This document shows, piece after piece, positions 1-53,170 of a stretch of DNA of 53,170 nt. A model generated the notes under the pieces. The model was not told where the DNA came from. It made no database searches and saw nothing but the letters and a program-made list of their open reading frames with translations. Where the stretch lies: the NCBI RefSeq assembly GCF_005116455.1, contig NZ_SWBP01000010.1, positions 1-53,170 on the forward strand, written 5' to 3'. A program made the translations under genes and the position numbers. The first letter of the stretch is position 1. Each line of letters opens with the position of its first letter. The DNA comes from Pedobacter cryophilus (GTDB lineage Bacteria; Bacteroidota; Bacteroidia; Sphingobacteriales; Sphingobacteriaceae).

Positions 1-3000
1 CAGAATGCATCTGCATTGCTTGGCGTAATACTTAATACTGGTAATGGCCAAATGCGGATATCATTGCTTGATGTGCTTACGTTTCCATTTACATCTGTAA
101 CTGTCCAGCTTATGGTGGTTAAACCTGTGTTTAAAGTTCCACTTGCATCTGTTCCTGTTCCTATTCTGCTGGTTGCTCCGCTCAATACATAATTCACACT
201 AGCAACGCTGCAATTATCTGTTGCTGTTAAAGTAGGTAAGCTATAAGTGTTACTGGCTACAAAACAAATTTCTTGGAAAGCTAATTGGGTAATGATTGGG
301 GCAATTGCATCTACAACAGTTACTACCGCTGTTGCTGTTGATACGTTTCCGTTTACATCTGTTACTGTAAGGGTTACTGTATTTGCTCCAACATTGCTAC
401 AATCAAAAGCTGTTTTGCTTAATACGATTGTTGCAATCGCACAATTATCTGTACTTCCGTTGTTGATAGCTACAGCTGTAATGCTTGCATTTCCGGCTGC
501 ATCTAATTGGATGGTTGCGTTTTGTGTGATTACGATTGGTTTGATGTTATCTTCAACTGTTACCACTGCTGTCGCTGTTGATACGTTTCCGTTTACATCT
601 GTTACCGTTAAAGTCACGGTGTTTACGCCAACTTGCTCACAAGTGAAAGAAGTTTGATCTAAAACAACTGTTGCAATCGCACAATTATCTGAACTTCCGT
701 TGTTGATAGCTGCTGCGGTAATGCTTGCATTTCCAGCTGCATCTAATTGGATAGTTCTGTTTTGTGTGATTACAATTGGAGCGATCTTGTCTTCAACTGT
801 TACTACAGCCGTTGCACTTGATACGTTTCCGTTTACATCTGTTACTGTTAAAGTCACAGTGTTTACGCCAACTTGCTCACAAGTGAAAGAAGTTTGATCT
901 AAAACAACTGTTGCAATCGCACAATTATCTGAACTTCCGTTGTTGATAGCTGCTGCGGTAATGCTTGCATTTCCAGCTGCATCTAATTGGATAGTTCTGT
1001 TTTGTGTGATTACAATTGGAGCGATCTTGTCTTCAACTGTTACTACAGCCGTTGCACTTGATACGTTTCCGTTTACATCTGTTACTGTTAAAGTCACAGT
1101 GTTTGCACCAACTTGCTCACAAGTGAAAGAAGTTTGATCTAAAACAACTGTTGCAATCGCACAATTATCTGAACTTCCGTTGTTGATAGCTGCTGCGGTA
1201 ATGCTTGCATTTCCAGCTGCATCTAATTGGATAGTTCTGTTTTGTGTGATTACAATTGGAGCGATCTTGTCTTCAACTGTTACTACAGCCGTTGCACTTG
1301 ATACGTTTCCGTTTACATCTGTTACTGTTAAAGTCACAGTGTTTGCACCAATGTTCTCACAAGTGAAAGATGTTTTATCTAAAACAACACTTGCAATCGC
1401 ACAATTATCTGAACTTCCATTATTGATAGCTGCTGCGGTGATGCTTGCATTTCCGGCTGCGTCTAATTGGATGGTTCTGTTTTGTGTTACCACAATTGGT
1501 ACAACTTTGTCTTCTACAGTTACTACCGCCGTTGCAGTTGATACGTTTCCGTTTACATCTATTACGGTTAAAGTCACTGTATTTGTACCAATATTGCTAC
1601 AATCGAAAGCTGTTTTGCTTAATCCAATAGTTGCAATTCCACAATTATCAGAACTTCCATTGTTAATGCTAGATGGAGAAATACTTCCAAATCCTTCGGC
1701 ATTTAACTGGATGGTTACGTTTTGTGTTACCACAATTGGTGCAAATTTATCTTCTACAGTTACTATTGCTGTCCCAGATGCTGTATTACCAGAACTGGAT
1801 GTAGCAGTTACCGTTACTGTAACTGGATTACCAATATTAGAACAATCTAACTGCGTAATATTTAAGGAAAGACTTCCACCACCCAAAATTGATCCATTAT
1901 CTACTTCCGAAGGATCTAAAGTGTAACTTCCGTTAGCATCAAGTTTAACCGTAATGTTTTTTGTTTTAACATCTAATTCAATTACTTGAACAGTTCTACT
2001 TATTTGAGCTGACTCGTTACCCGAACCATCAATAGCTTTATACAAAATAGTATAAGTGCCTGCTAAATTAACATTAACGCTTCCTGAGGTTTCAACAGTT
2101 GCTGAACAATTGTCAATTGCATTTGCCCCTGGATCTGTGAATGTAGCACCTACAACTACTTGAACTACTTGATTTCCATTAAGGGTAATAGTTGGTGCCA
2201 GATTATCTTCTACAACTACAGTACCAACATCAGTTGCCGAATTTCCTGCTGCATCTGTAGCTGTTAAAACAACTTCAATACCTTTATTTCCTGAATAAGC
2301 ATTTCCGTCAGAAATTTTGTAGCCATAATTTTGATTACTAAATGCTGATGCCCATATCACTTCACCATCGAATGATGCATTATAAACAGCTTGAGGAGTT
2401 GATATTGAACCTACGTAAGTTCCATCGATTTTAAATTCATGAATAGCATTCCAAGTATTAGGAACATTACCCCAACCATTAGTCTGACCACCAAAATAAA
2501 TATGATCATTAGCTACTACTAAGCTACCATAAAGATAAATTTGTCCAGGAAGGCTAATACTTCTTTGAAATTGACCAGTTGTCTTGTTTAAAACATCTAT
2601 ACGATTTCCTCCATAACCAATCACATATGCAAAATTCGCATCTGTACTAATTGCCGAAGCATATTGACCATTGGCAACATTATAGGTCCAAACTTTCTGA
2701 CCATTCTCATTAATTCTGGTGAAATTGTACGGGTTATTAGAAGTCCAATTAGCCGTGTAATAGTCAGTTTCGCTATCTGCATCCATCCATAACTGCATCA
2801 TCTGATTCTGCCCAGAATTAAATGACCCAAGAACATTTCCAGCTACATCTAATTTGTATACCGTTGACCCTGACCATTGTGGCATCCAATATTCTCCTGT
2901 ATTTGGATTAAATCCTGCACCAACACTGTAATTTTCTCTAATTACAGTACCAACACTTGTAATGGCAGTTAATGTACCACCAGTACCACTATTTAAATCA

Positions 3001-5531
3001 ATACAATCAAAAACAGATTTATCTAAACTAAAAGTAAGAGCTCCATTGCTATTGTCTATAGAACCATTATTTAAACTAGCCGGAACTACAGTAACTTGTC
3101 CATTTGCATCTAACTGTACAGTTACTCTACCTGCATTAACTATAGGTGCAGTTGCGTCTAAAACAGTTACTTGTCTTGTAATGGTCACAGACTCATTACC
3201 GCTTCCATCAACCGCTTTATAAGAAATGGTATAAACACCAGGAGTACTCAAGTTGAGATTAGAGGTTACTACTATATTTGTAGAACAGTTGTCATTAGCT
3301 GTTACACTAGGATCATTGAATTGAGTATCTGAACCAACTGTTAGCTGTGCAGCACCATTCAATGCAATTGTCGGAATGGTTGTATCAGGGCTAATAGTTA
3401 CAGAACCTGACGCAGAGCAACCAAATAAATCAATTACTGCTACTGAATAAGTACCAGGGCCATTAGGTATAAATTCTCTTAAGGTAGCATTAGCAACAAT
3501 AACACCATTTTTTGACCATTGGTAAAGCGAAGATTGTGACGCTATTAAAGCTTCTCCAGGACAGTAAGCATCTACTCTTCCAGTAATTTCAACAACTGGG
3601 TTATCATTAACAGTTACTACAGTTGGTAGCGAAGTACCAGAACAGCCACCTGAATTTGTAACTGCAACTGTATAAGAACCTGTTTGTGTTGCAGTATAAT
3701 TCTGATTAGTTGCTCCACTAATAGCAACTCCATTGTTATACCATTGATAAGTATCACCTAAGTTGGCAATTAAGGGGATTGTTCCTCCTTGACAAACCGT
3801 GGTTTGTCCTGAAACAATAATTGCTGCTGGCTGAACATTAACTATCGCATTAGCTGTAGTAACATTTCCTGCATTATCTGTAACCGTAAGTGTTACTGGG
3901 TTTGCACCTATATTAGCACAAGTAAATACAGTCTGAGAAAGTGTAATAGTCTTTATTCCACAAGCATCTGAGGAACCATTATCTACTTGAGCTGCAGTAA
4001 CTGTAACTGTTCCGTTCGGCGCTAAAGCTGCAACCACATTTTGAGCAATTGCCGTTGGTGCTGTATTATCTGCTTGAAAGCTTGTATTTCTATGAAATAA
4101 AATGCGACTTGAATTTGTACCAGAAGTAGCAATGTCAGGTACAAAATCTCCGTCTAAATCACCAATTACAATACCCGAAACTTCTGCTTGCCAGCTAGAA
4201 GTATAATCAATTCTTGTAGCAAATGTTGGAGCTCCAACAGCTGAAGTTGTATTTTTATAAACAGAGAAAACATTAACTCCAAGCGATTTTGTTACCACAT
4301 CAGGATAACCATCACCATCAACATCACCTACACCAATTCTGTAGTTGTTGATAGGAGAGGGAAAATTTACAGTTGGCGCAAAAGTAATATTACCTACCGT
4401 AGATATGTTCCTCCATATCGCCACGTTGGTATCACCAGAGTAGTTACAAGAAGTAAAATCAATTTTTCCATCTTTATCAAAATCAGCAATTTGAGATCTA
4501 TAAGGATAAGTTCCAAACCCGTCAGCAGCATTAGAATCAGAAGCCCAAAATTCAGGTGCCTCTGCAGATGGTGTAAAACTACCAACTGTTGTAGTATTTC
4601 TAATAGTTACTGCTCTATTACCATCTCCTTGAGAAGCTAAAAAATCCGTTTTACCATCGCCATCAACATCTGCTACTTGAATACCAGTACAACGAAATGT
4701 AACACTACCATTGCCGAAGAGTTGTGCAGGACCAAATGAAATATTACCGGGACCTGTGCTTGTATTAAAAGCAACCCTCACAAAACCACCTGACTCACCA
4801 ATGATATCTATTTTACCATCATTATTAAAATCACCAGCAGCAATTTGGTAACCACTTACACCTGGGATTGATTGAGGTGTCGCTAACGAAATATTACCTA
4901 GTGTACTTGTATTTCTACTAACTTGAGATGTAGCTAGTATATCTTTTTTACCATCTCCATCAAAATCAGCGGCATAAATACCAGCTCCACCTCCATTTGT
5001 GTTTAGAGCTGTAAAAGACAATGCACCTGGTGTAGAATTATTTCTAGCAACTGTTAAAGAACCGCCATTTGAAGATATTACTTCAGGTTTACCGTCAAGA
5101 TCTAAATCCTGAGAAATCATATTGTAAGCCCCGCTGATTCCTTGTAAATCAAATGATCTATTATTATAGGTTTGATTATCTAAAGGTGTAGGGCAGAAAA
5201 TACCATTAAATGAAACTGTAGAATAAGCTGTGCGGTTACATTGGTTAGTAACTGAAATAGGAGCAGTTGAAGCTCCAACTGGTACAATTACTTCTAATTG
5301 TCCAAAGGTAGCACTAACCACAGTTGCTTTTGTAGAACCAAAATAAACTACGTTATTGGAAATAGTGTTTGGGTCAAAGTTTGCACCAAAGATTGACACC
5401 TTACTTCCAATAAATCCAGTATTTGGAGAAAAAGAATTTATTACAGGTACAGTGTTACAAGTTTGTGCAAAAGATTGTACGCTTACTCCCAAGCATATAA
5501 TCATTATAAAGGTTGAAAATATTTTTCTCAT
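1..5531 (-). CDS. Giant secreted multidomain repeat protein, C-terminus outside window
   Basis: The frame is open from the ATG at 5531 to the window edge (about 1843 residues visible). I checked the reading frame in several blocks across its length. It begins with a signal peptide (MRKIFSTFIMIICLGVSVQS, cleavage near FAQ). Then follow, roughly: a TIG/IPT domain (30-110); an FG-GAP/VCBS propeller with repeated DFDGDGK-type calcium loops (130-480); an HYR-like domain; two Ig-like domains; DUF5011-like domains; a second propeller-like insert (about 865-1080); and a run of 80-residue HYR-like repeats from about residue 1260. Each repeat has two cysteines 14 residues apart (DNC and FTC) that could form a disulfide. 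The start overlaps the stop of the upstream 140-residue gene by ATGA. Such proteins in this phylum are usually surface-attached or released by the type IX system, but the sorting domain, if present, is beyond coordinate 1. Adhesin-like role is inference. Confidence 0.9.
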   Translation of the reverse strand, partial: MRKIFSTFIMIICLGVSVQSFAQTCNTVPVINSFSPNTGFIGSKVSIFGANFDPNTISNNVVYFGSTKATVVSATFGQLEVIVPVGASTAPISVTNQCNRTAYSTVSFNGIFCPTPLDNQTYNNRSFDLQGISGAYNMISQDLDLDGKPEVISSNGGSLTVARNNSTPGALSFTALNTNGGGAGIYAADFDGDGKKDILATSQVSRNTSTLGNISLATPQSIPGVSGYQIAAGDFNNDGKIDIIGESGGFVRVAFNTSTGPGNISFGPAQLFGNGSVTFRCTGIQVADVDGDGKTDFLASQGDGNRAVTIRNTTTVGSFTPSAEAPEFWASDSNAADGFGTYPYRSQIADFDKDGKIDFTSCNYSGDTNVAIWRNISTVGNITFAPTVNFPSPINNYRIGVGDVDGDGYPDVVTKSLGVNVFSVYKNTTSAVGAPTFATRIDYTSSWQAEVSGIVIGDLDGDFVPDIATSGTNSSRILFHRNTSFQADNTAPTAIAQNVVAALAPNGTVTVTAAQVDNGSSDACGIKTITLSQTVFTCANIGANPVTLTVTDNAGNVTTANAIVNVQPAAIIVSGQTTVCQGGTIPLIANLGDTYQWYNNGVAISGATNQNYTATQTGSYTVAVTNSGGCSGTSLPTVVTVNDNPVVEITGRVDAYCPGEALIASQSSLYQWSKNGVIVANATLREFIPNGPGTYSVAVIDLFGCSASGSVTISPDTTIPTIALNGAAQLTVGSDTQFNDPSVTANDNCSTNIVVTSNLNLSTPGVYTISYKAVDGSGNESVTITRQVTVLDATAPIVNAGRVTVQLDANGQVTVVPASLNNGSIDNSNGALTFSLDKSVFDCIDLNSGTGGTLTAITSVGTVIRENYSVGAGFNPNTGEYWMPQWSGSTVYKLDVAGNVLGSFNSGQNQMMQLWMDADSETDYYTANWTSNNPYNFTRINENGQKVWTYNVANGQYASAISTDANFAYVIGYGGNRIDVLNKTTGQFQRSISLPGQIYLYGSLVVANDHIYFGGQTNGWGNVPNTWNAIHEFKIDGTYVGSISTPQAVYNASFDGEVIWASAFSNQNYGYKISDGNAYSGNKGIEVVLTATDAAGNSATDVGTVVVEDNLAPTITLNGNQVVQVVVGATFTDPGANAIDNCSATVETSGSVNVNLAGTYTILYKAIDGSGNESAQISRTVQVIELDVKTKNITVKLDANGSYTLDPSEVDNGSILGGGSLSLNITQLDCSNIGNPVTVTVTATSSSGNTASGTAIVTVEDKFAPIVVTQNVTIQLNAEGFGSISPSSINNGSSDNCGIATIGLSKTAFDCSNIGTNTVTLTVIDVNGNVSTATAVVTVEDKVVPIVVTQNRTIQLDAAGNASITAAAINNGSSDNCAIASVVLDKTSFTCENIGANTVTLTVTDVNGNVSSATAVVTVEDKIAPIVITQNRTIQLDAAGNASITAAAINNGSSDNCAIATVVLDQTSFTCEQVGANTVTLTVTDVNGNVSSATAVVTVEDKIAPIVITQNRTIQLDAAGNASITAAAINNGSSDNCAIATVVLDQTSFTCEQVGVNTVTLTVTDVNGNVSSATAVVTVEDKIAPIVITQNRTIQLDAAGNASITAAAINNGSSDNCAIATVVLDQTSFTCEQVGVNTVTLTVTDVNGNVSTATAVVTVEDNIKPIVITQNATIQLDAAGNASITAVAINNGSTDNCAIATIVLSKTAFDCSNVGANTVTLTVTDVNGNVSTATAVVTVVDAIAPIITQLAFQEICFVASNTYSLPTLTATDNCSVASVNYVLSGATSRIGTGTDASGTLNTGLTTISWTVTDVNGNVSTSSNDIRIWPLPVLSITPSNADAF
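421..1620 (-). repeat. 240-bp tandem repeats encoding 80-residue HYR-like domains
   Basis: Five 240-bp units lie head to tail (421, 661, 901, 1141 and 1381 as unit starts), with degenerate units on both sides (about 301-420 and 1621-1860). The 180-bp blocks 661-840, 901-1080 and 1141-1320 are identical, and the linking 60-bp blocks 841-900 and 1081-1140 differ at only two positions. Each unit encodes one domain starting near DVNGNVSSATAVVTVEDK. The period is a whole number of codons, so copy number can change without a frameshift. Confidence 0.97.
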
Positions 5532-5950
5532 GATCCAGTTGTATATATGATTTCAATTGTTAAAGTTGAAGCATCCAATCCTTTTGGGACATCAAACCTC
5601 AAATTTGCATGATCATCTGAATAGCATGATGCAATAAACATATCACCAAGATTTGTTTTGAACAATGGTATTTCTACCTCAGCTTTGTTTCCAGCGGCAT
5701 CTTTTAAAGCAAGCTTAAATCCAACTTTAGGGAATGATCCCCCTTCGTTAAAAGCATTTAATAATACTTTAGCATTTGATAAAGGATCACACTTTACTAC
5801 AGCATAAGAGACATCAAAATGAAATGATGCCTCTTTGAGTGGAGTCCAGTTTTTGATGAACTCTGGTTCTGATTGCGCCAAAACCAATCTACTGCTTCCT
5901 AACAATAGTGTTAAAAGCAGTAACGACAGGATGTTTTTAATTGATTTCAT
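5528..5950 (-). CDS. Small secreted protein of unknown function
   Basis: The 140-residue product starts with a clear signal peptide (MKSIKNILSLLLLTLLLGSS, cleavage near VLAQ). The mature part is about 115 residues with two cysteines (KCDP and ASCYSD) and alternating hydrophobic residues that suggest a beta-sandwich; I do not recognise a family. Its TGA overlaps the ATG of the giant protein gene (ATGA), so the two are very likely co-transcribed and translationally coupled. That coupling suggests a partner or accessory of the giant protein, but this is inference. No Bacteroidota -7 box is obvious immediately upstream. Confidence 0.85.
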   Translation of the reverse strand: MKSIKNILSLLLLTLLLGSSRLVLAQSEPEFIKNWTPLKEASFHFDVSYAVVKCDPLSNAKVLLNAFNEGGSFPKVGFKLALKDAAGNKAEVEIPLFKTNLGDMFIASCYSDDHANLRFDVPKGLDASTLTIEIIYTTGS

Positions 5951-6548
5951 AATTATATTAGTTAGTTGATATTAGTTTAAAAATAAAGGTGATGGTGAAT
6001 TAAGAGTTGGTGTTGAAGGAGCAATAAATAAACTTATTAGAACATCAACCAAGGAGGGGAAAAATAAAATAGGATAAAAATTTTTGAAGATTTTTTGAAA
6101 CTTAAATTTATTCCTTTCGTAAGAAACATTTTTAAGTTCTACTGGGAGTAGAATTTTTTTCATGTACTTTTAGTTTAATTTATATCAAAACTAAATACAT
6201 TTTTTCAAAATCTTATCAGGTAAAAGTATGATTTTACTATTATTTTAGTTAAATACCATTAAATAGGTAGTCAAGTTTTAATTTATCTGGATAACTTTAA
6301 TTAATTGATTATTAATTAATTAATTACTAATCAATTTTTTTTAATGATTTGTAAATATTTTAGAGGTTAATTTTTTATCTATTTATTCCAATAATATTTG
6401 ACAGCCAAGCTCAATCATAAAGATTAGCTAAAACATGATTTTTCCCTTCATAAAAAATCATTAAAAATAAAAAGTTAGGGATGAGATTTAAAGATAATCT
6501 GCCAGATTGCAGATTCATTAAGACTGATGATTAAACACAACCATCCAA
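5951..6548. other. AT-rich intergenic region with no supported gene
   Basis: About 600 bases between the 140-residue gene and the Ycf48-like gene. It is very AT-rich (for example a run of ATTAATTAATTAATT around 6300). One 63-codon minus frame (6163-5972) has no convincing start context, signal or family. It should hold the promoter for the 140-residue/giant protein operon; I cannot place it with confidence. Confidence 0.6.
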
Positions 6549-7568
6549 TTATTTTTTATAGCTAAGCATAGCAATCTTTCCTTTTGAGCCTGTAAAAAGC
6601 ACTAGGTTTCCTTTTTTAGCTTTTTGGCAAGTATGAAAACCAGCTAAGCTTAAAGTTTGCCAAGTTTTTCCTTCGTCATCAGAAAAATCTGTTCCGGATG
6701 GGCCGGTGGCAATCAAATTATTTTCACTAATTACCTCAATGGCAGAACGGTAACCATTAGGAGACTTTATAGATTTGCCCCACTCCCCTATTCTCCTGTC
6801 TTGATGAGTATAATTATCTACCAAAGATTTTTCTTTCAAATAATCACCTCCTACTGCAAAAATTTTACTATTAGATATAGCGATAGAAAACGTACCGGTT
6901 GATGCTTCGCCTTTTATGATAGGAATTGCTACTGCTGTCCAGGTTTGTCCTTTATTTATTGAAGACCATAATCTGGAGGTTTTGCCTCCGGTTGCAATGT
7001 AAACTTTGTTTTTATGCGTTCTTATGGTGGTACCACTTGCTGCAAAAGCAGCTTCACCATCTAGTAATTGTATTTGGGCTTTTGCCGATATATTCTCCCA
7101 GCTTTCACCTCCATTTTTGGTGGTTAAAATTTGCATTAAACCATTAATAGGATCTCCAAAGATGATTCCCTCCTTCTTATTCCAAAAAGCCATTCCGTCT
7201 AAAAAAATAGAGGGATCATTGTTTTCATACACTTTTTTCCATGACTGGCCGCCATCAATAGTTTTTAAAATATAAGCTGGCGAACCTGCATTTACTATGA
7301 TGGCTTCTTTGGCAGAAAAAGCCTCAATATCTCTAAAGTCGATTTTCTCAAACCCTTTTAGTTGTTGCCATTCAAAAGTTTCACCATTGGTGGTTTTGGC
7401 TATCCAGCCGTTGCTTCCGCTCACCCAGGCCACTTTATTATTAACAACAGACAAGCCTCTGATACTGGTGTTTTTACCGCTATCTAAGGTTATGATTTTA
7501 TAATTTTGAGCTATTGTGATTTTTAAAAATGATAAGATTATCAAAATTAAAACAGAGCATATCTTCAT
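6549..7568 (-). CDS. Secreted Ycf48/BNR-type beta-propeller protein
   Basis: The 339-residue product has a signal peptide (MKICSVLILIILSFLKITIA, cleavage near AQN). The rest is a series of BNR/Asp-box-like blades (for example TIDGGQSWKKVY, TKNGGESWENIS, INKGQTWTAV, SDDEGKTWQTL), as in the photosystem II stability factor Ycf48-like and sialidase-like propellers. In Bacteroidota such proteins are often annotated as oxidoreductase or glycosyl hydrolase, but no catalytic site is evident here. It probably acts in the periplasm or at the cell surface. It is separated by 8 bases from the DUF2147 gene upstream and likely shares its transcript. Confidence 0.85.
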   Translation of the reverse strand: MKICSVLILIILSFLKITIAQNYKIITLDSGKNTSIRGLSVVNNKVAWVSGSNGWIAKTTNGETFEWQQLKGFEKIDFRDIEAFSAKEAIIVNAGSPAYILKTIDGGQSWKKVYENNDPSIFLDGMAFWNKKEGIIFGDPINGLMQILTTKNGGESWENISAKAQIQLLDGEAAFAASGTTIRTHKNKVYIATGGKTSRLWSSINKGQTWTAVAIPIIKGEASTGTFSIAISNSKIFAVGGDYLKEKSLVDNYTHQDRRIGEWGKSIKSPNGYRSAIEVISENNLIATGPSGTDFSDDEGKTWQTLSLAGFHTCQKAKKGNLVLFTGSKGKIAMLSYKK

Positions 7569-7576
7569 TTTGTAGC

Positions 7577-8008
7577 TTATTTAACCCGGGTCCAAATATC
7601 GGTTCTACCTATAAAAGAAACGCCAATATAACCTCTAACATTCAACTTATCGTTACCACTTAATGTTAAATTGCAACTGTAAGTTTTACCAGTTTTTGGA
7701 TCATAAATGCTACCATCATCCCAATTTTTATCATTATAGCTAAAGCCTTTTAGAATTTCTAAACCCAAAATAGGACGAGTTTTTAAATTTTCTTGCGGAT
7801 TTTTTGAGTCGGTTTTGGGCTTTCCCTGTTCATTATTTGGAGCTTGTAGCCAAGCTAGTTTTCCTGCGTAAGTATTTCCTCTTTTATAAATCTGGATGTG
7901 TGCATTGCCATCTTTATTAAGCCACTTCCCTACAATTGCATCAGCAGATTGAGAGAAACCAACAACGCTAACTAATAGCAGTGTCATCAAAAGTAGTCCC
8001 TTTTTCAT
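7577..8008 (-). CDS. DUF2147 secreted protein
   Basis: A 143-residue protein with signal peptide (MKKGLLLMTLLLVSVVGFSQ) followed by a DUF2147 domain: the opening AIVGKWLNKDGNAHIQIYKRG, the central YDPKTGKTYSC and the closing VRGYIGVSFIGRTDIWTRV match the family pattern. Members are small lipocalin-like periplasmic or outer-membrane proteins of unknown function. The downstream propeller gene begins 8 bases after the stop, so the two probably form one operon. Confidence 0.9.
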   Translation of the reverse strand: MKKGLLLMTLLLVSVVGFSQSADAIVGKWLNKDGNAHIQIYKRGNTYAGKLAWLQAPNNEQGKPKTDSKNPQENLKTRPILGLEILKGFSYNDKNWDDGSIYDPKTGKTYSCNLTLSGNDKLNVRGYIGVSFIGRTDIWTRVK

Positions 8009-8177
8009 TTTGTTATTTTTAATCTTATTTGAGGAAAGTTAAAGTTTAATTTTAAAATAATAGCTGATTTACAAAGTAAATTTTAGAAAATGAAACCTGC
8101 TTTTATAAAAATAAATACTGTTTTAAAGGAGTTTATAGGTGCGTTAACGATTGTAGCGGCATCCTTTTTATTGTGCG

Positions 8178-8236
8178 CCCTTCGACTCCGCTCAGGATGA
8201 CAGTAAAAAGATACCTTGCCTGCGGCAGGCAGGAAA
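8178..8236. repeat. Dispersed intergenic repeats (CTTCGACTCCGCTC and GCCTGCGGCAGGC)
   Basis: The gap between DUF2147 and ruvB carries two short repeat types. CTTCGACTCCGCTCAGGATG at about 8180-8199 is a sequence seen between genes in many Bacteroidota. Just after it (8204-8233) lies a palindrome-containing segment, GATACCTTGCCTGCGGCAGG, whose close relative occurs in inverse orientation at 23305-23342. The rest of the gap shows nothing else except the ruvB leader. Confidence 0.7.
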
Positions 8237-8313
8237 CGCCCATATCAATATTTTATTCATCAAAATTAGGTTTAAGCTTTAAAAAACAAACTTGATTTTA
8301 TTACCTTCATGGC

Positions 8314-9336
8314 ATGAATGAAAATCTTGATCCAAACTCAGATAACTTAAGCTTTACCGATAAAGAGATCGAAAAAGTATTAAGGCCTCAAGAGTTTGAG
8401 GATTTTACCGGACAAGAAAAGATATTAGAAAACCTCAAAATTTTTGTTCAGGCGGCAAAATTACGTGGCGAAGCTTTAGATCATGTGTTACTTCATGGTC
8501 CGCCGGGATTAGGAAAAACCACGCTTTCTAATATTATTGCCAATGAAATGGGCGTAAATATTAAAATTACAAGCGGTCCTGTATTAGATAAACCTGGCGA
8601 TTTAGCGGGATTACTTACCAACTTAGATTCTGGCGATATTTTATTTATTGATGAAATTCACCGTTTAAGTCCTTTAGTAGAAGAATATTTATACTCGGCA
8701 ATGGAAGATTTTAAAATTGATATTATGCTGGAAAGTGGCCCAAATGCCCGTTCGGTACAAATCACTTTAAACCCATTTACTTTAGTGGGTGCAACTACTC
8801 GCTCTGGCTTATTAACTTCCCCACTAAGAGCAAGGTTTGGAATTAATTCTCGACTGCAATATTACGATGCTAAATTATTAACTACCATTGTATTACGATC
8901 TGCACAGATATTAAAAACCAATATTACGGATGAAGGTGCTTTTGAAATTGCCCGAAGAAGCAGAGGAACTCCCCGAATTGCTAATGCGCTTTTAAGAAGG
9001 ACCAGAGATTTTGCCCAAATTAAAGGAAATGGAAGTATTGAAACCGAAATTGCTCGTTATGCGTTAAACGCTTTAAATGTTGATGAACATGGTTTAGATG
9101 AAATGGATAATAAAATTTTATCGACCATTATTGATAAATTTAAAGGCGGACCAGTAGGATTAAAAACAATTGCAACTGCCGTAGGAGAAGAAGAAGGCAC
9201 TATTGAAGAGGTTTATGAGCCTTTTTTAATTCAGGAAGGTTATTTAATGCGTACCTCTAGAGGGCGTGAAGCCACGGAAGCGGCATACAAACATTTAGGT
9301 AGATTGAAATTAGGAGCACCAGGAACACTTTTTTAA
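8314..9336 (+). CDS. ruvB: Holliday junction branch migration helicase RuvB
   Basis: The 340-residue product is full length for RuvB, the hexameric AAA+ motor that with RuvA drives branch migration of Holliday junctions. Seen: [15 protein letters not shown] at the N-terminus, Walker [10 protein letters not shown] (about residues 63-71), Walker [11 protein letters not shown], sensor region [18 protein letters not shown], and the C-terminal winged helix ending [16 protein letters not shown]. The first ATG gives the expected N-terminus. A gene of unknown function follows 25 bases later on the same strand. Confidence 0.98.
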
Positions 9337-9361
9337 TTCAGATAAATATTATATTCGAGGC

Positions 9362-9994
9362 ATGCAAGCACACAACTTTGACGTAGATATTACCATACCA
9401 TCGTCTAAACAGAAAATTAAGATCAATAAAGATCTCATAGAAGTAAACAACACTTCTATTGCCTGTAAAGATGTAAAAGCCGTTAAATACGGTGTTTCTT
9501 TAATTGGTAGCCAGAAAAACCCGGAACGTAAAGAATATAATATTGATGTTCAAAGCGTTGACGGAAAAGAGATTAGCATTAAATTTAATTCTAATAAGGT
9601 AGAGGATCTTTTAGAAGAAGATCATACTTATTATTATATCATGTCGGGTTTATGGCAATATGTGAAAAAACATTTGGTGAGTCACTTTATTGAGATTTTG
9701 AATGAAAAACAAAGTTTTGAAATTGGGAATGCCGTTGTAAACCACGAAGGATTTGTGATGACTTACAAAACCAGTTGGTTTTTTGGTAAAATAAAATCGG
9801 AATTGGTGCTTTGGAGAGATATTAAATACTACTTAAGTAAAGGTATTTTACATATAGATAGCTTGAGCGACAAACGTAAAAAAGTAAGTGTAAGCTTACA
9901 CTACGATTGGAATGCGGTGGTTTTAAACACATTGCTGCATTATTTATGGCAAGATCACAGAAAAGAGAAATTAGCCAAAGGCGAAAAAATATAA
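9362..9994 (+). CDS. Hypothetical cytoplasmic protein
   Basis: A 210-residue protein without signal peptide or membrane segment. Its first half resembles a small beta-rich domain of alternating hydrophobic and charged residues, and a second similar stretch follows at about 120-190, so a duplicated PH-like fold is possible but unproven. I do not recognise the family. It follows ruvB by 25 bases and ends just before a strong bidirectional terminator. A TATATTCG box (variant of TAnnTTTG) ends a few bases before the ATG, so it may have its own promoter. Confidence 0.8.
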   Translation: MQAHNFDVDITIPSSKQKIKINKDLIEVNNTSIACKDVKAVKYGVSLIGSQKNPERKEYNIDVQSVDGKEISIKFNSNKVEDLLEEDHTYYYIMSGLWQYVKKHLVSHFIEILNEKQSFEIGNAVVNHEGFVMTYKTSWFFGKIKSELVLWRDIKYYLSKGILHIDSLSDKRKKVSVSLHYDWNAVVLNTLLHYLWQDHRKEKLAKGEKI

Positions 9995-10001
9995 ATCATA
10001 A

Positions 10002-10031
10002 AAAAGAGTCCCAAGAAATTGGGACTCTTTT
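10002..10031. terminator. Bidirectional intrinsic terminator
   Basis: Perfect 13-bp arms AAAAGAGTCCCAA and TTGGGACTCTTTT with a 4-base loop. It sits between the convergent ends of the 210-residue gene (plus) and the 1684-residue T9SS protein gene (minus) and has T-runs in both directions. Confidence 0.93.
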
Positions 10032-10058
10032 GATTTAGAGTTGAAATTTTAATAGCGC

Positions 10059-13000
10059 TTAAAACAAACCGCTATTTTTAATTAAAACCTTTTTAACTAC
10101 CTCATTACCATCACTAAATTTAAGCTTTAACATATATAACCCTGAGTTTAAAGTGGAAGGAATTTTAATAATAGGAGTATTAAAATTTTGCTGAAACAAT
10201 ACTTTGCCTGCCGTATTATAAATATAAGCTGTAAAGTTCTTGTCATCCATTCCTGAAAGATAAATTACATCCGTCACCGGATTAGGATACAACAGAATAT
10301 CTATATTTTTAAGACTAAAATTAACTGCTCTTATATCGCTGTACTCAAAAATCCCATTAAAATCAACTTGTTTTAAGCGATAATAATTTATCCCTTTTGC
10401 AGGTAGGTTGTCTTTATAATGATAGCTGATTAATTGATTTGAAGTTCCATTTCCTTTTACTTCAGCTATTTCAATAAAATCAGTACCGTTTGTGCTACGC
10501 TCGATTATAAACTTATCGTTATTAATTTCAGAAGCAGTTTCCCAATGAAGCAATGTTGCATCCTCATCGGCCTTAGCCAAAAATTTAGTAAGCTTAACTG
10601 GTAAAACTGATGGAATAACCCCTACTCCAAAATCTGAGAAACCAGTAATTCCACTTGCCGAAACCGTTACACTATTTCCTGTTTGAGATGAAGGATTATT
10701 GCTGCCGTAATTACCCCAGGAGGTATATGAATAATCTCTTTTTAAAACCACATAATTTAATGGATTGCTTGATCCATTTGTAGAACCATTTGCATTTAAA
10801 GTAATATCATAATTACCACCCAACAAACTCACATTTGGTGAAATGGTCCAAATTCCTCCATTTAAAATTTCACTTACAGTGGCACTACCTACAGTTACAT
10901 TAGGTGCGGATCCAGAAATGGTATTTGTAAAAGCCGAACTAATTACTGTTGGACCAACAATTGAATTAAAGTTAATACTAACTGGAGAATAGGTACTTGA
11001 AGAACCCACTGGGAAGCTATAATTACCACTAGCATTTACATTTCTATCTAACTTACCATTGATATAACTAGTAGCTGTTGAGCTGATTGTTGCATTTGAA
11101 TTGGTCATTTTAAAAATTTGACCCGAACCCACAGTTACAACACCATTTATTAAATTCACGTTCCCACCAAAACTTGTTGTTCTGGTTAAAGTAATTCCGC
11201 CTGTTTTATTAATTTCAATTCCGTTATTAAGTAGCTGATTCAAGTAAAACGAATCAAAAGTTGCTGGCGAGTTGTTATCAAAAATTAATTTACCAGTGCC
11301 AGTAACAGATGAAAATGTAGTGCCTGAACCAAAACCATAAAATATACCCGTACCTGTTATATTAACTGATCCGTTATTAATGATACCAAGTGGCGAATAA
11401 AAGTTTTGAGGTAAATTTAAGGTTGAACCTGATGCAACCTCAATAACTGATGCTGCATTACTAGTTGGAACATTAGAAGGATACTGTATTGCATTCCCAA
11501 TAACAGCTTTTACAGTACTTGTTGGCACTCCATTACTCCAGTTTGAAGCGGTATTCCAATTGGCACTTGTTGTACCTAACCATGTTGTTGTAGTGGCTTT
11601 TAAGCCGATACAGAACATCGTATTTGTAGAGAACGGAGCTAATCCTGTTGCTGAAACTGTTATTACACCTGCATTTTCTATTATGCTTGCGCCTGTAACA
11701 ATAACCCAAGGAGTGGTGGTATTTGTACTTGTTGCAGCTCTTCTTAGTAATACATAATCACTAATGCTTACTCTCCCATTTGTGTATTGTGAAGTTTTTA
11801 AGCTAATATCAATCGTACCAGAATTTGAAAATACGCTTGGCTCAATAAACCATTGCCCCGCATTGATAAATGAATTGATAATATCTGCACCACTTACAAA
11901 CGATACGGGTGCAGTCGCATAAGAATCGTATTTAACGTTGTAAATGGAAGATGTTGAGATGTTATTATTTGTAATGGTGATTTCTCCATACTTTCTAATT
12001 CCATTTCTATGATATTGAAAATCGCCTAAAGGAAAAAGATAAGTTCCTGTAGTATTAACAGATTTAATGATTTTTTCTGCTGCAACAGCATTTATTGGTG
12101 CTGCTATTTGAAGAGTTGATAAAGCATTAGTTTGCTCTAAATAATTAGAACTATTACTCCATGCATTTACTAAACCTGAGATGATATTGATGTTACCACC
12201 AAACTTACCCAAAACATTAATTGAATTGGCGTTTCCAATATTGATACTGATATTATTACTGACTACACCTGCATTTATACTTGTAAAACCGCTTAAAGCT
12301 TCAAATTTTAATGTTCCGCTTCCGCTGATGCCACCTAAATAACCATTAAAAGCTGTATTAAAACCTTCTAGTCTCGCGATTTCTATTTCAGAATTATTGG
12401 TTAATCCGTTATTTAAAATTAAACCGCTGTGGAGCTTCAAACCGGTAATTCCTGAGTTAATAGTTAATGTACGGGCGTTATCTGTTGCTGCATAAACCAA
12501 AGGATAATTGGTTAAACCAGATGGAATGATTGCATTAATAGTTGCATTTGGTATTCCAGCACTCCAATTTCCAGTATTATTCCAAGTTGTGTTTGTTGCG
12601 CCTGTCCAAGTAGAAGTTATTACACCTGTATTAGTTGCTATAGCAGTTGAGTTAATCCCAATAGTAAAATCACCAAAGGTACTTAAATCAGTTAAACCAG
12701 CATTTACTGTAGCGTTACTTACAACCGACCCACTTGTTGTGCCTCCTGTTTGTGTAGAAGCAGTTTTTGTACCTTCAAAAGTCCATGGGGTTTGGGTTGT
12801 TAATTTTTCTCTTTTTAAAACCACATATCTATTTGGATCTGTTACACCGTTTGTAAATACTGATTTTTGAAAACTTACATCGTAAGTTCCACCAGTTGGT
12901 ACGGCGTCTGATGAAATTCTCCAGTAATAAAGTCCTAATTGTGATGTAGTAGTACCAGTAGCAAAAGTTAAATTAGGGTTATTGGCTCCATTGCTATTTT

Positions 13001-15113
13001 CTACTGTGATTTTTTGCACACCAGTTAAACTGTTTAAAGTTATAGTAGTAGGCTCGTAACTAGCAAAGGCTTGTCTATTAGGAAAAACATAAACACCAGT
13101 ACTATTAACTGCTCGGGTTATTTTACCCTCAATAAAATTAGTTGAACTAAACCCTGAAATTGCATTAGCATCTGTGTTAGTGATTTCTAATCCTCCAGAG
13201 GCAGAAATTATTGCATTTGTGCCTGAAAACGTAACGTTTTTCCATATACCAGACAGGGTAATGTTTTCATTGGTAGATAGACTTAAATCCTTATAACCTA
13301 CTAAAGAATAGGCTGTAACGCTAGGTGTTGATGTACCATTAAAAGCTAAAGTTCCTGTTCCTTCTATGGCTGTTGCCGAGTAATTGGTGAAATTTAATGC
13401 CCCTGTATGATTAATCTGAAGCGTTCCGTTAACAATTAACTTATTTTTAATTACCAACGCAGTTGGCAAAGAAGCAGTAACACCAGCATTAATGATAACT
13501 TTTAATGCCGTTGGAGAAGTGGCAATTGTTGGCATTTGAGCTGTTGTTGCATTGAATTTCACAATGGTTGAAGCATCTGGTACAGCTCCATTACTCCAAT
13601 TAGCTGTGTTATTCCAATTGTTATCAATCCCTAGCCAATTTGCATTACTTGGAGCAATAATATTGTTTTCGTCAACTTTTGCTATATAAATATCTGACTT
13701 AATAGATGCCCAAGCCGGAAAACGAGTATTAAAATCTGTATCGTTAAAATTAGGGGTAAGTGTGGTTGTGCCTAATGTTAATACGGTTTTAAAATCACTA
13801 GCCATTACTACTTTATTGCCTAAAGCATTATAAGTAGCAATAGGCGGAGCTTTTACTGCTTTCAAAAAGTTAAAGTTTTGATCGTAATAAGATACTACGC
13901 TGTAAGCGGTAGTATTATTAAAAATGTAATCTCCACCTTTATCAATCACATTATTTGCCAACCCATTAGTTACACCTACATAACCGTTTTGAGTAGTAAC
14001 AAATGTTGACTCAGAAAAATCTTGATTAAGTTTATAACTTACAAAACTACCTGCTGAGTTAAATATGAGTGTACCTTGAAAAAGATAAAAATTTGTACCT
14101 GATATATAGTTTGGATATGAATTTGGTAAAGTATTATAAGGTGCTCTGGTTGGGAAAGTAGAGACATTTGCCGAAATATAGTTAACATATAAATCGCCAG
14201 TTAATGGATTAACCCCTCTTAACAAAGTTGGGCTTACGCCATCAGATAAAGTGAAATTTTTAGTTCCATCTGCATTAAGTGATATAATGATAGAATAAGC
14301 AGAATTAACATAATTAGACATTTCTGAGGCTATACTTTGACCATTAAAGTACCATTGGTTGCTATTGGTATATATGCCAAAACTTACTTTACCATCATTA
14401 CTTACAAATTGGTTAGGGAAGGATAGACTAGCCCAATTAGCAGAGTATAAATCATTATGCCAAACCTCGTCTCCATTTACATCAAATTTTGCAACTCTGG
14501 CGGGATATCTAAATGCGTTATTTGGGGCATTTGTATCAATATTGGCAGATGTCATTCCTACGTATAAGCTGCCATCTGGTGTAAAATCTAAACCATGAAC
14601 ATTTGGTATTGCAATACCCGAATTCCCAAATTGAATATCGGTATTACCAATTTGAACTTTTTTTATAAACTGAGCGTCGCCTGAATTGTTAAACTTTATC
14701 AAATAAAGTCCCCAATTATTTAATATAATGCCATTTCCAAAATCAACTGGTAAACTTGCATTACCTGTAAAAAGACCATAAAAATCTCCGTTACTATTAA
14801 ATATTCCTTTGAGTAAACTACTTTGTCCAAAATCTCTAATTAAGGTTTGAGCACCAGTTGGCGATAGTTTGCCTATGATGGTTTTTACTTGAGGGAAACT
14901 TCCAAAAGCGCCTCCATCTAGTTGTTGCCCTGCAAAAACAGCCTTACCAATTATTCTGGCAACAAAGCATGTGTTGTTTTGATTATCAATTTTAAGCGTT
15001 TGAATTTCTGAGCCTGCACCACCAAAATTCATGGCAAAATCAAAACCACCACCAATTTGGGCTTTGGTAATGGTGCTTGCTAATAGGAGTAAAAAGAGTA
15101 ATAATTTTTTCAT
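10059..15113 (-). CDS. Giant T9SS type A secreted protein with three repeated modules
   Basis: The longest frame begins at 15167, but the signal peptide (MKKLLLFLLLLASTITKAQ) starts at the ATG at 15113, giving 1684 residues. Residues about 20-490 form a propeller-like region. Then come three modules of about 340 residues, each opened by a W-rich motif (NWLGIDNNWNNTANW near 491, TWTGATNTTWNNTGNW near 831, TWLGTTSANWNTASNW near 1176) and each containing a motif like VNxTGxYxFPxG. A fibronectin-like segment (LHWETASEINNDKFIIERS) precedes a type A sorting domain at the C-terminus (LLYPNPVTDVIYL ... GLYMLKLKFSDG ... KKVLIKN). It is therefore predicted to be exported by the type IX system to the surface or medium. 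An inverted-repeat operator lies 52 bases upstream. Confidence 0.95.
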   Translation of the reverse strand: MKKLLLFLLLLASTITKAQIGGGFDFAMNFGGAGSEIQTLKIDNQNNTCFVARIIGKAVFAGQQLDGGAFGSFPQVKTIIGKLSPTGAQTLIRDFGQSSLLKGIFNSNGDFYGLFTGNASLPVDFGNGIILNNWGLYLIKFNNSGDAQFIKKVQIGNTDIQFGNSGIAIPNVHGLDFTPDGSLYVGMTSANIDTNAPNNAFRYPARVAKFDVNGDEVWHNDLYSANWASLSFPNQFVSNDGKVSFGIYTNSNQWYFNGQSIASEMSNYVNSAYSIIISLNADGTKNFTLSDGVSPTLLRGVNPLTGDLYVNYISANVSTFPTRAPYNTLPNSYPNYISGTNFYLFQGTLIFNSAGSFVSYKLNQDFSESTFVTTQNGYVGVTNGLANNVIDKGGDYIFNNTTAYSVVSYYDQNFNFLKAVKAPPIATYNALGNKVVMASDFKTVLTLGTTTLTPNFNDTDFNTRFPAWASIKSDIYIAKVDENNIIAPSNANWLGIDNNWNNTANWSNGAVPDASTIVKFNATTAQMPTIATSPTALKVIINAGVTASLPTALVIKNKLIVNGTLQINHTGALNFTNYSATAIEGTGTLAFNGTSTPSVTAYSLVGYKDLSLSTNENITLSGIWKNVTFSGTNAIISASGGLEITNTDANAISGFSSTNFIEGKITRAVNSTGVYVFPNRQAFASYEPTTITLNSLTGVQKITVENSNGANNPNLTFATGTTTSQLGLYYWRISSDAVPTGGTYDVSFQKSVFTNGVTDPNRYVVLKREKLTTQTPWTFEGTKTASTQTGGTTSGSVVSNATVNAGLTDLSTFGDFTIGINSTAIATNTGVITSTWTGATNTTWNNTGNWSAGIPNATINAIIPSGLTNYPLVYAATDNARTLTINSGITGLKLHSGLILNNGLTNNSEIEIARLEGFNTAFNGYLGGISGSGTLKFEALSGFTSINAGVVSNNISINIGNANSINVLGKFGGNINIISGLVNAWSNSSNYLEQTNALSTLQIAAPINAVAAEKIIKSVNTTGTYLFPLGDFQYHRNGIRKYGEITITNNNISTSSIYNVKYDSYATAPVSFVSGADIINSFINAGQWFIEPSVFSNSGTIDISLKTSQYTNGRVSISDYVLLRRAATSTNTTTPWVIVTGASIIENAGVITVSATGLAPFSTNTMFCIGLKATTTTWLGTTSANWNTASNWSNGVPTSTVKAVIGNAIQYPSNVPTSNAASVIEVASGSTLNLPQNFYSPLGIINNGSVNITGTGIFYGFGSGTTFSSVTGTGKLIFDNNSPATFDSFYLNQLLNNGIEINKTGGITLTRTTSFGGNVNLINGVVTVGSGQIFKMTNSNATISSTATSYINGKLDRNVNASGNYSFPVGSSSTYSPVSINFNSIVGPTVISSAFTNTISGSAPNVTVGSATVSEILNGGIWTISPNVSLLGGNYDITLNANGSTNGSSNPLNYVVLKRDYSYTSWGNYGSNNPSSQTGNSVTVSASGITGFSDFGVGVIPSVLPVKLTKFLAKADEDATLLHWETASEINNDKFIIERSTNGTDFIEIAEVKGNGTSNQLISYHYKDNLPAKGINYYRLKQVDFNGIFEYSDIRAVNFSLKNIDILLYPNPVTDVIYLSGMDDKNFTAYIYNTAGKVLFQQNFNTPIIKIPSTLNSGLYMLKLKFSDGNEVVKKVLIKNSGLF

Positions 15114-15159
15114 GATTTTATCTTTATTGATATAGTAAAAGTGAGCTTTTACAAAAGAG

Positions 15160-15183
15160 AAATCCATACGATAAACTGCGTAT
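15160..15183 (-). promoter_or_regulatory. Putative response-regulator operator, copy 1
   Basis: On the minus strand the core reads ATACGCAGTTTATCGTAT (15183-15166), an inverted repeat ATACG-N8-CGTAT followed by GGATTT. It lies 52 bases upstream of the ATG of the 1684-residue T9SS protein. The 24-bp block matches copy 2 (17567-17590) at 23 positions. Binding by the adjacent NarL-type regulator is inference. Confidence 0.7.
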
Positions 15184-15236
15184 CTTTTAATACTCCTTGC
15201 ATTAAAGGGGCTAGGTGGAAAATGAAAGGAATAAAA

Positions 15237-15269
15237 AATAGGGAAACCTTTTTTAAAGATTTCCCTATT
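15237..15269 (-). terminator. Intrinsic terminator of the lipoprotein operon
   Basis: Arms AATAGGGAAA and TTTCCCTATT flank a 13-base loop; on the minus strand a TTTTTTATT tract follows. It ends the transcript of the 584-residue and lipoprotein genes and separates it from the downstream giant gene. Confidence 0.88.
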
Positions 15270-15295
15270 AATTGATTTAAGTTTTTAACGTTTCC

Positions 15296-15733
15296 TTAAA
15301 AGGTAGCTGTTAATTTACCATCGTAAAAAGACCATGCTTGGTTTTCTAAAATCACGGTTGCAGTTAAACTATTTGTACCTATAGCGGTAATAATCATTTG
15401 TCCACTACCTGCATTATAATCTACAGTTCCTTTTTTATAAGTCCCCCTAATTACGTAAGTACCAACAGCAGTAACTGCTGATGCAGAAAAAAGTACTGTA
15501 TTATTACTTACATCTTTGGCTACAATGGTATAATCGTTATTACTTTTTGTTGTAATAACACTTGTGGCAGTAAAGTTTTCGGGAGCCGACCATGCCTGAG
15601 TTGTAGTGTTATAAAAATTAAATTTAGCAGTTAGGCTTCCTTCAACATTTGTTGAGATTGGATCTTCTTTTTCGCAACCAATTGTAAACATTACTGCTAT
15701 TAATAATAGCATACTTTTAATTTGATTTTTCAT
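15296..15733 (-). CDS. Small lipoprotein of unknown function
   Basis: The 145-residue product has a lipoprotein signal (MKNQIKSMLLLIAVMFTIGC, lipobox ending at Cys20), followed by EKED, so it is probably membrane anchored by a lipid. The remaining about 120 residues look like a single beta-sandwich domain; no family recognised. It lies 28 bases downstream of the 584-residue secreted protein gene and ends before a terminator, so both form one operon under the operator at 17567-17590. Confidence 0.85.
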   Translation of the reverse strand: MKNQIKSMLLLIAVMFTIGCEKEDPISTNVEGSLTAKFNFYNTTTQAWSAPENFTATSVITTKSNNDYTIVAKDVSNNTVLFSASAVTAVGTYVIRGTYKKGTVDYNAGSGQMIITAIGTNSLTATVILENQAWSFYDGKLTATF

Positions 15734-15761
15734 GATTGTTTTATCTATTAAGTTTTAAAAT

Positions 15762-17516
15762 TTAATTGTTCATTGTAGCCCATTCTGTATCGTAATCTGG
15801 ATTAGATTTTTCTTTAGCTTTTATATCTTGTAAAGCTTTTGTAAATGCAGCTGTTAAACTATTGATGTTAAGCACATTGTTAGCTAAATCCGCTGGACTA
15901 ACTTTTTTATTTTTTTGGAGATCATACTTAGCCCCATTTAAGCTTCCTTTTAAATAATGGGTTTGATAAGTGTCGCCTAAAACAGGAGCTAAAAGTTCGA
16001 AATTTACTGTTGTAGTCATGTAGGCAGAACTTCCTTCAAAGTTTAGTTTAAAATTTAAGATGAGTTTCAAAAGTGAGTTTACGCCAGTTTCTTGCATCAC
16101 CTTATGCTCTGTAGTGTTAGCCGCTAAAGATTCGGCTATTGGCCTGATACCATTTAAACTTTTTGTGTTTTTGTAAGTGACAAAAAACTCGTCATGTGTA
16201 TTTTCTTCGGGTGTATCGTAAGGTGTAGCTGCTTTATAAGCCACAGAATTGGTGATTTTATCTACATCAACTAGCTTAACCCCAAACTCAGTAATTAAGG
16301 CATTTGTTATTTTACCATACAATTGGTTTAAAACATCGTCCCAAACTTCGGTAGGGAATTGTGGGAATGATGCAATTTTAGTGGTGGTTTCATAACCACC
16401 TCCCATTACATATTTAGTTTTTTGATCATAAAATGATGTACTTCCTTTAGCTGCAAAACCCATTATACCTAAGGTTTTCATACTTCCAAAATTTGGGCTG
16501 TTGATGGCACTTGATTTATTTACAACATATTCAGTTGACCCTTCTTTTCCTTTTGACTCTATCCCTTTATTAAAAGCAGGTTTAGTGGTTACATTAATAA
16601 ACATTCCATCGGTAACCATTGCCCCATATTTAACTTCGGGATAAATGCCTGTAACATTAACAGCGCTTTCGTTTTTGCTTCTAGATACTTGTAAATAACA
16701 ACCGTTAAAAGCAATATTTGCCTCGGCTGCACCGGCCATATTTCTAAACATAGCAGGCGGAATCACTATTTTCTTTTTAGGTGCAAAATAGCCCACTGCA
16801 TAAAATGTTTTAATTCCAATTTGTGAACCAGTAAGCTGCACTAAAATTGGCGTTTTTGTATCTTCGGGCATATCTTCAAACTCTAATACTACATCTTTAT
16901 TTAAATCTAAAGTTGCATTTGAGCTTTGGCCATTAACCGAAAGTAATTTGATTTTATGGGTTGGAGGGTTGATGGTAAAAGAAGAGTTTTGACCTTTATC
17001 GCTAACAATTTCTACCTTTCTTGGCTCTTTATTTTTTGAAAACGATGAGTAAACACCCATAGTAACATAGTTTGCTAGCACACCATCAACTTTAACGCTT
17101 CCGTTAATTTTGGTGGCTTTCCAGCCAGTTTTACTAGTAAACATCATCGTGTATATTGAGCCTCCAGGTTCCCATCCTCCAAAAAAATCTTGTCCAATTT
17201 CTTGTACTGCTAATGGATGTAAATTTGTCATTAAGCCAGGTGTAAGTGTAACAGATGTTAAGTCATCAGTATTGCCTACCATACCCATTGCCCCGCCGCC
17301 TACAGCGAAAGCGGCTTTTGCCATTTTGCCTACTACTTTATTCATTAAGCCTGCACCAAAGCCACCACCTTCTTTCTTTGGTTTGTCGGCTGTGGTTTCT
17401 TCTGTTTTAGTAGTATCTTTTTTACCCACTAAGCCTTTTAGTTTCCCTAATTGGGCAAATGAGTTTAAGCTAAAGCCGATAATTAAAACGGTAACAGTAA
17501 AAATTTTTCTGTTCAT
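15762..17516 (-). CDS. Secreted protein of unknown function, glycine-rich N-terminus
   Basis: A 584-residue protein with signal peptide (MNRKIFTVTVLIIGFSLNSF, cleavage near AQL). A low-complexity basic and threonine-rich linker (KKDTTKTEETTADKPKKEGG) and a glycine/alanine-rich stretch (about 50-82, with GGGFGAGLMNKVVGKMAKAA) come next. The bulk is a beta-rich region without a motif I recognise and without a T9SS sorting domain. It could be periplasmic or outer-membrane associated. The adjacent lipoprotein gene follows by 28 bases. The operator-like inverted repeat lies 56 bases upstream of the ATG. Confidence 0.87.
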   Translation of the reverse strand: MNRKIFTVTVLIIGFSLNSFAQLGKLKGLVGKKDTTKTEETTADKPKKEGGGFGAGLMNKVVGKMAKAAFAVGGGAMGMVGNTDDLTSVTLTPGLMTNLHPLAVQEIGQDFFGGWEPGGSIYTMMFTSKTGWKATKINGSVKVDGVLANYVTMGVYSSFSKNKEPRKVEIVSDKGQNSSFTINPPTHKIKLLSVNGQSSNATLDLNKDVVLEFEDMPEDTKTPILVQLTGSQIGIKTFYAVGYFAPKKKIVIPPAMFRNMAGAAEANIAFNGCYLQVSRSKNESAVNVTGIYPEVKYGAMVTDGMFINVTTKPAFNKGIESKGKEGSTEYVVNKSSAINSPNFGSMKTLGIMGFAAKGSTSFYDQKTKYVMGGGYETTTKIASFPQFPTEVWDDVLNQLYGKITNALITEFGVKLVDVDKITNSVAYKAATPYDTPEENTHDEFFVTYKNTKSLNGIRPIAESLAANTTEHKVMQETGVNSLLKLILNFKLNFEGSSAYMTTTVNFELLAPVLGDTYQTHYLKGSLNGAKYDLQKNKKVSPADLANNVLNINSLTAAFTKALQDIKAKEKSNPDYDTEWATMNN

Positions 17517-17566
17517 GATTTCTTTTGTTTGATTGATAGCATCAAATTGATGAAAAATGAAGAGGT

Positions 17567-17590
17567 AAATCCATACGATGAACTGCGTAT
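17567..17590 (-). promoter_or_regulatory. Putative response-regulator operator, copy 2
   Basis: On the minus strand the core reads ATACGCAGTTCATCGTAT (17590-17573), followed by GGATTT as in copy 1. It lies 56 bases upstream of the 584-residue gene. The block is nearly identical to the one at 15160-15183, although the surrounding DNA is unrelated, which argues for function rather than a recent duplication. Confidence 0.7.
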
Positions 17591-17639
17591 TTATATGCTT
17601 ATAAGCTGTATTTTGAGTTGAGATTTTAACAAACCCTTT

Positions 17640-17756
17640 ATTTGAAACACAGGCTTGGTTTCCTAAACCCGTGTGAAGCGGCAGCCCGGACTGAGTTTTT
17701 TACGAAGGAGGACTATAGCGTAAAACGGGACTAACGCTGTTTGAAGTGCAGGTTTA
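17640..17756. repeat. Intergenic dispersed repeat with GCAGCCCGG motif
   Basis: A GC-richer island (GCGGCAGCCCGGACTG, then TTTTTTACGAAGGAG, TATAGCGTAAAACGGGAC, TAACGC) in otherwise AT-rich DNA. It resembles the family of intergenic repeats common in Bacteroidota; related GCAGCCCGG/CCGGGCT islands occur at about 42415-42510 and 52282-52395. It lies after the response regulator gene and might act in termination or mRNA stability, which is untested. Confidence 0.55.
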
Positions 17757-17772
17757 AGTTTTTCTAAAAATT

Positions 17773-18420
17773 TTAGATTAATCTGTTTTGGGTTGCTTTT
17801 TCTAAAGCGTTGGTCTTGTTATTTACTTGTAGTTTTCTGTAAATATTTTCGATATGTTTTCGAACGGTACCATAACTGATGTATAGATTATCGGCTATTT
17901 TCTCATAACTGAGGCCATTTTTAAGCTGACTTAACAATTCTAATTCTCTTTTGGTTAAACCAAAGTCTTGTAATTGAGTTTGCTTATCGTGTAATACTGG
18001 GTTTCTTAATAAATTGAGCACTTTAAGCGCTATACCTGCCGACATGGCTGCCCCGCCAGATAAGGTTTCTATCACCGATTGATGCAAAATATCGGCAGTT
18101 TCTTCTTTAAGTAAATAACCGGATGCGCCAGCTAAAATGGCTTTAAAAATATTCTCATCGTCATCAAAGGTGGTGAGCATCAATACTTTAATTTGTGGAT
18201 GTAGCATTTTTAATGTTCGGGTGGTTTCTATGCCTCCAATTCCGGGCATTTGAATATCCATGAGCACAATATCTATTGGATGCTGCTGTATATTTTTTAT
18301 TAATTCTTCGCCATTGTAAGCTGTTAGCAAAACTTTAAACTCGGGGTAAGGGTTTAATTTACTTAAACAGGTTTGCAATGCTAAGCTGTTATCTTCTGCT
18401 ATGGCTATGGTTATGGGCAT
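17773..18420 (-). CDS. NarL/LuxR-family response regulator
   Basis: Receiver domain then C-terminal LuxR helix-turn-helix. Seen: acidic pair ED near the N-terminus (IAIAEDNS), phospho-acceptor Asp in VLMDIQMPGIGG (residue 55), LMLTTFDDD, switch Lys in GYLLKEE, and the HTH segment LTKRELELLSQLKNGLSYEKIADNLYISYGTVRKHIENIYRKL (quoted here in fragments of one domain: LTKRELELL, YEKIADNLY, GTVRKHIENIYRKL). The frame is open to an ATG at 18441, but MPITIAIAEDNS at 18420 is the normal N-terminus and puts the operator 44 bases upstream, as at its two other occurrences. It pairs with the histidine kinase gene just upstream and is predicted to control the nearby secreted-protein operons and itself. Confidence 0.93.
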   Translation of the reverse strand: MPITIAIAEDNSLALQTCLSKLNPYPEFKVLLTAYNGEELIKNIQQHPIDIVLMDIQMPGIGGIETTRTLKMLHPQIKVLMLTTFDDDENIFKAILAGASGYLLKEETADILHQSVIETLSGGAAMSAGIALKVLNLLRNPVLHDKQTQLQDFGLTKRELELLSQLKNGLSYEKIADNLYISYGTVRKHIENIYRKLQVNNKTNALEKATQNRLI

Positions 18421-18464
18421 TTTCAAATCAACTCCAAACATCTTGGTTTCTTTTTAAAATTGAA

Positions 18465-18482
18465 ATACGAATTGTTGCGTAT
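18465..18482 (-). promoter_or_regulatory. Putative response-regulator operator, copy 3
   Basis: Minus strand ATACGCAACAATTCGTAT, again ATACGCA-N5-TCGTAT with the arms extended to AATACG/CGTATT. It lies in the 43-base gap between the histidine kinase stop and the response regulator gene, starting 2 bases after the kinase stop. This suggests autoregulation of the regulator gene separately from the kinase. Confidence 0.65.
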
Positions 18483-18484
18483 TA

Positions 18485-20260
18485 TTAAATTGGAATGTTA
18501 ATTTGAATAGCCGTACCCTTACCAATACCTGTTTTTATGCTGTATTGGCCACCAAGTGTTTCTATTCTTGATTTTATATTTTTTAATCCGTAACCACTTG
18601 GTTTACTTTCTAAATCATATCCCTTACCGTTATCAGAAATATTAACGCTTAGGTCGTTTTTGTCTCCACCAGAAATGGTGATGTTTAAAGCGGTACTATC
18701 AGCATGTTTAATGGCATTATTTACCCCTTCTTGTATTATTCTAAAAAGGTTTGTAGCGGTTATAGGTTGTAAAATGCAATGATCTACTGTTAAATTTTCT
18801 ACAGTAATATGTGGTTTACCGTTATGGTAAGGCTTTACATAATCTCTTAATTTAATGATAAACTCCTCTAAACTAAACTCTTGCTGATTAATTAACCAAA
18901 CTGTACTTCTAAGTTCTCTGATGGTATTTTGTGCAATTTTTTGAGTTTCTATAAGCTGCGTATCGGCAGGGTTTTTATCATTTATATTTTGAATTGCGCT
19001 ATTGATAAAACTTAGTTGCGAGCCAATATTATCATGTAATTCTCTTGATATTCTTAGTTTTTCTTCTTGAATTTGATTTTTAGTTTCTACAGTTGCCAGT
19101 TTAAATTTACTTTCTTGCTTTAATTTATATCTGCTAAAAATTAGTGAACTAATAAAAGCTATAGCGATAAAAAAAAAGGTAATTACGGCTATAGTATTAT
19201 TTCTTTTAGATAAAGTAAGTTGCTGTATTTTAGATTCTTTGTTTAATAATTCTATTTTCTTTTGTTTGTTGGTGGCATCAAATTGTTCTTGCAGGCGGCT
19301 TACCTCTTTTGTGTTTTCTAAATTAATAAATTGGTCTTGTGCTTTAGAAAACTGTTGTTGATAATTATAAGCTTGCTTAAAATCGCCTCTTCTCTGTTCA
19401 TTTTGAGCTAAATTCTCTAAAGTTTCTGGAATCAGTTCCTTTGCCTCAATTTCATTCTCTAGCTTTAAGGCCTTTTTAAGGTATTGTTCACTTTCGGCAT
19501 ATTGTCCCATTTCGCTCAACAAATTACCTAAGTTGTTTCCTATTGCAGCCGTTAACCATTTATTGTTTGCTTTATCAGCATATTCAACAGATTTTTTATA
19601 GTAAGCAGCCGATTTAATAAAATCCTTTTTAACCTTATAAAGTATTGCCAAATTATTGTAGGTTAAGCAAATTCTATCGCTAATATTTTCTTTGAGATAA
19701 AAGTTTAGTGCCTTTTGATAAGATTCAGAAGCCTTAAAAAACAAATTTTGCTGTTCATAAACTGTTCCTTTATTATTGGCTAAATCTGCAACCGTTCTTT
19801 CATCTTTAACTTTAATCGCTAATTCTTCGGCAATGTTGTAGTAATTTAATGCTTGATCTAATTTTTTCCAGCTTAAAAAAAGAGCCCCTATATTTTTGTT
19901 TATTTTAGCTTGCAAGGCAAAATCCTTATCGCCTAATACTTTTAAGGCTTCCTGATAATATTTTAAAGCTTTAGAATTTTCTCCCATATCTGCATAAGAA
20001 TTTCCAATCTCATTATAAGCTGATGCTATAATTTCAATGCTTTTTTTCTTGCGAGCAATTTTAACTACCTGATTAAAACATTCAATAGATTTTTTAAAAT
20101 CTCCGGATTGAGAAAATTCTAATCCATAGTTCTGATAAATGGTTATTTTATCTTGATCGCTTTTTGCAGCATTAATTTTTATTTGCAAACTATCCTTAGA
20201 AATTGGAGCTGCTATAATTAAAACAGGAAAAAGGAATAAAAGGAGTGCAAAAAATTTCAT
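18485..20260 (-). CDS. TPR-containing sensor histidine kinase
   Basis: A 591-residue protein: signal peptide (MKFFALLLFLFPVLIIAAP), about six or seven tetratricopeptide repeats in the periplasm (about 40-300), a coiled segment, one transmembrane helix (TIAVITFFFIAIAFISSLIF, about 356-375), then a HisKA_3 dimerisation domain with phospho-acceptor His409 in RISRELHDNIGSQLSF and an HATPase_c domain (SDNGKGYDL and GYGLKNIKSRIETLGG). This layout is typical of Bacteroidota sensors paired with NarL-type regulators. The ligand is unknown. The regulator gene follows after 64 bases (from the preferred start). No copy of the operator lies upstream of this gene. Confidence 0.95.
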   Translation of the reverse strand: MKFFALLLFLFPVLIIAAPISKDSLQIKINAAKSDQDKITIYQNYGLEFSQSGDFKKSIECFNQVVKIARKKKSIEIIASAYNEIGNSYADMGENSKALKYYQEALKVLGDKDFALQAKINKNIGALFLSWKKLDQALNYYNIAEELAIKVKDERTVADLANNKGTVYEQQNLFFKASESYQKALNFYLKENISDRICLTYNNLAILYKVKKDFIKSAAYYKKSVEYADKANNKWLTAAIGNNLGNLLSEMGQYAESEQYLKKALKLENEIEAKELIPETLENLAQNEQRRGDFKQAYNYQQQFSKAQDQFINLENTKEVSRLQEQFDATNKQKKIELLNKESKIQQLTLSKRNNTIAVITFFFIAIAFISSLIFSRYKLKQESKFKLATVETKNQIQEEKLRISRELHDNIGSQLSFINSAIQNINDKNPADTQLIETQKIAQNTIRELRSTVWLINQQEFSLEEFIIKLRDYVKPYHNGKPHITVENLTVDHCILQPITATNLFRIIQEGVNNAIKHADSTALNITISGGDKNDLSVNISDNGKGYDLESKPSGYGLKNIKSRIETLGGQYSIKTGIGKGTAIQINIPI

Positions 20261-20551
20261 TAGACTAATGGTTCTTAATAAAATGTGAGTTAATTTTTAA
20301 TAGCTTATACTTTCTAAATATGTCTGTAAACCATGCAAAAAAATAAATATTTTCTAATCATGACTGATAATTAATCAACAATAAATATATCTACTTTAAA
20401 ATGTATTTAAAATCAAATTTTAAAATTTATACCACATAAAACATTTTGCGTTCATTTTAACTTCTTTTGGTATTAAAAACTTTACACATTTAACGCTATC
20501 TAATTCACTTAAGAATCAATAGATTTACTTTAAACCAAATTAATCAATATC

Positions 20552-21403
20552 ATGGATCAGGAAATCATCAATTTATATGATCAATACACCCATTCTAAAA
20601 TGGATAGAAAAGGGTTTATTCAGCGTTTAGCAAAACTAACCGGAGGAATGGCAGTAGCGCTTACTGTTTTACCTTTATTAGAAAACAATTACGCCAGTGC
20701 AAAAACTATAGATTATCCTGATCTTATTACCGCTGATATTACCTATCCTGCGCAAAACGGAGATATGAAAGGTTTTTTAGCAAAACCAAAAGGCAAAAAG
20801 AAATTAGGAACTGTTTTAGTGATTCATGAAAACAGAGGTCTAAACCCCCATATTAAAGAAGTGGCTAAAAGAGTAGCAAACGCTGGTTATATCGCTTTAG
20901 CGGTTGATGCCTTATCACCTTTTGGCGGCACACCTGCCAATGAAGAGGAAGCCAGAGGTTTATTTGCTAAAATAGACGCGGCAAAAAATCTTCAAAACTT
21001 TTTAGATAGCTTAACTTATTTAAGAAAACTACCCGAAGGTAACGGAAAAACTGCTTGTGTAGGTTTTTGCTGGGGAGGCGGAATGGCTAACGACTTAGCC
21101 GTTAATGACCCTCAATTAAATGCAGCAGTAGCTTATTATGGCAGGCAAGCAAAAGCAGCAGATGTTTCTAAAATTAAAGCAAGCGTAATGTTGCATTATG
21201 GTGGTTTAGACGAAAGAATAAATGCTGGCATTCCTGCTTATCGCGAAGCTTTAGAAGCCAATAAAATAGACTATCAAATTTTTGTTTACGATGGTGTAAA
21301 CCATGCTTTTAATAACGATACCTCTCCTACCAGATACAATGAAGCTGCGGCTAAATTAGCTTGGGACAGAACTTTAGAATTATTCAAAAAAGAGCTTAAA
21401 TAA
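20552..21403 (+). CDS. Dienelactone hydrolase family protein
   Basis: A 283-residue alpha/beta hydrolase of the carboxymethylenebutenolidase family. The catalytic triad is visible: Cys173 in GFCWGGGM, Asp220 in HYGGLDERI and His251 in DGVNHAFNNDT. The conserved IHENRGLNPHIKEV and YIALAVDALSPFGG also fit. The N-terminus (KGFIQRLAKLTGGMAVALTVLPLL in residues 20-43) resembles a degenerate Tat-type or other signal segment, so export is possible. The true substrate is unknown; dienelactone hydrolysis itself is not implied by context. The ATP-grasp gene starts 3 bases after its stop, so the two are co-transcribed. Confidence 0.93.
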   Translation: MDQEIINLYDQYTHSKMDRKGFIQRLAKLTGGMAVALTVLPLLENNYASAKTIDYPDLITADITYPAQNGDMKGFLAKPKGKKKLGTVLVIHENRGLNPHIKEVAKRVANAGYIALAVDALSPFGGTPANEEEARGLFAKIDAAKNLQNFLDSLTYLRKLPEGNGKTACVGFCWGGGMANDLAVNDPQLNAAVAYYGRQAKAADVSKIKASVMLHYGGLDERINAGIPAYREALEANKIDYQIFVYDGVNHAFNNDTSPTRYNEAAAKLAWDRTLELFKKELK

Positions 21404-21406
21404 TTA

Positions 21407-22279
21407 ATGAATATCGCTTACATCACCTACGAAAACGTGGGTAAATATGCTTCGTCTGTAGAAGATGAGGATGGAAAACTATTATCCTTTTTACAAGAAA
21501 AAGGTTTAGCTATTGCCGAAGAAAAATGGACCGACGAAAGTGTTGATTGGTCAACATACACTCATGCTGTTTTAAAATCTCCTTGGGATTATTTTGATAA
21601 ATTTCCACAATTTAATGATTGGCTTAATGGTTTAGAAAAACTAAATATCAAATTATTAAACCCTTATGATACCATCAGGTGGAATAGTGATAAACACTAT
21701 TTAGCTGCTATTCAAAAAGAAGGATTATCGGTTACTCAAACCCAATTTTGCGAGAAAAATACGCTTCCTGATTTAAAATCCTACTTTCAAATTTTAGGTG
21801 CTGATGAATTAGTAATTAAACCTACCGTGAGTGGTGGTTCTAAAAACACATTTAGGTTTACTAAGCAAACCGTTTTAGAAATTGAAGTCCTCATCCATCT
21901 TTTACTAAAAGAAGAAGCCTTTATGATTCAGCCTTTTCTTAAAGAAATTGAAGACGAAGGCGAATGGTCTTTTTTATTTTTTAATGGAGATTTTAGCCAT
22001 AGTTTATTAAAGAAAGCAAAGTCAGGAGATTTTAGAGTGCAGCATTATTTAGGTGGCACAATTCATCCACAAAACCCTTCTGACGAGCAAATTTCGATAG
22101 CAAAACAATATGTAGATCTTTTTGCAAAAGACTGTTTATATGCTCGTGTAGATGGTGTTGATGTGAACGGAGCCTTTAATTTAATGGAATTAGAACTGAT
22201 TGAACCCTTTTTATTCCTATTCACTCATCCGCAAGCTTATGAAAATTACTATAAAGCTTTAAAAGCCATGCTGTCTTAA
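21407..22279 (+). CDS. ATP-grasp family protein
   Basis: A 290-residue protein with the ATP-grasp signature: [20 protein letters not shown] (ATP-binding Lys and small-residue loop), [21 protein letters not shown], and the metal-binding end [13 protein letters not shown]. It resembles the group of glutathione-synthetase-like or cycloserine-ligase-like proteins widespread in Bacteroidota; such enzymes couple ATP hydrolysis to amide or ester ligation. The substrates are unknown. It follows the dienelactone hydrolase gene by 3 bases, and its stop overlaps the longest queG frame, although queG has its own promoter-like box. Confidence 0.9.
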
Positions 22280-22295
22280 TGGGGCTTAAAAGCTC

Positions 22296-22303
22296 TATAT
22301 TTG
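22296..22303 (+). promoter_or_regulatory. -7 box (TATATTTG) for queG
   Basis: Exact match to the Bacteroidota TAnnTTTG consensus, 8 bases before the ATG at 22312. It supports that start over the in-frame ATG at 22279. Confidence 0.6.
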
Positions 22304-22311
22304 CCAATAAG

Positions 22312-23244
22312 ATGGCTATCCCAAAAGAAAAATATGCAGAAATAATTAAAGCTGAGGCTAAACGCCTTGGCTTTTCTTTTTGTGGAATTGCCAAAGCACA
22401 ATTTTTAGAAGAAGAAGCGCCCAAATTAGAACAATGGCTCTCTAAAAATTACAATGGCAAAATGGATTATATGAATAACCATTTTGACAAACGCCTTGAT
22501 CCCAGATTATTAGTTGAAGATGCAAAATCGGTGATTTCAGTATCACTCAATTATTTTACCGAAGAAAAACCAGTCGACCAAACCGCTCCAAAACTATCTA
22601 AATACGCTTACGGAACCGATTATCATTTTGTACTGAAAGACAAACTCAAATCTTTATTACATTTTATAGAAGCACATATTGGAGAAGTTAATGGACGAGC
22701 TTTTGTTGATTCGGCACCAGTTTTAGATAAAGTTTGGGCACAAAAGGCAGGTTTAGGTTGGCAGGGCAAACATTCTAATTTAATTGGGAAGCAAACCGGT
22801 TCGTTCTTTTTTTTAGGAGAGCTCATTATAGATGTTGACTTATCCCCAGATCAACCTTTTATTACCGACCATTGCGGAGATTGTACCAAATGTATTGACG
22901 CCTGCCCTACCGAAGCTATTGTTGCACCTTATGTAGTAGATGGCAGCAAGTGTATTTCTTACCTCACTATTGAGTTAAAAGACCAAATCCCGACTGAATT
23001 TAAAGGAAAAATGGACAATTGGATGTTTGGTTGCGATGTTTGCCAAGATGTTTGCCCATGGAATAGGTTTGCTGTCCCACATCAAGAACCAGCTTTTGAG
23101 CCTCACCCAGATTTACTCCACCTGAAAAAATCTGACTGGGAAGATATTACCGAAGAAATTTTTCAAACTGTGTTTAAAAACTCGGCAGTTAAAAGAGCTA
23201 AAATAACAGGGTTAAAAAGGAATATTGAGTTTTTGAAAATTTAA
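22312..23244 (+). CDS. queG: Epoxyqueuosine reductase QueG
   Basis: A 310-residue protein from the ATG at 22312 ([20 protein letters not shown]). It carries out the last step of queuosine synthesis, reducing epoxyqueuosine in tRNA with cobalamin and two [4Fe-4S] clusters. Both ferredoxin-like cysteine motifs are present: [16 protein letters not shown] and [13 protein letters not shown]. Also seen is [20 protein letters not shown], a family hallmark. An alternative ATG 11 codons upstream overlaps the stop of the ATP-grasp gene, but a TATATTTG box lies between the two, so the shorter form is preferred. A hairpin with a T-run follows at 23305-23342. Confidence 0.97.
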
Positions 23245-23271
23245 AGGTGAACTATAATTTGGGCATTTAAA

Positions 23272-23342
23272 TCCCGATGAAAAATCGGGACAGGCTAGGC
23301 TTTCCGATACCTGCCTGCCGCAGGCAAGGAATCTTTTTTTGT
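23272..23342 (+). terminator. Terminator-like hairpins after queG
   Basis: Two hairpins: TCCCGAT/ATCGGGA around 23272-23290, and a longer one, GATACCTGCCTGC...GCAGGCAAGGAATC, at about 23305-23335, followed directly by TTTTTTTG. The second fits an intrinsic terminator for queG and is at the same time a member of the dispersed palindrome family also found at 8204-8233. Confidence 0.75.
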
Positions 23343-23380
23343 CATTTGTAAAATGGCAAGGAAAAAAAGGATATCTCTTC

Positions 23381-23665
23381 TTTTAAAGGCACAAGAAGCC
23401 TTTACCCACTTTCCTTACCCTTCATTCTTGCGCCATATTGGGGTTTAAATAGGGATACTCACGAAAGCCCCCATTTGGCGCAAGTATGTAGCGTTGGCTT
23501 GTGAAATGGATACTTGTGCCTTGCATTTTCATTAACATACCATTACCTCAATTATACTGTTTTCAATCTTCCCTTATAAACCATCATTAATCTTCATTTT
23601 AAAAAAGCACAAGAAGCCTTTGCCCACTTTCCTCAACCTTCATTTTTGCGCCATATGCGGCTTTA
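23381..23665. repeat. Nested inverted-repeat element and a second partial copy
   Basis: Copy 1 (23386-23522) is bounded by AAGGCACAAG and CTTGTGCCTT. Nested inside is a second imperfect inverted repeat, CTTGCGCCATATTGGGGTTT (23427-23446) against its near-complement at 23464-23484. The left half (about 67 bases, 23381-23447) is repeated with few changes at 23597-23665. No coding frame is present. It resembles a MITE or a transcribed hairpin element; identity unknown. Confidence 0.7.
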
Positions 23666-23721
23666 ACAGTAAAACAAAATAATTCTTGGTACGTATTATG
23701 TGTTTAAATAAATAATAATCT

Positions 23722-23729
23722 TAAATTTG
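23722..23729 (+). promoter_or_regulatory. -7 box (TAAATTTG) for the small ORF/DUF6169 pair
   Basis: Exact TAnnTTTG match ending 7 bases before the ATG at 23737, the same arrangement as before queG, bamD and the GtrA gene. Confidence 0.55.
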
Positions 23730-23736
23730 TGATAAG

Positions 23737-23895
23737 ATGTCAAAAAATAACACCATGGTAAATAAAGCAAAAGAGAAATCTTGTGTCAATCCTTTGGTTA
23801 AAATGATGCAAGACAAATTAACAATTATGAATGCCATAAAAAATGGCAAAGATTTGTCTACTTTAAAAGGTATAAAGATTGTCTCCCCAATATAA
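23737..23895 (+). CDS. Small 52-residue protein upstream of DUF6169
   Basis: The frame encodes 52 residues (MSKNNTMVNKAKEKSCVNPL at the start, ending KGIKIVSPI). It is lysine-rich and predicted mostly helical, with no signal peptide. A TAAATTTG box ends 7 bases before its ATG, which supports it as a real gene. Its stop overlaps the start of the DUF6169 gene by 17 bases, so the two are probably translationally coupled. A small helical protein encoded with a larger partner recalls toxin-antitoxin or immunity pairs, but no function is known to me. Confidence 0.7.
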   Translation: MSKNNTMVNKAKEKSCVNPLVKMMQDKLTIMNAIKNGKDLSTLKGIKIVSPI

Positions 23896-24376
23896 TCTGA
23901 CAAAGACCCAACATGGCTTTTATATTTTCAAGACTGATGACGAGATAGAATATACTGCTTTCTTCACACAATGTTTGGTAGATGATAAAGAAGGAAACAC
24001 TCACAAAGTTTACAGTTTTGGATTTGAAAAAAACGGTTCATACAATTCAGAAAAGTTTGCAGCTAAACACGACCCAAAAATAAAAGCAACTATAATTTTT
24101 ATAGTAAATGAATTTTTCCGCTCAAATGGAAGTAATACATTAATTTATTTTTGTTTTCATGATGATAACCTTGCAAGGCAAAGAAGTATAACTTTCAGCA
24201 AATGGTACAATGAATCTCTTACTGACAATATTGAACATCATAAAACAACGTCAATTTATAATGATAAACCAATATATGTTGGCACATTAATATTAAGAGA
24301 CAATCCACTACGAGAATTAGCTTTTGAAGCTATAGATAACTACATTCGAGATTTAGTTTCAGAAAAAGAATCCTAA
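23879..24376 (+). CDS. DUF6169-like protein
   Basis: A 165-residue protein starting at TTG (23879); no in-frame ATG exists near the N-terminus, and the conserved opening YNLTKTQHGFYIFKTDDEIE begins right after it. The order of conserved parts (TDDEIEYTAFF, VYSFGFEK, FFRSNGSNTLIYFCFHDD, RSITFSKWYNES) fits, from memory, the DUF6169 family of Bacteroidota. Cytoplasmic; function unknown. It overlaps the 52-residue gene by 17 bases and sits in an accessory-looking island between repeats and an MFS exporter. Confidence 0.8.
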   Translation: MSPQYNLTKTQHGFYIFKTDDEIEYTAFFTQCLVDDKEGNTHKVYSFGFEKNGSYNSEKFAAKHDPKIKATIIFIVNEFFRSNGSNTLIYFCFHDDNLARQRSITFSKWYNESLTDNIEHHKTTSIYNDKPIYVGTLILRDNPLRELAFEAIDNYIRDLVSEKES

Positions 24377-24639
24377 TCTGATAAGAATTGACACTAATCA
24401 AATATCTATAAAGACTTCCTATAATAGAGTAAATGGCCTCACCTGATTTCTCTGATGAAGGTGCGCCATCTACCACAAGTCTTAGAACAATTTTCTAAAT
24501 AAAGCCAAACTTGTTGCTTTCTTATTTATTATTCTAGGGTTAAAAAACTAAAATTCTTCTATTTAAAGCTAAAATAAATTTTATTGCTCAAAACAAAAGC
24601 TTCCAAACTAAATCTGCATTTTTACCAAAATTTTTATCC

Positions 24640-25863
24640 ATGGCAAAAAATGGCAAAGCAGCCTTAAGCTTCATATTCATCACCCTTTTAATAGATGTTA
24701 CTGGCTTAGGAATCATTATTCCTGTTTTACCAAAATTAATCTCCGAATTAATTCATGGAAATTTAAGTGAGGCAGCAAGTTATGGCGGTTGGTTAACCTT
24801 TGCTTATGCCTTTGTACAATTTATTTGTGCCCCTATTTTGGGGAATTTAAGTGATAGATATGGCCGCAGACCCGTTTTATTATTTTCCTTATTAGGATTT
24901 AGCATAGATTACCTTTTTCTTGCTTTTGCACCTACCATTTGGTGGCTATTTGTAGGAAGAGTGATCGCCGGAATTACAGGCGCCAGCTTCACAACAGCCG
25001 CAGCCTACATTGCAGATATTAGTGAGCCTGAGAAAAGAGCTCAAAACTTTGGAATCATTGGCGCCGCTTTTGGATTGGGTTTTATCCTTGGGCCAGTAAT
25101 TGGTGGTGTTTTAGGTCAATTTGGTTCTCGTGTACCATTTTTTGCCGCTGCCGGTTTAAGTTTATTAGGTGCTATTTATGGTTTTTTTGTCCTTCCAGAA
25201 TCTTTACCTGCACACAAAAGAAGGCCTTTTGAAATTAAAAGAGCAAACCCTGTGGGCTCTCTTCTTCAATTAAAAAAATATCCTGCTGTAAGTGGTTTAA
25301 TCTTTACTTTAATTCTCATGTACACCGCCAATAATGGCTTGCAAAGTACATGGTCTTATTACGGAATGGAAAAATTTAAATGGAACGAAGCTTGGGTAGG
25401 TTATTCTTTAGGCTTTATTGGCTTAATGATTGGCGTGGTTCAGGTAGGTGTAATTAGATGGGCTATTCCAAAATTTGGTCAAGAAAAGAGTTTATACATT
25501 GGCTTATTATTTTACGGTATTGGTTTATTTCTTTTCGCATTTGCCACCTCCGGCTGGATGATGTTCGTTTTTATCATTCCATACTCTATGGGAGGAATCG
25601 CCGGTCCTGCACTGCAAAGTATCATCAGCGGTTTTGCTCCATCTAATGAGCAAGGTGAAATTCAAGGCGCTTTAACCAGCTTAATGAGCGCTACCACCAT
25701 TTTTGCACCTCCATTAATGACAAGTTTATTCGCTTATTTTACCAGACCGGGTACGCCGTTTCAATTCCCTGGCGCTCCTTTTTTACTGAGTGGAATTTTA
25801 GTGCTATTAAGTGTTTATTTAGCGTACAGAAGTTTAAGATATAATCATAAAAAGCCTGTTTAA
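24640..25863 (+). CDS. TetA-like MFS drug exporter
   Basis: A 407-residue, 12-helix major facilitator protein. Motif A between helices 2 and 3 is clear ([19 protein letters not shown]), as are the TetA-group features [18 protein letters not shown] in helix 1 and [16 protein letters not shown] (motif C of drug:proton antiporters) in helix 5. It resembles tetracycline-resistance class transporters and related chromosomal exporters, so substrate identity cannot be read from sequence. No TetR-type regulator is next to it. Confidence 0.93.
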
Positions 25864-25904
25864 GACCATTATTATCTAGCGATCAGTTAGTATATTATGA
25901 TTAA

Positions 25905-25951
25905 AGATTTGTCAACTCTCTTGCTAATTTTATAAGAGAGTTGACAAATCT
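25905..25951. repeat. Perfect 18-bp inverted repeat
   Basis: Arms AGATTTGTCAACTCTCTT and AAGAGAGTTGACAAATCT with an 11-base loop lie between the MFS and GtrA genes. There is no T-run after it on either strand, so it is not a classic terminator; it could be a termination or RNA-stability hairpin, or a protein-binding palindrome. Confidence 0.85.
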
Positions 25952-26064
25952 AAAAACAAACAAAAACATGTCTTTTCCATCATTAAAGCACCAACAAACT
26001 TCAAAACAATTCCCAACAAATTGGCTATTAACAAAATTTAACCTTTAAAAAACCATTTGATTTT

Positions 26065-26072
26065 TATATTTG
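26065..26072 (+). promoter_or_regulatory. -7 box (TATATTTG) for the GtrA-family gene
   Basis: Exact TAnnTTTG match ending 6 bases before the ATG at 26079. Confidence 0.55.
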
Positions 26073-26078
26073 TAGCAG

Positions 26079-26573
26079 ATGTTCTACAAAATCCACCTGC
26101 GATTTAAAAAACTGCTTTTAAGTATCATTGATGCTTTCTATCCTTTATTTAAAAAGCTCCTGCCTCTTCAAACATTTCGTTACGCTGCCTGCGGAGGTGG
26201 AAATACAGCTTTTAACATCTTTATCTACTTTATTGCTTATAATTTTATATTAAAAAAAGAGATTCTTCATTTACCTTTTGTGGCTATTAGTCCGCATATT
26301 GCTGCTTTCATCATTGCCTTTTTCATCACTTTTCCAATAGGCTATTACTTAAATATGTTTGTGGTGTTTGAAGGCTCCTATCTAAAAAAGAGAATTCAGC
26401 TCTTTAGATATTTTTTGGTCGTTCTCATTTGTATTTTGCTCAACTACGTGTTCCTTAAATTATTTGTTGAAAAATTTGGCTGGTACCCTACCCCTTCAAT
26501 GATTGTAACCACCGGGTTGGTCATCATATTCAGCTATTTTTCTCAAAGAAATTTCTCTTTCAAAAAAACTTAA
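26079..26573 (+). CDS. GtrA-family membrane protein
   Basis: A 164-residue protein with four predicted membrane helices (for example FRYAACGGGNTAFNIFIYFI, IAAFIIAFFITFPIGYYLNM, FRYFLVVLICILLNYVFLKL, PSMIVTTGLVIIFSYF) and the family pattern of small Gly in the first helix and SQRNFSFKK at the end. GtrA proteins are thought to help flip or transfer lipid-linked sugars in cell-envelope glycan synthesis. No glycosyltransferase is adjacent, so the substrate is unknown. It converges with the type B T9SS gene, only 5 bases apart. Confidence 0.92.
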   Translation: MFYKIHLRFKKLLLSIIDAFYPLFKKLLPLQTFRYAACGGGNTAFNIFIYFIAYNFILKKEILHLPFVAISPHIAAFIIAFFITFPIGYYLNMFVVFEGSYLKKRIQLFRYFLVVLICILLNYVFLKLFVEKFGWYPTPSMIVTTGLVIIFSYFSQRNFSFKKT

Positions 26574-26578
26574 GCTTT

Positions 26579-28051
26579 TTATCTAATCATAAGTAAACTT
26601 CCCTTATAAACAGGTAGTTGTGGAGAATGAGCATCTATAATATAATAATACATCCCTTGAGGTAAGGGGATGTTCTTCAATTTGCCATCCCATCCTTTTT
26701 GGTAACCTTTTGATTTAAATACAATTTGTCCGTACCTGTTAAATACAGAAATATCAACATCAGCACTCCCCATCACTCCGTTAATTTCCCATAAATCATT
26801 AACGCCATCCCCGTTAGGAGTAAAAGAATCGGGTATTTTTAAATCCTGATCTACATAAATAGTAACTTCATCTTCTGCCTCACAACCAGATTGTGAATCT
26901 GTAACTACTAATTTATAGGAAGTAGTTACGGTGGCTGTTGCAGTAGGCTGTAATAAAGTGGCATCATCCAAATAAGTTACCGGCGACCATTTATAAGTTA
27001 AATTGGGCGGAGCAACAGCCATAATTTTTGTTGGTCGGTTTTCTAACACATAAATATCTAATCCTGCATTTACTGTAAATTTTTGATTCACGGTAATGGA
27101 TATCGGGTTTGAAAAAACTCTACAACTTAAAGAAGTGATGTTTTCCTTTTCGGCAGCTGCCATTCTATAGGTGTATCCTTTTAAATCGGCGTTAGCAATA
27201 AAAACATTTAAATCTTTTGTATTACTGTTTGGCACATCAAACCAACCTTGTCCATCATTTTTATCTACTTGCCATATAAAAGCAGGGTCTAAATAACCTG
27301 TAGATACATCGGCTCTAAAATTATAATTAGCACTTAATCCTTCACAAAGTTGTAAATTACCTCCTGTAGTAATCCCTACTGTTTGAGCTAAAATTGTGGG
27401 TCCGCAGGGTCTAAAAGTAATATCATCAAGCGCTATATCATTCCCGCAGCCTCCGCCAGAATCGTTAATTAATTTAAGAACCACCTTAGATACATTTGAT
27501 GGGCTTTTAAAGAAAAACCCATAACTTTTCCATTCCGGGGAATTGGTATCATTAATAAAACCGGTAGAATAAGTATTAATTAACGTTCCATCTTCTTGCT
27601 CCACCCTAAAAGTGATTTTAGGTTTCGTTATCACTCCGCATGGCGCAGAAGACTTAATTACATTCGCTATAAAGGAAGAAAATTCATAAGTGGTATTTGG
27701 ACATAAATTTTCAACCGAAAAGGTGTAAAATATCCCAGGATTATTTGCTGCATTTACCAAAAACATATAGCCATTTGTGTCATTAGGCGTATGATCTTCA
27801 GTTAGTGTATGCCATGTATTACTAAAACAACTGGTTGTTCTATTGGTAATTACGTATTGTCCGTCATCAGGGCAATCAGCTCCTTTATATTGATAGCTGG
27901 TAGAGGCAGCGCCTAATGAAGGTCCTACAGAAGAAGGTCCCGATCCAAAATTAATAACCACCGTTGGATCGCCCAAACTACCTGTACATACTTGTGCATT
28001 TAGTTTAAAATTGCTGCATAAAAGAAACACCAATAGCAATTTTAGCTTCAT
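26579..28051 (-). CDS. T9SS type B sorting domain protein
   Basis: A 490-residue secreted protein: signal peptide (MKLKLLLVFLLCSNFKLNA), an N-terminal jelly-roll-like domain with several cysteines (about 20-215, ending GGGCGNDIALDDITFRPCGP), Ig-like segments (about 220-400), and at the C-terminus the gliding-motility-associated or type B sorting domain (IPDSFTPNGDGVNDLWEING ... VFNRYGQIVFKSKGYQKGWDGK ... PQGMYYYII). Type B substrates are exported by the type IX system and use a longer C-terminal domain than type A. The start overlaps the DUF3820 stop by ATGA. Confidence 0.95.
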   Translation of the reverse strand: MKLKLLLVFLLCSNFKLNAQVCTGSLGDPTVVINFGSGPSSVGPSLGAASTSYQYKGADCPDDGQYVITNRTTSCFSNTWHTLTEDHTPNDTNGYMFLVNAANNPGIFYTFSVENLCPNTTYEFSSFIANVIKSSAPCGVITKPKITFRVEQEDGTLINTYSTGFINDTNSPEWKSYGFFFKSPSNVSKVVLKLINDSGGGCGNDIALDDITFRPCGPTILAQTVGITTGGNLQLCEGLSANYNFRADVSTGYLDPAFIWQVDKNDGQGWFDVPNSNTKDLNVFIANADLKGYTYRMAAAEKENITSLSCRVFSNPISITVNQKFTVNAGLDIYVLENRPTKIMAVAPPNLTYKWSPVTYLDDATLLQPTATATVTTSYKLVVTDSQSGCEAEDEVTIYVDQDLKIPDSFTPNGDGVNDLWEINGVMGSADVDISVFNRYGQIVFKSKGYQKGWDGKLKNIPLPQGMYYYIIDAHSPQLPVYKGSLLMIR

Positions 28052-28260
28052 CCTCTTCTTAATGGTTTCAATAAATCTTCCAATCCGTTTAACTTAATCT
28101 CATAAATAGTGGCCAACTGTTGTCCTAATTTCCCGGGTGGCCAACCTTTTGCAGCAAACCACTCTAAATAAGACACAGGCAAATCGCAAAGTAGGCGACC
28201 TTTATATTTACCAAAGTACATTCTTACTTTAACTAAATCCAGTAAAATACTCGAATCCAT
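28048..28260 (-). CDS. DUF3820 family protein
   Basis: A 70-residue cytoplasmic protein matching DUF3820: MYFGKYKGRLLCDLPVSYLE followed by WFAAKGWPPGKLG. The family is small and described as a putative quorum-sensing-regulated virulence factor or exonuclease-like fragment; function is not established. It starts 3 bases after the PhzF gene and its stop overlaps the following T9SS gene by ATGA, so the three genes are one operon. Confidence 0.9.
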   Translation of the reverse strand: MDSSILLDLVKVRMYFGKYKGRLLCDLPVSYLEWFAAKGWPPGKLGQQLATIYEIKLNGLEDLLKPLRRG

Positions 28261-28263
28261 AAC

Positions 28264-29052
28264 TTAGTAAAAAATAGTTCCTTCTAAATAAAGTACTGCT
28301 TTGCCGCTGATTTTAACTCTTTCGCCCATATCTTCCACCCATAAACTTCCGCCTCGTTTTGATATTTGTTGTGCAGTTAATTTTTTCTTTCCTAACTGCT
28401 TAGACCAATAAGGAATTAAAGTGGTATGTGCCGAACCCGTAACAGGATCTTCATTTACCCCAACTTGAGGGGCAAAAAATCTAGAAACAAAATCAACTTC
28501 TTCTCCGGGTGCAGAAATAATCACTCCTCGGCAATTTACTTTTGCCAATTCGTTAAAATTAGGATCGGCTAAAGCCACCTCCTCTTGATTTTTAAAAATG
28601 AGGAGATAATCTGTTTTCCCTTTTAAACATTGAATAATGCTTGATCCAAATATTTGTGTTAACGGCTGAGGACATTCTATCTCTACCAAAACATCTGTAG
28701 GGAAATCTAAAGTAAAAACTCCATTTTGGTAATGAACAGGTAAAATTCCACTGCGGTGAGAATAAAATTCTAACTGAGAAATTTCAGGATGAAAATATTT
28801 CTCTAACACAAAAGCGGCAGCCAAAGTAGCATGACCGCAAAGATCAACTTCAGTAGTTGGAGTAAACCATCTGATTAAAAATTGATGCCCATCTTTAACT
28901 ACAAAAGCAGTTTCTGCTAAATTATTTTCGGCAGCAATATTTTGCATCAAATTATCTGATAACCAATTGGATAATACACAAACCGCAGCTGGATTTCCGC
29001 CAAATACTTGATCGGTAAATGCATCAACTTGATAGATGGTTAATTTGTTCAT
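28264..29052 (-). CDS. PhzF family isomerase
   Basis: A 262-residue protein of the PhzF/diaminopimelate-epimerase-like fold: VDAFTDQVFGGNPAAVCVL at the N-terminus, catalytic Glu47 in NNLAETAFV, DLCGHATLAAAFVL, and near the end NEDPVTGSAHTTLIPYW. No other phenazine genes are nearby, so a phenazine role is unlikely; such stand-alone members are of unknown substrate. It is first in an operon with DUF3820 and the type B T9SS gene. Confidence 0.94.
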   Translation of the reverse strand: MNKLTIYQVDAFTDQVFGGNPAAVCVLSNWLSDNLMQNIAAENNLAETAFVVKDGHQFLIRWFTPTTEVDLCGHATLAAAFVLEKYFHPEISQLEFYSHRSGILPVHYQNGVFTLDFPTDVLVEIECPQPLTQIFGSSIIQCLKGKTDYLLIFKNQEEVALADPNFNELAKVNCRGVIISAPGEEVDFVSRFFAPQVGVNEDPVTGSAHTTLIPYWSKQLGKKKLTAQQISKRGGSLWVEDMGERVKISGKAVLYLEGTIFY

Positions 29053-29223
29053 TGAATGAATTTAAGTTTAGGTGAAGGTAAGAAGATTCTTTATTTTGAA
29101 AAGTATTATCAAAGATTCGGCGTAAAAGCTGTTAAAATTTGTTAATTAAATAGGTGTTGCATTTAAATATCATAGTTTAGCAATAGTTATTTATTTAAAA
29201 TTGACTTGTATTATTTATTAATC

Positions 29224-29231
29224 TATCTTTG
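29224..29231 (+). promoter_or_regulatory. -7 box (TATCTTTG) for bamD
   Basis: Exact TAnnTTTG match with a TTG 20 bases upstream (29201-29203), ending 4 bases before the ATG at 29236. It makes an almost leaderless mRNA likely and rules out the longer frame that starts at 29206. Confidence 0.7.
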
Positions 29232-29235
29232 CGGG

Positions 29236-30099
29236 ATGTTTAAAAACAAGAGCTTAGCAATTCTAAGCTTTATTCTATTTGTTACTATTGTTTTTACTGG
29301 TTGTAAAAGCAAGTTTGAGAAACTAAGATTAAGTACTGATGTTGGTAAAAAATATCAGGAAGCCATTCGTTTATACAACAAAAATGATTATTCAAAAGCT
29401 TTAATCCTTTTTGATGATTTGGTTCAGCGTTATAGAGGGAGAGCAGAATCTGAAGATTTATACTACTATTTTGCTTACACAAACTATAAACTAAAAGATT
29501 TTTTAACAGCAAGATACCACTTTAAAACTTTTGCAGATACTTATCCAAATAGTGCAAAAGCAGAAGAATGTAGGTTTTTAGCGGCTTATTGTTTTTACTT
29601 AGATTCTCCTAATTTTTCATTAGACCAAGATAATACCTACAAAGCAATAGAGGCATTACAATTTTTTATCAACCTTTATCCAAAGAGTGATAGAGTTGCC
29701 GAAGCCAGTAAATTAATTTTAGATTTAAGAGATAAATTAGAACAAAAGTCTTACGCTAACGCTAAATTATTTTTAGATATTAGTGATTATCAAGCGGCTG
29801 TAATTGCATTCAGAAACTCTACTAAAGATTTTCCTGATACAAAATATGCCGAAGAAATGGATTTCTTAACTATAAAGGCGCAGTATTTGTACGCTAAAAA
29901 CAGTTTAGAAACCAAGCAAGAAGATAGGTATAACGAAGCAATTGCCGAGTACACCAGATTTATAGAGAAATATCCAAAAAGTACCTATTTAAAAGAAGCT
30001 AATCAATTAAAAGACGATGCTTTAAAGGGTATTGAGGAAACAAAGAAAATATTAGCAACTTATTCGGGAATTAAAACGGAACAAAAAAATGAGCAATAA
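29236..30099 (+). CDS. bamD: Outer membrane assembly lipoprotein BamD
   Basis: From the ATG at 29236 the product has 287 residues: a lipoprotein signal (MFKNKSLAILSFILFVTIVF, lipobox TGC with lipidated Cys23) and then TPR-like repeats (KKYQEAIRLYNKNDYSKALI, YHFKTFADTYPNSAKAEE, YTRFIEKYPKSTYLKEA). BamD is the essential lipoprotein of the BAM complex that folds outer-membrane beta-barrels. It opens the run bamD-rpoZ-coaBC-DUF4835-recN, whose order is conserved in Bacteroidota. Its end overlaps rpoZ by 11 bases. Confidence 0.95.
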   Translation: MFKNKSLAILSFILFVTIVFTGCKSKFEKLRLSTDVGKKYQEAIRLYNKNDYSKALILFDDLVQRYRGRAESEDLYYYFAYTNYKLKDFLTARYHFKTFADTYPNSAKAEECRFLAAYCFYLDSPNFSLDQDNTYKAIEALQFFINLYPKSDRVAEASKLILDLRDKLEQKSYANAKLFLDISDYQAAVIAFRNSTKDFPDTKYAEEMDFLTIKAQYLYAKNSLETKQEDRYNEAIAEYTRFIEKYPKSTYLKEANQLKDDALKGIEETKKILATYSGIKTEQKNEQ

Positions 30100-30421
30100 C
30101 ATAACAAAACCTACTGTAGCTAACACCACAGTAACCAGAGATTTAAGACAATTTGATATTGAAACAGAAAACGTTTACGAGTCTTTAGTTGTGATTAGTA
30201 AAAGAGCTAACCAAATTGCGGCCAACATGAAAGAAGAGCTTCATGGTAAACTAGCTGAATTTGCAAGTTCTAATGATAACTTGGAAGAAGTTTTTGAAAA
30301 CAGAGAGCAAATTGAAATTTCTAAGCATTATGAAAGAATGCCAAAACCTTCTTTAGTTGCTATAGACGAATTTATTCACGGAAAGGTTTACTACAGAAAT
30401 CCTTCTAAAGAACAAAAGTAA
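30089..30421 (+). CDS. rpoZ: RNA polymerase omega/Rpb6-like subunit
   Basis: A 110-residue protein matching the Rpb6-like omega of Bacteroidota: DIETENVYESLVVISKRANQIA followed by a helical charged segment and the end KPSLVAIDEFIHGKVYY (quoted in parts). Omega helps assemble and stabilise RNA polymerase. It overlaps bamD by 11 bases, so it is translated from the same transcript. Confidence 0.93.
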   Translation: MSNNITKPTVANTTVTRDLRQFDIETENVYESLVVISKRANQIAANMKEELHGKLAEFASSNDNLEEVFENREQIEISKHYERMPKPSLVAIDEFIHGKVYYRNPSKEQK

Positions 30422-30428
30422 TTTGTTC

Positions 30429-30436
30429 TATATTTG
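30429..30436 (+). promoter_or_regulatory. -7 box (TATATTTG) for coaBC
   Basis: Exact TAnnTTTG match 12 bases before the ATG at 30449. The longest frame would start at the TTG inside this box (30434), so the ATG is preferred. Confidence 0.55.
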
Positions 30437-30448
30437 AGCATTATAAAT

Positions 30449-31645
30449 ATGCTTAAAGATAAAAATATACTTCTTGGCGTTTGCGGCAGTATTGCAAGCT
30501 ACAAATCAGCAGAGCTGGTTAGGTTATTTGTAAAAGCTGGTGCAAACGTTAAGGTTGTAATGACCAAAGACGCTACCTCGTTTATTACTCCTCTTACACT
30601 TTCTACACTTTCTAAAAATCCTGTTTTTATAGATTATTACAAAACCGAAACTGGGGAATGGAATAATCATGTTGAATTAGGCATTTGGGCTAATTTAATG
30701 ATTATTGCACCAGCCACAGCTAACACATTAGCAAAAATGGCAAATGGTTTATGTGATAACTTATTAAGCGCTGTTTATTTATCTGCTAAATGCCCCGTTT
30801 ATTTGGCTCCTGCCATGGATTTAGACATGTGGAAACACACTTCTACTCAAAAGAATATTCATAAATTAATTAGTTACGGCAATCAAATTATTAAACCTAA
30901 TGCTGGTGAATTAGCTAGCGGACTTTATGGAGAAGGTAGATTAGCCGAACCTCAAGAAATTTTTGATGCTATTGTTAATGACATTAGCAAAAGCCTTCCG
31001 CTAAAAAATAAAAAAGTATTAGTTACAGCCGGCCCAACTTATGAGGCTATAGATCCGGTGAGGTTTATAGGTAACCATTCCTCTGGTAAAATGGGCTATG
31101 CTATTGCCGAAGAATTGGCTAATCAAGGCGCTCAGGTTACTTTAATTAGTGGCCCTACTGCTCTAACCGTTTCCAATCAAGGTATTAAAAAAATTGATGT
31201 CATATCAGCAGCTGAAATGTTAGAGACTTGCAAACAAGAATTTGAGCAAACTGATATTTGTATCATGAGTGCTGCTGTTGCAGATTATACCCCACAAGAA
31301 GTTGCGACTCAAAAAATTAAAAAAGAAGCCACAGATTTTTCTATCCAACTTAAAAAAACAGAGGATATTCTTTATCAATTAGGTGAAGCTAAAAAACCTC
31401 ATCAATTGTTAATTGGCTTTGCTTTAGAAACTAATGATGAAGAAGCTTTTGCAATCCAAAAACTCAAAAAAAAGAACTTAGATTTTATTGTTTTAAATTC
31501 TTTAAATGATATTGGAGCTGGATTTAAAAAAGACACCAATAAAATTACCATTATTGATAAAAATTTAGTGAAAACTACGTTTGAGCTTAAAACTAAAACA
31601 GAAGTTGCTAAAGATATTTGCGCTAAAATAATTGCTAGCTTATGA
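30449..31645 (+). CDS. coaBC: Bifunctional phosphopantothenoylcysteine decarboxylase/ligase CoaBC
   Basis: A 398-residue fused enzyme of coenzyme A synthesis. The N-terminal CoaC flavoprotein part shows GVCGSIASYKSAELV, active-site His74 in NNHVELG, and PATANT; the C-terminal CoaB part shows VTAGPTYEAIDPVRFIGNHS and SSGKMGYAIAEELA. In CoaC the motif usually written PxMNxxMW reads PAMDLDMW, and the segment that often holds the protonating Cys reads ASGLYGEGRLAEP with Ser157; I believe both are common in this phylum. The stop overlaps the DUF4835 start by ATGA. Confidence 0.96.
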   Translation: MLKDKNILLGVCGSIASYKSAELVRLFVKAGANVKVVMTKDATSFITPLTLSTLSKNPVFIDYYKTETGEWNNHVELGIWANLMIIAPATANTLAKMANGLCDNLLSAVYLSAKCPVYLAPAMDLDMWKHTSTQKNIHKLISYGNQIIKPNAGELASGLYGEGRLAEPQEIFDAIVNDISKSLPLKNKKVLVTAGPTYEAIDPVRFIGNHSSGKMGYAIAEELANQGAQVTLISGPTALTVSNQGIKKIDVISAAEMLETCKQEFEQTDICIMSAAVADYTPQEVATQKIKKEATDFSIQLKKTEDILYQLGEAKKPHQLLIGFALETNDEEAFAIQKLKKKNLDFIVLNSLNDIGAGFKKDTNKITIIDKNLVKTTFELKTKTEVAKDICAKIIASL

Positions 31646-32538
31646 AAATTTTAATTGCTTGTTCACTTTTACTTCTTTCATTTTATGGCTATAGTCAGGA
31701 TTTGAATGCAAGAGTGCAAATTTTATCTCCCCAAGTACAAAGCACCAATAAAAGACCGCTAGAAGTATTAGAAACAGCCATTACTGATTTTTTGAACAAC
31801 AGAAAATGGAGCGAAGCACAACTACAAGCTTCAGAAAGAATTGATTGTAATTTGGTCATCACTATTAAAGAATGGGATGGTTCAAGTAACTTTAAAGCCG
31901 AAGCACAAGTATTAAGTAGCCGACCAGTTTTTGGAAGCACTTATAACTCAACAGTATTAAGTTTAAATGATAAAAATTTTGATTTCAACTATTCTGAAGG
32001 GCAACCTTTAGATTTTGCTGATCAAAACTTTATTAATAATTTAAGTTCATTGTTGGCATTTTACGCTTATGTAATTGTAGGTTTAGATGCAGATACTTTT
32101 TCTAAATTAGGTGGCTCAGCGTATTTTTCTAAAGCTCAAAATGTTTTAAATAATGCACAAAATGCACCTTACACGGGTTGGAAAGCTTTTGAAGGATTAA
32201 GAAACCGATATTGGATGGTAGAAAATTTGAACAATAAAAGCTATTTACCTTTGAGAGAAATATTATATGCTTACCATAGAGAAGGATTAGATTTGATGAG
32301 CGATAATTTAAATAAAGGCCGAAAAAACATTGCAGAAGCGCTACCAGCTTTAAGTACTTTAGATAAACAAAAGCAAGGTGCCATGTTTAATCAGGTTTTC
32401 TTTTCGGCCAAAGCCGATGAGATTATCAGTATATTTAGCAAATCTGATCCTTTAGAAAGAACCAAAATATACAATATCATGGCTGATGCCGATCCGGCAA
32501 ATGCTACAAAATATGAGGAGCTTAAAAACGCTAAATAA
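31642..32538 (+). CDS. DUF4835 family secreted protein
   Basis: A 298-residue protein with a signal peptide (MKILIACSLLLLSFYGYSQD) and the DUF4835 pattern (LNARVQILSPQVQ, LETAITDFLNNRKW, FLAFYAYVIVGLDADTFSKLGG-like segment at about 145-160, NKGRKNIAEALPAL). Some annotations call the family PorD and link it to type IX secretion; I am not certain of that. It probably sits in the periplasm or outer membrane. It overlaps coaBC by 4 bases and precedes recN by 31 bases, as in many relatives. Confidence 0.9.
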   Translation: MKILIACSLLLLSFYGYSQDLNARVQILSPQVQSTNKRPLEVLETAITDFLNNRKWSEAQLQASERIDCNLVITIKEWDGSSNFKAEAQVLSSRPVFGSTYNSTVLSLNDKNFDFNYSEGQPLDFADQNFINNLSSLLAFYAYVIVGLDADTFSKLGGSAYFSKAQNVLNNAQNAPYTGWKAFEGLRNRYWMVENLNNKSYLPLREILYAYHREGLDLMSDNLNKGRKNIAEALPALSTLDKQKQGAMFNQVFFSAKADEIISIFSKSDPLERTKIYNIMADADPANATKYEELKNAK

Positions 32539-32569
32539 TCATTCCTAAAGCCAAAAGAAAAGAATTGTT

Positions 32570-34231
32570 ATGCTAAGCAGATTGCTGATAAAAAACTATG
32601 CCTTAATTGATAATCTAGACATTGCTTTTGATAAAGATTTAAATGTAATTACAGGAGAAACCGGAGCCGGAAAATCTATTGTTTTAGGTGCTTTAGGCTT
32701 AATTTTAGGCCAAAGAGCAGAAGGGAAATACTTCTTTAATCAACAAAAAAAATGTATTGTTGAAGGTTTTTTTAATATTCAATCTTACACTTTAAAAGAC
32801 TTTTTTAATACTCATGATTTAGATTATGATGATGAAACAGTTTTAAGACGAGAAATTAGTTTAGAAGGTAAATCCAGGGCTTTTATTAATGATACACCCG
32901 TCACGCTTTCTATCCTTAAATCTTTAGGAGAAAAGCTGATTGATGTGCATTCACAACATGCTACTTTAGAAATCAACAATGCCGATTTTCAGCTTTTGGT
33001 GGTTGATGTGATGGCTCAGAATCAAGATTTATTAACCGGCTATCAATTACAGTTTCAAGTTTTTAAAAAGCATCAGCGAAAGCTAAAAACTTTACAAGAC
33101 GATTTAGATAAGGCTAAAGCTGATCAAGATTACTTTCAGTTTTTATTTGACGAATTAGAAACCGCAAATATTATTGCTGATGAGCAAGAACTTTTAGAAA
33201 ATGAGCTCAATAGCTTAACCCATGCCGAGGAAATTAAAAAGAATTTGCTTTCTTCAAATTATTTAATTGCTAACAGTGAAGATGCCGCTTTAATTAAATT
33301 AAAAGAGGCACTCAATCAGCTTCAATCTTTAGAAAAATACAACCCTTCTATTGCTACATTTTCTGAAAGATTAAAAAGCTGTATCATAGAAATTAAAGAT
33401 ATTGCTGATGAATTAGACGATTTAGAACAATCTACTTCTTTTAATGAGTTGAGGGCAAATGAAATTAACGATCGATTAAGTTTGTTGTTTGCGCTACAAA
33501 AAAAACATCGTGTTAACAATAATGAAGAATTGCTGGCTCTTCAGAATGATTTATCTGAGAAGTTAAATAAAATTTTGTTTGCCGATGATGATATTCAGAA
33601 ACTCGAGATTGAATTAGAAAAAATCAATGCTGAACTACAGCTCAAGGCTCAAAAAATAAGTTCTAACAGATCAAAAGTAATTCCTGCTATAGAAAAACAT
33701 ATCATCAATACTTTGGCTCAAGTTGGGATGAACAATGCACAACTTAAAATACAACATGATGTTTCTACAGCCCATCAATTTGATCAAAATGGAATAGATC
33801 AAATCAAATTTTTGTTTAACGCCAATAAAGGGCATCAATTAAACGAATTAAATAAGGTAGCCTCAGGTGGAGAACTTTCTAGGTTAATGTTGAGTATAAA
33901 ATCTTTAATTGCTAAAAAAACAGCTTTACCCACCATTATTTTTGATGAGATTGATACCGGAGTTTCTGGCGAAGTTGCTGGCAGAGTAGGAAATATTATG
34001 CAGCAATTAGCACAAGATATGCAGGTAATTACCATTACACATTTACCTCAAATGGCTAGCAAAGGTAATTCGCACTATTTTGTACACAAAGAAATTAAAG
34101 ATGATTTTACCTTTACTCAAATTAAAAAGTTGAATACCGAGGAAAGAATAGTAGAAATAGCAAAAATGTTAAGCGGCGAAAATCCAAAAGAATCGGCATT
34201 ACAAAATGCTAAAGAGCTTTTAGAAAATTAA
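32570..34231 (+). CDS. recN: DNA repair protein RecN
   Basis: A 553-residue SMC-like ATPase for double-strand break repair. Walker A GETGAGKSIVLGALGLILGQ (about 31-50), a long coiled-coil middle (about 150-370), signature ASGGELSRLMLSIKSL, Walker B IIFDEIDTGVSGEVAGRVG and the end THLPQMASKGNSHYFV are all present. Length is normal for RecN. It is the last gene of the bamD block. Confidence 0.97.
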   Translation: MLSRLLIKNYALIDNLDIAFDKDLNVITGETGAGKSIVLGALGLILGQRAEGKYFFNQQKKCIVEGFFNIQSYTLKDFFNTHDLDYDDETVLRREISLEGKSRAFINDTPVTLSILKSLGEKLIDVHSQHATLEINNADFQLLVVDVMAQNQDLLTGYQLQFQVFKKHQRKLKTLQDDLDKAKADQDYFQFLFDELETANIIADEQELLENELNSLTHAEEIKKNLLSSNYLIANSEDAALIKLKEALNQLQSLEKYNPSIATFSERLKSCIIEIKDIADELDDLEQSTSFNELRANEINDRLSLLFALQKKHRVNNNEELLALQNDLSEKLNKILFADDDIQKLEIELEKINAELQLKAQKISSNRSKVIPAIEKHIINTLAQVGMNNAQLKIQHDVSTAHQFDQNGIDQIKFLFNANKGHQLNELNKVASGGELSRLMLSIKSLIAKKTALPTIIFDEIDTGVSGEVAGRVGNIMQQLAQDMQVITITHLPQMASKGNSHYFVHKEIKDDFTFTQIKKLNTEERIVEIAKMLSGENPKESALQNAKELLEN

Positions 34232-34340
34232 TGCTAATAAAATCTAAAATTTTATAACCTTTACAAATAAATATCAATGTTATCCATGTCAACAACTGGT
34301 AACCGATAACTCACAACAGAATACTGATAACTGATAAAAA

Positions 34341-35159
34341 ATGGCTTATAACTTATTAAAAGGAAAACGCGGCATCATTTCAGGTGCACTAGATGAAAAC
34401 TCTATTGCTTGGAAAGTAGCAGAAAAAGCACATGAAGAAGGTGCAATATTTGTTTTAACCAATGCGCCTATCGCCATGCGAATGGGAGAAATAAATGGTT
34501 TAGCAGAAAAAACAGGATCTCAAATTATCCCGGCAGATGCTACTAGTGTGGAAGATTTAACCAATTTATTCACTAAATCTCAAGAGATTTTAGGTGGTAA
34601 AATAGATTTTGTTTTGCATTCAATTGGAATGAGTGTTAACATTAGAAAGAAAGTGCCTTACCCAGAGTTAAACTACGATTACTTCTCAAAAGGTATTGAT
34701 GTATCGGCCATGTCTTTACATAAAATGTTAGCTGTAGCTAAAAAATTAGATGCCATTAATGAATGGGGAAGCGTTGTTGCCTTAACTTATATGGCCGCAC
34801 AACGTACCTACCCTTTCTATACCGATATGGCTGATATTAAAGCGATGCTAGAGTCTATTGCCCGTAGTTTTGGTTATCATTATGGTTTAGATAAAAAAGT
34901 GAGAATTAACACTGTTTCTCAATCTCCTACTCGCACAACCGCAGGTTCTGGAATTAAAGGATTTGATAATTTCTTTGATTTTGCTGATAAAATTGCTCCT
35001 TTAGGTAACGCTGATGCACAATCTTGTGCTGATTATTGCATTACTTTATTCTCAGATTTAACACGTATGGTAACCATGCAAAATCTTTTCCATGATGGTG
35101 GATATTCTTCTACTGGTGTAAGTATGGATGTAATGGATAAAATTGGTGGTGGAGAATAA
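34341..35159 (+). CDS. fabI: Enoyl-ACP reductase FabI
   Basis: A 272-residue SDR-fold enzyme that reduces enoyl-ACP in the last step of fatty acid elongation. Seen: the FabI-type nucleotide motif GALDENSIAWKVAEKAHEEG, LHSIGMS, and the catalytic Tyr-x6-Lys in YPFYTDMADIKAMLESIARS. The C-terminal GGYSSTGVSMDVMDKIGGGE is Bacteroidota-like. It lies about 110 bases after recN in a leader containing GATAACT-like repeats and is followed by a strong terminator, so it is probably transcribed alone. Confidence 0.97.
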   Translation: MAYNLLKGKRGIISGALDENSIAWKVAEKAHEEGAIFVLTNAPIAMRMGEINGLAEKTGSQIIPADATSVEDLTNLFTKSQEILGGKIDFVLHSIGMSVNIRKKVPYPELNYDYFSKGIDVSAMSLHKMLAVAKKLDAINEWGSVVALTYMAAQRTYPFYTDMADIKAMLESIARSFGYHYGLDKKVRINTVSQSPTRTTAGSGIKGFDNFFDFADKIAPLGNADAQSCADYCITLFSDLTRMVTMQNLFHDGGYSSTGVSMDVMDKIGGGE

Positions 35160-35177
35160 TATTACAAATACTCATTA

Positions 35178-35214
35178 ACAAAAAAAAGAGCTAGTTGATA
35201 GCTCTTTTTTTTGT
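35178..35214. terminator. Intrinsic terminator after fabI
   Basis: Perfect 16-bp arms (ACAAAAAAAAGAGCTA and TAGCTCTTTTTTTTGT) around the 5-base loop GTTGA. Confidence 0.95.
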
Positions 35215-35232
35215 TTTAGCTTTTTTAACCCT

Positions 35233-35865
35233 GTGAAAATTAAACTGAGGATTTCAATTTTATTATTTGCCATACTTTTTCAGGTGGTGAGTTGTTCAAA
35301 TGAAAAAGTAATTCCGTATGATGACTTGAGATTAAAGCTTTCAAAAATACGAGAAGCAGATCAATCCATTAGAGAATCTTATTTATCTGCTACTCCGAAA
35401 GAAATTCCTGCAATCATAAAAAGCATGGATTCTATAGATAAAGCAAACAAAAAAGATGTGCTTAATATTCTTGAAAATTATGGTTGGATAAAACAAAGTA
35501 AAATTGGAGAAGATGCCGCTGATGCATTATTTCTTGTGGTTCAGCATTCAGATTTAAAAACGATGAAGAAATACTTTCCTCAATTAAAAGATCTGGCAAA
35601 TAAACATGAAGCTAAAAAAACCTATGCTGCAATGATGGAGGATAGAATATTAATGGATGAAGGTGAAAAACAAATTTATGGAACACAGGCTGTAAGTGGT
35701 TTAAGGGAAACTAAAGAATTAATAGTAATCTGGCCTATATTAGACCCTAAAAATGTCAATAAAAGAAGAACTAAAATGGGCTTCACAACCGCAGTTGAGG
35801 AAAATGCATTAAGACTAAATGCACTTTATAATCCAAAAGAAACTCTTCCCAAGAAACAAAATTAA
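35233..35865 (+). CDS. DUF6624-like lipoprotein
   Basis: A 210-residue protein beginning at a GTG (35233), with a lipoprotein signal (MKIKLRISILLFAILFQVVS, then Cys21). The mature part matches the DUF6624 pattern: short helices with LNILENYGWIKQSKIGED, ALFLVVQHSDLKTMKKYFP, and AMMEDRILMDEGEKQIYGTQ. The family is small, found often as secreted or lipid-anchored proteins, with unknown function. A palindromic repeat follows 1 base after the stop. Confidence 0.88.
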   Translation: MKIKLRISILLFAILFQVVSCSNEKVIPYDDLRLKLSKIREADQSIRESYLSATPKEIPAIIKSMDSIDKANKKDVLNILENYGWIKQSKIGEDAADALFLVVQHSDLKTMKKYFPQLKDLANKHEAKKTYAAMMEDRILMDEGEKQIYGTQAVSGLRETKELIVIWPILDPKNVNKRRTKMGFTTAVEENALRLNALYNPKETLPKKQN

Positions 35866-35866
35866 T

Positions 35867-35936
35867 GTAGGGATAACCCTCGGGTTATCCTAAAATAAAT
35901 ATTCCTATAAAAAGATAACCTGAGGGTTATCCCTAC
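35867..35936. repeat. Inverted repeat made of two small palindromes
   Basis: Outer 23-bp arms (35867-35889 and 35914-35936) differ at one position. Each arm also contains its own palindrome (GGATAACCC-TC-GGGTTATCC in the left arm, GATAACC-TGAG-GGTTATC in the right). It could form one long hairpin or two small ones and resembles a dispersed intergenic element. It has a CTCTTTTTC tract after it and may help terminate the DUF6624 gene. Confidence 0.85.
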
Positions 35937-36003
35937 TCTTTTTCAAGAAATCAAATCCAAAAAACAAAGTTTTTAAACTAACAAATTAGTTGTAAACTTG
36001 AAC

Positions 36004-37236
36004 ATGTTTAAATACTTATTCATTTTACTCTTTTCTGTTTACGTTAATGAAACCTATGCTCAAGAAAATTTCACCATTAGCGGCATTGTAAAAGATAAAC
36101 AGGGAGAATCTTTACCTGGAGCAGGAATTTTTGTGAGTGGTTATAAAAACGCAACAATTAGTAATAATAATGGCGAGTTTAGCTTGAAATTAAACCCCGG
36201 AAATTATGAATTATTGGTGAAAATGGTAGGTTTTAAATCTGGTATATTTCAGGTTATTGTTTCTGACAAAAATATAGGATTAAACATTACGTTGGTAGAA
36301 AACACCATTCAACTCAATGAAGTGGTGGTGAAACCCGATTTAAATAGAGAATACAACTTAAAAACTTTTACCGAATTTTTTATTGGAAAAACGCCAAATG
36401 CAGCACAATGCAAAATCATCAATCCTGATGTACTTTATCTAAATTTCGATCAGCAAAGCAGAACCTTAACAGCCAGCTGCGATGAATTCTTGTTGATAGA
36501 AAACAAAGCTTTGGGTTATAAAATCAAATACTTAATCAAAGAATTTGAATATGATATGGTGAATAGAATCATTTTCTACCAAGGTTCTCCTTATTATGAA
36601 GATTTACCGGCTTCTGATAGTAAAAAAAAGCAATGGGCTAAAAAGCGATTAGAAGCTTACAATGGTTCTCCTCAACATTTTTTTCGCTCTTTATACGAAG
36701 AGAATAGTATTAAAGAAGGCTTTGTGATACATAAATTAATAAAACATATAAATACTCAACGTCCGCCAGATAGTTTAATTAAAGCTAATATTAGACGTTT
36801 TAGGGCAAAAACAGGTGATACATTTTTTTTAAATGGTAAAACAAATGATTCGTTGGAATATTGGCTTTCTAAAAACAACATGCCAAAAACAATCTCCACT
36901 TTAAATAAGGCTGAAGTATTGCCAGATACATTGGTAAAAACTTTCGATAGCAACATTAAAAAAATAGACTTTAATGATATTCTTTATGTCGTTTATAAAA
37001 ACGAGAAGGAACATCCAATTTATGCAAATCTATTCAACCAGTCCATTTCACGACCTTTAGATATGCCTAATTACCAAATAAGTTTAATCAACTTAAGTAT
37101 AAGACCTATTTACTTTTATCAAAGTGGAGCTATATATAATACAAAATCAATGATTTATGAAGGCTATTGGTCTTGGGAAAAAGTTGCAGACAGCGTCCCA
37201 ATGGATTATCTCCCCGTTAGGTTGCAAGCACACTAA
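36004..37236 (+). CDS. Secreted protein with carboxypeptidase-like regulatory domain
   Basis: The frame is open from a TTG at 35998, but the ATG at 36004 (MFKYLFILLFSVYVNETYAQ) gives a normal signal peptide and 410 residues. A CarboxypepD_reg-like beta-sandwich follows (FTISGIVKDKQGESLPGAGI ... LKLNPGNYELLVKMVGFKSG, about 22-100), as seen at the N-terminus of many TonB-dependent receptors, but no beta-barrel is present. The remaining 300 residues are unknown. It is likely outer-membrane or periplasm-associated. A bidirectional hairpin follows. Confidence 0.88.
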   Translation: MFKYLFILLFSVYVNETYAQENFTISGIVKDKQGESLPGAGIFVSGYKNATISNNNGEFSLKLNPGNYELLVKMVGFKSGIFQVIVSDKNIGLNITLVENTIQLNEVVVKPDLNREYNLKTFTEFFIGKTPNAAQCKIINPDVLYLNFDQQSRTLTASCDEFLLIENKALGYKIKYLIKEFEYDMVNRIIFYQGSPYYEDLPASDSKKKQWAKKRLEAYNGSPQHFFRSLYEENSIKEGFVIHKLIKHINTQRPPDSLIKANIRRFRAKTGDTFFLNGKTNDSLEYWLSKNNMPKTISTLNKAEVLPDTLVKTFDSNIKKIDFNDILYVVYKNEKEHPIYANLFNQSISRPLDMPNYQISLINLSIRPIYFYQSGAIYNTKSMIYEGYWSWEKVADSVPMDYLPVRLQAH

Positions 37237-37262
37237 AAAAAATTTAATAGTTTAAAAAAAAC

Positions 37263-37293
37263 AAAGCCTCTACTTAAAAAAAGCAGAGGCTTT
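37263..37293. terminator. Bidirectional intrinsic terminator
   Basis: AAAGCCTCT and AGAGGCTTT arms (with additional pairing CTT/AAG inside) lie between the convergent 410-residue gene and the 134-residue lipoprotein gene. Confidence 0.85.
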
Positions 37294-37333
37294 ATCGCTT
37301 CTATTAATTTAATCACAACACAAACCCTTATTA

Positions 37334-37738
37334 CTATTCTTCAGACGGAATCATTACTACTTTAACGCTTAAAACCCCTGGATTTTGGATCACTTGGTTA
37401 AAATCTGAACTTTGAACTTCCAATACCACTTTACTGTTAGAAGCCGAATAGCTGTATGCTAATCCATTGTAAGTTTGTGGTACAGATATGTAGTTATTTC
37501 CATTATCATAAGACACATAAACTAATAATCCATCATAAGTATTCACATAACTATCTCCTTGCAAAAAGCTAAGAGAAGCAGAATAAGTAAAACCCCCATC
37601 AGTAGTTGTCCAGCTGCTGGCATTTACACTATAAAAAATTGTTTTGTTGGGTACCGTATAATATTGTTCGGTTACTTTGCGGCAGGAGGATACTCCTAGT
37701 ATCAACAACCCTGCAAATAAAATCATCAGCTTTTTCAT
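37334..37738 (-). CDS. Small lipoprotein of unknown function
   Basis: A 134-residue product with a lipoprotein signal (MKKLMILFAGLLILGVSSC, Cys19). The mature part is rich in Tyr, Ser and Val and looks like one beta-sandwich domain; I do not recognise a family. It lies downstream of clpC on the same strand but beyond that gene's own promoter region, and a hairpin separates the two, so it is probably transcribed alone. Confidence 0.85.
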   Translation of the reverse strand: MKKLMILFAGLLILGVSSCRKVTEQYYTVPNKTIFYSVNASSWTTTDGGFTYSASLSFLQGDSYVNTYDGLLVYVSYDNGNNYISVPQTYNGLAYSYSASNSKVVLEVQSSDFNQVIQNPGVLSVKVVMIPSEE

Positions 37739-37797
37739 ATTGTTTGTCCTTTATTTAAAGACGATAGCTTTTCACTATTGGTTGCATCTTAAACAAA

Positions 37798-37826
37798 AAA
37801 AGCACCGCAAATATTGCGATGCTTTT
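37798..37826 (-). terminator. Intrinsic terminator after clpC
   Basis: Arms AAAAGCACCGCAA and TTGCGATGCTTTT pair with one mismatch; on the minus strand the hairpin is followed by a TTTTTTTG tract. It lies 21 bases below the clpC stop. Confidence 0.88.
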
Positions 37827-37846
37827 CTATGAAGGGGCTTCAAATT

Positions 37847-40393
37847 TTATTCTCCACCTTCTTTCTCTTCCTCTTCTTTCTTTTTCTTCTTTTTAGAAGT
37901 TTTTGCAAGAATCCTGATTTCTTGCTTTTCTTTATCAAAGTCCACTTCCATGGTATCACCTTCTACTAATTCTCCTTTAAGAATTTCTTCGGCAATTGGA
38001 TCTTCTAAAAATTTCTGAATTGCTCGTTTTAATGGTCGGGCTCCAAAATTAGGGTCAAATCCTTTATCGGCAATGTATTCTTTTGCTTCTTCGGTCAATT
38101 TAATCTCATAACCTAAAGCATGTACCCTACCAAATAAAGCTTTCAGCTCAATATCAATAATTCTAAATATTTCGGCTTTTTCTAAAGAATTAAATACAAT
38201 CACATCATCTACTCTATTTAAGAATTCTGGCGCAAAAGCTTTTTTCAAAGCACTTTCTATAACGGCTCTACTATGGGTATCGGCCTGAGAAGCTTTGGCT
38301 GCGGTGGTAAAACCAACACCTTGGCCAAAATCTTTTAACTGGCGAGCTCCAATATTAGAAGTCATAATCACTATCGTGTTTCTGAAATCTACTTTTCTAC
38401 CTAAAGAATCTGTTAACTGACCTTCATCTAATACCTGTAAAAGTATATTGAATACATCAGGGTGAGCTTTTTCAATCTCATCTAATAAAATTACAGAATA
38501 AGGTTTTCTTCTTACTTTTTCAGTAAGCTGACCGCCTTCTTCATAACCTACATATCCCGGAGGCGCTCCTACCAATCTAGAAACTGCAAATTTCTCCATG
38601 TATTCACTCATGTCAATCTGAATCAGAGAATCATCAGAATCAAACATAAAACGAGCTAATTCTTTGGCTAATTCTGTTTTACCAACTCCTGTTGGGCCTA
38701 AGAATATGAATGAACCAATTGGCTTTTTAGGATCTTTTAATCCAGCTCTTGTTCTTTGAATGGCTTTGGTTAATTTCTTGATAGCATCATCTTGTCCAAT
38801 AATTTTTTCGTTGATTTTCTCAAACATGCCTAATAATTTTTGGCTGTCTGCCTGACCAACTCTTTGAACCGGAATACCAGTCATCATAGAAACCACTTCG
38901 GCAACATTATCTTCAGATACAATGTATCTTTTAGTTTTGGTTTCCGCTTCCCATTCGGTTTTAGCTTTTTCCAATTCTTCTAAAAGGTTTTTCTCAGTAT
39001 CTCTTAATTTTGCTGCTTCTTCATATTTTTGACTGCGAACTACTTTGTTTTTCTCAACCTTAATTTGCTCTATCTTTTGCTCTATATCAATGATATTTTG
39101 CGGAACATGAATATTGGTTAAGTGAACACGAGAACCTGCTTCATCTAAAGCATCAATAGCTTTATCTGGCAAGAAACGATCTGTTATATATCTTGAAGTT
39201 AAACTTACACAAGCATTAATAGCTTCGTCTGTATAAGTTACGCCATGATGCTCTTCGTATTTGTCTTTAATTCTGTTTAAGATCTCAATAGTTTCTGTTG
39301 GTGTAGCCGGTTCAATCATTACCTTTTGGAAACGACGATCTAAAGCTCCATCTTTTTCAATATACTGACGGTATTCATCTAAAGTGGTAGCACCAATACA
39401 TTGAATTTCTCCCCTAGCCAAAGCAGGTTTAAACATATTAGAAGCGTCTAATGAACCAGAAGCTCCACCAGCACCAACTATGGTGTGAATCTCATCTATA
39501 AATAATATGACATCAGGAGATTTTTCTAACTCATTCATTACAGCTTTCATTCGCTCTTCAAACTGCCCACGGTATTTAGTACCGGCAACTAAAGAAGCTA
39601 AATCAAGCGTCACTACTCTTTTATTAAATAAAACCCTTGAAACCTTACGCTGTACAATTCTTAAGGCTAAACCTTCTGCAATGGCAGATTTACCCACACC
39701 AGGCTCACCTATTAAAATTGGATTATTCTTCTTACGTCGAGATAAGATTTGCGAAACTCTTTCAATTTCTTTCTCACGACCAACGATAGGATCTAATTTT
39801 CCATCCTCGGCCATACGTGTTAAATCTCTTCCAAAATTGTCTAAAACAGGAGTCTTAGATTTAATATCGGAAACTTTTTTGGGAGTAGTAAAAGAATCCT
39901 CGTCTTTAAACTCATCCTCACCACCAGCGGCAGAACCGGTTGGATCGTCTCTAAAACCTTCTCTATTATTTTCCACTTCAGATTTAAATATCTCGTAGTT
40001 TAAATTAAATTGTGCAAGTATTTGTGAAGCAATATTATCTTCCTCTCTTAAAATAGATAGTAATAAATGTTCAGTACCTATCACATCGCTTTTAAAAATC
40101 TTAGCTTCCAAATAGGTAATCTTTAAAACTTTTTCTGCTTGTTTAGTTAAAGGAATGTTTCCTAAATTAACGGTAGTTCCCGAATTGCCTCTAACAGCAT
40201 CCTCTACTGATCTTCTTAATTTAGCCGTATCAACACCTAAAGATTTTAAAATCTTTATTGCTACGCCATCACCTTCTCTTATCAAACCTAATAATAAGTG
40301 CTCTGTACCTATATAATCATGACCTAATCTTAAAGCCTCTTCTCGGCTGTAAGAAATAACATCTTTTACTCTCGGTGAAAATTTAGCTTCCAT
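37847..40393 (-). CDS. clpC: ATP-dependent Clp protease ATPase ClpC
   Basis: An 848-residue Hsp100 unfoldase that feeds ClpP. Order: two Clp_N repeats (1-150), first AAA+ domain with Walker A GEPGVGKSAIAEGLA and Walker B LFIDEIHTIVGAGG, a UVR-like coiled segment in the middle (YEEAAKLRDTEKNLLEEL), second AAA+ domain with Walker A GPTGVGKTELAKELA and Walker B ILLDEIEKAHPDVF, and a C-terminal lysine/glutamate tail (KKKKKKEEEEKEGGE). The UVR segment places it with ClpC rather than ClpB or ClpA. ClpP is not in the window. It diverges from ettA. Confidence 0.96.
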   Translation of the reverse strand: MEAKFSPRVKDVISYSREEALRLGHDYIGTEHLLLGLIREGDGVAIKILKSLGVDTAKLRRSVEDAVRGNSGTTVNLGNIPLTKQAEKVLKITYLEAKIFKSDVIGTEHLLLSILREEDNIASQILAQFNLNYEIFKSEVENNREGFRDDPTGSAAGGEDEFKDEDSFTTPKKVSDIKSKTPVLDNFGRDLTRMAEDGKLDPIVGREKEIERVSQILSRRKKNNPILIGEPGVGKSAIAEGLALRIVQRKVSRVLFNKRVVTLDLASLVAGTKYRGQFEERMKAVMNELEKSPDVILFIDEIHTIVGAGGASGSLDASNMFKPALARGEIQCIGATTLDEYRQYIEKDGALDRRFQKVMIEPATPTETIEILNRIKDKYEEHHGVTYTDEAINACVSLTSRYITDRFLPDKAIDALDEAGSRVHLTNIHVPQNIIDIEQKIEQIKVEKNKVVRSQKYEEAAKLRDTEKNLLEELEKAKTEWEAETKTKRYIVSEDNVAEVVSMMTGIPVQRVGQADSQKLLGMFEKINEKIIGQDDAIKKLTKAIQRTRAGLKDPKKPIGSFIFLGPTGVGKTELAKELARFMFDSDDSLIQIDMSEYMEKFAVSRLVGAPPGYVGYEEGGQLTEKVRRKPYSVILLDEIEKAHPDVFNILLQVLDEGQLTDSLGRKVDFRNTIVIMTSNIGARQLKDFGQGVGFTTAAKASQADTHSRAVIESALKKAFAPEFLNRVDDVIVFNSLEKAEIFRIIDIELKALFGRVHALGYEIKLTEEAKEYIADKGFDPNFGARPLKRAIQKFLEDPIAEEILKGELVEGDTMEVDFDKEKQEIRILAKTSKKKKKKEEEEKEGGE

Positions 40394-40584
40394 ATAAAAC
40401 CTTTCTCTTGTAGTGTTGAACGTCCTAATGTATTAATTTGTTTCTTAATCATTCAGTAACGTTTGATAGTATTTATCAACAATACGACCAATTTAGTGGA
40501 AAACGCTACTTCTTAAGGCAAGTTCACAATTTTTACTCATTTTTGACCAAAAACACGATATTTGAAATTCATTTTAAAGAAATA

Positions 40585-42264
40585 ATGGCAGACGAAAAAA
40601 TTATCTTTTCCATGGCAGGTGTAAACAAGATTTACCCTCCTCAGAAACAGGTTCTAAAAAATATTTACCTCTCCTTTTTTTACGGCGCTAAAATTGGTGT
40701 AATTGGTTTAAACGGATCTGGAAAATCATCAGTACTTAAAATTATTGCTGGCTTAGACAAAGCTTATCAGGGCGAAGTGGTGTTTGCACCGGGTTATACG
40801 GTTGGTTATCTGGCGCAAGAGCCTTTGTTGGATCCTTCAAAAACTGTTAAAGAAATTGTTGCCGAAGGCGCAAAAGAAATTACTGATATTTTGGAAGAGT
40901 ACGAGGCCATTAATGAAAAATTTGGTTTGCCCGAGGTTTACGAGGATGCAGATGCGATGGAGAAGTTGATGAACAAACAAGGCGAGCTTCAAGATAAAAT
41001 TGATGCGGTAAATGGCTGGGAATTAGATGCAAAGTTAGAAAGAGCCATGGATGCTTTGCGTTGCCCTGATCCGGACTCTTCAGTTGTCAATTTGTCAGGA
41101 GGGGAAAGAAGAAGAGTGGCTTTATGTCGCTTATTGATACAACAACCCGATGTTTTATTATTAGATGAGCCTACCAACCACTTAGATGCCGAATCTATTG
41201 ACTGGTTAGAACAACATTTGAAACAATATGAAGGAACCGTAATTGCGGTAACTCACGATAGGTATTTCTTAGATAACGTAGCCGGATGGATTTTAGAATT
41301 AGACCGAGGCGAAGGTTTACCTTGGAAAGGAAATTACTCTAGCTGGTTAGACCAAAAATCTAAACGTTTAGCACAAGAAGAGAAAACAGAAAGCAAACGC
41401 CAAAAAACGCTTGAGCGTGAATTAGAATGGTCTAAAATGGCCCCAAAAGCTCGTCATGCTAAATCTAAAGCTCGTTTATCTAATTATGAAAAGCTAGCAT
41501 CAGAAGAAACCAAAGAAAGAGAAGAAAGACTAGAGCTTTTTATTCCACCCGGACCAAGACTAGGGAATGTGGTAATTGAAGCCGCCAACGTAAGTAAAGC
41601 TTATGGCGATAAAGTATTATTTGATAACCTTACTTTTTCTTTACCACCAGCAGGTATTGTTGGAATTATTGGACCCAATGGAGCAGGAAAAACAACCTTG
41701 TTTAGATTAATTACCGGACAAGACCAACCTGATGGTGGTTCTTTTAGAGTGGGAGAAACTGTTAAGTTGGGTTATGTAGATCAAAGTCATGATGATTTAG
41801 ACCCCGAAAAATCTGTTTGGGAAAACATAACTGGCGGTTTAGAAAACATACAATTAGGAAATAGAACTTCAAATTCCAGAGCTTATGTTTCTAGATTTAA
41901 CTTTAACGGAGCAGATCAACAAAAGAAAGTAGGTGTTTTATCTGGTGGAGAAAGAAACCGGGTGCATTTAGCCATCACTTTAAAAGAAGGCAGTAATGTG
42001 CTTTTACTAGATGAGCCTACCAATGATATTGATGTAAACACTTTAAGAGCTTTAGAAGAAGCTTTAGATGATTTTGGGGGTTGCGCCGTGGTAATTTCTC
42101 ACGATAGGTGGTTTTTAGATCGTATTTGTACGCATATTTTAGCCTTTGAAGGCGATTCGCAAGTTTACTTTTTTGAAGGGAATTACTCTGATTATGAAGA
42201 GAATCGTAAAAAACGTTTAGGAGATATTGCGCCTAAAAGAATTAAATATAGAAAGATTGTTTAG
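40585..42264 (+). CDS. ettA: ABC-F translational throttle EttA
   Basis: The longest frame begins at 40438, but MADEKIIFSMAGVNKIYPPQ at the ATG 40585 is the normal EttA N-terminus, giving 559 residues. It has two ABC cassettes: GLNGSGKSSVLKII / LSGGERRRVALCR / LLDEPTNHLDAES, and GPNGAGKTTLFRLI / LSGGERNRVHLAI / LLDEPTNDIDVNT. Between them lies the arm region and charged linker (about 245-320) that contacts the ribosome. EttA gates the first peptide bonds in response to energy status. A terminator hairpin follows. Confidence 0.95.
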   Translation: MADEKIIFSMAGVNKIYPPQKQVLKNIYLSFFYGAKIGVIGLNGSGKSSVLKIIAGLDKAYQGEVVFAPGYTVGYLAQEPLLDPSKTVKEIVAEGAKEITDILEEYEAINEKFGLPEVYEDADAMEKLMNKQGELQDKIDAVNGWELDAKLERAMDALRCPDPDSSVVNLSGGERRRVALCRLLIQQPDVLLLDEPTNHLDAESIDWLEQHLKQYEGTVIAVTHDRYFLDNVAGWILELDRGEGLPWKGNYSSWLDQKSKRLAQEEKTESKRQKTLERELEWSKMAPKARHAKSKARLSNYEKLASEETKEREERLELFIPPGPRLGNVVIEAANVSKAYGDKVLFDNLTFSLPPAGIVGIIGPNGAGKTTLFRLITGQDQPDGGSFRVGETVKLGYVDQSHDDLDPEKSVWENITGGLENIQLGNRTSNSRAYVSRFNFNGADQQKKVGVLSGGERNRVHLAITLKEGSNVLLLDEPTNDIDVNTLRALEEALDDFGGCAVVISHDRWFLDRICTHILAFEGDSQVYFFEGNYSDYEENRKKRLGDIAPKRIKYRKIV

Positions 42265-42358
42265 GTATTTTTCAATAGAAGAATGCCTGTGTTTTTTTTT
42301 ACGCAAAAGACGCAAAGTTTAACTCAAAGAGCGCATAAGTAACCTTTATTCTTTTTTC

Positions 42359-42392
42359 AAGCAGGGTCTCGCATAGCGGACCCTGCTTTTTT
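42359..42392 (+). terminator. Intrinsic terminator after ettA
   Basis: Arms GCAGGGTC and GACCCTGC (extended by AA/TT) followed by TTTTTT. Confidence 0.9.
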
Positions 42393-42414
42393 GCATCGAA
42401 ATTTTATTTTTAGT

Positions 42415-42510
42415 ACTGCCCCGCAACAGGGATGGTAGGTAAAGCTTTTTTTAAAGCTTGTGCTTTTTTGCACCATAGCGATAGCGGAGTACCGCACAGC
42501 CCGGCCGTTG
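42415..42510. repeat. Intergenic dispersed repeat with CAGCCCGG motif
   Basis: A GC-rich island (TGCCCCGCAACAGGGATGG, AAAGCTTTTTTTAAAGCTT palindrome-like, GATAGCGGAGTACCGCAC, AGCCCGGCCGTTGCCC) in an AT-rich gap between ettA and the next minus gene. It belongs to the same general class as the islands at 17640-17756 and 52282-52395; orientation and exact boundaries are uncertain. Confidence 0.5.
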
Positions 42511-42566
42511 CCCAAATATTTAAAAATTTAAGAATCAGGTAGGATTTAGATAATTTTTTAATTGAT

Positions 42567-42791
42567 TTATTTTCTAAAAACCTTGCTCATTCTTTTATCT
42601 AATAAGAACAACATTTTTCCTCTGTTTTTAACTAATCTTGAAATTCCTCTGCTAAACTTATTCATTGGCTTAGTTATAGACTGATTAAGCTTTTCTGGCA
42701 GATCTTGAATATCATTAATTAAGTGCTGGTATTTTTGATTGCATCGGCTTTGCTGCATCAGCAAAAACTCGTGATTTAATTGAGCATCCAT
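42567..42791 (-). CDS. Small basic protein with a strong Shine-Dalgarno sequence
   Basis: A 74-residue protein (the frame has an ATG at 42794 and the preferred one at 42791). It is rich in Gln, Lys and Arg, predicted helical, and has no signal peptide; I do not recognise it. Unlike its neighbours it has AAAGGAGG at 42797-42804, 5 bases before the ATG at 42791. Shine-Dalgarno sites this good are uncommon in this phylum. Confidence 0.7.
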   Translation of the reverse strand: MDAQLNHEFLLMQQSRCNQKYQHLINDIQDLPEKLNQSITKPMNKFSRGISRLVKNRGKMLFLLDKRMSKVFRK

Positions 42792-42796
42792 CATTT

Positions 42797-42804
42797 CCTC
42801 CTTT
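42797..42804 (-). promoter_or_regulatory. Shine-Dalgarno sequence AAAGGAGG
   Basis: A near-complete anti-Shine-Dalgarno match, 5 bases before the ATG at 42791. It favours that start over the ATG at 42794, which would be only 2 bases away. Confidence 0.75.
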
Positions 42805-42990
42805 GTTTAATTGGTTAAAATAAATTTACAATTATTAAACTCACTTACAGGCAAGAAAAAAGTAACAAAACTGTTGATAACAAGATATTTGTTAACAATT
42901 AAATAATCGTAAATTTATAAAACAATGAATAACAATCACTTAATTTTATAGACCTCTATAAAAGGGTCGAAAAAATTTAATCTAAAATTT

Positions 42991-43464
42991 ATGACCTGGA
43001 AAAAATTTAGCGGCGAAACTATTAAATCGCCCATCTTAGAAGAAGTAGAACAAGCCATTGAAAGAGAGTATAACCTTGGCAACAAATTAAAAGTTTGTAT
43101 AGGTACAGATTCTCAAGTTAAAGGAGCCATTACTGATTTTGCTACTGTAATTGTATTTTTAAGAGAAAAAAAAGGTGGGTTTATGTTTATCCACCAAGAG
43201 CGTACTTCTCAAAAAATGAGTATTAAAGAACGAATGCTTTCTGAGGTACAAAAATCTATTGAATGTGCTTATGCTTTATGTGATCTTTTAGATTTATATG
43301 ATGTTGACTTAGAGGTTCATGCTGATATTAACACCAATCCTAATTTTAAATCTAATGCGGCCCTACATGAGGCAATGGGTTATATTTTGAGTATGGGTTT
43401 TGTTTTTAAAGCTAAACCAGAGGCCTTTGCCAGTTCTTATTGCGCTAATAAAATGGTTCAATAA
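42991..43464 (+). CDS. YkuK-like RNase H-fold protein
   Basis: A 157-residue protein of the YkuK (DUF458) family: an RNase H-like fold with KVCIGTDSQVKGAITDFATV at the first strand (Asp of the acidic active site), a MSIKERMLSEVQKSIECAYA helix, VDLEVHADINTNPNFKSN, and the end GYILSMGFVFKAKPEAFASS. Members are found in many bacteria, including spore formers; the role is unknown. It ends before a bidirectional hairpin. Confidence 0.9.
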   Translation: MTWKKFSGETIKSPILEEVEQAIEREYNLGNKLKVCIGTDSQVKGAITDFATVIVFLREKKGGFMFIHQERTSQKMSIKERMLSEVQKSIECAYALCDLLDLYDVDLEVHADINTNPNFKSNAALHEAMGYILSMGFVFKAKPEAFASSYCANKMVQ

Positions 43465-43504
43465 AAAAGCCTGAACCTTTTGTAAGGCCCAAGCTTTTTT
43501 ATTG
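43461..43504. terminator. Bidirectional terminator between YkuK-like gene and amt
   Basis: AATAAAAAAGC and GCTTTTTTATT arms with partial inner pairing, in the gap between two convergent genes. Confidence 0.75.
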
Positions 43505-43520
43505 ATATAAAGCAATTGAA

Positions 43521-44888
43521 TTAACTTGCTATGAACTCTTCTTTGCTTAATAAGGTACCTTGGGTATAATTTTCTGAGTGCTGAGATTCATCTAAACCTA
43601 ATTCTTCTTCTTCGGAACTTACACGAATGGGCTCTATAAAATTAACTATTTTAAAAATGATGTAAGAGAGAATAAAACTATAACCAACTGCAATAAACAA
43701 GGTTTTAATTTGTACCCAAAAGAAAGCTGCGTTACCAAAAAACAAACCATCGTTTCCGGCTCCGTTAATTAATTTTGTTGCAAAAATACCCGTCATCACC
43801 ACTCCTACCATACCACCAACACCATGGCAAGGAAATACATCTAAAGTATCGTCTAAACTAGATTTTGACTTAAAATAAACTACTATATTAGAAATAACAG
43901 CGGCTACAACACCAATAAATATACTGTGGTGAATGCTTACAAAACCTGCTGCGGGTGTAATAGCTACCAAACCTACTACTGCACCAATACAAAAACCTAA
44001 AACCGAAGGTTTTTTTCCTCTTAATACATCAAAAAACATCCATGATAAACCTGCTGCGGCTGCGGCTGTATTAGTAGTTGCAAAAGCAGAAACAGCTAAT
44101 CCGTTTGCTGCCAAGGCAGAACCTGCGTTAAAACCAAACCAACCAAACCACAATAAACTTGTTCCTATTAATACGTAAGGAATGTTTGCAGGGGGTATTT
44201 CTTTATGCTCTAAGTGAACTTTTCTTCTTTTTAAAACCAAAGCACCTGCTAAAGCAGCACAACCGGCAGAAATATGTACTACTGTGCCTCCGGCAAAATC
44301 TAAAGCTCCCATTTGGAATAGTAAACCATCTGGATGCCAGGTCATGTGAGCTAAAGGAGCGTAAACAAAAATGCTAAACAAAACAGTAAATAATATATAA
44401 GAGGTAAAACGAATACGTTCTGCAACTGCACCTACTACTAAACCCGGAGTAATTACGGCAAACATTAATTGATAAAAAGCAAATAGCCCTCTTGGGATGG
44501 TTGGCGCCAATGGCCAAGGCTCAGAAGACATTACGTCTTTAAAAAACAAATGAGTCATTGGGTTGCCTATAAAACCATTAATGGATTCTCCAAAACAAAG
44601 ACTGTATCCTACTACTATCCATAAAACGCCTACAATACCAGCCGCAACCACACTTTTTATCATGGTAGAAAGCACATTTTTTCTGTGAACCATACCTCCA
44701 TAAAAAAAAGCTAAACCTGGTGTCATGATAAAAACTAATGCCGTTGCAACTAAAATCCAAGTTACATCTGCTGGATTATACTTGCTTTCATCAGAAAAAT
44801 TTGCATTTGTTTGCACAAATAATACTGCGATAGCAATAATGACCAGAATACTAAAGGGCATTAACCTTTTAAAAATAGAATTTTTCAT
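43521..44888 (-). CDS. amt: Ammonium transporter Amt
   Basis: The frame is open to 45011, but the sensible start is the ATG at 44888 (MKNSIFKRLMPFSILVIIAI), giving 455 residues with about 11 to 12 helices. Seen: FFYGGMVHRKNVLSTMIKS, the first pore histidine in GGTVVHISAGCAALAGA, and the second in FPCHGVGGMVGV. The protein moves ammonium (or ammonia with a proton) across the inner membrane. The C-terminal tail (SSEEEELGLDESQHSENYTQ) is acidic. No glnK (PII) gene is adjacent in this window. Confidence 0.95.
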   Translation of the reverse strand: MKNSIFKRLMPFSILVIIAIAVLFVQTNANFSDESKYNPADVTWILVATALVFIMTPGLAFFYGGMVHRKNVLSTMIKSVVAAGIVGVLWIVVGYSLCFGESINGFIGNPMTHLFFKDVMSSEPWPLAPTIPRGLFAFYQLMFAVITPGLVVGAVAERIRFTSYILFTVLFSIFVYAPLAHMTWHPDGLLFQMGALDFAGGTVVHISAGCAALAGALVLKRRKVHLEHKEIPPANIPYVLIGTSLLWFGWFGFNAGSALAANGLAVSAFATTNTAAAAAGLSWMFFDVLRGKKPSVLGFCIGAVVGLVAITPAAGFVSIHHSIFIGVVAAVISNIVVYFKSKSSLDDTLDVFPCHGVGGMVGVVMTGIFATKLINGAGNDGLFFGNAAFFWVQIKTLFIAVGYSFILSYIIFKIVNFIEPIRVSSEEEELGLDESQHSENYTQGTLLSKEEFIAS

Positions 44889-45076
44889 TTTTTTTGTTTT
44901 GGTTTGATTATTTATACAATTATCAGAAATTATTTGATAAAAAATGAAATTATTATCAAATAATATTACAAATATCATATAATTTTGATTTAAAAACACA
45001 AAAACAACCAATTATTTATATAAACAACCATAATTTATCCTAAAAACCTTTTAACATTTTGAACGTTTAGGAGATT

Positions 45077-45547
45077 ATGAAAACGTATACAGTTAAGTTT
45101 GAGCAAAAATTACCTATAACCTTAGAAGAAGCTTGGGACTTTTTTTCGTCTCCAATTAATTTAGCCAAAATCACTCCTAAAAGCATGGCTTTTATCATCA
45201 CTTCTGACTATAAAGTGAATACCAAAATGTATGAGGGAATGATTATTACTTATAAAGTTGCACCCCTTCTAGGTGTTAAAATAGATTGGATGACCGAAAT
45301 CACTCATGTAAAAGAGGGAGAATATTTTATTGATGAACAACGCTTTGGACCTTTTAAATTTTGGCATCATGAGCATCATTTTAAAGCCATTGAAGGTGGT
45401 GTTTTAATGACAGATAAATTAATTTATGGCATTCCTTTCGGGATTTTTGGCCAAATAGCTAACGCGATAACTGTAGCCAAACAAACTCAAGAAATATTTG
45501 ACTACAGAGAAAAAGCGGTGGAAGAATTGTTTGGAGTTTATAAGTAG
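45077..45547 (+). CDS. SRPBCC family protein
   Basis: A 156-residue helix-grip protein of the SRPBCC/START-like superfamily: KFEQKLPITLEEAWDFFSSP at the N-terminus, PKSMAF, and the segment VKEGEYFIDEQRFGPFKFWH followed by HEHHFKAIEGG. Relatives are often annotated as cell division inhibitor SulA-like or cyclase-like, but function is not established. A short 12-bp inverted repeat lies between it and the convergent radical SAM gene. Confidence 0.9.
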   Translation: MKTYTVKFEQKLPITLEEAWDFFSSPINLAKITPKSMAFIITSDYKVNTKMYEGMIITYKVAPLLGVKIDWMTEITHVKEGEYFIDEQRFGPFKFWHHEHHFKAIEGGVLMTDKLIYGIPFGIFGQIANAITVAKQTQEIFDYREKAVEELFGVYK

Positions 45548-45600
45548 AAGTTTAAAGTGGAAAGAACAAAGTAGGTAAACGATATGTTCACTTTAAACTT
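45548..45600. repeat. Inverted repeat between convergent genes
   Basis: Perfect 12-bp arms AAGTTTAAAGTG (45548-45559) and CACTTTAAACTT (45589-45600), followed by further AAACTTT-type repeats. Possibly a weak terminator. Confidence 0.6.
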
Positions 45601-45606
45601 TGAACT

Positions 45607-46572
45607 CTAAACTTTAAACTTACTCCCCTGCACTACGCCTCTTCTTTCAATTTCATCATCAACATAGGTTTGGATTTCTGATTTTCTTAATCCCCAGTTT
45701 GGAGCAATAAGCATATCTAAGTCTGAAATTCCAAAAAGCCTTTGAATCACTAAATCTGGGCGAACCATTGGCAATAACTCACATAAGAAATCGGTGTATT
45801 CTGGTAAACTGAATAATTTAAACGGCTCTTTTTTGTATCTAGCCCCCATAATAGAACCTTCTACAATATGTAAATGATGAAATTTCACAAATTTGATTTG
45901 TGGAAATCGGTTAATTTCATCGGCGTAAGCCAACATCATTTCTTTTGTTTCGCCTGGTAAGCCAAAAATGGTGTGTACGCAAATATCTAGCTTGGTGTTT
46001 TCGAGCAGTTTTAAGGTATCTAAAAATTCATCGTGAGAACAACCTCTATTAATTTGAGATAAGGTTTCATTATAAATAGATTCCATACCCATTTCTAAAT
46101 CTACATCTACCCTATCGCTATAACTTTCTAACAGTGCAATTTTCTCTGCATCCAAACAATCTGGTCTGGTACCCACAGATAAACCCACAACATCTGCCGG
46201 ATTCACACTTAAAGCTTCATCATATAAAGTTTTTAAATAATGAGCCGGCGCATAGGTATTTGTATTAGGCTGAAAATAAATAATAAACTTTTCGGCTTTA
46301 TAACTTTTTCTGGCTTTTTGCATCCCGTACTCAATTTGCTCTTTCATGGTTTCCATGGTGCGAGAAGTGGGCGTAAACGAATCTACGTTGCAATAAGTGC
46401 AGCCACCGTAACCTTTAGAGCCATCTCTATTGGGGCATGTAAAACCCCCATCTACAATAACTTTGTACACTCTTTGTCCGTTATATTTGCGTTTGAGATG
46501 AGCGCTGTAGTAATTATAATTCTTTTCGCCGAAAGCCAGTGATTTTTCCAATGTCAAATGATATTTTTGCAA
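45607..46572 (-). CDS. TIGR01212-type radical SAM protein (YhcC-like)
   Basis: About 320 residues. The cysteines for the [4Fe-4S] cluster are Cys46, Cys58 and Cys61 (FTCPNRDGSKGYGGCTYCN, the CX11CX2C pattern of this subfamily). Other family parts: QPNTNTYAPAHYLK, VGLSVGTRPDCL, ELELGMESIYNETL-type segment, HTIFGLPGETKEMM. The substrate is unknown. The start is uncertain: no ATG exists at the N-terminus. The TTG at 46572 sits inside a TATCTTTG box (46577-46570), so the TTG at 46557 or 46551 is more likely. Confidence 0.93.
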   Translation of the reverse strand: MQKYHLTLEKSLAFGEKNYNYYSAHLKRKYNGQRVYKVIVDGGFTCPNRDGSKGYGGCTYCNVDSFTPTSRTMETMKEQIEYGMQKARKSYKAEKFIIYFQPNTNTYAPAHYLKTLYDEALSVNPADVVGLSVGTRPDCLDAEKIALLESYSDRVDVDLEMGMESIYNETLSQINRGCSHDEFLDTLKLLENTKLDICVHTIFGLPGETKEMMLAYADEINRFPQIKFVKFHHLHIVEGSIMGARYKKEPFKLFSLPEYTDFLCELLPMVRPDLVIQRLFGISDLDMLIAPNWGLRKSEIQTYVDDEIERRGVVQGSKFKV

Positions 46573-46577
46573 AGATA
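46570..46577 (-). promoter_or_regulatory. -7 box (TATCTTTG) for the radical SAM gene
   Basis: Exact TAnnTTTG match on the minus strand that overlaps the most upstream TTG start codon of the gene. Confidence 0.5.
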
Positions 46578-46608
46578 CAAATTGAAGCCGATTACAAATT
46601 AATAAGCA

Positions 46609-47562
46609 ATGCTTAGAATCTATTATAAAAAAAATACCCGACTTGCGAAGGAATATGATTTAACCTTATTGAGGGATATTCCCATGGAAAGTTTGGTTTG
46701 GGTAGATCTACAAAACCCAACAATAGAGGAAAAAGTAACCATAGAGACTTATTTTGATATTAAATATTCTTCAGAAGAAGAATCAGTAGAAATTGAAAGC
46801 TCTTCTCGTTTTAGCGAAGTTGATAACGAAATTATTATCAATTCTAATTTCTTATCCATTAATGAGCAAGGTTTTGAATACAGTCCGGTTTCTATGATTT
46901 TAGAAAAAGGGATTTTATTTACCTACCGGGATGATGATTTAAAAACTTTTGGTGAATCGGTAAAGAAAATTAGATCAAACCCTACTTTATATGTAAACGG
47001 CTATCAAATTCTTTCTACCATTTTAGAAACTTGTATAGATCAAGATGCAGATTTGATTGAAAATATAGCCCGTGAAATTGCCGAGCTTAATAAAAGTTTA
47101 AAAACAACCACTGAAAAAGTAGATGAAGACGACCTTTTAAAGATTTCTTCTTTGCAAAACGACAATATGATGTTGCGTGAAAACATTATAGATAAGCAAA
47201 GAATGATTTCATCTTTAATGCGCTCTTCCACTTTCCCGGAAGAATCTATGGGTGTTTTACGTTTAATGATTAAAGATATTAGCTCTTTATTAGAACATAA
47301 TAAATTTGCCTTTGAGCGATTAGAATATCTTCAGGACACTTTTTTAGGTTTAATTAACATTGAGCAAAACAGAATCATCAAAATATTTACGGTAGCCACT
47401 GTGGCTTTTATGCCTCCAACTTTAATTGCCAGTATTTACGGAATGAATTTTAAAGTGATGCCCGAATTAAATTGGCAGTACGGTTATTTAGTAGCCATTG
47501 TTTTAATGATACTTTCTTCTTTTGGAACTTTAGTTTATTTTAAAAAGAGAAGGTGGCTGTAA
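46609..47562 (+). CDS. corA: CorA-family magnesium transporter
   Basis: A 317-residue protein with a large cytoplasmic domain, a long helix and two C-terminal membrane helices. The signature YGMNFKVMP (GMN motif) follows the first helix (TVATVAFMPPTLIASI), and the second helix (YGYLVAIVLMILSSFGTLVY) ends with KKRRWL. It is predicted to conduct Mg2+ or other divalent ions as a pentamer. The ion cannot be fixed from sequence. It is divergent from the radical SAM gene. Confidence 0.96.
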   Translation: MLRIYYKKNTRLAKEYDLTLLRDIPMESLVWVDLQNPTIEEKVTIETYFDIKYSSEEESVEIESSSRFSEVDNEIIINSNFLSINEQGFEYSPVSMILEKGILFTYRDDDLKTFGESVKKIRSNPTLYVNGYQILSTILETCIDQDADLIENIAREIAELNKSLKTTTEKVDEDDLLKISSLQNDNMMLRENIIDKQRMISSLMRSSTFPEESMGVLRLMIKDISSLLEHNKFAFERLEYLQDTFLGLINIEQNRIIKIFTVATVAFMPPTLIASIYGMNFKVMPELNWQYGYLVAIVLMILSSFGTLVYFKKRRWL

Positions 47563-47575
47563 AAGAGTATCAAGC

Positions 47576-47776
47576 TGCTTGTAGAAAGTATCAAGACACA
47601 AGTATCAAGTATCAAGATGCTTGTAAATAGTATAAAAAAGTAGTATCCAGTATTAAGTTTATAAACGTTTTAGGTTCTTGATACTTGTATATAGTATAAA
47701 AAAGTAGTATCCGGTATCAAGTTTATAAACGTTTTAGGTTCTTGATACTTGATACTCATATCTTGATACTAAATCA
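47576..47776. repeat. GTATCAAG-rich repeats with a 64-bp tandem duplication
   Basis: The gap between corA and the SDR gene is filled with GTATCAAG/CTTGATAC units. A 64-bp segment (about 47621-47684) is repeated directly at about 47685-47748 with few differences (TATAAAAAAGTAGTATCC starts at 47631 and again at 47695). No coding potential. Confidence 0.85.
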
Positions 47777-47794
47777 ATACTAATTACTTGAAAC

Positions 47795-48613
47795 TTATTC
47801 CTTATTCAAAAACATCCTCACTAAACCCATAAACCAGGCATCAGGTAAAACCCTTCTTAAAAATAGCAGAAACGGAGCTCCGCTACCAACAGCATATCGC
47901 AATCTAAAATTATTACTATTTGCTGCTTTCCAAATAATTTGCGAAACCACTTCTGGACCAGGTGCTGCGGCGGCAGCTTTTAAATAATTTGCAGAAATTC
48001 TATCGGCGTAAGCATCATATACTGTTAAACCCTCTTTCTTTAAGGTATCAGGAGAACGATCATAAAAATCAGTACGAATAGCTCCAGGCTCAATCAATTT
48101 AACTTTTACGTTGAAAGGCCGCAATTCAAAACTTAATGATTCTGAAAAACCTTCTACCGCCCATTTTGTACCATGATACAAACTGTACAAAGGAAAAGTT
48201 AATCGTCCGCCAACAGAAGCGATATTAATAATAGTTCCACTTTTTTGTTTTCTAAAATAAGGGATAAATTGTTGACAAACGCTCATCAATCCAATTACAT
48301 TGGTATCAAATTGCTTTACAATTTGATCTTTAGTGGCGGCTTCAAAAGGTCCTAAAGCTGCATAACCAGCATTATTAACCAATACATCTATCGCACCAAA
48401 ATCTTTTAAAGCCATTTCAAAAACCTGCTGAATGTTTTCTTCTTTTAAAACATCTAAAGCATAACATTTGATATGATCGTAATTAATTAGTTCTGTTTCA
48501 TTTATAGGTTTCCTCATAGTTGCAGCTACATTCCACCCTTTACTGGCAAAGTAAATAGCTGTTGATTTTCCAATTCCTGAGGATGCTCCGGTAATGAATA
48601 TGGTTTTAGACAT
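47795..48613 (-). CDS. SDR family oxidoreductase
   Basis: The frame is open to 48667, but MSKTIFITGASSGIGKSTAI at the ATG 48613 is the normal N-terminus (272 residues). It has the TGASSGIG nucleotide-binding motif, NNAG, the catalytic Ser in INIASVGGRL, and Tyr-x3-Lys in LYHGTKWAVEGFSESL. A short-chain dehydrogenase that uses NAD(P); the substrate is unknown. It diverges from icmF. Confidence 0.95.
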   Translation of the reverse strand: MSKTIFITGASSGIGKSTAIYFASKGWNVAATMRKPINETELINYDHIKCYALDVLKEENIQQVFEMALKDFGAIDVLVNNAGYAALGPFEAATKDQIVKQFDTNVIGLMSVCQQFIPYFRKQKSGTIINIASVGGRLTFPLYSLYHGTKWAVEGFSESLSFELRPFNVKVKLIEPGAIRTDFYDRSPDTLKKEGLTVYDAYADRISANYLKAAAAAPGPEVVSQIIWKAANSNNFRLRYAVGSGAPFLLFLRRVLPDAWFMGLVRMFLNKE

Positions 48614-48764
48614 GGTGTGTGTTTTAATCAAATATAACATAAACAAAAAACAAACTTTGTTAATCAATTTGCCTTAAACCAAGTTTTTAGACTAAACCCT
48701 AATTTGGTCATCAAATTCATGTCTATCGAACATCTTAATACTATGCTTTATGAGTTCAAAAACG

Positions 48765-48772
48765 TAAATTTG
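48765..48772 (+). promoter_or_regulatory. -7 box (TAAATTTG) for icmF
   Basis: Exact TAnnTTTG match, 33 bases before the ATG at 48806, inside the longer open frame from 48704. Confidence 0.5.
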
Positions 48773-48805
48773 CCCACCTTTTTAAATGATTTTAACGCCC
48801 GGAAC

Positions 48806-51800
48806 ATGCAAGAAACCGAAGTATATAAACCTAAAAATAAAATCCGATTTGTAACCGCAGCATCTCTTTTTGATGGTCATGATGCTACAATTAACATCAT
48901 GCGAAGGATTTTACAATCATCTGGTGCAGAAGTAATTCATTTAGGACATAATAGATCTGTGGATGAGGTGGTAAATTGTGCCATTCAAGAAGATGTACAA
49001 GGTATTGCCATGACATCTTACCAAGGCGGACATATAGAATACTTCAAGTATATGTATGACCTTTTGCAGGAAAAAAATGCTAAACACATTAAAATTTTTG
49101 CCGGTGGTGGTGGCGTCATTCAGCCAGAAGAAATTAAAGAATTAGAAGCCTACGGCATCACTAAAATATATTCACCTGATGATGGCCGTAGCATGGGTTT
49201 ACAAGGAATGATCAACGATATGTTGATTAAATGTGATTTCCCTACCATCGTTAAATTAAACGGAGAAATTAAAACTTTACCCAATAGAAATATTAAATCT
49301 ATTGCTTCAGCGATTTCTGTTGCCGAGAATTTCCCTGCAGCAGCAGTTGATTTTTTAAATGAAGTTCAAAAACTCATTGGAAATAAAACCATCCCCGTTT
49401 TAGGTATAACTGGTACTGGCGGGGCAGGAAAATCATCTTTAGTGGATGAATTGGTACGCAGGTTTCTGGTTGAAACTGATAAAACAATGGCCATTATTTC
49501 TGTTGATCCATCTAAAAGAAAAACAGGTGGTGCCTTACTCGGCGATAGAATAAGGATGAACGCCATTAACAACCCAAGAATTTATATGCGTTCTTTAGCT
49601 ACTCGTCAGGCTAATTTGGCGCTCTCTAAATACGTTCAAGAATCTATCAATATCTGCAAAGCTTCTGGTTTTGATTTAGTAATTGTAGAAACCTCTGGAA
49701 TTGGGCAATCAGATACTGAAATTACCGAACATTGCGATGTTTCTTTGTACGTGATGACTCCCGAGTTTGGCGCCGCTACGCAATTAGAAAAAATTGATAT
49801 GTTGGATTTTGCCGATATGGTGGCCATCAATAAATTTGATAAAAGAGGTGCGCTAGATGCAATACGTGATGTAAGAAAACAATACAAGCGCAACCATATG
49901 ATCTTTGAAGCTAAGGATGAAGATTTGCCAGTATATGGCACCATGGCTTCTCAATTTAATGATCCCGGCACAAATAATCTGTTTTCCGCTTTGATGAAAA
50001 AGATCAAAGAAAAAACCGGAATTGATTTTGATGCTAAAATGGCTTTCACCAAAGAAGAATCAGAAAAAATATACATTATACCACCAGATAGAACTCGTTA
50101 TTTGGCAGAAATTGCCGAATCTAATGAGGCTTATAATGAATACGTAAATGCACAATCTAAATTTGCTCAACAGCTTTTTCAACTGCATGGCACTATTGAG
50201 CTTTTAGAAAAAAGTAAAGGAGATGATGCAACCATTCAATCTTTAAAAGACACTTATGCCCTTATAGAAGAAAAATTAGATGGCGAGTGTAAAAGATTAT
50301 TAAGAGAATGGCCTGCAACGGTAAAACAATACAAAGCAGAAAACTTCATTTATAAAGTTCGTGATAAGGAAATCAAACAGTCTTTATTTTACGAATCACT
50401 TTCTAAACTTAAAATTCCTAAAATTTCTTTACCTAGATATGAAGCTTGGGGAGATATATTAAAATGGTTATTAACCGAAAACTTACCAGGAGAATTCCCT
50501 TATGCGGCCGGTGTTTTTCCGCTGAAGCGTGAAGGAGAAGACCCTACCCGTATGTTTGCCGGCGAAGGCGGACCAGAACGTACCAATAAGCGTTTTCATT
50601 ATGTTTCTTTTGGGCAACCTGCAAAACGTTTATCTACAGCATTTGACTCGGTTACATTATACGGAGAAGACCCGCATGTTCGTCCTGATATTTATGGTAA
50701 AATTGGAAATTCAGGGGTAAGTATTGCAACTTTAGACGATGCTAAAAAACTATATTCTGGTTTTGATTTATGCGCACCAGCAACTTCAGTTTCCATGACT
50801 ATTAACGGCCCAGCGCCAATGCTTTTGGGCTATTTCATGAATACAGCCATTGATCAGCAATGTGAAAAATACATTACTGAGCATGGTTTAGAAACTGAAG
50901 TTTCTGAAAAAATTGATGCCATTTATAAAGCTAAAGGAATTAAAAGACCACATTACGAAGGCGAATTACCTAAAGGAAATGACGGCTTAGGATTAATGCT
51001 TTTAGGAGTTACGGGAGATCAGGTTTTGTCTCCTGAAATTTACAATCAGATAAAAGCAAAGGCGATTGCCAGTGTTAGAGGAACCGTACAAGCCGATATT
51101 TTAAAAGAAGACCAAGCACAAAACACTTGTATTTTCTCTACAGAATTTGCCTTGCGAATGATGGGCGATATTCAGCAATATTTTATTGATGAAAAAGTAA
51201 GAAACTTCTATTCAGTTTCTATTTCTGGCTATCACATTGCCGAAGCAGGTGCTAATCCAATTTCTCAATTGGCATTTACGCTTTCAAACGGATTCACTTT
51301 TGTAGAATATTATTTAAGCAGAGGCATGCATATTGATGATTTTGCACCTAACCTCTCCTTCTTTTTCTCTAACGGAATAGATCCAGAGTACGCTGTAATT
51401 GGAAGAGTAGCTCGTAGAATTTGGGCAAAAGCCATTAAACAAAAATACAAGGGGAATGATCGTTCTCAGAAACTGAAATATCATATTCAAACTTCCGGAC
51501 GCTCTTTACATGCTCAGGAAATTGATTTCAACGATATCCGCACTACGCTACAAGCGCTTTACGCCATTTATGATAACTGTAATTCGCTACATACCAATGC
51601 TTATGATGAGGCTATTACCACCCCAACAGAAGCATCTGTACGTAGAGCAATGGCTATTCAGTTAATTATTAACAGAGAATTGGGCTTGGCTAAAAATGAA
51701 AATCCGCTGCAAGGCGCATTCATTATTGAAGAATTAACAGATTTGGTAGAACAAGCGGTTTTAACCGAATTTAAACGAATCAACGATCGTGGCGGTGTTT

Positions 51801-52177
51801 TAGGCGCAATGGAAACCATGTATCAACGCAGTAAAATACAGGAAGAATCTTTGTATTACGAAACCTTAAAACATAATGGCGAGTACCCAATTATTGGTGT
51901 GAATACTTTTTTAAATAAAGAAGGTTCTTTAACGGTGAGTCCGGGGGAAATTATTAGAGCCACCGAAGAAGAAAAACAATTACAAATCAGCAATTTGAAA
52001 GCTTATCAAAACAGAAATGCCGATAAAACTGAAGATCTTTTAAAAGATTTACAACTAAAAGCCATTCATGGCGAAAATATTTTTGAAGGCTTAATGGAAG
52101 CTTCTAAATACTGTTCTTTAGGGCAAATTTCTAATGCACTTTATGAAGTTGGTGGGCAGTATAGAAGGAATATGTAA
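48806..52177 (+). CDS. icmF: Fused isobutyryl-CoA mutase IcmF
   Basis: From the ATG at 48806 ([20 protein letters not shown]) the product has 1123 residues. It contains, in order: a B12-binding domain ([17 protein letters not shown]), a G-protein chaperone domain (Walker [23 protein letters not shown]), a linker, and the mutase TIM barrel with the C-terminal part. Two substrate-pocket residues point to isobutyryl-/butyryl-CoA: Phe584 in TRMFAGEGG (Tyr in methylmalonyl-CoA mutase) and Gln772 in [10 protein letters not shown] (Arg in that enzyme). It interconverts isobutyryl-CoA and butyryl-CoA by a radical. The alternative start at 48704 lies upstream of a TAAATTTG box. Confidence 0.94.
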
Positions 52178-52222
52178 TAGAGTCCGCAGTCGGTAGACGG
52201 CGAACCGTAGTCTGAATTAAAG

Positions 52223-52262
52223 AAAAGCAGTTATTTCCAAATTGGGAATGCTGCTTTTTTTT
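52223..52262 (+). terminator. Intrinsic terminator after icmF
   Basis: AAAAGCAG and CTGCTTTT arms with inner pairing TTCC/GGAA, followed by a T-run (TTTTTTTT). Confidence 0.85.
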
Positions 52263-52281
52263 GAAAGGCAATTTCCTGTTT

Positions 52282-52395
52282 TCATAGCTCCCGATAGCCC
52301 GGCTATTCGCTACAAATCCGCTCGCTCTTGGTCCCGTGGTTTTTTCGCTGCTATCCGCCTTATTTTACTTAGGCTAGCAAAAACTTTTTAAATGT
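52282..52395. repeat. Intergenic dispersed repeat (GCCGGGCTATCGGGAGC family)
   Basis: On the minus strand it contains GATAGCAGCGAAAAAACC, CGGGACCAAGAGCGAGCGG and GAATAGCCGGGCTATCGGGA. These blocks are familiar from intergenic regions of many Bacteroidota genomes. Together with the icmF terminator it fills the 381-base gap before the cold-shock gene; I see no gene there. Confidence 0.65.
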
Positions 52396-52529
52396 GTTTA
52401 CAAAACCTAAACCATTTGAAGCACTCATTATAAAAGAGCGCAATACTATAAAACAGTTTTAAGAACCTCCATTATGTTTAACTTTTATTTTAAATTGTTT
52501 TATTATTAGTTTAATCCATTTATTTGATT

Positions 52530-52537
52530 TACATTTG
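52530..52537 (+). promoter_or_regulatory. -7 box (TACATTTG) for the cold-shock gene
   Basis: Exact TAnnTTTG match, 21 bases before the ATG at 52559. The mRNA leader would be very short, unlike the long structured leader of E. coli cspA. Confidence 0.6.
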
Positions 52538-52558
52538 CCTAATTAAAAATTAGTAAAA

Positions 52559-52750
52559 ATGAGTAATGGAGTAGTAAAGTTCTTCAATTCAACCAAAGGA
52601 TTTGGTTTTATTAAAGAAGACGGAACAGACAAAGAATACTTTGCACATGTTTCAGGTTTAGTAGATGACGTTAGAGAAAACGACGAAGTAACATTCGATT
52701 TACAAGACGGAAAAAAAGGATTAAATGCTATAAATGTTAGACTTGCTTAA
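52559..52750 (+). CDS. Cold-shock domain protein
   Basis: A 63-residue single cold-shock domain: MSNGVVKFFNSTKGFGFIKE holds RNP1 (KGFGFIK) and EYFAHVSGL holds RNP2. It binds single-stranded RNA/DNA and acts as an RNA chaperone. Length and sequence are typical of Bacteroidota CspA-like proteins. It is transcribed alone, between its own -7 box and a strong terminator. Confidence 0.96.
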   Translation: MSNGVVKFFNSTKGFGFIKEDGTDKEYFAHVSGLVDDVRENDEVTFDLQDGKKGLNAINVRLA

Positions 52751-52789
52751 TTAGCAGTTGAATTAATATAAATCACATTTAAAATCGTT

Positions 52790-52824
52790 AATAACCATTG
52801 CCAAAAGCAATGGTTATTTTTTTG
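52790..52824 (+). terminator. Intrinsic terminator after the cold-shock gene
   Basis: Perfect arms AATAACCATTGC and GCAATGGTTATT with a 5-base loop and TTTTTTT tail. Confidence 0.95.
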
Positions 52825-52899
52825 TACCCTAATTTATAAGATTTATTAAGGTAGAAAAGCACTGAATAAAGGGATCAAGCGTAAAAGTTGGGGACTAGC

Positions 52900-53170
52900 T
52901 TAGGCATAAATTTTAGATAATCGGAACAGGAAGAATTTAACATTTCTCACCCCTCTAAATTGAGATCTAAGAGCCTTTATTTTTGCATTAAATGATTCTG
53001 CTGATGCATTTGTGCTTTTATTATCAAAGTAATTCAATATGGTTTCATAATTGTTTTGAATGGTTCTTGCTATGGTATTAAAGGATTTGTAGCCTAATCT
53101 CTCTATTTTATTATACCATATTGCTAATTTTTTAAAAGCGACTAATCTATCTTTTGAATGGCTCAATATG
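52900..53170 (-). mobile_element. ISL3-like transposase, C-terminal part cut by window edge
   Basis: The frame is open to the window edge and ends at the stop 52900-52902. The visible part (about 90 residues) matches the C-terminal end of ISL3-like transposases: a helical WYNKIERLGYKSFNTIARTI, the conserved STNASAESFNAKIKALRSQF containing the last acidic residue of the DDE set, and FRGVRNVKFFLFRLSKIYA. The TTG at 53166 is only the first start-like codon in view, not the true start. The IS end probably lies in 52870-52895 (GATCAAGCGTAAAAGTTGGG), but only one end is visible so the terminal repeat cannot be confirmed. Confidence 0.85.

Follow-up and report, generated by a model that had tools for sequence, protein, structure and literature searches.

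A conserved inverted repeat marks a probable NarL-type regulon for secreted proteins in Pedobacter cryophilus

The regulator considered here is of the NarL/FixJ type. In Escherichia coli, the 7-2-7 sites from which NarL activates transcription are placed at -40 to -49 for napF and at -38 to -47 for yeaR (PMC4549865, excerpt). Among the Bacteroidota, the nearest named systems are FimS/FimR, which controls surface proteins, and PorX/PorY, in which two-component control is linked to the T9SS, both of Porphyromonas gingivalis. An EMSA with FimR has been carried out on the mfa1 promoter, and the excerpted description of this system names no palindrome (PMC1974823). UhpB/UhpA and the NarL/FixJ family offer a further parallel, the combination of a HisKA_3 kinase with a NarL-type regulator. 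In F. psychrophilum, the sigma-A -7 box is TAnnTTTG at -12 to -5 (PMC9723704, excerpt). Two-component regulons are rarely known in this phylum; the locus described here allows a site, its promoter position, apparent self-control and secreted targets to be deduced from sequence.

This locus lies in a window of 53,170 nucleotides, the whole stretch of P. cryophilus DNA that was analysed, and encodes a TPR histidine kinase, a response regulator and several secreted proteins (Table 1). It resembles E. coli NarL at napF and yeaR in having a receiver-GerE regulator, inverted heptamers two bases apart and a site predicted near -43, upstream of a promoter that it would activate, and the 16-bp geometry of the site is that of the engineered NarL site TACCCCTAAAGGGGTA (PMC4549865, excerpt). 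It differs from E. coli NarL in its half-site (TACG instead of TACC), in the regulator protein (27% identity), and in its Bacteroidota -7 promoter, TPR kinase and secreted-protein targets. FimS resembles the kinase along residues 4-548, and the kinase scores 78.2 bits against the FimS NCBIfam equivalog (cut-off 600) and 97.2 bits against the UhpB model (cut-off 408); the PorX NCBIfam equivalog yielded 46.1 bits (cut-off 300), in the receiver domain only. The architecture of the site and its proposed mode are already known from NarL, of whose family the regulator is a member by its domains, and no description of the site or regulon was found in the openly licensed literature.

Table 1. Features of the P. 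cryophilus locus, in minus-strand order; positions are those of the window.
Feature	Position	Strand	Basis and remarks
Histidine kinase, 591 aa	18485..20260	-	N-terminal hydrophobic segment, TPR repeats, membrane segment, HisKA_3, HATPase_c (Pfam, translation)
Site 3 ATACGCAACAATTCGTAT	18465..18482	-	Exact match; between kinase stop and regulator; predicted autoregulatory site
Predicted -7 box core TTTG, regulator promoter	18435..18438	-	Overlaps apparent regulator start ATGTTTG
NarL-type response regulator ORF, 222 aa	17773..18441	-	Response_reg and GerE above Pfam cut-offs
Site 2 ATACGCAGTTCATCGTAT	17573..17590	-	Exact match; precedes 584-aa/lipoprotein operon; 56 bp to ATG at 17516
Predicted -7 box core TTTG, 584-aa operon	17543..17546	-	Offset alignment
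584-aa secreted protein	15762..17516	-	Translation
Putative lipoprotein, 145 aa	15296..15733	-	28 bp downstream of 584-aa gene, one operon; translation
Terminator-like hairpin	15237..15269	-	After lipoprotein gene, before site 1; consensus scan
Site 1 ATACGCAGTTTATCGTAT	15166..15183	-	Exact match; precedes T9SS gene; 52 bp to ATG at 15113
Predicted -7 box core TTTA, T9SS promoter	15136..15139	-	Offset 27-30 from site 1; A instead of consensus G
1684-aa protein with T9SS C-terminal sorting domain	10059..15113	-	Por_Secre_tail above cut-off, Pfam and NCBIfam

Along the minus strand, the kinase is followed by site 3, the regulator, site 2, the 584-aa gene, the lipoprotein gene, the hairpin, site 1 and the T9SS gene. 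The regulator contains Response_reg (83.9 bits, cut-off 30.2) and GerE (55 bits, cut-off 23.5) domains, as expected of the NarL/FixJ type. Residues D17, D62, T90 and K112, which we take to be the phospho-acceptor Asp and other receiver residues, are invariant in eight aligned regulators, as is the recognition helix TVRKHIENIY. The 1684-aa protein is a T9SS cargo by its sorting domain (TIGR04183, 38.4 bits, cut-off 23; PF18962, 34.6 bits, cut-off 27). The 584-aa protein matched no Pfam or NCBIfam family and the putative lipoprotein no Pfam family. The terminator consensus scan of the region returned seven terminator-like sites, compared with 3.9 in shuffles.

The sequence-only reading that preceded this analysis had reported three copies of ATACGCA-N5-TCGTAT in one orientation within 3.3 kb, placed ahead of the T9SS gene, ahead of the 584-aa operon and between the kinase and regulator genes, and a 24-bp block common to the first two copies. 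All of this was borne out: the three matches are exact and lie on the minus strand, that of the genes; their positions relative to the reading frames are as claimed; and 23 of the 24 bases of the block are identical. Allowing up to two mismatches, the window holds five matches (mean of 100 shuffles 0.88, largest 4), the additional two being the reverse reading of copy 3 and a place at 36693-36710 with two mismatches. The whole genome (3.99 Mb, 16 contigs) contains only five places matching ATACG-N8-CGTAT, three of which are those described here. Of the two other exact sites, one lies within a gene (C10:144418), and the second (C9:780418) begins immediately behind the stop codon that ends a LuxR-HTH gene. 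One-mismatch forms of ATACG-N8-CGTAT are not enriched across the genome (37 places, compared with 80 for the reversed pattern), so that weaker members of the regulon cannot be called.

The position of the site relative to a promoter element is nearly constant. When 55 hand-oriented sites from regulator-linked loci were aligned at their 3' ends, TTTG started at offset 27 in 31 of them, while the next-highest offset had a count of 3 and 2000 rotations gave at most 6; this set excluded L034 (a near-copy of L033), L122:1505 and the second orientations of L154:11866 and L070:7086. After removal of near-copies, TTT was present at offset 27 in 43 of 49 sites, and A at offset 24 in 84%. An analysis free of hand selection, covering 55 exact sites of 26 loci, found TTT at offset 27 on either side in 51 (TTTG in 32), leaving four that lack it on both sides. 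Because TTTG fits the Bacteroidota sigma-A -7 box, the site would lie at about -52 to -35, with its centre near -43.5. Such a constant position near -42, upstream of the promoter core, is that of a class II-like activator, with the transcription start predicted from the excerpt of PMC9723704.

The spacing between the arms is also fixed. Nine loci of the family contained 27 sites with N8, one each with N5 and N11, and none with N4, N6, N7, N9, N10 or N12. Among 17 loci with close regulators from named genomes, mostly Flavobacteriaceae, 14 had exact sites (23 in all) in the 5-21 kb of DNA retrieved, most of them preceding genes for secreted proteins or lipoproteins, and the reversed control and N6, N7, N9 and N10 gave zero; the named-genome loci were split 17 versus 63 after the self-site result was known, with L066 (42% identity) placed among the 17. 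In all 80 of these named-genome regulators, an exact site directly upstream was found only in Psychroserpens and Emticicia. Two inverted heptamers 2 bp apart (TAC-N10-GTA) constitute the 7-2-7 architecture of NarL.

Clusters of the site go together with the regulator. Of the 201 family genomes analysed, 17 encode the regulator (E<=1e-60) and 10 have at least two composite promoters (site plus -7 box bases, defined below) within about 10 kb, such clusters being judged by eye from the match list. All 10 belong to the 17, and the regulator sits inside each cluster (Fisher p 8e-13; 4e-17 at E<=1e-80, a cut-off picked after the matches had been seen). At the gene level, 13 regulators pass 1e-80, 12 of them with a self-site; the thirteenth, G001:C4 (E 3e-81), has no site in 19 kb. 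Among 22 related regulators of the family, 13 have an exact site starting 40-45 nt upstream of the start of the protein alignment; nine have no exact self-site, and five of these nine carry TVRKHIANIY or TIRKHIENIY helices.

Homologues of the 584-aa protein occur in three of 40 relatives, the best (46% identical) being in G003. This genome contains six exact sites between 9650 and 18454 (8.8 kb), all on one strand. Two of them stand in front of copies of the regulator gene, and the rest in front of the homologues of the 584-aa and T9SS genes, a lipoprotein-like gene and a beta-barrel-like gene. Conserved sites also stand ahead of orthologues in G001 and G017, each with three sites in one cluster, and two sites each are found in G010, G008, G012 and G014. 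Outside the genus, there are four sites in G160 and two each in G205 and G157. Judged by these comparisons, the system is widely conserved and its comparative support unusually strong. The earlier reading had assigned control of the secreted-protein genes, and of the regulator gene itself, to the TPR kinase and the NarL-type regulator, a view to be abandoned if the motif were randomly placed in the genome or lost upstream of orthologues, and to be checked by its co-occurrence with the regulator. The proposal is supported by the rarity of the motif, its conservation and its co-occurrence with the regulator; the promoter geometry was no part of that earlier reading.

The site and promoter geometry can also be recognized from DNA alone. 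When 247 genomes of the class were screened with a composite pattern (the site, A at offset 24 and TTT at offset 27), 28 gave matches, the P. cryophilus genome included. The 38 matches outside that genome fall in 35 loci, 34 of them in other families and one in the same family. The base after TTT, which is absent from the pattern, was G in 30 of the 38 (background 19%, p 2e-15). Matches precede a gene with a Sec-like N-terminus in 21 cases, a regulator in three and another gene in five (four of these just under the score cut-off), and nine have no gene start at 35-95 bp; six lie inside an ORF, two of them at the end of a kinase gene just before a regulator. A related regulator, in every case with a T[VI]RKH helix, is encoded in nine of the 35 loci, whereas the other 26 contain no such regulator within about 9 kb. 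Likewise, no regulator reaches E<=1e-60 in G011, a genome of the same genus whose site is accompanied by a good -7 box. Sites of this kind mean that related regulators must either share the site or act from afar; probably related regulators share it, and the regulon is probably scattered in the other families.

Most of the putative targets appear to be genes for exported proteins. A Sec-like N-terminus, as scored by crude hydrophobicity and not by a trained predictor, was present in 29 of 30 non-regulator, non-kinase genes that start 40-95 bp from a site (L034, L035, L036 and L065 left out), compared with 99 of 302 neighbours (p 2e-12).

The sequence evidence covers the site, its linkage, conservation and arm spacing, and the fixed -7 box. 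On this basis, the repeat is very probably the operator of the adjacent NarL-type regulator, a dimer of which would activate the regulator, 584-aa/lipoprotein and T9SS units from sigma-A promoters. From the same evidence we infer binding by the regulator, activation in preference to repression, a phosphorelay and its signal. The kinase, whose TPR sensor region is presumably periplasmic, given a hydrophobic stretch at the N-terminus and a single membrane segment further on, would phosphorylate the regulator; a secreted protein is a possible candidate for its signal. The regulator dimer would then bind the two inverted heptamers, TACGNNN-NN-NNNCGTA, replace the -33 element of the promoter from a position centred near -43.5, and bring RNA polymerase to a -7 box resembling TAnnTTTG. 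Three units would be switched on: the regulator, creating positive feedback, the 584-aa protein with the lipoprotein, and the 1684-aa T9SS cargo.

The repeats might instead be operators of another regulator with the same DNA preference, such as a paralogue or a LuxR-HTH protein, with the two-component pair as only one of its targets. The 26 class loci and the G011 genome that lack a nearby or recognizable regulator favour such an arrangement, as does the LuxR-HTH gene adjoining C9:780418. It is nevertheless an unlikely one, given that every clustered genome carries a regulator of the adjacent type inside its cluster. The P. cryophilus genome itself has nine GerE matches at E<=0.001, three of which were judged by eye to be receiver-HTH proteins, and the two such genes other than the regulator described here have no palindrome of this kind upstream. 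A repressor covering the promoter at these sites has a precedent in NarL, whose 7-2-7 site close to the frdA transcription start mediates repression, but in the present case TTTG follows the end of the site at a constant distance of about 27 bases, the placement from which NarL activates napF and yeaR (PMC4549865, excerpt). Activation is the likely mode in view of this fixed geometry, and repression is unlikely.

Function of the repeat in RNA, as a hairpin in the 5' leader, is very improbable. The repeat can fold with five or six pairs, and copy 3 has a z of -4.87; copies 1 and 2, however, give only -0.66 and -0.54, and the one Rfam match in the region is sub-threshold and away from the sites. 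The site would also be absent from the transcript that it controls, being located ahead of the predicted -7 box. The bases common to copies 1 and 2 could suggest a dispersed repeat or recent functionless duplication, an idea that is hardly credible with five copies per genome, a single spacing and a fixed -7 box. The site is conserved at the orthologous positions of relatives with 46% protein identity, which refutes a functionless dispersed repeat.

The pattern recurs in several families. It offers uncharacterised surface and T9SS proteins a regulon that can be put to the test, and supplies a promoter grammar with which others may be found. A broader generalization, advanced tentatively and perhaps somewhat against the balance of probability, is that the Bacteroidota possess a NarL-type operator code. 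An 18-bp palindrome would replace the -33 element at a fixed distance from the -7 box, with half-sites specific to each regulator (TACG here and TACC for a second, envelope-protein gene set in the same genome), and the class would mainly control secreted or surface proteins, in many cases with its own gene as well. If this is true, two-component regulons would be predictable from DNA alone across the phylum.

The fixed geometry also makes the apparent start codon of the regulator doubtful. Its ORF opens with ATGTTTG, in which TTTG occupies offsets 27-30 from site 3, exactly the predicted -7 box. The ATG at 18441 would therefore lie upstream of the transcript, and translation is proposed to start at the in-frame ATG at 18420 (MPITIAIAEDN, 215 aa). 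Among six regulators compared, three have ATG at that codon and two have TTG at the matching place. The mRNA leader would then be only about 10 nt long and the second G003 copy has neither ATG nor TTG at the proposed start, both of which count against the preferred explanation. The geometry nonetheless suggests that apparent start codons of such regulator ORFs can be the promoter -7 box.

The genome of P. cryophilus holds a second palindrome, ATACC-N8-GGTAT, a possible operator for another regulator of the NarL type. Followed by TTTR at the same distance as in the ATACG-N8-CGTAT sites, it occurs five times, against none for the reversed control, a count that is not an independent test because the motif had been chosen from an earlier list before being counted. 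Several copies lie ~40-55 bp upstream of genes for lipoproteins or secreted proteins.

Copies of ATACC-N8-GGTAT in the P. cryophilus genome (G000; C, contig)
Position	Locus
C1:139272	L162
C9:384695	L167
C12:201922	L172
C12:220127	L173
C12:221026	L174

At L071:10013, a different palindrome, ATCCCCTGATTCGGGGAT, precedes the gene of a regulator that is more distantly related and has a TVRSH helix; TTTG follows this palindrome at the same offset as at ATACG-N8-CGTAT sites.

Two loci (L020 and L031) carry two kinase-regulator pairs in tandem, in which every regulator has its own site, and this arrangement suggests local duplication. Solo sites were observed in four same-genus genomes (L037, L040, L041, and L045) upstream of one recurring gene pair, consisting of a 126-128-aa gene followed by one of 600-616 aa, with BamB-like PQQ repeats in the pair of L037. 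Each of these sites has TTT at offset 27, counted from its 3' end, and in one of the four genomes, G011, no regulator was found at E<=1e-60. In Flavobacteriaceae (L053, L054, L056, L057, L060, L063, and L122), the site is often downstream of a 314-319-aa gene; further upstream in L054, L057, L063, and L122 is a gene that, by its N-terminal sequence, resembles one for alanyl-tRNA synthetase.

Within the window, the spacer separating the 584-aa gene from the regulator contains a repeat (17661-17736). It matches the Rfam Flavo-1 RNA weakly (21.3 bits; cut-off 42), and four more partial copies, of 73-79% identity, are present in the same genome.
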